Shown here: positions 1 through 45,859 of the stretch, one piece after another
Layout of the letters: every line of letters starts with the position of its first letter
How positions within the stretch are numbered: position 1 is the stretch's first letter
Translations under genes and position numbers: made by a program
Notes under the pieces: generated by a model
What the model was told of the DNA's origin: nothing
What the model saw: only the letters and a program-made list of their open reading frames with translations
Databases searched by the model: none
DNA from: Chromatiaceae bacterium
Lineage (GTDB): Bacteria > Pseudomonadota > Gammaproteobacteria > Chromatiales > Chromatiaceae
Assembly: GCA_028277465.1 (NCBI GenBank)
Contig: JANQGF010000022.1
Location: 1 to 45,859, forward strand
Reading direction: 5' to 3'
Length of the DNA: 45,859 nucleotides

Positions 1-82
1 CCCGGAGCATGGAACAAGAGCCGCAGCAGCTTGCAGGCTCGTCGCGGCGAGGCGCCGCTCCCACCAAATCGAGCGGCTGGGG

Positions 83-118
83 TGCTGTTCCACGGTAACT
101 CGGCTCAGTTCGTCGGAC
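83..118 (-). repeat. degenerate terminal CRISPR repeat (trailer end)
   Basis: The 3' half (in + orientation) matches the array repeat from TCGGCTCAG to CGGAC. The first half has drifted heavily and lacks the GATGAAAC handle. A decayed repeat at the end far from the cas genes is typical of the trailer and supports the leftward direction of transcription. The following spacer (119-149) is the shortest, at 31 nt. Confidence 0.85.
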
Positions 119-1716
119 CGTGGGAGCGCCGCCCCGGCGCGACGCCCCCGTTTCATCGCCTCTAATTCGGCTCAGTTCGTCGGACGATATGCAACTGCAC
201 GTCATACGTTGCCTATCGGGTTTCATCGCCTCTAATTCGGCTCAGTTCGTCGGACGAGGTCGGCAAGTTCCAGCTTGCCTGACCTCCGTGTTTCATCGCC
301 TCTAATTCGGCTCAGTTCGTCGGACGCTGAGGCGGAGGCGGTGTTGGCGGAAGTTGCCGGTTTCATCGCCTCTAATTCGGCTCAGTTCGTCGGACAAGGA
401 AAGAGAGAAGGAGAAGAGTAGCGCTCGGTTTCATCGCCTCTAATTCGGCTCAGTTCGTCGGACAACGCATGGGACTGAAACCATGGGGTTTTCTCTCCGT
501 TTCATCGCCTCTAATTCGGCTCAGTTCGTCGGACCTAGAAATTCTGGCCGCTCAGTACGACGTGAGCGTTTCATCGCCTCTAATTCGGCTCAGTTCGTCG
601 GACGGCTGCTTGTTTTGACAGGAGAAAGAAGAAGACGGTTTCATCGCCTCTAATTCGGCTCAGTTCGTCGGACGTCACCCCCTCACCTGACCACGGTTCC
701 GGCGGATGTTTCATCGCCTCTAATTCGGCTCAGTTCGTCGGACACCTATGGTATGGAAATCATTTTCAACGCCGACAGTTTCATCGCCTCTAATTCGGCT
801 CAGTTCGTCGGACGCGCGGTGGTCGGGAGACAATCCGTGGCAAAAGCGTTTCATCGCCTCTAATTCGGCTCAGTTCGTCGGACCGAAGCCATTCTCGCTA
901 TTCTACGCGCCATACTGTTTCATCGCCTCTAATTCGGCTCAGTTCGTCGGACCGAATGACTTCACCGTCTCAATCGGAGAAATCGGTTTCATCGCCTCTA
1001 ATTCGGCTCAGTTCGTCGGACGCCCATGAGCAGACTCTCTGTTCACCTTCTCATGTTTCATCGCCTCTAATTCGGCTCAGTTCGTCGGACCTCGCCGGGC
1101 TGGCCGAAATTGTTGGTTGTCTGGGTTTCATCGCCTCTAATTCGGCTCAGTTCGTCGGACCTTCCGAAGGAACCCGCACGCGTCGCCGGGCACTGTTTCA
1201 TCGCCTCTAATTCGGCTCAGTTCGTCGGACAAGGCCCCGGCCACGAGCCCGTCAGTGGTCGATGTTTCATCGCCTCTAATTCGGCTCAGTTCGTCGGACC
1301 CCGACGTATGCTGGGTGGGAGAAACTTGAGAAGTTTCATCGCCTCTAATTCGGCTCAGTTCGTCGGACATTTCGATATCCTCAATGAGGTGGCCGACATC
1401 CTGTTTCATCGCCTCTAATTCGGCTCAGTTCGTCGGACTTCCGTGTTGATACCAACGCGGTCAAGGAGGTGGGTTTCATCGCCTCTAATTCGGCTCAGTT
1501 CGTCGGACCGCCCGGCGGGCCAAAAGAGGTCAACCGGAATCGGTTTCATCGCCTCTAATTCGGCTCAGTTCGTCGGACTGCCGGAGCGCCCGTCCTACTC
1601 CCGCTTCTTAGTTTCATCGCCTCTAATTCGGCTCAGTTCGTCGGACCCGGCCCTCGCCTCCGAGCAGCCATGGAAGAATTGTTTCATCGCCTCTAATTCG
1701 GCTCAGTTCGTCGGAC
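83..1716 (-). CRISPR. CRISPR array, 24 repeats of 36 nt and 23 spacers
   Basis: Twenty-three identical 36-nt repeats and one degenerate repeat (83-118) are separated by 23 unique spacers of 31-35 nt, mostly 33-34. Repeat starts include 150, 220, 290, 360, 428, 499 and so on up to 1611 and 1681. Read on the - strand, each repeat ends in GATGAAAC, which matches the usual 8-nt 5' handle of crRNAs in type III and related systems. The degenerate repeat at the left end marks the trailer, so transcription should run right to left from a leader at 1717-2009. The newest spacer is then 1647-1680. The repeat can form only a weak 4-bp hairpin (CTGA with TTAG around GCCGAA). The adjacent RT, cas2 and cas1 are transcribed divergently from the array. 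Confidence 0.98.
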
Positions 1717-2009
1717 CCACCTGTGGATAACTGTACCGCGCCAGGACGAGGCGCAGATCGGTATGATTGCCCTGAGAATTCTCCACTATCGTAGGCCCAT
1801 TGATGTCCGACGCGAAGAGTATCGCACACGGATTTCTTGCCTGCACTCCTAATTTGTCGCTAAGGCTGCCCCAACGTCCGAGAATCGGTTCGAGCGATCC
1901 GTCGACACATGGGTTCCAACGCGGATTGGACGCCATTTTTCATTCGAGTTGAAAATCGCGCCGCCAGAAGCGTTGGACTGGTGAGACCATCGCGAGGAGA
2001 GATCCGCCC
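1717..2009 (-). promoter_or_regulatory. CRISPR leader / divergent intergenic region
   Basis: This 293-bp gap separates the leader-proximal repeat (ends 1716) from the RT start codon at 2010. It should contain the array promoter (- strand), the leader motifs read by Cas1-Cas2, and a promoter for the RT-cas2-cas1 genes (+ strand). I found no convincing -35/-10 pair on either strand. A perfect DnaA-box consensus lies 6-14 bp from the junction. The function is inferred from position. Confidence 0.7.
1722..1730 (-). other. DnaA-box-like 9-mer next to the leader-repeat junction
   Basis: The + strand reads TGTGGATAA, so the - strand reads TTATCCACA, a perfect match to the DnaA box consensus. It sits five bases outside the first repeat, where spacer integration takes place. 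A single 9-mer can occur by chance. It may instead be part of a leader-anchoring motif. Confidence 0.4.
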
Positions 2010-2858
2010 ATGGCAGACTGGATCACGCACATCGCCAGCCCCGTCGTTCTCAACCATGCGTGGAATCTCGTGCGCAAAGACAAAGCGCGCTGGACCCGCG
2101 ACCTCACGATGCAGGAGGTAGAGCGCGATCTTCCGCTGCATATCGGGCTGGTGTCAGAGGAGCTGTTGAGCGGGCGGTACAGGCCGCAACAGGTGCAGTG
2201 CTTCGGCGTCACCAAGGCTAGCGGGGGAAGACGGATGATCTGCGCGCCGATGGTGCGGGACAAACTAGTGCAGAGGGCCGTCCTGACGGTACTGGAGCCG
2301 CTCGGCGAGCAGATCTTTCATCCCGCGAGCTTCGGGTATCGGCCAATGTGCACGCTCGACATGGCGCTAGCCCGGCTGCGCGAAGGGATTCGACAAGGCT
2401 ATTGTTGGCTGGGGGACGCCGACATCGCTCAGTGCTTCGACAGCATCCCGTTGAGACCCATGCTGGAGCAGGTCCATGCCCTATGCACCGACATGCAGGT
2501 GGTGAGCTTGGTGGAAAGCTGGCTGCACGCAATTCCGCCACGGCTCCGCCCCTTGGGACCCGGATTCGGGCTGCCACAGGGCTTGGTGCTGTCACCTTTT
2601 CTCTGCAATCTCTATTTGCACGACATGGACATGGATCTGGAAGATCAAGGGATTCCATTCGTCCGCTACGCGGACGATTTCATCGTGCTAGGAAGCAGCA
2701 GGCCAACCGCACAAACAGCGCTGGAAGTCGCAGCGGCCAGTCTGGAGCGCTTGCAGTTGCGGCTCAATCCCGAGAAGACCCGGGTCATCAAGACCTCGAG
2801 CATTCATCGCTTCCTAGGGAAGCGTCTGCCCAATGTTCGCAAGAGGATTGCCGGATGA
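2010..2858 (+). CDS. CRISPR-associated reverse transcriptase (group II intron-like, minimal)
   Basis: This 282-residue protein is an RNA-directed DNA polymerase of the group II intron lineage, expected to let the Cas1-Cas2 adaptation complex take spacers from RNA. Visible RT motifs are DADIAQCFDSIP (residues 136-147, catalytic D138), GLPQG with SPFLCNLYLHD (about 187-205), YADD (220-223) and FLGKRL near the C-terminus. The protein stops just after RT motif 7, so the thumb/maturase (X) and endonuclease domains of intron RTs are absent, and it is not fused to Cas1 or Cas6. The ATG at 2010 has a good Shine-Dalgarno (GAGGAGAG) upstream. Its stop overlaps the cas2 start as ATGA. The role in spacer capture is inferred from known RT-Cas1 systems and from the neighbouring genes. 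Confidence 0.92.
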   Translation: MADWITHIASPVVLNHAWNLVRKDKARWTRDLTMQEVERDLPLHIGLVSEELLSGRYRPQQVQCFGVTKASGGRRMICAPMVRDKLVQRAVLTVLEPLGEQIFHPASFGYRPMCTLDMALARLREGIRQGYCWLGDADIAQCFDSIPLRPMLEQVHALCTDMQVVSLVESWLHAIPPRLRPLGPGFGLPQGLVLSPFLCNLYLHDMDMDLEDQGIPFVRYADDFIVLGSSRPTAQTALEVAAASLERLQLRLNPEKTRVIKTSSIHRFLGKRLPNVRKRIAG

Positions 2859-3574
2859 GTCTCATCGAGCGCGCATCGACCTTTCACCGATCGGGCTTCG
2901 AGCGAACGCCGTTCGTCTTCAGCTATGACATCTCGTCGCCGAAACAAGCACGGGCCGTGCGCCGTTGCCTGCGGCGCTGGCGCCTGGATGGCCAATTGTC
3001 GGTGCACGAGGTCATCCTAACCCCGCCTGAGGCCGAGGCGCTGGGGGTCGAGCTGGTCGATCTGGTGGATCCAAAGACGGACAGCCTCATTCTGTTTCGC
3101 TTGTCGAGACGGGGCGATGGACCAGTCTACGCCTTGTCGTCGAAGACACCGCTGATGCTGTTCGCGCAGCGGATGGCCGCATTGCCCAGGTACCTGCATG
3201 ATGGATGCTATGTCGTGGCTTACGACGTTTCGCACCCGCGGCGCCTGCGTCGAATTCAACGCGTCACCAGTGAGCAGGGGGTGTTTTTACAACGGTCGGT
3301 CTACCTGTTTCGCGGCAAGGGCTCGGAGTTGTCCGCGATGCTGCACAGGGCCGAGCAGGTTCTGACCCAAGGCGAGGACGACATGCGGGTCTATGCCCTC
3401 TCGGCTCCGGATGATCTCTGGTTCTTGTGCGGCGCTGTCCCGCCCCTGACAGGATTGGTCAATCACCCTGCTCCAGAAATGTGGCAGCGGCTCCAGCGCT
3501 GGACCACGAATCCGGACATGGAGGGGCCTCGCAATCCGGCCTCGACCAGTCTCTTTGGAGCAAACCATGGATAA
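2855..3574 (+). CDS. cas2: tandem Cas2-Cas2 fusion
   Basis: The protein has 239 residues, more than twice the usual Cas2 length of about 90-100. Two Cas2 ferredoxin-like domains can be read. The first (about 19-86) starts FVFSYDISSPKQ with the conserved Asp at D25. The second (about 118-194) starts YVVAYDVSHPRR with D124 and the QRSVY strand. A linker of about 30 residues joins them, and about 45 residues follow the second domain. Cas2 normally works as a homodimer at the centre of the Cas1-Cas2 integrase, so one chain could supply a covalent pseudo-dimer. The ATG at 2855 overlaps the RT stop as ATGA. The 3' end overlaps cas1 by 8 nt. The reading frame is open far upstream (to 2348), but that part is a shadow of the RT gene. 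Confidence 0.9.
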   Translation: MSLIERASTFHRSGFERTPFVFSYDISSPKQARAVRRCLRRWRLDGQLSVHEVILTPPEAEALGVELVDLVDPKTDSLILFRLSRRGDGPVYALSSKTPLMLFAQRMAALPRYLHDGCYVVAYDVSHPRRLRRIQRVTSEQGVFLQRSVYLFRGKGSELSAMLHRAEQVLTQGEDDMRVYALSAPDDLWFLCGAVPPLTGLVNHPAPEMWQRLQRWTTNPDMEGPRNPASTSLFGANHG

Positions 3575-4496
3575 GGCAACGCTGATCGCGGATGAGCCAG
3601 GCACGCGCCTGCATTTCAAAGACAGCGTGATCGTGCTGGAGCGGCCCGATCAGAGGCATCACCGCATCGGGCTGAAGGCCATCAAGCAGATCGTCGTCAA
3701 GGGGGATGTGGATCTCTCCAGCAAGCTGCTGGACGCCTGCCTGGCGGCGGGGGTGAGCATCATCATCCTGCCGGGGCAACGCCGCGAGCCAGCGCGGCAT
3801 TTGTTTCCCCAGGCGGGCGGGGCCTTGGCCGTCCGCCTGGCGCAGTATGCGGCGTTTCTGGATCCTGGGCAGCGTCTGACCCTGGCCCAGGCCTTTGTGA
3901 CCAGCAAGATCGAGGCGCAGGCGGAGTGTCTGCGCCAGCACGGCGTCGAGCTGCCCTTGGAGCGTTTTGTCTCCAGCGCTCGCACCACGCACGACATCGC
4001 GGCACTCATGGGGGTGGAGGGCGCTGCGACCGCGCGCTATTTCAGCCATTGGTCGGCCTTGCTCGATCCGGACTGGGGCTTCAAGGGGCGTAATCGCCGC
4101 CCGCCACGCGATCCGGTCAACGCTCTGCTCTCCTTGGGCTACACTCTGGCTTGCCAAGCCGTCGGTCGGCTCGCCGCTCAACACGGCTTCGAGGCCGCGC
4201 TCGGGTTTCTGCATGCCCCGGCGCCGGGTCGTCCCAGCCTGGCGCTTGATCTGGTCGAGCCGTTACGGCCTTGGGTGGACGAGTGGATCCTGACGGTCTG
4301 CTCCGACGGGGGCTTCAGGGTCGACGACTTCGTCACCGACCCGACGCAGGGGTGCCGTTTGAAGAAGGCGGCCAGCGGCAATTTCTTTCATCGCTGGTAT
4401 TCGACCGCGGAGCATTGGCTCGAGCACCTGGCGCGAGGGCAACTGGGTGCCTTGCAGGACAGTCTAGCCAGCGCATGCGACTTTCGGCCCGCTTGA
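3567..4496 (+). CDS. cas1: Cas1 integrase
   Basis: Cas1 is the metal-dependent integrase that, with Cas2, inserts new spacers at the leader end of the array. The 309-residue product has an N-terminal beta domain (KDSVIVLE onward) and the alpha-helical catalytic domain. Expected metal ligands are visible: E151 in MGVEGAA, H216 in GFLHAPAPGRPSLAL, and D228/E231 in LDLVEPLRP. The NALLSLGYTL motif is also present. The ATG at 3567 is preferred because GGAG lies 6 nt upstream at 3557-3560. A TTG at 3555 is also in frame. It is not fused to the RT. The product is full length, so the module looks competent. Confidence 0.97.
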   Translation: MDKATLIADEPGTRLHFKDSVIVLERPDQRHHRIGLKAIKQIVVKGDVDLSSKLLDACLAAGVSIIILPGQRREPARHLFPQAGGALAVRLAQYAAFLDPGQRLTLAQAFVTSKIEAQAECLRQHGVELPLERFVSSARTTHDIAALMGVEGAATARYFSHWSALLDPDWGFKGRNRRPPRDPVNALLSLGYTLACQAVGRLAAQHGFEAALGFLHAPAPGRPSLALDLVEPLRPWVDEWILTVCSDGGFRVDDFVTDPTQGCRLKKAASGNFFHRWYSTAEHWLEHLARGQLGALQDSLASACDFRPA

Positions 4497-4561
4497 AAAT
4501 CGTCCGCTCCCGATCGTTGCTCGAGTCAGGAGCAGATGTGATCTAGAACGCTTATCATTGG

Positions 4562-4593
4562 CAATGCAGGCCTGTGTACACAGGATCGCATTG
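4562..4593. promoter_or_regulatory. 32-bp dyad, candidate operator of the effector operon
   Basis: A perfect 14-bp palindrome, CCTGTGTACACAGG (4571-4584), is flanked at equal distance (3 bp each side) by a second perfect inverted pair, CAATGC (4562-4567) and GCATTG (4588-4593). It sits between cas1 and the first effector gene, 31 nt before that gene's ATG and just after a -10-like TATCAT (4553-4558). This is the geometry of a site for a dimeric or tetrameric repressor. It could also fold as an RNA hairpin. No regulator gene is visible in the locus. Confidence 0.6.
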
Positions 4594-4623
4594 ATTGGGA
4601 AACTCTGTTCAGGAGCCAGTGTG

Positions 4624-7116
4624 ATGCCTCGACCTCAGCACAAGAACCCCGGCCTGCCCCCCCGCACCGCAACCGCGCCCTACAACTTCATTCCGTTGCC
4701 CTCGCAGGTCGTGCGGGCCGTCGAGACCCCAGAGCTGCTGCCCAGTCACGGCGGCACTTTCGATCAGGAGCGCTACCAATACTCGGGGTTCTTCGAGGTC
4801 GAGCTGACGACCCGCTCTCCGCTCTTCATCCGTTGCCCGCTCCGCCGCGCGCTCTTCGACCTTGATGAGCAGGGGCGGGATCGCCACGGCCAGTCCGTCA
4901 CGGCCGACACCCCTTATCCGGACCGCATCCGCAACATACCGGATTTCTTCCATCGCGGAGTCGCTGAACGACCCGTGATCCCCGGCAGCAGTCTGCGCGG
5001 CATGCTGCGGACCCTGCTGGAGATCGTCGGCCACGGCAAGATGGAGCAGATCAGCGAGCGGCAGCTCTTTTTCCGGACCCTGGATGACAGTGCCTTGGGC
5101 AAGGCCTATGGCAATCGCATGGTGGATGGAGAAGGGGACGCCGGGGATGGCTATCGGCCCAGGACGCGGCCCGGTTTCTTGCGCGCGGCCGGTGACGGCA
5201 CCTTCCAGATCGAGCCCTGCGACCTTGCCCGCGTCGAGCTGGAAGACGTGTGGCAAGCGTTCGGATTAGCGAGCGAGAGCAACCTCTACGATGGTACGGG
5301 ACCGAACGCCACGCCGCGCTGGGCCTATCAGCACCAGCGGGTTTGGGTGCGACTCGATCCAGCGGGTGTCCAGGACCATCGCCACAGCGCCGACAAACGG
5401 CACCCCGCTGGCAAGTATCTGCGCTACTGGGAGGTCCTCGAGATCAGGACCGTTGCGACTGCGGGCTACGAAGAAGCAACCCTGGTGCTGACGGGCAAGG
5501 TTCAAAAGCAGCACATGGCGTTCGTGTTTCTGGATCGGCCTGGTGCCCAGGCTTTCGACGTTGGATCGGACATCATTGAGCGGTTCTGCGATGACGATCA
5601 GCTCTCCCAGTGGCAGGAGTCGGCCTTTCCCTGTGACCAGCCGACATGCAACGCGCGTCGGCAGCCTGGCCACTTGCGCGACGGCGAGCCGGTGTTCTAT
5701 CTCATCGAAGACGGCCAACTCACCTTCCTCGGCCGGGCCCAGATGTTCCGGCTCCCCTATCAGCAGCGGGTGATCGATCTGGTCCCACAAGATCTTCGCC
5801 GGCCGGGGGACATCGATTTCGCCGATGCCTTGTTCGGCTACATCCGCAAGTCCGGTTATCCGGCCGACGCCAAGCAGGGGGATCCGGCGCGCGCCTACGC
5901 CGGACGAGTCTCGGTGACGGATGCCGAGTTCATCCCTGGACAGGATGGCCCCTGGTATTGCGAGAACCCCATCCGCCCGAAAAGGCTGGCTTCCCCCAAG
6001 CCCACCGCGATCCAGCACTATCTGGTTCAGACGGCGGATGAGACCAAGATCAAGAACCAGGTCGACAATCAGCTGCGACATCTCCAGGAACACGAGCGTC
6101 AAAAGGAATCACTGAAGAGAGTCCGCAAATCCTTGCTGCACTACGACAGCAATAGCGGGGGAACGGCCAATACCGAGCCGCGCGGCTTCAAGCGCTATTG
6201 GCATCATCAGCAGCCGGACATCGCGGCTGGTCCTGACGACGACATCAGCGACGCCCAGGATACGCAGTTCCGCCCGGTCGATATCGGCAAGCGGTTCGTC
6301 TTCCGAGTCCACTTCGACAGTCTGGCGGCCGAGGAACTGGGCGCGTTGTGCTGGATCCTGCGTCCGCAAGGCCATCCTGACCGCCAGTTCTGGCATCAGC
6401 TCGGCATGGGCAAGCCTTTGGGCATGGGCTCCGTGTCGCTGGAGACCAAGCTGCATCTCATCGATCACCGCGCTCGTTATTCAAAGCTCTTCGATGGGAA
6501 GCGTTGGATGCAGGGAGGCACCGACCCGCAACCCGTCGGCCTGTGGCGGGGGCAGAATATTCCGGCCGACCGTGAGCAAACCCCCGACGCACTCTTGCGC
6601 GCCTTCGAAAAGGCGGTGTTGCGCGGGATCGGCGCGCGCCCCAATGAGCGACGCCTAGCGGATACGGCACGCGTGCAGATGGTGCTGAAGATGCTTGATT
6701 CGGCCGGTCAACCGCCAGCACAAGTGAGAACACTCCCGCTACAAGGTGGAGACGTTGCGTTCCAGAAACGCCCGGTCCTGCCCGATCCGCGTGGGGTCGG
6801 ACAGAACCAAGATTACCGTATCCCTGCGCCTACTCCCATCGTCCCAGGGCTTGGCGGGGCAGTGCTGGATGACAAGGCTTTGCTCGGCCAGATCACTAGA
6901 TTCAAAGGGACGGGAGAGTCTCATAAATTGCATGCGCTGGTCGACGCGATTGCTAAGAAGGATGCTCCGAAGGAGCGCTGTGGCTATGCGAAACTGCTCA
7001 TGAAAGAGATCAAGAAGCACAGGAGTCTGAAGAGCGATCCGAAGCACGTCAATGCCATTTGGCGAAAGACGCTTGATCAGATCATTGGTGAGGATTGCAA
7101 TGACGCCGTAGAGTGA
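4624..7116 (+). CDS. type III-D RAMP protein, TIGR03986-like, first copy
   Basis: This 830-residue RAMP-superfamily protein belongs to the large family found with csx10 and csx19 in type III-D loci (TIGR03986-like, from memory). Visible marks are APYNFIPLP (18-26), a first-strand segment ELTTRSPLFIR (60-70), the RAMP helix motif PVIPGSSLRGMLR (117-129), SPKPTAIQHYLVQ in the middle, and a glycine-rich loop LGMGKPLGMGSV. It is expected to be a Cas7-related backbone or capping subunit of the crRNP; its exact role is unknown to me. The ATG at 4624 (or GTG at 4621) follows AGGAG at 4611-4615. The frame is open upstream to a TTG at 4558, but that start has no RBS and would cross the dyad. A paralogue, now split by an IS, lies at the other end of the operon. 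Confidence 0.85.
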   Translation: MPRPQHKNPGLPPRTATAPYNFIPLPSQVVRAVETPELLPSHGGTFDQERYQYSGFFEVELTTRSPLFIRCPLRRALFDLDEQGRDRHGQSVTADTPYPDRIRNIPDFFHRGVAERPVIPGSSLRGMLRTLLEIVGHGKMEQISERQLFFRTLDDSALGKAYGNRMVDGEGDAGDGYRPRTRPGFLRAAGDGTFQIEPCDLARVELEDVWQAFGLASESNLYDGTGPNATPRWAYQHQRVWVRLDPAGVQDHRHSADKRHPAGKYLRYWEVLEIRTVATAGYEEATLVLTGKVQKQHMAFVFLDRPGAQAFDVGSDIIERFCDDDQLSQWQESAFPCDQPTCNARRQPGHLRDGEPVFYLIEDGQLTFLGRAQMFRLPYQQRVIDLVPQDLRRPGDIDFADALFGYIRKSGYPADAKQGDPARAYAGRVSVTDAEFIPGQDGPWYCENPIRPKRLASPKPTAIQHYLVQTADETKIKNQVDNQLRHLQEHERQKESLKRVRKSLLHYDSNSGGTANTEPRGFKRYWHHQQPDIAAGPDDDISDAQDTQFRPVDIGKRFVFRVHFDSLAAEELGALCWILRPQGHPDRQFWHQLGMGKPLGMGSVSLETKLHLIDHRARYSKLFDGKRWMQGGTDPQPVGLWRGQNIPADREQTPDALLRAFEKAVLRGIGARPNERRLADTARVQMVLKMLDSAGQPPAQVRTLPLQGGDVAFQKRPVLPDPRGVGQNQDYRIPAPTPIVPGLGGAVLDDKALLGQITRFKGTGESHKLHALVDAIAKKDAPKERCGYAKLLMKEIKKHRSLKSDPKHVNAIWRKTLDQIIGEDCNDAVE

Positions 7117-7196
7117 TGCTGGGCGTAATTTCAGTCGAATAGCAACAAGTCGTTCGAAAGGATCTAGCTCTGATCCAATCACAAAGAGAGGGAACC

Positions 7197-8546
7197 ATGC
7201 GTCACTTGATCCTGCTGGTTGGAACCAATCCGCTGCCCAATGCGGTTGCGGCCCGTCTGCTGGCCAATCCCGGAGATAAGATCACTCTATTCGGATCGAA
7301 GGATTCCGGAAGGGAGATCGCGCAAAGACTCGGCCGCTGGCTTAGTCGGCAGTATCCGGAAGGCGAATCCCCAACGATTGCCTATGCGACGCTATCGAAC
7401 GCTGGTGACGAGTATCGACCGACTGCCATCACGTCGCGGTTGGAAGAGCACTTCGCGCGAGAGTGGCCGAACAGTCGGCCCGACGAGATTCACCTCCACT
7501 ATACCGGTGGAACCAAGACCATGTCCGTTCACGCGCGGGCCGCCGCCCTTGCCTGGCGAAATCGACAGAGCCCGCGCCCGCGCTTTCGTGCCTCCTACCT
7601 GGATCCCGAGGCGCTGGCGCTAGTCACCGATCCGGACGAAAACGAAGACGAAGAGCTTAAGATACCGCAGAAAGTCGAGACGATTACGTGCGACCGCATC
7701 CAGGTGACCATGTCTGATTTCCTGGATCTGCACGGCTGGAACCCGGACCTACCGGACGAGCGAGGCCCTGTGCTGCCTGATTTGGCACTTGCGCTTGCCA
7801 AAGCCCATGCCGATGACGCGGGCGACGGATTGAAAGCCTGGGAAGATTGGAAATGCCAGGAACTCTTACCAAGAACGAAGGAATGGCGAGAGGATGATGA
7901 ATTGCCAGGTCGTTGCACGGAAACAGGCGAATGGCTGAAGATCTGGCGCCCAATTGGGCGCTGGCGCAGACAGAACTCGTTTTGGAGAACGATTGTTATC
8001 CCGCCTCCTAGCAGCCGCCTAGTTCCTCATTTGTGGCAGCCAGATGTCCCACTCATCGACGCCATAAGCGGAATCGCTCCTGATGATCTTGCCCTAAAGC
8101 CAGAGCATTTCTGCAAATGGCTGGACGGAAACTGGCTCGAATCGGCAGTTATGCAGGCATTGTGCGACCTGAAGGAAGCCAAACAGCTTTATGAGTTGCG
8201 GACGAACGTGAAGCCGAGGCATCTTAGTGGAAATCAGGATCTCGGTTTCGAATTCGATGTCATCGCAATCCGGGGCTACCGCCTGTTCGCCTTCTCCTGT
8301 ACGACAGGCAATCAGAGCAAGGGACAACTAAAGCACAAGCTATTCGAAGCCTCAGTAAGGGCGCGCCAGATGGGTGGCGACGAGGCACGCACAGCCTTGG
8401 TCTGCTGCACCTCAAGAGACTGCGCCGGCGAATTGCAAGAAGAGCTCGAGCGGGAGCTGGATCTGAAGGACAAGATCGCCGTTTTTGGTCGGACGGACCT
8501 GGGCGACCTCACCAGCGCGATCGGCGCCTGGCTGGACGAGAACTGA
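7197..8546 (+). CDS. CARF-domain protein with degenerate PD-(D/E)XK-like C-terminus
   Basis: This 449-residue protein resembles the Card1/Can2 group of cyclic oligoadenylate-activated effectors. The N-terminal Rossmann-like CARF domain shows LLVGTNPLPN (6-15) and YTGGTKTMS (102-110), the usual ligand-binding loops. The C-terminal part has E315 (NWLESAV) and FEFDVIAIRGYRLFAF with D354, the core of a PD-(D/E)XK nuclease. However, the position of the canonical E-x-K carries S367-C368-T369. A lysine (K375 or K379) or a different chemistry could substitute, or the protein could be a non-nuclease sensor. It lies 80 bp after the first RAMP gene and 11 nt before cas10, with SD GAGAGGGA. The context says it responds to the Cas10 signal. 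Confidence 0.8.
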   Translation: MRHLILLVGTNPLPNAVAARLLANPGDKITLFGSKDSGREIAQRLGRWLSRQYPEGESPTIAYATLSNAGDEYRPTAITSRLEEHFAREWPNSRPDEIHLHYTGGTKTMSVHARAAALAWRNRQSPRPRFRASYLDPEALALVTDPDENEDEELKIPQKVETITCDRIQVTMSDFLDLHGWNPDLPDERGPVLPDLALALAKAHADDAGDGLKAWEDWKCQELLPRTKEWREDDELPGRCTETGEWLKIWRPIGRWRRQNSFWRTIVIPPPSSRLVPHLWQPDVPLIDAISGIAPDDLALKPEHFCKWLDGNWLESAVMQALCDLKEAKQLYELRTNVKPRHLSGNQDLGFEFDVIAIRGYRLFAFSCTTGNQSKGQLKHKLFEASVRARQMGGDEARTALVCCTSRDCAGELQEELERELDLKDKIAVFGRTDLGDLTSAIGAWLDEN

Positions 8547-8557
8547 GGCTTGAAGAA

Positions 8558-10234
8558 ATGGAATTGCTGATGACGGATACCGTGGGCATTCAAGGCTATG
8601 TCTTTGGCAGCAACCGGCTGCGGGAGAACGTCGGCGGCTCCTATCTGGTGGCTCAAGCCACCGGGGACTGGGCCTTCGAGGCCCTGCGCGCCGCGACGGG
8701 GGGACGGTGCAACATCGCGAAGGATCGCACGCTGGACCCCAACTGGACCATTGAGCATCAGGACGATGGCGGCGAGCTGATTTACAGCGGCGGCGGCAAT
8801 GTCCTCGCACTCTTTCAGACCGCTTCCGCCAGAGAGAATTTTCTACGCATCCTCTCCAAGCGCCTGACCGAAGAGGCGCCGGAGCTCGAGCTGGTGGCCG
8901 CGAGCATCCCGTTCGACTGGGCGCGCGATCAGCTTCGGGACAAGCTCGATGAGCTGACCTTGAAGCTGGCCACCAAGAAACGCGAGCGACCCCGCTATCT
9001 TCCGCTCGCCGGTCTCGGCGTCAGCCGGGCCTGTCAGGCGACCGGGCTTCCCGCCATTGGCGCCGTTCCGATCCCCACGTCGGACGGCGAGACCGAGGAG
9101 CGCATTGCGTCCGCGGAGATCCTGGCGAAGCTGGCCGCCACCAAGCCCGGGAGCGACAACCGCAGCGCCGCCGAGCGGCGGCTCTATGCACTCGTCGGGG
9201 ACAGCCTCCCGCCGCGGTTCCGGTTTCCACGCGACATCGAGGATCTCGGGGGAACGCACGGCGAGAACAGCTACATGGCCGTGGTCCACGCCGATGGCGA
9301 CGGTATGAGCGAGCGTCTGCGCCAGGCCGTCCGGCAGCCGGGTCTCGATGGCCCGCGTGATCAGATCAAGGCCCTGCGCGACTTCTCGGCGGCCGTGGAA
9401 CAGGCGGGCGCGACGGCCCTGAAGACGATGGTGAAGGCCCTGGCCGACCGGATCGATCAAGCAAGCGGCCGTCTCTCCCACTCGCATTCAGACAAGAAGG
9501 ATCTGCATATCGACCTCCGCAAAGTGAAGTCGCGCAGTCCCGCGGATCAGGACGTGGCCTGGTATCTCCCATTTCGGCCGCTGGTCTTCGGTGGGGACGA
9601 TCTCACGTTCGTCTGCGATGGCCGCCTCGGGCTGTCTCTGGCGCAAGTCTTCCTGGAGCAATTCAAGGCCCATGCGGCAAACCTGCCTGGTGGCGGCACC
9701 ACGGCCTCGGCCGGCGTCGCCATCGCCAAGGCGGGTCGCCCCTTCGCGCGGACTTATGCGATGGCCGAGGAGCTCTGCCGGTCAGCAAAGGACTATCGTC
9801 GGGAGACCCAACAGCAGAACCCCTGCCTGGATTGGTACTTCACCGCCACCTCGGCGAATCGCGGGATCAAGCGGATTCGCGAGCGCGAGTATCAGGCCGC
9901 TGTAACCCGCGACCCCCTGTACCTGAGACCCGTCGAGCTGACCGACGACACCCCCTATTGCCAGGGTCGCACCTGGCAAACCCTGGAGACCGTGCTGCAC
10001 GCGTTTCAAGGCGAGAAGTGGCGGCATCGGCGCAACAAGGTCAAGGCACTCCGCGAGGCGCTCCGGCAGGGGGATCCGGACACGATTCACTGGTTCCGGA
10101 CCAAGTATCTCGAAGGCGGCGAGCTTCCCCCGGTGCCGAATGGCCGCGCGAATTGGCCTACGGAGGGCTGGGACGGTGAATTGTGCGGCTATTTCGACGC
10201 CATCGAGCTGATCGATCACTACATCCCGCTTTGA
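8558..10234 (+). CDS. cas10: Cas10, HD-less, with intact GGDD cyclase motif
   Basis: Cas10 is the large subunit of type III complexes and makes cyclic oligoadenylates from ATP when target RNA binds. This 558-residue protein starts directly with the first Palm-like segment (TVGIQGYVFGSNRLRENVG, residues 8-26), so the N-terminal HD nuclease domain is missing and no single-stranded DNA cleavage is expected. The second Palm domain has FGGDDLTFV with GGDD at 345-348, intact for cyclase activity. HADGDGMSERL (about 246-256) is the matching Palm strand of the other half. Family members with HD domains are usually 700-900 residues. ATG 8558 is used; an alternative ATG is at 8570. It ends 10 nt before the cas7 gene. 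Confidence 0.92.
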   Translation: MELLMTDTVGIQGYVFGSNRLRENVGGSYLVAQATGDWAFEALRAATGGRCNIAKDRTLDPNWTIEHQDDGGELIYSGGGNVLALFQTASARENFLRILSKRLTEEAPELELVAASIPFDWARDQLRDKLDELTLKLATKKRERPRYLPLAGLGVSRACQATGLPAIGAVPIPTSDGETEERIASAEILAKLAATKPGSDNRSAAERRLYALVGDSLPPRFRFPRDIEDLGGTHGENSYMAVVHADGDGMSERLRQAVRQPGLDGPRDQIKALRDFSAAVEQAGATALKTMVKALADRIDQASGRLSHSHSDKKDLHIDLRKVKSRSPADQDVAWYLPFRPLVFGGDDLTFVCDGRLGLSLAQVFLEQFKAHAANLPGGGTTASAGVAIAKAGRPFARTYAMAEELCRSAKDYRRETQQQNPCLDWYFTATSANRGIKRIREREYQAAVTRDPLYLRPVELTDDTPYCQGRTWQTLETVLHAFQGEKWRHRRNKVKALREALRQGDPDTIHWFRTKYLEGGELPPVPNGRANWPTEGWDGELCGYFDAIELIDHYIPL

Positions 10235-10244
10235 GGACAGAGAC

Positions 10245-10910
10245 ATGAGGCTCCGAATCACACTGGAGAGTGACGCCACCTTCGGCGGGGCGGACGGCGT
10301 ACCGGGTCTGGTCGACCTGGAGGTTCGTCGCGATCGTTACGGGCTGCCGCTCATGCCCTGGCGCCGGATCAAAGGCCTGCTCACCGAGGAGTGCGCCAAC
10401 CTGCTGTATGCCTTGAAGACCTTGCAGACTCATCCGGCCAGCGCCGACCTGGAAGCGGCGGCCCGCGCACTCTTCGGCTCGCCGGGCGGTCAAGAAGGCG
10501 CCCTGCGCGGCGGTGATGCGCGACTGCCCGAGGATTTGGACGCGGCGGTGATGGACGACGTGCGCGCCAACAAGGTGACCCCCGACGAGGTCATCGGCTC
10601 CCTCACGGCCATTCGCCGCCAATCGGCGATCGACCCGCATGGCGCGCCGGCTGAAGGCAGCCTGCGGGCGATACGGGTGCTCCTGCGTGGCTGCGTGCTC
10701 GAAGCCCGCGTGAGGATCGACCCGGCCCCTGACGCGGCGCAGCAGGCGCTGCTCGGCAGTTGTATCAGCGCGCTGCGGCGTGGCGGCGTGGGTCGCAATC
10801 GCGGCTTGGGCCGCTTGAGCGTGCAGTTGCTGGATGAGAAGGAAGACAAGGACTTGGCCACTGAGTGGCTGTCCGCTCTGGAACGACTGACCGAGGCGAG
10901 GCAAGCATGA
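10245..10910 (+). CDS. cas7: Cas7-family RAMP protein (Csm3-like)
   Basis: This 221-residue RAMP protein has the size of a single Cas7 backbone subunit. It has the helix motif LPLMPWRRIKGLL (34-46), TAIRRQSAIDPHG with AEGSLRAIRVL in the thumb region, and a glycine-rich loop RRGGVGRNRGLGRLSV near the C-terminus. Cas7 subunits coat the crRNA, and in type III they cut the target RNA every 6 nt with an Asp. An acidic candidate lies in the first loop (D24 or D30), but I cannot assign it with certainty. SD GAGGACAGAG precedes the ATG. Its stop overlaps the csx10 start as ATGA. Confidence 0.85.
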   Translation: MRLRITLESDATFGGADGVPGLVDLEVRRDRYGLPLMPWRRIKGLLTEECANLLYALKTLQTHPASADLEAAARALFGSPGGQEGALRGGDARLPEDLDAAVMDDVRANKVTPDEVIGSLTAIRRQSAIDPHGAPAEGSLRAIRVLLRGCVLEARVRIDPAPDAAQQALLGSCISALRRGGVGRNRGLGRLSVQLLDEKEDKDLATEWLSALERLTEARQA

Positions 10911-12514
10911 AGGTACTGCCCTACCGGATCCGACTGCGTCAACCGGTCCTGGCGTCCACGCTGGGAGGCGATCCCAACAATGTGGTCGGGCTCGACTATC
11001 TGCCCGGAAGCGCCCTGCGCGCGCTGCTGATCAAGGCCTTTTCCAAAGGCCAAACGTTGGACGCCGCCGATCCCCGAGTACGTCGTCTGTTCTTCGATCA
11101 TCGCGTGCGGTTTCTGAACGCCTATCCAGCAGGCTTCGAAGGTCGGCGCGCCATCCCGACGCCACGCTCCTGGCATCGGATCAAGGGGGACGAGGGCTCG
11201 CCGGCCCTCGACTTTGCGCTGAATCAGCCGGCGTCCAAGGAGGGAACGACATACGAAGCGGTCTCGGCACCGTTCGTCAATCCCTATGAAGAAGAGGGCG
11301 ATGAAAAACAGCGTGCTTATGTGATCGTTCCGGAGCGCGAGCAGAGCATCCATACGACCCGTGACCGTCGCGCGGGGCGGGCGCGGGAGTCAGGTGACAT
11401 CTATGGCTACGACGCCCTCGCCCCAGCTCAGACCTTCAGGGCCGCGATCCTCTGCGACGAGGATGCGGATGCCGAGATTCTGCATGGGTTATTCCCGCCA
11501 CATGCCCGCATCGGCGGCGGGCGTACGGCCTACGGCGAGGTGGAGATCACTCCCGAGCCGCCGACCCGTGGTGACGATTGGCGGGAACTGGAGGGTGTCG
11601 GCGATGAGCCGGCGATCGATGATGACGAGCTCGTCGTAACCCTCCTGAGCGACACCCTGCTGCGCGATGAGCATGGAACCCTGCGTCCGGACACCGAGCT
11701 GTTGCGTACGGTCCTCGAGCGCCGACTCGGCAATGGCGTCGCGCTGCGGCCGCGGGACAGCTTCCTCGCCGCCGAGACCGTCGGTGGCTTCAACAACACC
11801 TGGGGACTGCCCCTGCCGCAGAGCGCGGCGATCGCCATGGGCTCGGTCTTCGTCTACCAGCTCGCGCGGGGCGCAGCCACGAGCCAGCAACTCCTAGCCC
11901 TGGAGTGGACCGGCATCGGCGAGCGGCGTGCCGAGGGCTTTGGACGTCTCCTGGTCAATTGGCCGACGCACAAGTCCTGGCGGATTGGCGACTGGTCAGG
12001 TCCGGGCCAACGGTCAACCGCGGCGATTACCAGCAACGCTGGCCAGGACATGGCGAAAGCCATGGCGCGCCGAATGCTGGCGTCCCGGGTGGAGCGTGCG
12101 ATGACCAAGACCGCCATGGATCATTCGACCGATCACTATCGGATCCACCGGGCGCCACCTCCATCACAACTGGCCCGGCTCCGTCAGACCGTGCAGGAGG
12201 AGCTGCTCGAGGCGAGCCCAAGCCCCGGCTGTATCACCGCTTTTCTCAACGATCTTCAGCGCACGGCGATGAATCATCTGAGTCGCGCCCGCATCGAGGG
12301 CCAGCCGCTGGATGGCTGGCTGCGGGGGTTGGCCAACGGCTGGGATGAAACAACCTGGCAAGGGCGCCTTGGTCTGAGGAGCAGGGATCTCCCAAAAGTG
12401 GGTGAAATCGCGCCCTCCATCGACCAAGCGCAGCGCGACCTTGACCTGTTGCGCTTCCTCGATCTGGTTCTGGCCCGAGCGATCAAGGATGCCCGCAAAG
12501 GAGGTGGAACATGA
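10907..12514 (+). CDS. csx10: Csx10 RAMP protein (Cas5-like, III-D signature)
   Basis: This 535-residue protein is the signature subunit of type III-D and is expected to cap the 5' handle of the crRNA in the Cas5 position. Visible features are YLPGSALRALLIKAF (31-45), a first glycine-rich loop RIGGGRTAYGEVEI (about 205-218), and a second TGIGERRAEGFGRLLVNW (about 335-352). The C-terminal third, after the second loop, is helical in character. The ATG at 10907 overlaps the previous stop (ATGA) and has SD GAGGCGAGGC. The frame is open 14 codons upstream to 10865, but that start lies inside cas7. It overlaps the next gene by ATGA. Confidence 0.87.
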   Translation: MKVLPYRIRLRQPVLASTLGGDPNNVVGLDYLPGSALRALLIKAFSKGQTLDAADPRVRRLFFDHRVRFLNAYPAGFEGRRAIPTPRSWHRIKGDEGSPALDFALNQPASKEGTTYEAVSAPFVNPYEEEGDEKQRAYVIVPEREQSIHTTRDRRAGRARESGDIYGYDALAPAQTFRAAILCDEDADAEILHGLFPPHARIGGGRTAYGEVEITPEPPTRGDDWRELEGVGDEPAIDDDELVVTLLSDTLLRDEHGTLRPDTELLRTVLERRLGNGVALRPRDSFLAAETVGGFNNTWGLPLPQSAAIAMGSVFVYQLARGAATSQQLLALEWTGIGERRAEGFGRLLVNWPTHKSWRIGDWSGPGQRSTAAITSNAGQDMAKAMARRMLASRVERAMTKTAMDHSTDHYRIHRAPPPSQLARLRQTVQEELLEASPSPGCITAFLNDLQRTAMNHLSRARIEGQPLDGWLRGLANGWDETTWQGRLGLRSRDLPKVGEIAPSIDQAQRDLDLLRFLDLVLARAIKDARKGGGT

Positions 12515-13968
12515 TCACATCGATGTGGGCTGCGGAGAGCAGCCGCAAGATCCGCAAACGCATCTGCGTGACTGGAGACCTGATCTTGCAGACGCCGGCC
12601 TGCCTCGGCAACGGCGACGCCGACGACGCGGTGGACATGCCATTGCTGGTCGACCCCTCGGACGGTCGAACACCACTCTTGACCGGGGCCTCGCTGGCAG
12701 GCGCCCTGCGCTCCTTTCTGCGCGAGTGGGAGCACGGGTATGAGGCTCCGGCTCGCTCTCAGTCGCACACCGTCGCGCTGTTCGGGGGTAACCGTGAGGA
12801 TCCCGAGGGCGAGCAGAGCAGGCTGATCATCGACGATGCATTGGGCCGTGACGCGCATGTCGAATTGCGTCACGAGGTGGGACTCGACCCGCGTAGCCGC
12901 ACCGCGGCGGAGGACCGGCTGTTCAATCGCCAGCTGTGGGCCGCCGGCACCCGTTTCACTGTGCGCTTCGAGCTCATCATTACGGACGGGGATGACGAGG
13001 CCGGACTGATTCAGGCCCTGGCGACCGCGCTGATGGGTCTGCAACGGGGCGAGATCGCGCTGGGGGCGAGGAAGCGTCGGGGCTACGGTCTCGCCCGAGT
13101 GGAGACCTGGACCGTGAAGCGCTACGACCTTGGATCGCGCGAGGATCTGTTCGCCTGGCTGCGAGACGGAACGGCATCGGGTGGCAAGCCAGACGGTGAC
13201 ATCTGCCAGGGGCTCGGAACTGCGCCTCTTGTCGACAAGCGACGCCATTTTGACCTGAGCGCGACTTTCTCCATCCAGGGAACCCTGCTGATGGCGGCAA
13301 CGGCCAGCGCGGAGGGTCCGGACAAGATTCATATCCGCTCGCGTCGTCAGGCGACCGAGGTGCCCGTTGCTCCGGGTACCGGCATCGCAGGGGCGCTCAG
13401 GGCGCGGTCGAAGCGCATTGCGTGGACCTTGTTGGCCGCCGATGAGACACGGGCCGATAAACTGGTCGATAGCATCTTCGGCCCGCGAAAGATCGAGAGC
13501 GGCGTGCCGTCCTTTGCCTCTGCGCTGGAGGTTTGGGAATCCGAGGTCACGGGCGGTGAGCCGGACTGGGTCCAGTTTCGCATTCGTATCGATCGTTTCA
13601 CCGGTGGCGTCTTGCCCGGCGCCCTGTTCAATGCCCAGCCCCTGACCGGGGGACAGGTGAGCCTGAGATTACGCCTACGCAACCCGGAGCGGCACCAGAT
13701 CGGTCTCCTGCTACTTCTGCTCAAGGATCTATGGACCGGCGACTTGCCCCTGGGAGGTGAAACATCCATCGGACGCGGCAGGCTCAAAGGGATCGAAGCT
13801 GCGCTCACGCTCAGCGGCCCCGAGGGCAAACAGCGCTGGACGATCAGCGATCCAGGTTCCGATGGGCTGGCTATCGAGGGTGATACGCAGATCCTCGAGA
13901 ATTATGTCAGCACGCACCTCAACGAATGGATCGCGCAGCGGGAGAAGGAGACGCGCCATGGCGAGTGA
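12511..13968 (+). CDS. double Cas7 RAMP fusion (Csm3-like x2)
   Basis: This 485-residue protein contains two RAMP/Cas7 units. Unit 1 (about 15-200) has TGASLAGALRSFL (58-70), a thumb-like region with DPRSRTAAEDRLFN and the loop GARKRRGYGLARVE. Unit 2 (about 245-435) has VAPGTGIAGALRA (about 287), IDRFTGGVLPGALFNAQPL and the loop GGETSIGRGRLKG. It should fill two adjacent backbone positions of the complex, and each unit could carry a target-RNA cleavage Asp. Acidic loops (GDADDAVDMP; AEGPDK) sit at the expected places. Fused Cas7 units in III-D complexes are the proposed ancestors of the single-protein type III-E effector. ATGA overlap upstream; it overlaps csx19 by 11 nt. Confidence 0.87.
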   Translation: MITSMWAAESSRKIRKRICVTGDLILQTPACLGNGDADDAVDMPLLVDPSDGRTPLLTGASLAGALRSFLREWEHGYEAPARSQSHTVALFGGNREDPEGEQSRLIIDDALGRDAHVELRHEVGLDPRSRTAAEDRLFNRQLWAAGTRFTVRFELIITDGDDEAGLIQALATALMGLQRGEIALGARKRRGYGLARVETWTVKRYDLGSREDLFAWLRDGTASGGKPDGDICQGLGTAPLVDKRRHFDLSATFSIQGTLLMAATASAEGPDKIHIRSRRQATEVPVAPGTGIAGALRARSKRIAWTLLAADETRADKLVDSIFGPRKIESGVPSFASALEVWESEVTGGEPDWVQFRIRIDRFTGGVLPGALFNAQPLTGGQVSLRLRLRNPERHQIGLLLLLLKDLWTGDLPLGGETSIGRGRLKGIEAALTLSGPEGKQRWTISDPGSDGLAIEGDTQILENYVSTHLNEWIAQREKETRHGE

Positions 13969-14620
13969 GCCGATTCGGAAGATTCACGCGGTTAACGCCA
14001 AGAGTGAGCCACTTGGGGATGCCTCCGGCATCGCCGATGATGCCGGCCTGTTGGCCTGGCTCCAGAAGAACCTCAAGGAGCACGCGCCGACCTGGCTTCT
14101 GGCGCATGCCGATGATGGGGTCATCTGGGGCCGCTATACGCCTAAGGCGGGACTCGTGACCTCACACGATCTGGAACCAACGGTCAGTCCACCGCTGCGT
14201 GAGATAACGCTTCAACAGGCGCGACTCTTTGCGGTGTCGACCGAGATCCTACTGTGGCGCGACGAGGACGGGTGGCGTGCACGTCTGGTGCAGGATGGAT
14301 GCGAGGACGCCGTCTCCCAGTGGCATGAGTGCTACGACGAGCACCAGATGCTCTGGGGCAACCGTGGGACCGCTTTGGAACAGGATTTCACGCTCTGGGA
14401 AGAAGGCGCACGCGGACTGCGTCATGCGGTTCCTTGGCCGCTACCAGAGACCGGAACGAAACCGCCCGTCCCGCCCCGCCTTTGGGTCCGTCATTACCTG
14501 ACGCCAAGCGGTATCGCGGCGGTCGAGCTGTCCCGCCTCTGTGGTCTGGTCGCGGAAGGCGCACCTTTACCGGTATCGGGCGATTCGCCAAAGGCAGGCG
14601 TCGGGGAGTCGACTCAATGA
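13958..14620 (+). CDS. csx19: Csx19 (TIGR03984-like)
   Basis: This 220-residue protein matches the Csx19 family, seen only in type III-D loci. Recognisable stretches are TWLLAHADDGVIWG near residue 45, EHQMLWGNRG in the middle, and the FTLWEEGARGLRHAVPWP block with WVRHYL following. No catalytic motif is visible. It is thought to be a subunit or accessory of the III-D complex. The ATG at 13958 has SD GGAGAAGGAG directly upstream. It overlaps the preceding double Cas7 gene by 11 nt and the following RAMP gene by ATGA. The frame is open further upstream but only as a shadow of the previous gene. Confidence 0.83.
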   Translation: MASEPIRKIHAVNAKSEPLGDASGIADDAGLLAWLQKNLKEHAPTWLLAHADDGVIWGRYTPKAGLVTSHDLEPTVSPPLREITLQQARLFAVSTEILLWRDEDGWRARLVQDGCEDAVSQWHECYDEHQMLWGNRGTALEQDFTLWEEGARGLRHAVPWPLPETGTKPPVPPRLWVRHYLTPSGIAAVELSRLCGLVAEGAPLPVSGDSPKAGVGESTQ

Positions 14621-14839
14621 GCGCATCACTGTTCGTCGCCAACCTGCCCCAGCCAGTCAACCCGACCGAGGACAGCCGCAAATCCAGGGCACCCTACAAT
14701 TTCGTGCCACTGCCGGAGCGTGTGGTCCGCGCGGTCGAGGAGGCCAAGGATTTACCATGGCATGATCGCTATGATCGTACCGACTATCCGCGCAGCGGTT
14801 GCTTCAAGGTTCGTCTGACGACCGAGACGCCGCTTTACA

Positions 14840-14848
14840 TTCGCGCAC
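14840..14848 (+). repeat. target-site duplication, left
   Basis: TTCGCGCAC lies directly before the IS and is repeated exactly at 16511-16519. In the intact gene it would encode part of YIRAP. Confidence 0.93.
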
Positions 14849-14870
14849 GGGTGCAACCTGTCGAGCGCGC
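14849..14870 (+). repeat. IS left inverted repeat
   Basis: It begins GGGTGCAACCTG and matches the reverse complement of 16489-16510 at 21 of 22 positions. Confidence 0.93.
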
Positions 14871-15001
14871 TTCCGCCCCGTACACGATTTTGAGCGGGTT
14901 GACCTGCATGGCTTGGCAAGCCCGACGGCCTGAGCGAGGGTGACAGACACCGCTAATCGGTGGTGATCGGCGCACTTTGTTGCCTTGCTGAGGAGTCCGT
15001 G

Positions 15002-16483
15002 ATGTCGAGTCTGTTGCCCCCTATTTCCGAGCACGCTGTCTTTGCCCCGGTGCAAGCCGACGTCGATGACCTGATCACGATGGTCAAGGATGCCGTTGGA
15101 GCGGGCACCGCAGCCCATACCCTCGAGTTGGGGTTGTGGCGCAGTCTGCTGGAGCTGGGTCATCAGCTGTTTCAGGGCTTTCTCACGCTCAGCGGCCAGG
15201 GCGATGTCGGCGCGCGGCTCACGCTGGAGGATGGGCGCGAGATCAAACGCTTGGCCGCGCGTACGCGACCCTATCGCAACCTGTTCGGGGAGTATGAGAT
15301 TGAGCGGTTCGTCTACGCTCAGCGCGAAGGTCAGACGCTGGAAGCGATCCCGTTGGATCAGCGCCTGCAACTGCCACAGGGCTGTACCTCCTACCTGCTG
15401 TCGGATTGGAACACCCAGTTGATGCAGGAGACGCCCTATGCCCATGCCGCGGGCTGGCTCGAGCGGGTGTTGGGGCTGCGCCAGTCGGTGCAGACCCTCG
15501 AGCGGGATCAGGGGCGCTTGAGCGCTCAGGCAGAACGCTTTTGGGAACAGGTGCCCGTGGCAACGCCGCTGGCGGCGGGAATGATTCTGGTCGATACCCT
15601 CGACGGGAAGGGCGTGTGCATGCGCCCGAGCGAGACCCAGGGCGAGCGCGGCAAGAAGAAGATGGCACTCCTCGGGAGCGTCTATGGCATCGCGCCGTAC
15701 GTGCGCACCCCCGAGCAGGTGCTCGCCGCCCTGTTTGCCGATACCTGCCCAGCACCCCCGTCTGGCGCACGCCCCAAGCCGTTGACGAAGCATGTGCGCG
15801 CCTGCCTCAAGCGTGACGATGCCGATACAACCGCCCCGCAGACCGCCGAGATCTGCGCCTGGATCGCCCAGCAGAATGCCCTTCGCGACCCCGAGCAGAG
15901 TCATCCGAGCGTCCTGCTCATCGACGGGCAGACCAACCTCTGGCAGGCCATGCGTGAGGCGGTTCCGGGCGAACAGGTCACCGAGATCCTCGATCTGCTG
16001 CATGCCTCGGGATATGTGTGGGAGGCGGCCAAACTGTTGCATCCGAACGATTCACCCGCCGCCGAGGCGGCGGCCAAGCGCGATCTACGCCTCATCCTGC
16101 ACGGCCAGGTCGGCGAGGTCATTGCCATGCTCCAGCGCGACGCCGAGTCCTCAACCGGCACCCGCCGCAAGACCCTTGAGGGCATCGCCGGCTACTTCGA
16201 CAAGCATCGCGATCGGATAGCCTACGACCTCTATCTTGCCGAGGGCTTTCCCATCGCCACCGGGGTGATCGAGGGCGCGTGCCGCTGCCTGGTCAAGGAC
16301 CGCATGGAGCGCGCAGGCATGCGTTGGGTGATGGCCGGAGCCCAGAGTATGCTCGCGCTACGCAGCATCACGCTCAGCGGGCTGTGGGAGGAGTTCATGG
16401 CCTTCTACGTCCGCGACGACTTGCGCCGACGCTACGGGACAGCCGTCGCTAACGATGATACCTACCACTGGCTCGCCGCCTGA
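15002..16483 (+). CDS. ISKra4-family transposase
   Basis: The 493-residue transposase moves the element that carries it. A probable acidic triad can be placed: D198 or D201 in MILVDTLDGKG, D308 in VLLIDGQTN, and E424 in TGVIEGACRCLVKDRMERAGMRW, a block typical of the ISKra4 family. The N-terminal third is helical. The ATG at 15002 has SD GAGGAG and is preferred over an in-frame GTG further upstream (14960). It is full length and stops 27 bp before the right end of the IS. It is transcribed in the same direction as the cas genes. Confidence 0.93.
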   Translation: MSSLLPPISEHAVFAPVQADVDDLITMVKDAVGAGTAAHTLELGLWRSLLELGHQLFQGFLTLSGQGDVGARLTLEDGREIKRLAARTRPYRNLFGEYEIERFVYAQREGQTLEAIPLDQRLQLPQGCTSYLLSDWNTQLMQETPYAHAAGWLERVLGLRQSVQTLERDQGRLSAQAERFWEQVPVATPLAAGMILVDTLDGKGVCMRPSETQGERGKKKMALLGSVYGIAPYVRTPEQVLAALFADTCPAPPSGARPKPLTKHVRACLKRDDADTTAPQTAEICAWIAQQNALRDPEQSHPSVLLIDGQTNLWQAMREAVPGEQVTEILDLLHASGYVWEAAKLLHPNDSPAAEAAAKRDLRLILHGQVGEVIAMLQRDAESSTGTRRKTLEGIAGYFDKHRDRIAYDLYLAEGFPIATGVIEGACRCLVKDRMERAGMRWVMAGAQSMLALRSITLSGLWEEFMAFYVRDDLRRRYGTAVANDDTYHWLAA

Positions 16484-16488
16484 AACGG

Positions 16489-16510
16489 GCGCGCTCGGCA
16501 GGTTGCACCC
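16489..16510 (-). repeat. IS right inverted repeat
   Basis: It ends CAGGTTGCACCC and is the inverted copy of 14849-14870 with a single T/C difference. Confidence 0.93.
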
Positions 16511-16519
16511 TTCGCGCAC
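16511..16519 (+). repeat. target-site duplication, right
   Basis: An exact copy of TTCGCGCAC lies directly after the IS. The interrupted RAMP gene resumes in frame from here. Confidence 0.93.
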
Positions 16520-18929
16520 CCTTGGCGTTGAGCCAGTTCACCAACCCAGTAGAAGGCGGGGATGACTACAAGCGGCGGACCAAGAACGTTCCGGGTTTCT
16601 TCCATCGCGGACGGATGACCGCACCGGTCATCCCAGGCAGCAGCCTGCGCGGGATGTTGCGCACGATCGTCGAAGTGGCGAGCTATGGCAAGGTCAGCCA
16701 GGTGACAGATCGCGCGCTGATCTATCGCGCCGTTGGCGATACGACCTCATTGGGTGCCTGGTATCGGCAACAGACTCTCGGCCCGAACAAGAAGCTCGCG
16801 GCGGCATTGCACTTCGATTATCCCTCGCTCAATCTCAAAGGCGGCTACCTGTGCCGGCACCAAGGGGATTGGGCGATTCGCCCGGCACGGTGCGATGCGT
16901 CGACCTACGACCAATCGATCATCCGCGTCCCCTTCGATCGGCTTGGTCCGACCTTACAATCGGCTCGACTGGGTCGCCATCAGGTTCATCCTGTCTATGT
17001 CGTGCCGGCACCGCGACGCGACACACCGCGAGGTGATGGCGGTCTGGTGCTGAACATGGCGGAAACCCCCGAATCGATTACGCGACGTGATCCCGCGCGC
17101 CCGACGAGCTCCGATCATGACATGGTACCGGCTTGGCTGATCGAGTCGGGGGTTCTTGGTGGGAAGAAATCTCAATACGCCATCTATGAGCCAGATTCGA
17201 AAGCCAAGCCGATCCCGATTCCACCCAGCCTGTGGGAGCAGTATCTCGAAGACCGTGAGCTCAACCGAGGGGACGGACGCGGATCCCGTGCGCTGGGAAA
17301 GAAGACGGATCTGCTCGAGGGCGACGGCGACCCACTGTTCTATCTGGTCGATCATGAAGACAAGCTCATCTTCTTCGGCCCGACCATGATGTTCCGCCTG
17401 CCCTACCAGAGGTCGCCGAAAGACCTGATCCCCGAGCCTTTGCGCCAACCGCTCGATATCGACTTCGCCGATGCCTTGTTCGGCTATATCCGTCGTGCCG
17501 AGGATTTCCGGCAAGCCGGCAAGGAACGGCCCGAGCAGGGCGATCCGGAATGGGCCTATGCTGGACGCGTATCCGTATCGGATGCAACCCTGGAAGATGG
17601 ACAGTCTGGTGACGATCTTTTCTTGCCAGAGTTGACTCCCCGTATCCTATCGTCTCCCAAGCCAACCGCTTTCCAGCATTATTTGGTGCAGGGCAGGAAT
17701 CCATCATCGCCCATTCGCCGACCTGAAGATCTGATGAGCCTGGATGCGGACTCCGTGGTGCGGACGAACCTAAGCCATTATGATTCGCCAACACCCGACA
17801 TGGATGAACGCCTTCGCGGACAGCATACGGTGCTGCGCGGTACCAAGTTCTATTGGCATCAAGGGCTCCGTACTACCCATCAGTTGGCTCAACCCGGGGA
17901 AATTCCGGAAAGCTCAAGTCAGCACACCCGCATGACCCCGGTGGCACCCCACAAGACTTTCGTCTTCTCGGTGCACTTCGATAATCTCTCGGATGCAGAG
18001 CTCGGTGCACTCTGCTGGGCGCTGCATCCGCGTGGGCACGAGGGTCGGCAATACCGTCATAGTCTTGGCATGGGCAAACCCCTTGGCATGGGTGCCGTTA
18101 AGCTCGAAGCCGAACTGAGGCTGACGAATCGCCGCGAGCGTTACACGCGGCTGCTTGATATCAATCACAATCATTGGGAAAGCGGATCTGGACGTCCGCA
18201 AGATTTATCCGACCCAGCGGTACGTGATGCTCTAGTTGAGCCATTCGAAGACCGTATCCTGAACGACTTAGGCGTGAAAGATTGCGCATCGCTCGCACAC
18301 TTGCGCCGCTTGGGCGCATTGCTCAAATTGATGGATTGGCCTGGCCCGGATCCCGAAAGAAGTCTCGCCTGGGACATCGAACTGGAGGGTTGGCAGCCGT
18401 GGAAAGACCGGCGCGTCCTGCCGCCCACATCGGACATGGCCTTTGGCGATTCTATCAGTCGCACATCAGTGCCAGCCCCTTCTGACTCGAGAGAAGTCCT
18501 CGATTGGCGCGTGGCCCGAGAAAGGGGTGATGCGGAGCCCGTTGTCGAGCCAGGCGAGCATTTCGCAAGCGCGGATGATCTCCGGAACGCACTCGCGAAG
18601 ACAATCGGCCTGACAAGTCATGCAACGAAGCTCAAACCCGAGGATACGCAGACTCCAAATGTGCCAGTCGTGGACCGAGATGCCGAATTGGAAAAAATCG
18701 CTAATTGGAATGAAAATCAGTTGGCGCGCAATCTTGGCCGTGATGGAAACAAGGTCATCAAGGCATTCAGCGGCGCCGAGTCAGAGCTTATTGCTACCCT
18801 TTCCAAGCATCACTCGGAAACACTGCGTTCTTGGCGGGAAAGTCAGGACAAAAGCAAGAGCAAGGCTGCGAGGAATTGGGAGAAATGGCGACGGACGCAC
18901 GGCGGCACTCTCTCCTAGGCGTGGCGCAT

Positions 18930-21900
18930 TCACTCCGAACCCTGATGCCCAACAAGCAAGAGGAAGGCATCCTCCGGGACCGGACGACCGAAGAGGAAGC
19001 CTTGGCAGGCATGGCAGCCGTGGCTGGTGAGAAACTCCAGCTGTGACTGGGTCTCGACGCCTTCGGCGATGACCCTGAGCTTGAGGTTGCGCGCCATGGC
19101 AATGATGGTCGCCGCGATCTCCATGTCGTTCGTGTCCTCGGGGATGTCCTTGACGAAGCTGCGATCGACCTTGAGCTCGTCGATCGGGAAGCGCTTGAGG
19201 TGCGCGAGCGAGGAATAGCCGGTGCCGAAGTCATCGATGGATAGGCGAACCCCGAGGGACTTGAGCGCCTGCAAGAGCTCCACTGCCTGGTCGCCTTGTC
19301 CCATGATCGTGCTCTCGGTCAGCTCCAGCTTGAGCCGATCGGGGGGGAGTTGGGTCTGTTTGAGGATCTCGGCGATCGTCGGCACCAGATCGGGTCGACG
19401 TAACTGGCGGCCAGAGAGGTTGACGGTCATGACCAGGTCAGACAAACCGGCGCCGAGCCAACGCCTGCCTTGGGCACAGGCGGTGCTCAGCACCCACTCG
19501 CCCAACGGGACGATCAGGCCCGTCTCCTCGGCAAGTGGGATGAAGCGACCGGGCAAGATCAGGCCTTCCTCTGGGCAATGCCAGCGCACCAGCGCCTCGC
19601 AGCCGATTAGTCGGCCGGTATCGCTCTCGATCTGTGGCTGGTAGTGCAACACCAGCTCATCGTTGAGCAGTGCTCGACGCAGGCGCGCCTCCAGCGCGAG
19701 ACGCTCGTTGGCGGCGCTCGTCAGGCCTGGCGTGTAGAAACGATAGGTGCTGCGCCCCTCGTTCTTGGCCTTGTACATGGCGACATCGGCGTGCTTGATG
19801 AGGTCGGTCACCGAGCGGCCATCGTTCGGATAGAGGCTGATGCCGATGCTGGCACCGGCGTAGATCTCGGCCCCGCTCGGCAGCGAAAAGGGTCGCTCGA
19901 GCTCGCGTAGCATCGTTTGCGCAACGGTCGCCGCATCCCCCGGGCGCACCAGGTCTTCCACCAGGACCAGAAATTCGTCACCGCCGAGACGGGCGAGGGT
20001 ATCCTCCGCTCGAAGCCGGCTCGTCAGACGCTTGGCCAAGGCCTGTAGCAGTTCGTCGCCGATCGGATGGCCCAGGCTGTCGTTGACGTCCTTGAAGCGG
20101 TCCAAGTCGATGAAGAGCACCGCAACCAGATGGTCTTGGCGGCCGGCCTTCGCGAGCGCATGCTGCAGGCGGGATTCGACGAGGCGACGATTAGGCAGAT
20201 CGGTCAAGGGGTCGTAGTGGACGAGCCGCTCGAGCTGCGCCTGCGATTCCTTGAGCTGACTGATGTCGGTTATCACGCCGACGTAGTGACTCGGCTGCCC
20301 CTGGCCGTCGTAGACGGTGCTGATGTTGAGGATCTCCGGATAGATATCGCCGCTCTTGCGCCGGTTCCAGATCTCGCCCTGCCAATGCCCGTTGGTTTCG
20401 ATGCTCGCCCACATCGCCTGGTAGAAGGCCGGGGCCTGCCTGCTGGAGCGCAGCAGACGGGGGTTGCGTCCCAGGACCTCGCCCTCGCTGTAGCCGGTGA
20501 TGTCCGTGAAGGCGCGGTTGACGGTGAGGATACGGCCGGTCAGATCCGTGACCAGAACACCCTCGCGGGTGCTTTCGAAGACAGCCGCTGCCTGGCGCAG
20601 ACGGGTGTTGGCGCGAACGTGCGCGACCGCGATCCCGGCAATGGACGCGACCTCCTCGAGCAGTTGCTGCTCCTGAGGCGTGGGTGGGCGCGGGTTCCTG
20701 TAGTGGGCCAGCAGGTGCCCGAGCGTCTGTCCTTGGCCGTCCATCAGCGGTAAATCCCAGTCGGGCCCGCACCCAAGCGGCACCGGCTGGGCGGCTGCCT
20801 GGTGATCATCCTGCTCGCACACGATGGTTACGCGCATGTCGGGCAGAATCCTTTCGACTTGGCTCGTAATCTTTCTCAGAATGTCCGCGAGCGAATGCTC
20901 GGCGAGGAGCGCATCCAGCAAGACCATGCGGATCTCGCGCATCTGTTCGGCCAGCCTGGTCTCGGTGATGTCGCGCCAGGCCCCGGTCGCCTCCCGGGCC
21001 GTGCCGGCGGCGGCGTCCGGCGGTTGGATTTCGTCTTGAATCCAGCGCACGCGTCCCTGGCCATCGAGGAATCGATAGATGTGGCTCCAGCACTTGGCGC
21101 CGCCTCGATGGGCCAGCCAGGACAGGGCCCCAGCTCGGTCCTCGGGATAGAGGCGCGCGAGCCACCAGCCAGGTCGTAGCGCCGTAGCGACGCTGTCACC
21201 GAGGAGACCGACGATGTTCTCGCTGATCCAGGTGAGGTCTTTGTTGGCCGTGTCGAGACGGCGCCTGTAGAGGATGACCGGGCTGGTCGCGAGCGCGAGG
21301 TTGAGTTGATCGGAAATGGCGCGGAGATTGGCGCTCTGGCGCGCCAGCTCGGCCTGGCTCCAGGCCTTCTCCAGGGTGGCAGGGAGCTCGTGCAGGTAGC
21401 CTGCGTGCTTGGAGACGTAATCGCTGACCCCGAGGTGGATGGCGCTTGCAGCGACCTCCTCGCTACCATGCCCCGTGACCATGACGATCGGGATATCCAG
21501 GCCGCGCTCGACCCTTAGTGCCTTCACCGCCTCGAGCGCATCGACGCCGGGCAACCGGTAGTCGAGGAGGACCAGGTCGTAGTCGCACGACGTGTCGGGG
21601 TCAGGCGGCAGCCGGGCAAGCACTTGATCCACGTCGCTGAACACGGTGAGACGGATGTACGGGGCATGGCGGGCGAAGTAGCGACGGGTCAGATCGATGT
21701 GGGCGCGATTGTGCTCGGCGTAGAGGACGCGCAAGGTGCGGGCGCGCCGTGCATGTGCCTCGCGGAAGCGCCGCCGGGCGTCCTGCAGGGTGATGGGGAG
21801 GCGGTCGAAGGCGTCGGTTCCTTTGGTGATGTAATCGTCGGCACCGGCCTTCAGGGCCGCGATGGCGGCCTCCTGGTCGCCGGTACCGGTCATGACGACG

Positions 21901-22133
21901 ACGGCGACCGGCAGTCGCCGCTCGCGAATCCAGGTCAACAGCTCGAGCCCGGAGCCATCCGGTAGGTGCAGGTCGATGATCGCGAGGTCGAAGCGCTCAG
22001 CGGGCTGCAGCCGGGCCATCGCATCGACCCGCGTCGAGCAGCGCTCGAGCACGATCTCGGGCGCCCGGCGGACCAGCATCCGATGCGCGAGGTCGGCGTC
22101 GGTCGGGTTGTCCTCGACGTGCAGTACACGCAT
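18930..22133 (-). CDS. REC-REC-PAS-GAF-PAS-GGDEF-EAL cyclic di-GMP protein
   Basis: This 1067-residue cytoplasmic protein probably sets local cyclic di-GMP levels in response to phosphorylation. Domains in order are: REC1 (about 1-125, LAIIDLHLPDGSG acceptor); REC2 (about 133-260, LVLLDYRLPG); PAS (about 270-395); a GAF-like region (about 405-535); PAS (about 545-665, ending TDISQLKESQ); GGDEF (about 675-835, RLGGDEFLVL near 717); and EAL (about 845-1060, EALVRW, ELTEST, DDFGTGYSSL, VIAEGVETQ). Both active-site signatures are intact, so either synthesis or degradation is possible. It is the last gene of the - strand operon, 3 nt after the response regulator. It converges with the cas operon across an 11-bp gap with no visible terminator. 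Confidence 0.93.
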   Translation of the reverse strand: MRVLHVEDNPTDADLAHRMLVRRAPEIVLERCSTRVDAMARLQPAERFDLAIIDLHLPDGSGLELLTWIRERRLPVAVVVMTGTGDQEAAIAALKAGADDYITKGTDAFDRLPITLQDARRRFREAHARRARTLRVLYAEHNRAHIDLTRRYFARHAPYIRLTVFSDVDQVLARLPPDPDTSCDYDLVLLDYRLPGVDALEAVKALRVERGLDIPIVMVTGHGSEEVAASAIHLGVSDYVSKHAGYLHELPATLEKAWSQAELARQSANLRAISDQLNLALATSPVILYRRRLDTANKDLTWISENIVGLLGDSVATALRPGWWLARLYPEDRAGALSWLAHRGGAKCWSHIYRFLDGQGRVRWIQDEIQPPDAAAGTAREATGAWRDITETRLAEQMREIRMVLLDALLAEHSLADILRKITSQVERILPDMRVTIVCEQDDHQAAAQPVPLGCGPDWDLPLMDGQGQTLGHLLAHYRNPRPPTPQEQQLLEEVASIAGIAVAHVRANTRLRQAAAVFESTREGVLVTDLTGRILTVNRAFTDITGYSEGEVLGRNPRLLRSSRQAPAFYQAMWASIETNGHWQGEIWNRRKSGDIYPEILNISTVYDGQGQPSHYVGVITDISQLKESQAQLERLVHYDPLTDLPNRRLVESRLQHALAKAGRQDHLVAVLFIDLDRFKDVNDSLGHPIGDELLQALAKRLTSRLRAEDTLARLGGDEFLVLVEDLVRPGDAATVAQTMLRELERPFSLPSGAEIYAGASIGISLYPNDGRSVTDLIKHADVAMYKAKNEGRSTYRFYTPGLTSAANERLALEARLRRALLNDELVLHYQPQIESDTGRLIGCEALVRWHCPEEGLILPGRFIPLAEETGLIVPLGEWVLSTACAQGRRWLGAGLSDLVMTVNLSGRQLRRPDLVPTIAEILKQTQLPPDRLKLELTESTIMGQGDQAVELLQALKSLGVRLSIDDFGTGYSSLAHLKRFPIDELKVDRSFVKDIPEDTNDMEIAATIIAMARNLKLRVIAEGVETQSQLEFLTSHGCHACQGFLFGRPVPEDAFLLLVGHQGSE

Positions 22134-22136
22134 TGC

Positions 22137-22568
22137 TCACCTCGGCGGCTTGTTGAGCAGGCACCAGTAGAGCTCGATCTGGGCTGCCACCTCCATGAAC
22201 TTGTCGAAGTCCACCGGCTTGACGATGTAGGAGTTGGCGCGCAGCCGGTAGGCCGCCTCGATGTCGCGGTCCTCGCTCGATGAGGTCAACACGACGACCG
22301 GGAGATCCCGGCTGACCGGGTCCTCGCGCAACCGGCGGAGCACCTCGAGCCCGTCGATGCGCGGAAGCTTGAGGTCGAGCAGGACCACCAAGGGTAAGGG
22401 TTCACCGGCCGCCCAGCGCGGGATCCAGTCGAGCACCTCCTGGCCGTCCCGCGCCACCGTGAGTGGATTGACGAGCTTGCGCCGGGCGAAGGCGCGCCGC
22501 GTCAGGTCGAGATCGGCCGGGTTGTCCTCGACCAAGAGGATGGGGCGGGTGCTGGTCTGGGTCGTCAT
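22137..22568 (-). CDS. single-domain response regulator (Rcp1-like)
   Basis: This 143-residue protein is a lone receiver domain. The acidic pocket is ILLVEDNPAD near residue 12, the phospho-acceptor Asp lies in VLLDLKLPRIDG, and the conserved Lys lies in YIVKPVDFDKF. Its start overlaps the stop of the histidine kinase gene (ATGA), so the kinase is its likely partner. It has no output domain. It could relay phosphate to the two-REC GGDEF-EAL protein encoded next. Confidence 0.93.
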   Translation of the reverse strand: MTTQTSTRPILLVEDNPADLDLTRRAFARRKLVNPLTVARDGQEVLDWIPRWAAGEPLPLVVLLDLKLPRIDGLEVLRRLREDPVSRDLPVVVLTSSSEDRDIEAAYRLRANSYIVKPVDFDKFMEVAAQIELYWCLLNKPPR

Positions 22569-24580
22569 TTCGGCAGCTCCAGAAAGAAGGTGGTGCCTTG
22601 ACCGCGCCTGCTCTCGGCCCAGATCCGCCCACCCATGCGGCTCATGGCCTTGCGCACGATGGCCAGGCCGACGCCGGTCCCCGGATAGTCCTCGGCGCGC
22701 TCCAGACGCTGGAAGATCTCGAAGATTCGGTTGCGAAAGCGCATGTCGAAGCCGATCCCTTGATCCTGAATCCGGAGCCGGACCCGATCCTCGTCGGTCT
22801 CGCCGCCGATCGTGACGACCGGCGGCTCGCCGGGTCGGCTGAACTTGAAGGCGTTGTCGAGCAGGTTGCGCAGCACCATGGCCAGGCCGTCTGGGTCAGC
22901 GCGCGCCTCGAGGCCATTGAGGTCCACCTGCACCTGCGCGCCCCGGGTGCTGATCTCCTCTTGGCGCTCGCCGAGGACGCGCGTCACAAGCTCGCCAACA
23001 TCGAGCGAGATGCCCTGCAGGCTACGACGCTCCATCCGCGAGTAGGCGAGCAGGTCCTCGATCAGCTCGCCCATCTGCTCTACGCCTTGGCGTACGTTGC
23101 GCAGAAAGAGTCGGCCTTCAGCGTCGAGCTGCTCCTGGTGATCCTCAAGCAGAAGACGGCTGTAACCGTCGATACCACGTAATGGCGCCTTGAGGTCGTG
23201 CGAGACCATGTAGGTGAAGGTCTCGAGCTCCTTGTTGACGGCCGCCAGCTCGGCGGTACGTGCCTCGACGTGCTCCTCGAGCTCGAGGTTGAGCCGATGC
23301 ACGGCGTCTTCGACCCGTTTGCGCTCGGTCACATCCGTGATCACCGCGACGCGGGCCTGTCGGCCGAGGTAGTCGAGGCCGTGCGAGCGCGCCTCGATCG
23401 TCATGCAAGTACCGTCCTTTCTCAGGTGATGCCACTCGCCGACGTGCGCAAGGCCCGTCAAATCGGCGGCGAGGTCGGTGATCGGCCCCCGTTCCTCGGG
23501 CGGGTAGAGATCGGTGAGGACGAGGGCAAGGGCCTCTTCGCGGCTGTAGCCATAATCGCGGCTGAAGGCCTCGTTGACCGCCAATAGGCGCAGACTGGCC
23601 CGCTCGTAGATCAGCATCGGTGCCGGGCTGAAGTCGAAGAGGTGCCGGTAGCGGGACTCGCTGAGCGCGAGTGCCTGATTGCTTCGCACCAGCTGGAAGG
23701 TCAGGAACGCCGCGGCAAGGCCGAGGACCAGCCCGGTCAGCCGGATGAGCCAGGGAAACATATGGGACGCGCCCCAGCCGCCGACCGGGATCGCCGCCAA
23801 TCGCCAGTGTCCGGCCGGGACCTCGACGTCGAGGGTCACGGCGTCCTCGGCGAAGACCGAAGGATGACCGAAGAACACCGGGCCCTGCGCGCCCGTGCCG
23901 TCGGTGCCCCGGATCGCCAACCGCAGCTCCTCGAGCAGCGCGGGCAGGCCCGCCTCGTGATATAGGGTATCGAGCTCGATGACGGCGGCAACGATCCCCC
24001 AGGGGCGGCGCTCGCCGCCGGTCCCGGTGGACGGCAGGAACACCGGTGCTCTGAGGACGACTCCCATGCCACCCTGCACCAACTGGATGGGGCCGGCGAG
24101 CACCGATTGGCTGCTCTGTATGGCGCGCATCGCCGCGCGCGACTGGGCTGGGTGGCTCTGATAGTCGAGTCCGAGCACCGCCTCGTTGCCGGCGAGCGGG
24201 TAGACGAGAGACACGACCATCCCTGGGGCGCCGACGATGTTGCGCAGGGCGTGGCGCTCGTCGACGACGCCCTTGGCGATGCGAGAGAATTCCTCTTGAT
24301 CGATGTCCGGATCGGCCGAAATCACGGCCGTCAGACTATGTACGAGGAGTAGGTGGGCGTTGATGACACCCTCCAGGCGGGCTCGCAGCGTCGAGAGTTC
24401 GATCAGAACGTGGACATGCTCGTGCTCGATCGCGCGGCCGCGCGCGAGTTGCTCGATGGCCTGCTCTGTGATCAGGAATAGGAGCAAGACCAAGGCCGCT
24501 GCCATCCGAGGGCGGATGGGGTGTCTGGCTTGGCTCGAGTCCTTCTGCATGGTGACGGTACTAGGCTCAATCCTGCACAT
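22565..24580 (-). CDS. CHASE-PAS sensor histidine kinase
   Basis: This membrane-bound kinase has 671 residues. A first membrane segment (about 26-45) is followed by a periplasmic CHASE-like domain (about 80-265) and a second segment (about 275-302). Then come a PAS domain (about 310-425), a short coiled coil, HisKA with VSHDLKAPLRG (His near 458) and an ATPase domain with LLDNAFKF, GIGFDM and GTGVGLAIV. Its ligand is unknown. Kinases of this build followed by an Rcp1-like regulator are common. The start could be 24580 (overlapping the upstream gene) or the ATG at 24550; neither has a clear RBS. Confidence 0.92.
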   Translation of the reverse strand: MCRIEPSTVTMQKDSSQARHPIRPRMAAALVLLLFLITEQAIEQLARGRAIEHEHVHVLIELSTLRARLEGVINAHLLLVHSLTAVISADPDIDQEEFSRIAKGVVDERHALRNIVGAPGMVVSLVYPLAGNEAVLGLDYQSHPAQSRAAMRAIQSSQSVLAGPIQLVQGGMGVVLRAPVFLPSTGTGGERRPWGIVAAVIELDTLYHEAGLPALLEELRLAIRGTDGTGAQGPVFFGHPSVFAEDAVTLDVEVPAGHWRLAAIPVGGWGASHMFPWLIRLTGLVLGLAAAFLTFQLVRSNQALALSESRYRHLFDFSPAPMLIYERASLRLLAVNEAFSRDYGYSREEALALVLTDLYPPEERGPITDLAADLTGLAHVGEWHHLRKDGTCMTIEARSHGLDYLGRQARVAVITDVTERKRVEDAVHRLNLELEEHVEARTAELAAVNKELETFTYMVSHDLKAPLRGIDGYSRLLLEDHQEQLDAEGRLFLRNVRQGVEQMGELIEDLLAYSRMERRSLQGISLDVGELVTRVLGERQEEISTRGAQVQVDLNGLEARADPDGLAMVLRNLLDNAFKFSRPGEPPVVTIGGETDEDRVRLRIQDQGIGFDMRFRNRIFEIFQRLERAEDYPGTGVGLAIVRKAMSRMGGRIWAESRRGQGTTFFLELPK

Positions 24581-25199
24581 AGAAATGACGCCACCGAGTA
24601 CCGCTGACCTGGGCGAGGCCGTCGAGCAGTGACTGGGTCGGCACGGCCTCCCCCGGAAAGACCTCCTCTATAAGGATCAGCCGCCGCCCGAAGCCGCCCT
24701 GCCGCTTCCAGTCCCAACACCAAGGCGGGCTGGTGTCGCCGCAGTGCGGACAGACGACACAGCTCTCTGGCCGAGCCCTCCAGACAGCCGTCCGCGCTCG
24801 CCAATCGGACAGACGACCACGGCAGCCGGAGCAACGCGGCGCCCGGGTGTTGCGCCCGGCGTAGAGGCACGGCTGGGGTGCGAGCGGCGGCAAGCGGACA
24901 TGGCACAGGGCACCGGATGCGCCGGGTCGAGTCTCGATCCGGACCGCGCAACCGGCAAAGGCGACGAGGCTCAGAAAGTCTGGCCCGACCAAGAAGGCAT
25001 CCTCCTGGCCGCCGAGTCGGGCGCCGATGAAACCCATCTGGGTCATGGCCTCCAGAAGGGGACCAGGTCGAGGGCCGGCATGGGGATCGGCGGTCGTCAG
25101 CACCAACCGACCCGTGTGGCCGACGGCAGGAGTCGCGGCAGGATCAGGGACGGTTTCGGTCCCGGTCGGTACGCTGACGCCCGAGGTTTCAGAAGGCAT
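24567..25199 (-). CDS. conserved-looking cysteine-rich protein of unknown function
   Basis: I do not recognise this 210-residue protein. It has a low-complexity N-terminus (about 1-35) and a central region with PLLEAMTQMGFIGARLGG. The C-terminal half has paired cysteines, CSGC near residue 123 and CVVCPHC near 146, spaced as in a zinc ribbon, then SPPWCWDWKR and a final helix. There is no signal peptide or membrane segment. It overlaps the genes on both sides (11 nt with the FimX-like gene, 14 nt with the kinase if that starts at 24580), which supports it being a real gene of the signalling operon. Confidence 0.7.
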   Translation of the reverse strand: MPSETSGVSVPTGTETVPDPAATPAVGHTGRLVLTTADPHAGPRPGPLLEAMTQMGFIGARLGGQEDAFLVGPDFLSLVAFAGCAVRIETRPGASGALCHVRLPPLAPQPCLYAGRNTRAPRCSGCRGRLSDWRARTAVWRARPESCVVCPHCGDTSPPWCWDWKRQGGFGRRLILIEEVFPGEAVPTQSLLDGLAQVSGTRWRHFYVQD

Positions 25200-27288
25200 T
25201 GGACAGGCGTCCGAAATCGAAGCTCAACTCGGATCCAGGCAACCCCAGATAGTTGCCCTGGACGAAGTCGGGGCGGCGACTCCAGACCCGGGTCAAGGCG
25301 TCGGAATCCTCGATACCCGCCGCGACGACTGACACACCCTGCTCGCGCAAACGCTCGATGATGTCGACTAGTTGACCTTGCTCGGTGCGGGCGATGGTTC
25401 GGAAGGACAACCTGGCCATGGTCACGCCGAGCCGGGCCAGCAACCTCACCTCCTCCACCGTACCCCCGACATTCGCGACGCTCAGCTGGAGACCGTAATC
25501 GCGCAATCGCTCCATGACGGGTCTGGCCTTCAAGATGTTCTTGCGGAGGTCGCGCATCTGAAGCTGGATCATGGGAAACGGCTCGCTCAGCTCGCGCCCG
25601 TTGATCCGTTCGCGAAACCAGGGGAGCCAGTCCGTCGCGGTCAGGGTGTCGAGTCGCTGATGGATCAGGAGGCGCAGTCGGGGATTCTGCTGGCAGCGGT
25701 CGTCCAAGACCTCCAACGCCCGCTCCAGGACCCAGCGGTCGACCTCGGGCATGAGACCGGAACGCTTCGCGACGGGGAGGAAATCGGCGGGCGGTATCTG
25801 CTCGCCGTCGAGGGTACGCAATCTGAGCTGGGCCTCGTAGACCTCCAGCTCACCCGATTCGAGCGGTATCAGGGGCTGAAACAGCAGCAGCAAGCCGCGC
25901 TGGGCGAGCGCGGTCTTCACCAAGCGTGTCAGCAGGGCCTCCGCTTCAGGTGTGCCATCGGGCGTCACGACCGGGGTCCAGACACGCAACTGATCGCCAC
26001 CGGCCCTCCTGGCGCCGGCCACCGCCTTCTCGCCACGCGAGACCAGGGTGATGGCATCGCCAGCGGGCGGTGCAAAGAGCCCGATGCCGATACTCACGGC
26101 GGTCTTGACCGCTTTGGTCTCGTCGCCAGGGGACTCCTCGACGCCGAGCTCGGCGAGCCGACGACAGAGCTTCCTCGCCAGCTCTTCCAACCGCACCTTG
26201 GAGTTGCGTCGGGCAAGCAGGGCATAACGGAAATCATCGAGACGCGTCGCACTCTCTTCGGGCGTCATCGCGTCGCTGAGCCGCGCCTCCAACCGGCGCA
26301 GCAGCTGCTCGGCGCCGCCCAAACCGAGCGCATCGCGAAGCTGGTGCGGCTCGTCCAGCTCGATGACCAGAAGGCCAAGACCATCATGATCCCGAGAGCC
26401 AGCGGCGACGGTCCGGTCCAGGTGGGCCATGAAGACATGCCGCGGGAGAAGGCCATTGGCGATCTCACGACGATTGACCAAGACGAGCCGGTCCTGCAGC
26501 CAGCGCGACATGCGGATGCGCTGCTCGACCGAGCCGATCAACTGATGGCTGTCGATCGGTGTCGGTATGAAACCGTCACCGCCCGCCTTCAGCACCTGCA
26601 GCTGTCGGTCGAGGTCGGTCTCCGCTGAGAGAAAGAGGATGGGTATGCCGAAGAACTCGTCCTGATCGCGGATGATGGACGTCATTTCAGTACCCGTGGC
26701 ACTCGGCATCTCGAGCCCCATGAGAACCAAATTGGGGCGGAACCCCTGCATGACCTCCAAGACCTGCATCGGATCCTCGAGGACCAGGGCCTCCATCCCG
26801 GCACTGGCGAGCAGGCTGGAGATCAGCTCGGCCTGAGTCTGGTCCGACTCCATCACCAGGATGCGGTACCGCTCGGCATCGATCAGACCGCACATGCGCA
26901 TGACCCGCCGTGCGAGCCGCACGGCCGAGACCGGCCGCGGAACATAGCTCCTGGCCCCGGCGCGCATGACCGCCAGTCGACGCTCCATGGTCTGGTCGTC
27001 CGGCTCCTTGCCCGCGATACAGATGATGGCGGGACAGGGCGAAATCCCTTTGAAGAGCGCGGAGACGAAGTCCTCGAGGGCGCGCGCCCCTGGCAGCTGA
27101 GCCATGTCCAGGAGCAGGACGGCCGGTGGGGTACGTCGCACCAGCCTGACCAGATCGGTCGGACTGGCGACGGCCGTGAGCTCGAGGCCCTTGGGCTCGA
27201 TCAAGGGAGAGAGGTCGGTCAGCAATCCCTGATCCGCACCGAGATAGAAGACGCGACTGCGCGATGCGGCATGGAGCGAGGGTTTCAT
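25189..27288 (-). CDS. FimX-like degenerate REC-REC-GGDEF-EAL protein
   Basis: This 699-residue protein has four signalling domains that look like binding rather than catalytic modules. REC1 (about 12-135) keeps an Asp (LLLDMAQLPG) but has Arg for the conserved Lys (YVPRPVS). REC2 (about 143-265) has Gly instead of the phospho-acceptor Asp (LVLMGLEMP). The GGDEF position reads RLDDFRYALL (near 351), and the EAL position reads YEAQLRL (near 484) without the later DDFGTG and EGVE motifs. Such proteins (FimX type) bind cyclic di-GMP through the EAL fold and often act in type IV pilus or surface behaviour. It is the first gene of the five-gene - strand operon. Confidence 0.85.
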   Translation of the reverse strand: MKPSLHAASRSRVFYLGADQGLLTDLSPLIEPKGLELTAVASPTDLVRLVRRTPPAVLLLDMAQLPGARALEDFVSALFKGISPCPAIICIAGKEPDDQTMERRLAVMRAGARSYVPRPVSAVRLARRVMRMCGLIDAERYRILVMESDQTQAELISSLLASAGMEALVLEDPMQVLEVMQGFRPNLVLMGLEMPSATGTEMTSIIRDQDEFFGIPILFLSAETDLDRQLQVLKAGGDGFIPTPIDSHQLIGSVEQRIRMSRWLQDRLVLVNRREIANGLLPRHVFMAHLDRTVAAGSRDHDGLGLLVIELDEPHQLRDALGLGGAEQLLRRLEARLSDAMTPEESATRLDDFRYALLARRNSKVRLEELARKLCRRLAELGVEESPGDETKAVKTAVSIGIGLFAPPAGDAITLVSRGEKAVAGARRAGGDQLRVWTPVVTPDGTPEAEALLTRLVKTALAQRGLLLLFQPLIPLESGELEVYEAQLRLRTLDGEQIPPADFLPVAKRSGLMPEVDRWVLERALEVLDDRCQQNPRLRLLIHQRLDTLTATDWLPWFRERINGRELSEPFPMIQLQMRDLRKNILKARPVMERLRDYGLQLSVANVGGTVEEVRLLARLGVTMARLSFRTIARTEQGQLVDIIERLREQGVSVVAAGIEDSDALTRVWSRRPDFVQGNYLGLPGSELSFDFGRLSNAF

Positions 27289-27405
27289 GTCCCAGTGAAC
27301 CTGTTTCGGTTTCTTATCGTCAATTCGCTGTCGGTACGCATGATGAAGTGCCTGTCCAGGTTTCGCAATTCGGGACGCTTGGAATCAAGGCCACTGGAAT
27401 CGCGG

Positions 27406-27434
27406 TTGCAATCCCCGCGGCCTTTCGCTAGCTT
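27406..27434 (+). promoter_or_regulatory. possible thiC promoter
   Basis: TTGCAA (27406-27411) and TAGCTT (27429-27434) are 17 bp apart and would start transcription just before the TPP aptamer. Both hexamers are poor matches, so the call rests mainly on position. Confidence 0.3.
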
Positions 27435-27446
27435 CGAGCCTTGATA

Positions 27447-27600
27447 CTGCTGGGGGTGTCCGTGAGGACTCGCCGCCGCCGAACCCGAGGTGTTTGGAGC
27501 CGCGACCAGAGGGCTTGGCGCGCAGGAATCGGCGGAGCTCGTCACGGGCTGAGATAGACCCTTCGAACCTGATCCGGATCATACCGGCGCAGGAAAGCAG
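27447..27600 (+). ncRNA. TPP riboswitch (THI element)
   Basis: The conserved 3' half is clear: GGCTGAGA at 27547-27554, then ACCCTT, GAACCTGATC and the CCGGCGCAGGAAAGCAG end. The 5' side has GGGGGTGTCC near 27452-27461. CTGCT (27447-27451) pairs with AGCAG (27596-27600) to close P1. The P3 region between the two halves is long, about 75 nt. The aptamer binds thiamine pyrophosphate and controls thiC 227 nt downstream. The 27601-27826 stretch is the expression platform; I see no intrinsic terminator in it, and it is C-rich, which would suit Rho-dependent control. Confidence 0.93.
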
Positions 27601-27817
27601 ACGCTGGAGATGGTTCCCACCGCAGACGTATCCATTGCCAGTCGCCCACCCGGACCCTATGGCGCCCGGGGGTTCGGGTATCGTCCCTCCGCGCACTGCC
27701 CCTCCTGCCGCCGCAACGCCCGCCCAAGGTCGTCGATTGCCGTCATCCACCCGGATCGACCCGCACCCCCACCCACCGAGCCCGACGCGGCGCGCTGCGC
27801 GCGCCTGTCCCCATTGA

Positions 27818-29719
<1,902 letters not shown>

Positions 29720-29781
29720 CGCGGCCCGTTCGGGTGCGATCCGCTGGCGATTGGACCCACCGGAACGACCCCGGCCCCGGT

Positions 29782-29823
29782 CTCGACGATCTCTGTCGAG
29801 GCGCCGATGAGGATCTCTCGGCG
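29782..29823 (+). terminator. tandem hairpins after thiC, possible terminator
   Basis: CTCGAC/GTCGAG (29782-29800, 7-nt loop) is followed by CGCCGA/TCGGCG (29802-29823, 10-nt loop). No T-tract follows either stem, so a standard intrinsic terminator is not supported. They may slow polymerase or protect the 3' end of the thiC message. Confidence 0.3.
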
Positions 29824-29866
29824 CGTGAGCCCGATCGTCAAGCTGATCGAGCGCCTGTGAATGTGA

Positions 29867-29872
29867 TAGAAT
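29867..29872 (+). promoter_or_regulatory. possible -10 element of the cheB-cheR / GGDEF-EAL operon
   Basis: TAGAAT matches the -10 consensus at five of six positions. No good -35 lies 16-18 bp upstream, so this is tentative. The coding start is 350 bp further on. Confidence 0.25.
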
Positions 29873-30222
29873 TCTCCCGCTCAATGAAGGGGTTTGACAT
29901 GAGCCTTCTTGGTTGGGACCCTAGCTGGAATCGCCTTCAGGAAGACCAGAGGCGGGCGAGATCGACGCAATCCCGCAGACGCCCTGCCATACAACTCATC
30001 CAGCCTTGTGACCACTCGGCGCCGGTCGCCTCGTCCCGTCCCGGGTCGTCGCCCGCGGCCTTTCATGCCCCTCCGGCCAATGATTCTGGCTGCGCGATCG
30101 CGACCGGCTCACGCCAGCACACACGAAACGCCGCCGGCAATTCGGCGGTTGGATTTTTCCGGTCCGCACTGGATTCGCTTCCGCGGCCCATCGAGAGCGC
30201 AACCTCTAGGAGCTCATTCAGC

Positions 30223-33192
30223 ATGCCGACCCTGTCCGGAGTGGCCGACGAGAAGGAGAACAAGGCCCGCCCTTACCGCTTCAAGAATTATGTCGTGGCA
30301 ATCGGGGCCTCCGCGGGTGGACTCGATGCCCTGGAGCGCTTCTTCCGAGGTCTGCCGGAGAAGACCGGGGCCGCCTATGTGGTGATCCAGCATCTCTCGC
30401 CCGACCACAAGAGCATGATGGCCAACCTGCTCGCGCGCCACACGCCCATGCCGGTGGTGACCGTCCAGCACGACATGCGCATCGAGGCGAATCGGGTTCA
30501 TCTGATCCCGCCGGCGAGCATGATGAGCGCCTCGGGCGATGCCCTGCGTCTGAGCCCCAAGAACCCCCGCGGCCTGACCCTGCCGATCGACCTCTTCTTC
30601 TCCTCGCTCGCCAAGGAGTTCGGCAATCGCGCCATCGGAGTCATCCTCTCGGGGACCGGTTCCGACGGTACGCGAGGGGCGGTCGCCATCAACGACGCGG
30701 GCGGCTTTCTGTTGGCCCAGGAGCCCGAATCGGCCAAGTTCGACGGCATGCCGCGCAGCGTCATCGCAACCGGCCTGGTGGACGCCATCCTCGCGCCCGA
30801 GGAGCTGGGACCACGACTCCTCGAGCATATCCATCAGGTGCCCCAGGCCAGGATCCAGGTGCCAACCCTGGCCGCCGAGATCGACAAGGACAGTGCCCAT
30901 GAAGAGGTGATGCACCTGCTGCAACACTCGGGCGGAATCGATTTCCGCGAGTACAAGCCGGCGACGGTCATGCGTCGGATGGAGCGGCGCATGCAGGTGC
31001 GCCAGACGCCGGACCTCCTAAACTATGTCCGACTCCTGGGCGGAGACCGGGCGGAGCTGGCCACGTTGCGCCGTGAGCTGCTGATCCCGGTCACCAGCTT
31101 CTTTCGGGACCCGGAGGCGTTCGAGGTGCTGACCGAGACGGCCATCAAGACCATCGTCACCGAGCGCGCCGACACGCAACCCATCCGCGTCTGGGTGCCA
31201 GGGGTCGCCACCGGCGAAGAGGCCTATTCGATCGCCATCCTCTTCGCCGAGGCCTTCGAACGGGCGAGGCACTGGCCGAACTTCAAGCTCTTCGCGACCG
31301 ACGTCGAGCCTCAGAACGTGGATTCGGCCGGTGCCGGCGTCTTCTCCGAGGCGATCAGCGCGGAGATCTCGCCCGAGCGGCTGGAACAATTCTTCATCAA
31401 GCGCGGCAACCACTTCGTGGTCAAGACCGAGATCCGACAGGGCATCGTGTTCGCACGGCACAATCTGCTGGAAGACCCGCCCTTCACCCGGATGGACCTG
31501 GTCTCCTGTCGCAATCTCCTCATCTATTTCCGCCCCGAGGCACAGGAGCGGGCCTTGCGCCGCCTCCAGTACGCCCTAGCCCCGGGTGGCTTCCTCTTCC
31601 TGGGCCCCAGCGAGACCATCGCCAATCTGCAGACCGACTTCTCGGCGGTCAGCTCCAAGCACAAGATCTACCGCATCTTGCGTCACGTCGCCCTGCCACT
31701 GGACGCGGCAACGGCCCCACTGGCGCCGCACACCGTGTCCGGCAACAGAGTGCGTCCCGGGGTCCACATGCAGGGCGTCAGAAGCGACGCCGCGGCCATC
31801 GACGCCGCGCAGAACCTGCTGCTGCAAAGCTATGCCCCGACCAGTCTGCTCTTGAACCAGCAGCATGAGCTGCTGCACGTCTTCGGCGACGTCAATCACT
31901 ATCTGCGGATCGGCGAGGGCAGCGCCAGTCTGGAGCTCGCGAAGCTGCTGCCCAACGCCCTGGTCGCCATGGCGAAGGCGCTGCTCTACAAGACCGCGCG
32001 CGACCGTCTCCCCTTGCGCTCCGATACGATCGGCCTGCCCTTGTCCGACGGGATGACCGAGCGTCTGAGGCTGGTCGCAAGACCCCTGGAGCTGCCGCAG
32101 GGCGAGCAGCATCTGGTGTTGTCATTCGAGGCGGAGGCCGTGATGGCACCGGCTCGGAGCGCGACAGAGGGGGCCGAGTCGTTGGCACGCGAGGGATCGT
32201 CCGCTTTGGCCGCGATCGAGACCATCAGCCTCGACCGCGAGACCTTCCAACGCATCGAGACCCTGGAGCGCGAGCTGGCGGCGACCCGCGAGAGCCTGCA
32301 GGCCACGATCGAGGAGCTGGAGACCGCCAACGAGGAACTGCAGGCCACCAACGAGGAGCTCATGGCCTCCAACGAGGAGCTGCAGAGCTCGAACGAGGAG
32401 CTGCAGTCGGTCAACGAGGAGCTCTACACGGTCAATGCCGAGAACCAAGAGAAGATCGAGATCCTCAACCGACTCAATGCCGACCTGGACGGCATGGCCA
32501 AGGCCGCCTCCATCGCGACCGTGTTCGTGGACTCCCAACTGCGTCTCACCCGCTTCACACCCGAGGCCACGGCGCTGTTCAAGATCCGCGAGGGCGACCT
32601 CGGCCGTCCGATCGACGACTTCACCAACCTGCTGGACTATCCGGAGTTCGTTCCCGAGCTGCGTCGCACCATCGCCAGCGGGGAGATGCTCCAACACGAG
32701 ATCGAGTCCACCAATGGCCGCCACTATCTCGCACGGGTCCTGCCCTATGCCGTGCGCTCCGGCGAATCGCGCGGTGCCGTCGCGACCTTCGTGGACGTCA
32801 CCAACTTGCGCGACGTGGAACACCACCAAGCAGTGCTGGACTCACTGCCCGAGCCGATCGCCGTGCTCGACCCGCGGGGGATCATCACCATGGTCAACCG
32901 TGCCTGGCGGACCCGCGCCCGCGCCGAGGGCGATCCCGAGCTGATCAAGACCGGGATCGGGGTCGATTATCTTGCGGCCTGCGCAGATGAGGACTCGGAG
33001 ACGCAGGGGCCACACAAGAGCGCCGCGGCGGAGGGCATCCAACAGGTCCTGACGCGAGAGCGCGACCTCTTCTCGCTGGAATATCCTGTCGAGATGGCCG
33101 ATGGACGTCATACTTGCGTCATGCAGGTCGCTCCGATCCAGCACCCGCACGGGGGTGTCATCGTGAGCCACAGGAAGATCAGTCCAGGATAG
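30223..33192 (+). CDS. CheB-CheR-coiled coil-PAS fusion protein
   Basis: This 989-residue protein joins a chemoreceptor methylesterase, a methyltransferase and sensor modules. The CheB domain (about 20-205) has [12 protein letters not shown] with the catalytic Ser, IQHLSPDH, and the SGTGSDGT block. The CheR domain (about 220-485) has [24 protein letters not shown] for SAM binding, and [11 protein letters not shown] long coiled coil of repeated NEELQ heptads (about 670-760) leads to two PAS domains. There is no REC domain on CheB and no kinase core. Such hybrids are common and are thought to signal outside classical chemotaxis. The ATG at 30223 has AGGAG 10 nt upstream. A GGDEF-EAL gene follows after 10 nt, so the two are co-transcribed. 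Confidence 0.93.
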
Positions 33193-33202
33193 GCACAGGA
33201 AG

Positions 33203-36200
33203 ATGGTTAAGAAGAAGCCTCCGGAACAGGGCACCAGAAGCACCGAGAGAGACATCAGCGATCTCTTTGGCGTCTCCCCTGAACAAGTGCGGGATCGCGC
33301 CTTGAGCGCGCTACGCCAGAAGCGATTCAACCTGGTGGAAGAGCTTCTGGAGAGCGAGGATCTGGAGTCGCACGCCCTGGTCGAGAACCTGCGCGTCTAT
33401 CAGGCCGAGCTCGAGATCCAAAACGATGAATTGCTGCGCAGCCAGCGTGAAAGTCAGACGGCTCTGGCGCGCTTTGCCTCTTTCTTCAATGGATTGCCGG
33501 TGGCCGAGCTGGTCATCGACCATCAGGGTCTGGTCAAGGAGTCCAACCCGGCGGCGCAACGCCTGTTCAATCTGAGGAATATCCAGTTCCATCAGCACTT
33601 CTTCGCCCGCTTGATCGATGAGCCGCAGCGCGGACGCGTGATCGGGGCCTGGTCCAACCTGGCTGCGGGTCGCCCCGTCGCGCTGACCGAGATCCGCTTC
33701 CTCGGGGGTGAGGCGGGTGAGTTCATCGGCGACCTGCATATCGCCCCTCTGTCGGTGTCCGAAGGTGAGACGCCCCAGTTCGTCTGTGCGGTGATCGATC
33801 GCACCGATGCGATTCGCCAACGCCTGGCCTTGTACGAGACGAGCGAGCGTCTGCGTCGCAGCGAGGCGGAGCTGAAGGACCGGCTCAAGGAACTCGCCGC
33901 GCTGCATGACGTCCTCGCCGAGACCAGCCGCGCCGAGGCGCCGCTCGATCAGGTGCTGACGCGGGTCGTCGAGCGACTCCCTGCCGCATGGCGTTTTCCT
34001 GAGCTGGCCGAGGCAAGGATCGACCTGCCGGGTGTCCGTTTCGAGACCCAGGGTTTCGCGCTCACACCCTGGGTTCAGCTTGCCGCCATCCCACTGGCCG
34101 AGGAGACCGAGGGAACACTCAGGGTCGCCTATCGCGCGCAACCGCCGGACACCGAAGAGACCGGACCCTTTCTCGACGAGGAACAGGCGCTGCTCGACGC
34201 CGTCGCCACCCATGTCGCCGTCTTCCTCGCGCGGTGCAGGGACGAGGAGCGATTGCGCGAGAGTCGCGAGCACTATCGGATCCTGGCGGAGTATAGCCCG
34301 GACTGGGAGTACTGGCTGGGTCCCGAAGGGCATTATCTCTATGTCTCACCGGCCTGCGCCAAACTCACTGGTTACCAGGCGAAGGAGTTCCTCGCGGACG
34401 CGAAACTCTTGAGGCAACTGATTCACCCAGATGATCGGGGGCGCTGGAACCGGCATCTGGAAGAGCAGCTGTCCAACCAGGTCGAGGATCTGAATTGTCT
34501 GGAGTTCCGCATCCGCACCCGCGACGGCGAGGAGCGTTGGGTCGAGCATGTCTGCAATCCGGTGGTCGCCGAGGACGGTCGCCATCTGGGGCGGCGTGGT
34601 GTCAACCGCGATATCACCGACCGCAAACGGGCCGAGGCCCTCGCCTCGAGGCTATCCAACCTCTACAACACCCTGAGCAATTGCAGCCAGGCGATCGTCC
34701 GCTTCGATGATCAGGACAGACTGCTGCAGGAGATCTGCCGTATTGCCGTCGATTTCAGCGGCATTCGAGTCTGCGCCATCACGCTCGAACCGGCGGTTGG
34801 TGAGGCCCAAGCGCTGGTTGCGGCCCATGGCGTCGATGCCGCGGTGGCCCAGCGATTGATCGCGGAGACCGCCTCCACACCAGCCGCGGCCCTGTGCCTG
34901 GTCGATCGGCCGCAGCACCCGAGCGAGGTTTGGTCCCAAGAGGTGGAGACCGGCCCGGCCCCCGCAACCTCCCGCGTGGGCTTGCGCGCACGCGCCACCT
35001 ATCCGCTGTTGCGCGGGGGCCGGGCGGTCGGTGCGATGCACTTCTTCGCCCAGGAGCCAGGATTCTTCGCGCCGGATGTGGAGCGTCTGCTGGGGGAGAT
35101 GTCGGCAGACGTCTCCTTCGCCCTGGAGACCTTTGCCCAGGACCTTGCGCGCCACCGTGCCGAAGCGGCCGTGCAAGAGCGCGAGCGACACCTGTTGGCC
35201 GTGCTCAAGGCCGCCCAAGTCGGAATCGGGGTGTCCGACCGGGGTACCATCCGTGAGGTCAACGACCATCTCTGCAAGCTCCTGGGCTATGACCGTGCAG
35301 AGCTGATCGGTCTCGGAACGCACCGGCTCGCTGGCGAAGACCGGACCTCTTCGAGCCCCGAGTACGGGGTCGATGCGTCGCAGCGATCCACCGACGGCGC
35401 CGTCGAAGGCTGCTGGCGCCACAAGGACGGCCGCCCCTTGGATGTGCTCCTGAGCTCCGCGCCACTCGACCCGGTCTGCCCGGAGCGCGGGCTGGTCTTC
35501 ACCGCGCTCGACATGACCGAGCGCAAGCGCTTCGAGCAGGAGCTGCGACGCAGCGCGGATTTCTTGAATGCGACCGGTCGACTGGCCAAGGTCGGCGGTT
35601 GGGAGCTGGATGCGGCGACCGACCGGCTCCTCTGGACCCGGGAGACCTACGAGCTGTTCGCGCTGAGGTCCGACGAGGCTGCCCCCGGGCTTGCCGCCTG
35701 GCTGGATCATTTTCATCCCAAAGATCGGCTCGAGTTCGAGCAGGCCAACCAACGCGCACGCGCGCATGGCGAGGCCTACGACATGCAGCTCCGTCTGAAC
35801 GCGGCGGGCGAGAAGCAGCGTTGGGTCCAGGTCACTTGCGAGCCAGTGCAGCAAGCCGGCCGGGTGGTCAAGCTGGTCGGCGCAGTCCAGGACGTGACCT
35901 CCCGAAGGGAGGCCGACAAGTCGCTGCGCCAAGCGGCGCGCGTGTTCGAGAGCACGGCCGAAGGGGTGGTGATCACGGATCCGCAAGAGCGCATCCTGGC
36001 CGTCAACCGCGCCTTCACCGAGATCACGGGCTACGACGAGGACGAGGTCCTCGGCTCGACTCCGCGCATCCTGAAGTCAGACCGGCATGACGCCGACTTC
36101 TATCGGAGGATGTGGGCCGAGCTGACCCAGACCGGTCTCTGGCGCGGTGAGATCTGGAACCGCCACAAGAACGGGGATGTCTATCCGGAGCTCATAACCG

Positions 36201-37585
36201 TCAGTGCGGTGGTGGACAGCGCCGGCGAGTTGACGCATTACGTCGGCGTCTTCCGGGACATCAGCCATATCAAGCGCTCCGAGGAGAAGCTCGAGTATCT
36301 CGCCCACCACGACGTGCTGACCGGCCTGCCCAATCGGAGCCTCTTCCATGCGCGTCTGGAGCAGTGTCTCCAGCGTGCGGCCCGTTACCACCGACAGGTG
36401 GCACTGCTCTTTCTGGATTTGGATCGGTTCAAGGTCGTCAACGATACACTGGGACATCCGACCGGCGACACCTTGCTGCAACAGGTCGCCGCGGTCTTGG
36501 CCAAACAGGTGCGGTCCGTGGACACCATCGCCCGGCTGGGCGGCGACGAGTTCGTCATCATCCTGGAGGACATCCCCGAGGCCCGCTTCGCCGCCAGCTT
36601 CGCCGATCGGATTCTCGACACCTTCAAGCGGCCTTTCAATGTCAAGGGCCGCGAGCTCTTCGTCACCGCGAGCATCGGGATCAGCCTCTATCCGAGAGAC
36701 GGCAAGGAGATCGATACCCTGGTGCGCCATGCCGACATCGCCATGTACCAGGCCAAGGGCCATGGACGTAACGGGTTCAGCTTCTTCGAACCGGCCATGT
36801 CCGAGGGCGCGACCGAGCGGCTCAGTCTCGAGCACGAGCTGCGAGGCGCCGTGCAACGCCGCGAGCTCTTCGTCCGGTATCAACCCCAGCTGGCGCTGCA
36901 AGGAAGAGACTTGTGCGGCGTCGAGGCACTCTGCCGTTGGCGACACCCGAGGCTGGGTCCGATACCGCCGAGCCAGTTCATCCCCTTGGCCGAAGAAGTG
37001 GGTCTGATCGACGAGCTCGGCGCCTGGGTTCTCGAGCAAGGGTGCCAACAGCTCGTCGCCTGGGATCGAGCCGGTTTTCGAGTACCCAGACTCGCCGTCA
37101 ACCTCTCGATGCGCGAGATCGAGCGGGCCGACCTGGTCGGCGAGGTCCAGGATACCCTCCAGCGCACCGGCGTCGCGCCCGAGCGATTGGAGCTCGAAGT
37201 CACCGAATCCATGATCATGCGCCGGGCCGAGACGGCCATCGCAACCCTGGAGGCACTGCGCGGCTTGGGCGTCACCCTGGCCGTCGACGACTTCGGCACC
37301 GGCTACTCCTCGCTCGGTTATCTGAAGCGTCTGCCGCTGAACCGGCTGAAGATCGATCGCACCTTCGTCGAGCGGCTCACTCAGGACCCGAACGACGACG
37401 CCATCGTGCGGGCGGTCATCGCGCTCGGCCGCAGTCTGGGCCTGGACCTGATCGCAGAAGGAGTCGAGACCCAGGCGCAATTGGACTTCCTCCTCCGCGA
37501 GGGTTGCGTCGAGGGGCAAGGGTATCTCTTCAGCCAGCCTCTGGCGGCCGAGGACCTGGCGGCGGCCTGGTCGCCCAGCGCGTGA
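33203..37585 (+). CDS. multi-PAS/GAF GGDEF-EAL protein
   Basis: This 1460-residue protein has no clear membrane segment. After an N-terminal helix-rich stretch (DISDLFGVSPEQVR, AELEIQNDELLR) come PAS (about 90-215), a GAF-like region (about 230-345), PAS (about 355-480), GAF (about 490-645), then three PAS domains (about 665-780, 790-900, 915-1030). GGDEF (RLGGDEFVII near 1112) and EAL (VEALCRW near 1239, with EVTESMIM, DDFGTGYSSL, LIAEGVETQ) follow. Both catalytic signatures are intact. It probably integrates several cytoplasmic signals into cyclic di-GMP turnover. It starts 10 nt after the CheB-CheR gene. Confidence 0.93.
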   Translation: MVKKKPPEQGTRSTERDISDLFGVSPEQVRDRALSALRQKRFNLVEELLESEDLESHALVENLRVYQAELEIQNDELLRSQRESQTALARFASFFNGLPVAELVIDHQGLVKESNPAAQRLFNLRNIQFHQHFFARLIDEPQRGRVIGAWSNLAAGRPVALTEIRFLGGEAGEFIGDLHIAPLSVSEGETPQFVCAVIDRTDAIRQRLALYETSERLRRSEAELKDRLKELAALHDVLAETSRAEAPLDQVLTRVVERLPAAWRFPELAEARIDLPGVRFETQGFALTPWVQLAAIPLAEETEGTLRVAYRAQPPDTEETGPFLDEEQALLDAVATHVAVFLARCRDEERLRESREHYRILAEYSPDWEYWLGPEGHYLYVSPACAKLTGYQAKEFLADAKLLRQLIHPDDRGRWNRHLEEQLSNQVEDLNCLEFRIRTRDGEERWVEHVCNPVVAEDGRHLGRRGVNRDITDRKRAEALASRLSNLYNTLSNCSQAIVRFDDQDRLLQEICRIAVDFSGIRVCAITLEPAVGEAQALVAAHGVDAAVAQRLIAETASTPAAALCLVDRPQHPSEVWSQEVETGPAPATSRVGLRARATYPLLRGGRAVGAMHFFAQEPGFFAPDVERLLGEMSADVSFALETFAQDLARHRAEAAVQERERHLLAVLKAAQVGIGVSDRGTIREVNDHLCKLLGYDRAELIGLGTHRLAGEDRTSSSPEYGVDASQRSTDGAVEGCWRHKDGRPLDVLLSSAPLDPVCPERGLVFTALDMTERKRFEQELRRSADFLNATGRLAKVGGWELDAATDRLLWTRETYELFALRSDEAAPGLAAWLDHFHPKDRLEFEQANQRARAHGEAYDMQLRLNAAGEKQRWVQVTCEPVQQAGRVVKLVGAVQDVTSRREADKSLRQAARVFESTAEGVVITDPQERILAVNRAFTEITGYDEDEVLGSTPRILKSDRHDADFYRRMWAELTQTGLWRGEIWNRHKNGDVYPELITVSAVVDSAGELTHYVGVFRDISHIKRSEEKLEYLAHHDVLTGLPNRSLFHARLEQCLQRAARYHRQVALLFLDLDRFKVVNDTLGHPTGDTLLQQVAAVLAKQVRSVDTIARLGGDEFVIILEDIPEARFAASFADRILDTFKRPFNVKGRELFVTASIGISLYPRDGKEIDTLVRHADIAMYQAKGHGRNGFSFFEPAMSEGATERLSLEHELRGAVQRRELFVRYQPQLALQGRDLCGVEALCRWRHPRLGPIPPSQFIPLAEEVGLIDELGAWVLEQGCQQLVAWDRAGFRVPRLAVNLSMREIERADLVGEVQDTLQRTGVAPERLELEVTESMIMRRAETAIATLEALRGLGVTLAVDDFGTGYSSLGYLKRLPLNRLKIDRTFVERLTQDPNDDAIVRAVIALGRSLGLDLIAEGVETQAQLDFLLREGCVEGQGYLFSQPLAAEDLAAAWSPSA

Positions 37586-37613
37586 AGACGCGACCCCGAC
37601 GGAGAGACATGGA

Positions 37614-38645
37614 TTACATCAATCCGCGCAGCAGCTCCCGCACCATCCCGGGCCCTCGATAGATCAAACCCGTGTAGACCTGGACCAGGTTCGCCCCTGC
37701 CGCGAGCTTGGCGGCGACTCCCTCTGGGCCCATGATTCCGCCGACCCCGATGAGCACCGGGTCTGGACCGATCGCCTCGCGGACCCTGCCGAGCAACTGG
37801 GTGCTGCGGTCGAAGAGTGGCCGACCAGACAGTCCGCCACTGAGCCCCGCGGTCGGACTCGCCAGCCCTTCGAGCCTCACCGTCGTGTTGGTCAGGATGA
37901 AACCGGCGCACCCCACCTCGAGGGCGGCCCGCGCGCAGGCAACGGCATCTTCGTCCGCCAGGTCCGGCGCCAGCTTGATCAAGATCGGCCGCGGCCGCGA
38001 AAGCCGCTGATTCGGACCCTGGATGGCAGCAAGGATGCGTGCGACCTCCTCGATGCGCTGGAGGTCCCGCAGACCCGGGGTGTTGGGGCTGGAGATGTTG
38101 ACGACCACATAGTCGGCCAGCTCGCCGAGCCGCTCGAAGCCCCGACGGTAGTCCTCGGTGGCCCGAGCGGCGGGCGTGACCTTCGACTTGCCGAGATTCA
38201 CGCCCAGAGGCACCTGCAGCGAACCACGCGCCCGCAACCGCTCGAGCCGCCGGCCCATCGCCTCGACGCCCTGATTGTTGAAACCCATCCGGTTCACCAG
38301 GGCACCGTCCTCCGGCAGCCGGAAGAGCCGCGGCCGCGGGTTGCCCGGCTGAGCCACCAGGGTCACCGTGCCCACCTCGATGAAGCCGAACCCCAGCGCC
38401 TGCCACGCGGGCACCGCCCGTGCGTCCTTGTCCAGCCCCGCGGCCAAACCAACGGGGTTGGGAAAACGCAATCCCATCGCGGTGACCGCCAAGGCGGGAG
38501 ACCGGGCGATGTCTCGCGTATCCAGCCTGCCCGCGAAGAGCGCCGACCAGGGCGTCAACAGGCCCAGCGTGAGATCATGCGCCCGTTCCGGATCCAAGCG
38601 GAACACGAGAGGTCTGAGAAGGCGCCAAAGGCCGGTCGCATTCAT
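37614..38645 (-). CDS. pyrD: dihydroorotate dehydrogenase (quinone), class 2
   Basis: PyrD oxidises dihydroorotate to orotate in pyrimidine synthesis and passes electrons to quinone at the inner membrane. The 343-residue length and the N-terminal amphipathic segment (LLRPLVFRLDPERAHDLTLGLL) are those of class 2. FMN and substrate blocks visible are NPVGLAAGLDKDA, NRMGFNNQG, VVNISSPNTPGLRDLQ with the catalytic Ser, ILTNTTV, and GGLSGRPLF. It converges with the upstream GGDEF-EAL gene across 28 bp. It is divergent from the PfpI gene. Confidence 0.97.
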   Translation of the reverse strand: MNATGLWRLLRPLVFRLDPERAHDLTLGLLTPWSALFAGRLDTRDIARSPALAVTAMGLRFPNPVGLAAGLDKDARAVPAWQALGFGFIEVGTVTLVAQPGNPRPRLFRLPEDGALVNRMGFNNQGVEAMGRRLERLRARGSLQVPLGVNLGKSKVTPAARATEDYRRGFERLGELADYVVVNISSPNTPGLRDLQRIEEVARILAAIQGPNQRLSRPRPILIKLAPDLADEDAVACARAALEVGCAGFILTNTTVRLEGLASPTAGLSGGLSGRPLFDRSTQLLGRVREAIGPDPVLIGVGGIMGPEGVAAKLAAGANLVQVYTGLIYRGPGMVRELLRGLM

Positions 38646-38845
38646 CTTTCCACTTCCCGGTGGGGCGATGAATGCCGGGTTTGCTTGTCATTATTCAATG
38701 CGAATTCCCAGCACTTCGGCGAAAAAGGGCGTCGCCAGCACCAATGCGCGACGCCGGCGCGCGAGCCGCAGCCTCGCAACCCGGGCCCAAGGTGCAGGGG
38801 CAGACGAGACGGACCCGCATCCAGGTCCGCCATAGAGAGACAGAA

Positions 38846-38854
38846 TGCTATAGT
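38846..38854 (+). promoter_or_regulatory. extended -10 promoter for the PfpI/OsmC genes
   Basis: TGCTATAGT gives an extended -10 (TG-n-TATAGT) 42 bp before the ATG at 38897. The -35 region is poor, which an extended -10 can tolerate. Confidence 0.45.
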
Positions 38855-38896
38855 TTGGGCCTTTCAATCAATGCGGCCCTCCGGAGGACAAAACTC

Positions 38897-39484
38897 ATGG
38901 CTGCCAAGAAGATCTTGATGCTGGTCGGCGATTATGTCGAGGATTACGAGGCGATGGTGCCATTCCAGATGCTGGAGATGGTCGGCCATCAAGTCCACGC
39001 GGTCTGCCCGGACAAGCTGCCGGGCGATCGGGTGCGCACCGCCATCCACGACTTCGAAGGCGATCAGACCTATAGCGAGAAGCCGGGCCATCTGTTCGCG
39101 GTCAACGCCGATTTCGCGGCCGTCGATCCGGCGAAATACGATGCCTTGGTGATCCCGGGGGGACGGGCGCCCGAGTATCTCCGTCTCAATCCCAGGGTCA
39201 TCGAGATCGTGCGCCATTTCGCGGCGGGTGACAAACCCATTGCCTCCATCTGCCACGGCCAGCAGATCCTGGCCGCCGCCGGGGTCCTGGACGGCAAGCG
39301 CTGCACCGCCTATCCGGCAGTCCGTCCCGACCTGGAGCACGCCGGCGGGACCTGGTGCGAGGTCAACGAGACCGTCTCCAACGCCTACACGGATGGCAAT
39401 CTGGTCACGGCCCCCGCTTGGCCGGCCCATCCGGAGTGGATCCGCAAGTTTCTCGAGGTGCTGGGCACCCGCATCGAGCCCTGA
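38897..39484 (+). CDS. DJ-1/PfpI family protein
   Basis: This 195-residue cytoplasmic protein has the PfpI fold. The nucleophile Cys is in [10 protein letters not shown], the acidic residue is in [11 protein letters not shown] near the N-terminus, and the [11 protein letters not shown] block is present. Relatives act as glyoxalase III, deglycase or protease-like stress proteins; which applies here cannot be told. ATG 38897 follows GGAGGA. An OsmC-like gene starts 13 nt after its stop, so the two probably form a stress-response operon. Confidence 0.92.
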
Positions 39485-39496
39485 GCCAGAGGAGGC

Positions 39497-39961
39497 ATGA
39501 TGTCTGAACAAGGGCGTTTCACCATTCACCTGCAACAGCAAGAGGGCTTTCAGATCAATGTCGCGTTCGACTGGAAGCGCGTCCCCGACCTCCTGATGGA
39601 CGAACCACCGCCGCTCGGAGAGCAAGCAGGACCCAATGCCTCGCGGATGCTGGCCGCCGCCGCTGCCAACTGTCTGAGCGCGAGTCTGCTCTACTGTGTC
39701 TTCAAGGAGGAGCCGCCGGCCGATTGTCTCACCGCCGAGGCGACCTGCATCCTGGTCCGCAACGAGCGCAAACGGCTTCGCATCGGCGGGCTCGAGATCC
39801 GTTTGATCGTGAACGATACCCTCAAGGAGGCGGCCCGTTTCGCCCGTTGCAAGGATCTGTTCGAGGATTTCTGCGTGGTCTCGGCGAGCATTCGCCAAGG
39901 CATCCCCATGACAGTGACGGTGCAGGACCGGCAGGGCGAGGTCCTACACACTTCGACCTAG
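39497..39961 (+). CDS. OsmC-like protein
   Basis: This 154-residue protein has the OsmC/Ohr fold. The first conserved block is GPNASRMLAAAAANCLSASL with a Cys. The second Cys block is CKDLFEDFCVVSASIRQGIP. Ohr/OsmC enzymes reduce organic hydroperoxides with such a cysteine pair; the spacing here is less canonical, so the activity is not certain. ATG 39497 or 39500 both follow GAGGAGG. It lies in the same transcript as the PfpI gene. Confidence 0.85.
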   Translation: MMSEQGRFTIHLQQQEGFQINVAFDWKRVPDLLMDEPPPLGEQAGPNASRMLAAAAANCLSASLLYCVFKEEPPADCLTAEATCILVRNERKRLRIGGLEIRLIVNDTLKEAARFARCKDLFEDFCVVSASIRQGIPMTVTVQDRQGEVLHTST

Positions 39962-40060
39962 GTCGAGCCGGCCCCCAGCACGAGGACGAACCCAGCCGCG
40001 GTCGGCCACTTTTGCGACGGGGCTCACAAAGCCGAGCGACACGGGCGCGCAGCGGCAAGG

Positions 40061-40066
40061 TACAAT
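40061..40066 (+). promoter_or_regulatory. -10 element of the SEC-C protein gene
   Basis: TACAAT (5 of 6 matches) lies 7 bp before the G-run at 40073 that begins a strong RNA stem. No good -35 is seen. Confidence 0.4.
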
Positions 40067-40072
40067 GAGATC

Positions 40073-40128
40073 GGGTGTCATCTTGGAATGAGTGTGCCTC
40101 GGGCGCCGCCTTGTCGGCGCTGACACCC
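40073..40128 (+). other. structured 5' leader (nested stem) before the SEC-C gene
   Basis: GGGTGTCA (40073-40080) pairs perfectly with TGACACCC (40121-40128). Inside, GCGCCG (40103-40108) pairs with CGGCGC (40115-40120) around CCTTGT, stacked directly on the outer stem. No T-tract follows. It lies 70 nt before the ATG at 40199 and could be a stability or regulatory structure, or part of the end of the osmC transcript. Confidence 0.45.
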
Positions 40129-40198
40129 CTCTCAGTCGACCTGATGTGTTGGGGTCGCCGGAGTCCGCGGCAGCCTCACCCGAGAGGAGGAACCTGCA

Positions 40199-42187
40199 AT
40201 GCCCCACCACGAGACCGCCGACACCGAGCATTTCGAGCAGGTCATCGTGCAATCGGTACGGCAGATCCTGGCGATTCCAGATCCAGAACGGTTCCTGGAT
40301 TGGGCTCAGGCGACGATCCCTGACATGCTCGGATTGTCCGACGCCCATCTCACCGAGCCCGAATCTCAACGCCTGGCAACCCTGCTCGGCACCCTCATCT
40401 GGAATGCCACACCCCTGCCAGACAATGGCTTCCGTCCACTCCCCATGGATGTCCCGGCGGCCGACACACCCTGCCCCTGTGGCTCGGGTATCCGCTATGG
40501 CGACTGCTGTGGCGCGCTCGAGGAGATGCCTGAGCTCGCGACCGAGCTCATCTGGGACGTCGTGCTCGGAGAGGTCCCCGAACGTGTCCTGCGCGATGCC
40601 GTGGCCTCAGATGCCGTCCCGGAGCCGCTGCGCGCCAAGATCGCCGAGCGTTGGCTGCTCGAGGACCGGCCGGGACGCGCCGTCGGCCTGCTGGAACCGC
40701 TCTTCGCCAAGCCACTGGCTGGGTTGGACGCCCGTTTCGAACCGGCGCTCGATGTCCTCTGCGACGCCTACGATCGGCTCGACCACTGGCGCAAGAAGCT
40801 CGCCTTTCTCGATCGCGTCTGCACGGAGGGCAGCCGGCCGCTCCAGGCAGCCGCCTGGCAACGACGCAGTACCATTCACATCGACGAGGGCGATTTTCGG
40901 CAAGCCGAGGCCGCCTTCACGGCGGCCTTGCGCAGCGATCCAGATAGCCCGAGCACGGCACTGCTGGAGATCACGCTCCTCGCGGCCCAGCACAAGGATC
41001 GGCTGGCAGGCGAGCGGGCGCGCTTCTGGCTTCACAAATTCCGCCGGCTTGGATTCGAAGAACAAGGCTTCATGGACTTCCTGGCGCGGGCCATCGTCGA
41101 TCCTCAGGAGGCAATGGTCAAGAGTCACGCCGACGCGCTGGACCCGGTGCTGGTGGGTCTGCGCGATTGGGTCGCTTCGACCGCCACCCGGCCGTTGCCG
41201 AAATACGGAACGGCTCCGCTACGACATGCCCCGCGACGTCGCCAGCCCGGACAGCTCAACCTCTTTCAGGATCCCGAAGAGGGTGCGATCCATCCACCCG
41301 CCCAGCTCCGGCCACTCCCCCCCCGAGCCCACCCAGCCGAGTTCGGCCCGGACCGTGGCCTCGGCATCGCGGCCGAGCTGCGACCGCCTGCACGGGTGCG
41401 CCGCGTCGAATCGGTTTGGCAGAGGCTCTTTCCGGTTGCCAAACCTTATTCCACCCATCTCACGCTGCTCGAAGGGACCGAGGTCTGGGACACCCCGGAG
41501 TGGCTGGACTATCTCCTCGCACATCCCGAGGTCGCGGACAGCCTGGATGTGCTCGACGATCTGGCCACGGCACTCTATGAGCATCCCGAAAGCGCCCTCC
41601 CCTGGATCTCTCATGCGCTGCTACGTCCGGTCCTCGACCGTGCCCGGTCGATTCTGGAGCAATCGCTGTCCCCGGAGACGGGGCATTACCTACCCTGGTC
41701 GTCCGCGGTCAACCGCCCACCCCTGCGTCTGCTGTTCCGCCTCTATCTCTCCCAGATACAGGAAGGCGAGCACGCGGGGGCCATCGACACGCTGGAAACC
41801 ATGTTGCGGCTCAACCCTCAAGACAACCATGGTGTGCGCGCCGAGCTCATGAATCATTATCTGCGCGCTGGCGAGGACGAGCGGGCACTCGCCCTCGCGC
41901 GTCGCTTCCCCGACGACCTGCTCGCCGATCTGGCCTATGGCGAGGTCCTGGCGCTCTACAGGCTGGGCCTCGAGGACCGCGCGCGTTTGGTGCTCAACAC
42001 GGCCATTCGCCGACTCCCGCGCATCCCCCGCTATCTCACCCGAAAACGCATCAAGCAACCCCGCCTGAGTCCGCTCGGCATCACGCCGGGCGGCGATGAC
42101 CAGGCCTGGCTGTACCGCGAGGCCATGCGCGACGTCTGGGCGGCCGAACCCGGCGTTCTCGCCTGGCTGAAACGGTTCACCGCCTGA
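40199..42187 (+). CDS. SEC-C motif protein with TPR-like repeats
   Basis: This 662-residue protein has a SEC-C zinc motif, CPCGSGIRYGDCCG (Cys at 92, 94, 103, 104), of the kind found at the SecA C-terminus and in many adaptor proteins. The rest is rich in helical pairs resembling TPRs, for example the stretch with RFEPALDVLCDAYDRLDHW and the region near 565-600 (GAIDTLETMLRLNP, LMNHYLRAGEDERALALA). No catalytic domain is seen. ATG 40199 follows AGAGGAGG. A long open frame on the same strand (40092-41852) is a shadow; its translation has no domain character. The function is unknown. Confidence 0.85.
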   Translation: MPHHETADTEHFEQVIVQSVRQILAIPDPERFLDWAQATIPDMLGLSDAHLTEPESQRLATLLGTLIWNATPLPDNGFRPLPMDVPAADTPCPCGSGIRYGDCCGALEEMPELATELIWDVVLGEVPERVLRDAVASDAVPEPLRAKIAERWLLEDRPGRAVGLLEPLFAKPLAGLDARFEPALDVLCDAYDRLDHWRKKLAFLDRVCTEGSRPLQAAAWQRRSTIHIDEGDFRQAEAAFTAALRSDPDSPSTALLEITLLAAQHKDRLAGERARFWLHKFRRLGFEEQGFMDFLARAIVDPQEAMVKSHADALDPVLVGLRDWVASTATRPLPKYGTAPLRHAPRRRQPGQLNLFQDPEEGAIHPPAQLRPLPPRAHPAEFGPDRGLGIAAELRPPARVRRVESVWQRLFPVAKPYSTHLTLLEGTEVWDTPEWLDYLLAHPEVADSLDVLDDLATALYEHPESALPWISHALLRPVLDRARSILEQSLSPETGHYLPWSSAVNRPPLRLLFRLYLSQIQEGEHAGAIDTLETMLRLNPQDNHGVRAELMNHYLRAGEDERALALARRFPDDLLADLAYGEVLALYRLGLEDRARLVLNTAIRRLPRIPRYLTRKRIKQPRLSPLGITPGGDDQAWLYREAMRDVWAAEPGVLAWLKRFTA

Positions 42188-42217
42188 TCTCTCTCAATCG
42201 ATCCAGAAGGCCGATCC

Positions 42218-43510
42218 ATGGAAGCACAGTATCGCATTCTCTTCTCGGGCAAGCTGATGCCTGGACAGGAGCTGCAAGAGGTCGTACGTCGCTTGGCCAA
42301 GAAGTTCCGCATGCGCGAAGAGACGGCCCGGGAGCTGATCCTGGAGGGCGGTGGTCAAGTCTTGAAGCACGACCTGAACGAGGCGGAGGCCGAACGCTAT
42401 CGCGCCGCGCTGACGGCCGTCGGATTGGTGATCAGGATCGAACCTCAGGAGACATCAGCCCCAGAGGACGCCGAATCCGTGCTTCGTCCCTATCCCATGG
42501 ATCCCACCAAAGAGGAGCGAGCGACGATGAATCCCCAACCGCAGATCTCGCTCTCTAAACGGCCGGAGCCAAGGGGAGGCAGTTCCGGCCGGGCACCTTG
42601 CCCCAAGTGCGGCGCCGACCAGGTCTCGGAGGTCACCGGGGTTTGCCAGGCCTGCGGCGTCGTGGTCGAACGCTATCTGGCAAACCGGAATGCCGGAGCG
42701 ACCAGCGGCGACGAGGCCGCGCAGAATCCTTATGCACCGCCGCGCTCGGACCTGACCCCACCCCCGCTCGAGACGGCCGAGGACGACCTGCATCCGCCGC
42801 GAGCCGTCGCCATTGGACGAGGCTGGGGCTGGATCCAGGACGCCTGGGAGCTGTTCAAGGGTCAGCCCGGCGCCTGGATCGGCGCCTTGCTTCTCTTCTA
42901 CCTGATCGTCATCCTGCTGAGCCTGGTGCCACTGTTCGGAAGTCTAGCAACCACCATCCTGGGCCCCATGCTCACCGCCGGGCTCATGATGGGGGCACAT
43001 GCCCAGTATCGAGGTGAAGACTTCAGGGTGAGCCACCTCTTCGCCGGCGCATCCCAGAAGCCCGGCCCACTCGCCTTGGTTGGCCTGGTCTATCTGCTCT
43101 TCGCCCTCGGGATCGGTTTGATCATCGGCATCATGTTCGCAGCCATGGTGGCATCCACGGGGATCGCGATGAACGGAGTCGACCTGGATCCGGGCCAGAT
43201 GGATTCGATGCAGATGGGCCCAACCCTTCTCTTGCCGATCCTGCTCGCCCTGCTCCTGGGGATCCCGCTCGTCATGGCCATGTTCTTCGCCCCCAGCCTG
43301 GTGGCCTTGGACGATGTCCCCGTATTTCAGGCCTTCAGGCTCAGCCTGATCGCCTGTCTGAAAAATATCCTGCCCTTCCTGGTCTTCGGTCTGATCGCCA
43401 TGCTGATGTTCCTGCTCGGCTCGCTTCCCTTGCTGCTCGGGTTGCTCCTGGTCATGCCGGTTCTGACCATCGCCGTCTACACGGCCTATCGAGACATCTT
43501 CTATCGCTGA
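42218..43510 (+). CDS. BPSS1780-like membrane protein with zinc ribbon
   Basis: The 430-residue protein has three parts. The N-terminal domain (1-75; YRILFSGKLMPGQ, KHDLNEAEAERYRAAL) is a small alpha-beta module seen in other gammaproteobacterial proteins. A linker with a zinc ribbon follows (CPKC near 127 and CQAC near 143). The C-terminus (about 200-430) has four or more membrane segments, starting with GRGWGWIQDAWELFKGQPGAWIG, typical of BPSS1780-type inner-membrane proteins. The role is unknown. It starts 30 nt after the SEC-C gene. Its stop overlaps the convergent PIG-L gene by 10 nt. Confidence 0.82.
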   Translation: MEAQYRILFSGKLMPGQELQEVVRRLAKKFRMREETARELILEGGGQVLKHDLNEAEAERYRAALTAVGLVIRIEPQETSAPEDAESVLRPYPMDPTKEERATMNPQPQISLSKRPEPRGGSSGRAPCPKCGADQVSEVTGVCQACGVVVERYLANRNAGATSGDEAAQNPYAPPRSDLTPPPLETAEDDLHPPRAVAIGRGWGWIQDAWELFKGQPGAWIGALLLFYLIVILLSLVPLFGSLATTILGPMLTAGLMMGAHAQYRGEDFRVSHLFAGASQKPGPLALVGLVYLLFALGIGLIIGIMFAAMVASTGIAMNGVDLDPGQMDSMQMGPTLLLPILLALLLGIPLVMAMFFAPSLVALDDVPVFQAFRLSLIACLKNILPFLVFGLIAMLMFLLGSLPLLLGLLLVMPVLTIAVYTAYRDIFYR

Positions 43511-45375
43511 CGCAGCCTGGAGACCAGCCAGCGCAAGGGTGCGGTAATCCGCCAAGAGGTGGAGGCGCGCAGGGCCTCCAGATCCCGACGCAGGGCCAGA
43601 TTCGACGCCGAGAGCCCCGCCGACTCGACCTCCAGGGCACGCAGCTGACCGCGCAGCGAGGCGCTCAACCCCGCCTCCGCACTCGATGCTGCCTCGCGCT
43701 CGGCGAGTTCGTCCTTGAGTGAGGCGCAGGACGCCTCGCGCTCCCGCAACCTGGCCTCGCAGACGCCCAGCCGGGCACCGAGTTCTGCGCTCGAGCGCTC
43801 ACTGCACGCCCTCATCTCATCCCGATAGAGGATGATCTCGACCAGTTGATCGGCAGTCCAGATGGACTTCCATTTCCCGAATGCGGCTGCAAGCGGGTCG
43901 CCCGAGCCTCCACCTTTGCCCCCATCCGCCAGCCGGTTCTGAAGGCTGAACCCATCCGGCGACGCGGAGACGGAGGTAATACCAGCATCCCCGCAACCGG
44001 CCTGGAACGGGCGCGCGCTAGCCGGCGGACGGCGATACGCCGCACTCACCTGGGCGGAATGCACGAGCTCAGTGCGCAGAGAGAGCTGCACGAGGAGATC
44101 CCATTGCTGGTGCGAGTCGAGCCCCTCATCGAAACGGCAGCCCTCGTCCAGGAGCGAACGGGCGAAGAGGACCCCGGCCAGCGGTATCTGGGCGCCGCCC
44201 CAAAGCGCCAACCGGTCGACCCAGCGGTTGATTTCGGCGGTCTCTCGCACGCTGCCGGTCACCTGCTCCTCGAATCGGACGCCTGCATAGCCGCAGCGCG
44301 CGTGTGGCGTCCTGGAGAGGACCGCGACCATCGAGGCGACATGATCGGGAAAGAGCAGCGCCCCCTCCTCGAGCACCATGACCCAATCGCCGCGGGCCTG
44401 CTCGAAGGCCAGGTTCGCGGCACGGGCCCAAGGAAGCGGGATCGCGGACGAGATCGTCCGAACCGGGAAACGGCCACAACAAGGGGGTGACTCGCGATCT
44501 TCCTGGCCGGGCGCAACGACGCGCAGGATCTCGATGTTGGGATAGGTCTGGAGGGCGACCGAGTCCAGCGCATCCGCCAGAGGGTCACCCTCGATCGCCA
44601 AGACTAGAACCGAGACCAGCGGTCCCGCCGCGATCATCCGAGACGCCGACTGGGTGTAGTAGACACCCGGTCGCACCACCCGCAGAGGGTCGGCTCGCAG
44701 CTCGTCGCGTCCCACCAGCCGATAGGCCTCCGCCGCGAGGACGGTCTGCGGCAAGGTGTAGGTGCGAAAGCTGTTCAGCGCAGCCACATGCCGATCATAG
44801 GCCTGTTGCGCCAGTTGGCTCGCGAAACAGGCCATGGCCTTCTGCTTGCGACCGCGCAGATCCGTGATATCCAGCAAGACCGTGGGATGCAAGGGGACCC
44901 CGACCTCGTACATCGCGAGGCGGACCTTGTGCCGGCAGCGTCTCACTGCCTCCGCGGCGGCCAGGGCCAACACCAGATGATCGGGATGGACCTCCCACCA
45001 GGAGGGCGCATAGACGAGATCCGCTGCCTGTTCCTCGAGCGCGCCCAGGATGCGCCGGATCAGCGCTTCACCATACTCGAGTCCACGATCCGGTAGCCCC
45101 CAGAAGACGGGCTCGGCATAGCCCAAGACGGCCGCGGCACAGCGGCTCTCCTGCTGACGCCTCGACACATAGTCGGTCGCCGCCTGGCTCATGCCGAAGG
45201 CACCGTCCGTCAGGATGACGACGCAGACCGGGTCACCCGCCGCGCGATGACGCATAATGGCCCCACCGCAGCCGAACACCTCGTCGTCTGGGTGCGGTGC
45301 CAGGACCAGGACACGACCGCTCTCCAAGGCCGTTTCAGCGGTGTAAGGGATGAATTCGTGCTCTGAAAATTTCAT
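43501..45375 (-). CDS. PIG-L deacetylase fused to glycosyltransferase-2-like domain
   Basis: The 624-residue protein starts with a PIG-L (LmbE) zinc deacetylase domain (about 20-235): APHPDDEVFGCGG and the later HPDH supply the metal ligands. A GT-A-like family 2 domain follows (about 250-450): PLVSVLVLAIEGDPLADALDSV, NLAFEQARGDWVMVLEEGAL. In the second stretch the usual D-x-D is replaced by LEEGA. The C-terminus (about 525-610) is a coiled coil ending ASTSWRITAPLRWL, a tail common in polysaccharide glycosyltransferases. It likely modifies a cell-surface sugar. No clear RBS precedes the ATG at 45375. Confidence 0.87.
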   Translation of the reverse strand: MKFSEHEFIPYTAETALESGRVLVLAPHPDDEVFGCGGAIMRHRAAGDPVCVVILTDGAFGMSQAATDYVSRRQQESRCAAAVLGYAEPVFWGLPDRGLEYGEALIRRILGALEEQAADLVYAPSWWEVHPDHLVLALAAAEAVRRCRHKVRLAMYEVGVPLHPTVLLDITDLRGRKQKAMACFASQLAQQAYDRHVAALNSFRTYTLPQTVLAAEAYRLVGRDELRADPLRVVRPGVYYTQSASRMIAAGPLVSVLVLAIEGDPLADALDSVALQTYPNIEILRVVAPGQEDRESPPCCGRFPVRTISSAIPLPWARAANLAFEQARGDWVMVLEEGALLFPDHVASMVAVLSRTPHARCGYAGVRFEEQVTGSVRETAEINRWVDRLALWGGAQIPLAGVLFARSLLDEGCRFDEGLDSHQQWDLLVQLSLRTELVHSAQVSAAYRRPPASARPFQAGCGDAGITSVSASPDGFSLQNRLADGGKGGGSGDPLAAAFGKWKSIWTADQLVEIILYRDEMRACSERSSAELGARLGVCEARLREREASCASLKDELAEREAASSAEAGLSASLRGQLRALEVESAGLSASNLALRRDLEALRASTSWRITAPLRWLVSRLRQR

Positions 45376-45397
45376 GAGTCTCAGGGAGGCGCTGTGA

Positions 45398-45727
45398 TCA
45401 AGTATTCGATTTCCTGGACATCCGAGCGGGCAGTTCCAACGACCTCCGAGGCGCGCGACCCACTGGCCGAAGGCACTGCGGCGAGGAGATCTGGAGGCGG
45501 CCGTTGGGCATTATGGGCGTGCCTTGCAGGCACGACCGCATCGGTCCCTCGCATCCTACAACCTCGGTGTGGCGCTGATCGATGCCGGACCGGGGCTCAC
45601 CTCCATGCATTCACCAACCGGCTCGATGGGCACGCCCCGCAAAGCCATGCGCCATCCTTCTGGGGCTCCGCCAGGGGCTTTGCCCATCCTCTCCTTGCGG
45701 TACGAAGGCTCTCGGAATTCGCCTTAG
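45398..45727 (+). pseudogene. TPR-repeat coding remnant
   Basis: The frame 45398-45727 is open but has no ATG. Part of it (about 45482-45592) reads RGDLEAAVGHYGRAL then SYNLGVALIDAG, a good match to one tetratricopeptide repeat. The sequence on both sides has no domain character. It looks like a fragment of a lost TPR gene, perhaps a TPR glycosyltransferase given the neighbour. The evidence is one repeat only. Confidence 0.35.
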
Positions 45728-45753
45728 ACTGCGATCATTTGGAATCAAGCGTG

Positions 45754-45759
45754 TATAAT
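45754..45759 (+). promoter_or_regulatory. -10 element of a gene beyond the window
   Basis: TATAAT is a perfect -10 in an otherwise gene-free 132-bp end. No clear -35 lies 16-18 bp upstream. No coding start follows before 45859, so the transcript probably serves a gene outside the window. Confidence 0.4.
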
Positions 45760-45859
45760 GCTGCCCGCGTGCTCGGCATGGATACAGGGCTGCGGCAATC
45801 CGCGCCAGCGCACGATGAAGTAGAGACCTCGCGACTGCCATGCGACAAACGAATCCGTG

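Follow-up and report, generated by a model that had tools for sequence, protein, structure and literature searches.

A fused pair of divergent Cas2 domains in the adaptation module of a type III-D CRISPR locus from a Chromatiaceae bacterium

Known Cas1-Cas2 integrases use a two-fold symmetric Cas2 dimer as their base. A gene that encodes two Cas2 domains in one polypeptide raises the question of where these domains came from and what becomes of that symmetry. Such a gene lies at 2855-3574 of a 45,859-nucleotide stretch of DNA (contig JANQGF010000022.1 of assembly GCA_028277465.1; hereafter the window) from a Chromatiaceae bacterium, a purple sulfur bacterium. The initial annotation, made from the sequence alone, read the product as a covalent, asymmetric Cas2 dimer, of which one half may have specialised, for example to contact a neighbouring reverse transcriptase (RT).

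The gene is an uninterrupted open reading frame on the forward strand, running from the ATG at 2855 to the stop codon at 3572-3574, and its 239-residue product comprises two complete Cas2 domains in one chain (Table 1). The annotated limits (residues 19-86 and 118-194), each enclosing its own Y-D-[IV]-S strand (D25 within YDIS and D124 within YDVS), proved right to within a few residues. The Pfam Cas2 family (PF09827) matches two stretches of the protein, and when the halves are searched apart both exceed the curated cut-off (residues 21-86, E=1.2e-8; residues 119-184, E=1.3e-9). The PADLOC and NCBIfam Cas2 models also match twice each; the whole protein and its C-terminal half pass the NCBIfam cut-off (TIGR01573), and the N-terminal half falls below it. 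AlphaFold2, run on the chain alone with nine sequences, predicted two ferredoxin-like folds, not one (E18-25 to E91-95 and E117-124 to E188-192), with a mean pLDDT of 73.9, a pTM of 0.71, and residues 1-13 and 202-239 unstructured. Foldseek searches of the PDB with this model returned Cas2 structures at a probability of 1.00. The fused relative in Thiorhodococcus drewsii, 31% identical, was predicted to have the same two-domain layout (pTM 0.77), and the two pTM values faintly suggest a defined arrangement between the domains.

The gene sits in a type III-D locus (Table 1), with Cas10, Csx10, Csx19 and multiple III-D Cas7 proteins. Upstream, a CRISPR array is followed by what is probably its leader (1717-2009), since a degenerate 24th repeat at about 83-118 identifies that side of the array as the old one. 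The fusion gene overlaps both of its neighbours: it starts within the stop of the RT gene (ATGA), and its stop codon shares bases with the start of cas1. These overlapping ends indicate that RT, Cas2 and Cas1 form a tight operon. A group-II-like RT with its catalytic motif near cas1, and no group II intron RNA found by Rfam search, identifies an RT-associated type III adaptation module. The effector operon has a second copy of the large III-D Cas7 at its far end (16522-18918; DNA 72% identical to the first over 137 nt). Between this copy and Csx19 is a 507-residue open reading frame (14960-16483) with no PADLOC match, the first part of which has no Pfam match either.

Table 1. Features of the adaptation module and effector operon, in window coordinates.
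Feature	Position	Strand	Evidence and remarks
CRISPR array	150-1716		36-nt repeat in 23 exact copies; spacer length 32-35 nt, most often 34
Stand-alone group-II-intron-like reverse transcriptase	2010-2858	+	282 aa; YADD motif at residue 220
cas2N-cas2C fusion gene	2855-3574	+	239 aa; open reading frame, Pfam, PADLOC, AlphaFold2, Foldseek
Cas2N domain, residues 19-95	2909-3139	+	YDIS (D25); Glu of Q-x-S-V-x-E strand kept (SVHE); canonical Tyr of last strand absent
Linker, residues 96-116	3140-3202	+	AlphaFold2 model
Cas2C domain, residues 117-192	3203-3430	+	YDVS (D124); Glu lost (SVYL); D-D-x-R-x-Y-x-L kept
C-terminal tail, residues 202-239	3458-3571	+	Predicted unstructured; short or missing in fused relatives
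cas1	3567-4496	+	One copy in the locus; Glu, His and Asp kept at the catalytic columns
Large type III-D Cas7 (TIGR03986)	4558-7116	+	Profile match
CARF-PDDEXK (Card1/Can2-like) effector	7197-8546	+	Profile match
Cas10 of type III-D	8558-10234	+	Profile match
Cas7 of type III-D	10245-10910	+	Profile match
Csx10 (Cas5 of III-D)	10865-12514	+	Profile match
Cas7-Cas7 of type III-D	12511-13968	+	Profile match
Csx19 (Cas11 of III-D)	13757-14620	+	Profile match

The window gene joins two Cas2 paralogues that are ancient and divergent. The two halves give no BLASTP alignment with each other even at E=100. Relatives were sought in genomes of the order (210), the class (369) and the phylum (399), where relatives of the two halves usually share one locus and are encoded as two separate genes, here called cas2N and cas2C. 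The fusion thus locks together an older Cas2N/Cas2C pair. With profiles trained on the first 40 loci, the margin between N and C is about 55 to 110 bits at nearly every one of these loci, and 20 held-out pairs (six from genomes of the phylum-wide sample) classify in the same way, cleanly but with smaller margins. For single canonical Cas2 genes the scores from the two profiles are about equal. A tree of 136 Cas2 domains places 49 C domains in one clade (support 99/96) and 48 N domains in a second (100/94), and each half of the window protein is closer to the same half in other genomes than to its partner. These results bear out the initial statement that the halves differ in sequence, and they reject a recent duplication within a single Cas2 gene and subsequent drift, an explanation that the presence of two same-family domains in one chain would suggest and that we consider very improbable. 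Both clades divide into the same two subgroups, an RT/tandem/fused group and a group with a second cas1 gene (cas1'), although inner details of the tree are uncertain because the alignment has only 86 columns. Within each clade the fused halves also group together (C, 98/92; N, 93/85), which is compatible with a single fusion event.

The two lineages have moved together. A mirror-tree comparison of N and C over 48 loci gave r=0.89, a value reached by none of 2000 permutations; this correlation shows co-inheritance and a shared operon history, not contact. The N gene is upstream of the C gene in every locus, and either alone is rare except at contig ends or in decayed copies. Only 1-230 nt lie between tandem cas2N and cas2C genes, so that a small change would suffice to fuse them. 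In two further loci with RT-Cas1 fusions (L062, 4449-7906, where a PIN-domain gene stands alongside, and L116) a tandem of two cas2 genes is likewise found, the genes being separated by one in-frame stop and 6 nt. These Cas2s fall outside the N and C clades, so both loci were left out of the N/C counts, and they may represent a second, separate Cas2 pairing.

There are four main arrangements of the pair: (i) cas2N - cas1 - cas1' - cas2C, in about 25 loci of the order and class and five of the phylum-wide sample, (ii) cas2N - cas2C - cas1 - RT, in 12 loci, (iii) cas2N - cas2C - cas1 without RT, in four loci (e.g., Allochromatium vinosum pALVIN01), and (iv) RT - cas2N=cas2C - cas1, in the window, Lamprobacter modestohalophilus, Thiocapsa imhoffii and Thiorhodococcus drewsii. 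In a few loci an RT and a detectable cas1' are both missing. No locus has the two together, a pattern that, like the others, partly follows phylogeny and does not represent independent events. In the first arrangement, the match of Pfam Cas1 to the gene that separates cas1 from cas2C falls chiefly in the N-terminal domain. The same gene also matches PADLOC PDLC01185, 'Cas1, diverged variant, second in the loci', so this second Cas1 has already been noticed by the curators of the family library. The catalytic Glu and His columns are lost in all 22 Cas1' sequences and the Asp is mostly kept; Cas1' is therefore probably an inactivated integrase subunit, an asymmetric second subunit in these sister loci. 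The window holds no Cas1'. Elsewhere in the same genome (L035, G000:C117, 6185-8703) cas2N - cas1 - inactivated cas1' - cas2C stands beside a type III-A effector, and the fused and cas1' arrangements thus coexist in one cell.

These arrangements bear on the proposal that one half had specialised for RT contact. That idea is rejected as an account of how N and C split, for the same split is found in loci without an RT, among them A. vinosum pALVIN01 and about 25 loci with a degenerate Cas1. RT contact is an unlikely origin of the split, and a present-day contact of one half with the RT is possible. The initial observation of two Cas2 domains in one chain is confirmed, and its interpretation is partly supported: the covalent, asymmetric Cas2 pair stands on good evidence, with two very different domains drawn from lineages N and C, and the RT explanation of their difference does not hold.

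Fusion itself is rare, with five intact genes and one broken gene among at most 1278 genomes scanned, and is thus not required for function. Besides the window, intact fused genes occur in the Chromatiaceae L. modestohalophilus, T. imhoffii and T. drewsii and in G277, a genome of another family, in whose fused locus (L104) no RT was detected within its 15 kb stretch. In Chromatium okenii (L038, 5336-5674) the RT and the Cas2N half are intact and are followed by unrelated DNA with no C half, a decayed adaptation module. In another locus (L186, 393-1584) the cas2C downstream of cas2N is truncated at about 30 residues, with an RT open reading frame directly after it, possibly through an insertion in cas2C. 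A plasmid search returned only the unfused Allochromatium pair and one decayed copy on an A. tepidum plasmid. No match to the fusion was found among phages or viral contigs, and a phage or viral origin was rejected.

The Cas2 signature differs between the two lineages. The Asp of strand 1 is invariant and the Q-x-S motif is kept in all N and C sequences. Nearly all N-type sequences retain the Glu of the Q-x-S-V-x-E strand and have lost the Tyr of the last strand; the C type has lost the Glu and kept D-D-x-R-x-Y. Judged from these alignments, the ancestral Cas2 signature looks as if it had been divided between two partners.

Taken together, Cas2N and Cas2C probably operate as an obligate pair in numerous Pseudomonadota type III adaptation modules, and the single chain into which they are fused here most likely forms a covalent pseudo-dimer in place of the Cas2 homodimer. 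We infer that the pseudo-dimer would be intramolecular, the N and C domains folding against each other to stand in for the homodimer. In the solved structure of the Cas6-RT-Cas1-Cas2 complex, two Cas1 dimers are bridged by a central Cas2 dimer, with the RT positioned beside the latter (PMC8102632). The simplest model would place one Cas2N-Cas2C chain where this dimer sits, giving an integrase of one such chain, four Cas1 and one or more RTs. The fused chain would fix a 1:1 ratio of N to C, and with it the stoichiometry and orientation of the scaffold. As each half keeps different parts of the signature, the two Cas1-binding faces are proposed to be unequal. A site for an accessory partner might then exist on one side only, taken by the RT here and by the inactivated Cas1 (a Cas1' dimer) in sister systems; alternatively, the asymmetry could serve to tell apart the two ends of the prespacer. 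Since the window locus has a single Cas1, its asymmetric Cas2 may bring in no asymmetric partner except the RT.

The most probable alternative is that the domains do not pair within the chain. Each domain would pair with its own kind, or N with the C of another chain, giving a bridged higher-order complex that joins two integrases. The linker of about 20 residues could extend to another chain, and Cas2 in known structures is a homodimer. However, N and C are inherited in lockstep and solitary copies are rare, which fits an N-C unit, and the pTM of the single chains (0.71-0.77) points the same way, so we consider this arrangement unlikely. Pairing within the chain is also preferred to the reading that a single half functions as Cas2 and the other is a relic or spacer domain. 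Each half does lack a canonical residue (the last-strand Tyr in N, the Glu in C), but both retain Y-D, Q-x-S and the full fold. Furthermore, each persists as a gene of its own across the phylum, with one missing only in broken copies (C. okenii and the A. tepidum plasmid), and a non-functional half is improbable. An artefact of sequencing or assembly, which a draft contig and the nearly touching genes of relatives might invite, is rejected as having next to no likelihood, given the independent, uninterrupted fused genes in L. modestohalophilus, T. imhoffii, T. drewsii and G277, which group in a clade of their own.

Known Cas2 fusions are Cas2-DnaQ (type I-E) and Cas2/3 (type I-F), in which the extra covalent domain is an unrelated enzyme, whereas in the window it is a second Cas2. 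Canonical Cas2 (PF09827, TIGR01573) shares the fold, the Y-D and Q-x-S-V motifs, and an adjoining cas1 and CRISPR array, but its subunits are identical, in contrast to the two unequal domains of two old lineages in one chain described here. The Thiomicrospira Cas6-RT-Cas1 system with Cas2 (PMC8102632) and the Marinomonas RT-Cas1/Cas2 system also combine a group-II-like RT, Cas1 and Cas2 with a type III array; in both, RT and Cas1 form one protein and Cas2 is homodimeric, whereas the window has a separate RT and a fused, unequal Cas2 pair. The PDLC01185 loci contain the same two Cas2 lineages, but as two cas2 genes with a degenerate second Cas1 in place of the fusion, RT and one Cas1 of the window. 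Unfused counterparts of both halves, in the same order, are found in A. vinosum DSM 180 pALVIN01, where two adjacent cas2 genes (RefSeq ALVIN_RS15665 and ALVIN_RS16745) precede cas1; there the genes are separate, the effector is of type III-B, and no RT lies within 12 kb of the pair. Searches of the open literature turned up no description of fused, heterodimeric or conserved paired Cas2 or of a second Cas1, though earlier notice elsewhere is possible, and the key RT-CRISPR papers make no mention of such Cas2 forms.

That type III adaptation uses old, unequal Cas2 pairs is a wider point and of more interest than the fusion. Type III systems are PAM-independent and must still insert spacers at a defined place and in a defined orientation. 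One tentative reading, which we hold to be rather less probable than its negation, is that asymmetry is built into a broad class of Pseudomonadota type III integrases. Cas2N and Cas2C, as obligate partners in a heterodimer, would carry active Cas1 on one side and RT or Cas1' on the other, which would fix the direction or substrate of spacer integration, and the window fusion would be its covalently locked form. An unequal Cas2 scaffold, long kept and in one case joined covalently, would break the symmetry of the integrase at its centre, and the role of that symmetry becomes testable. In a single-chain Cas2 pair each Cas2 position could be mutated separately, which is impossible in a homodimer.
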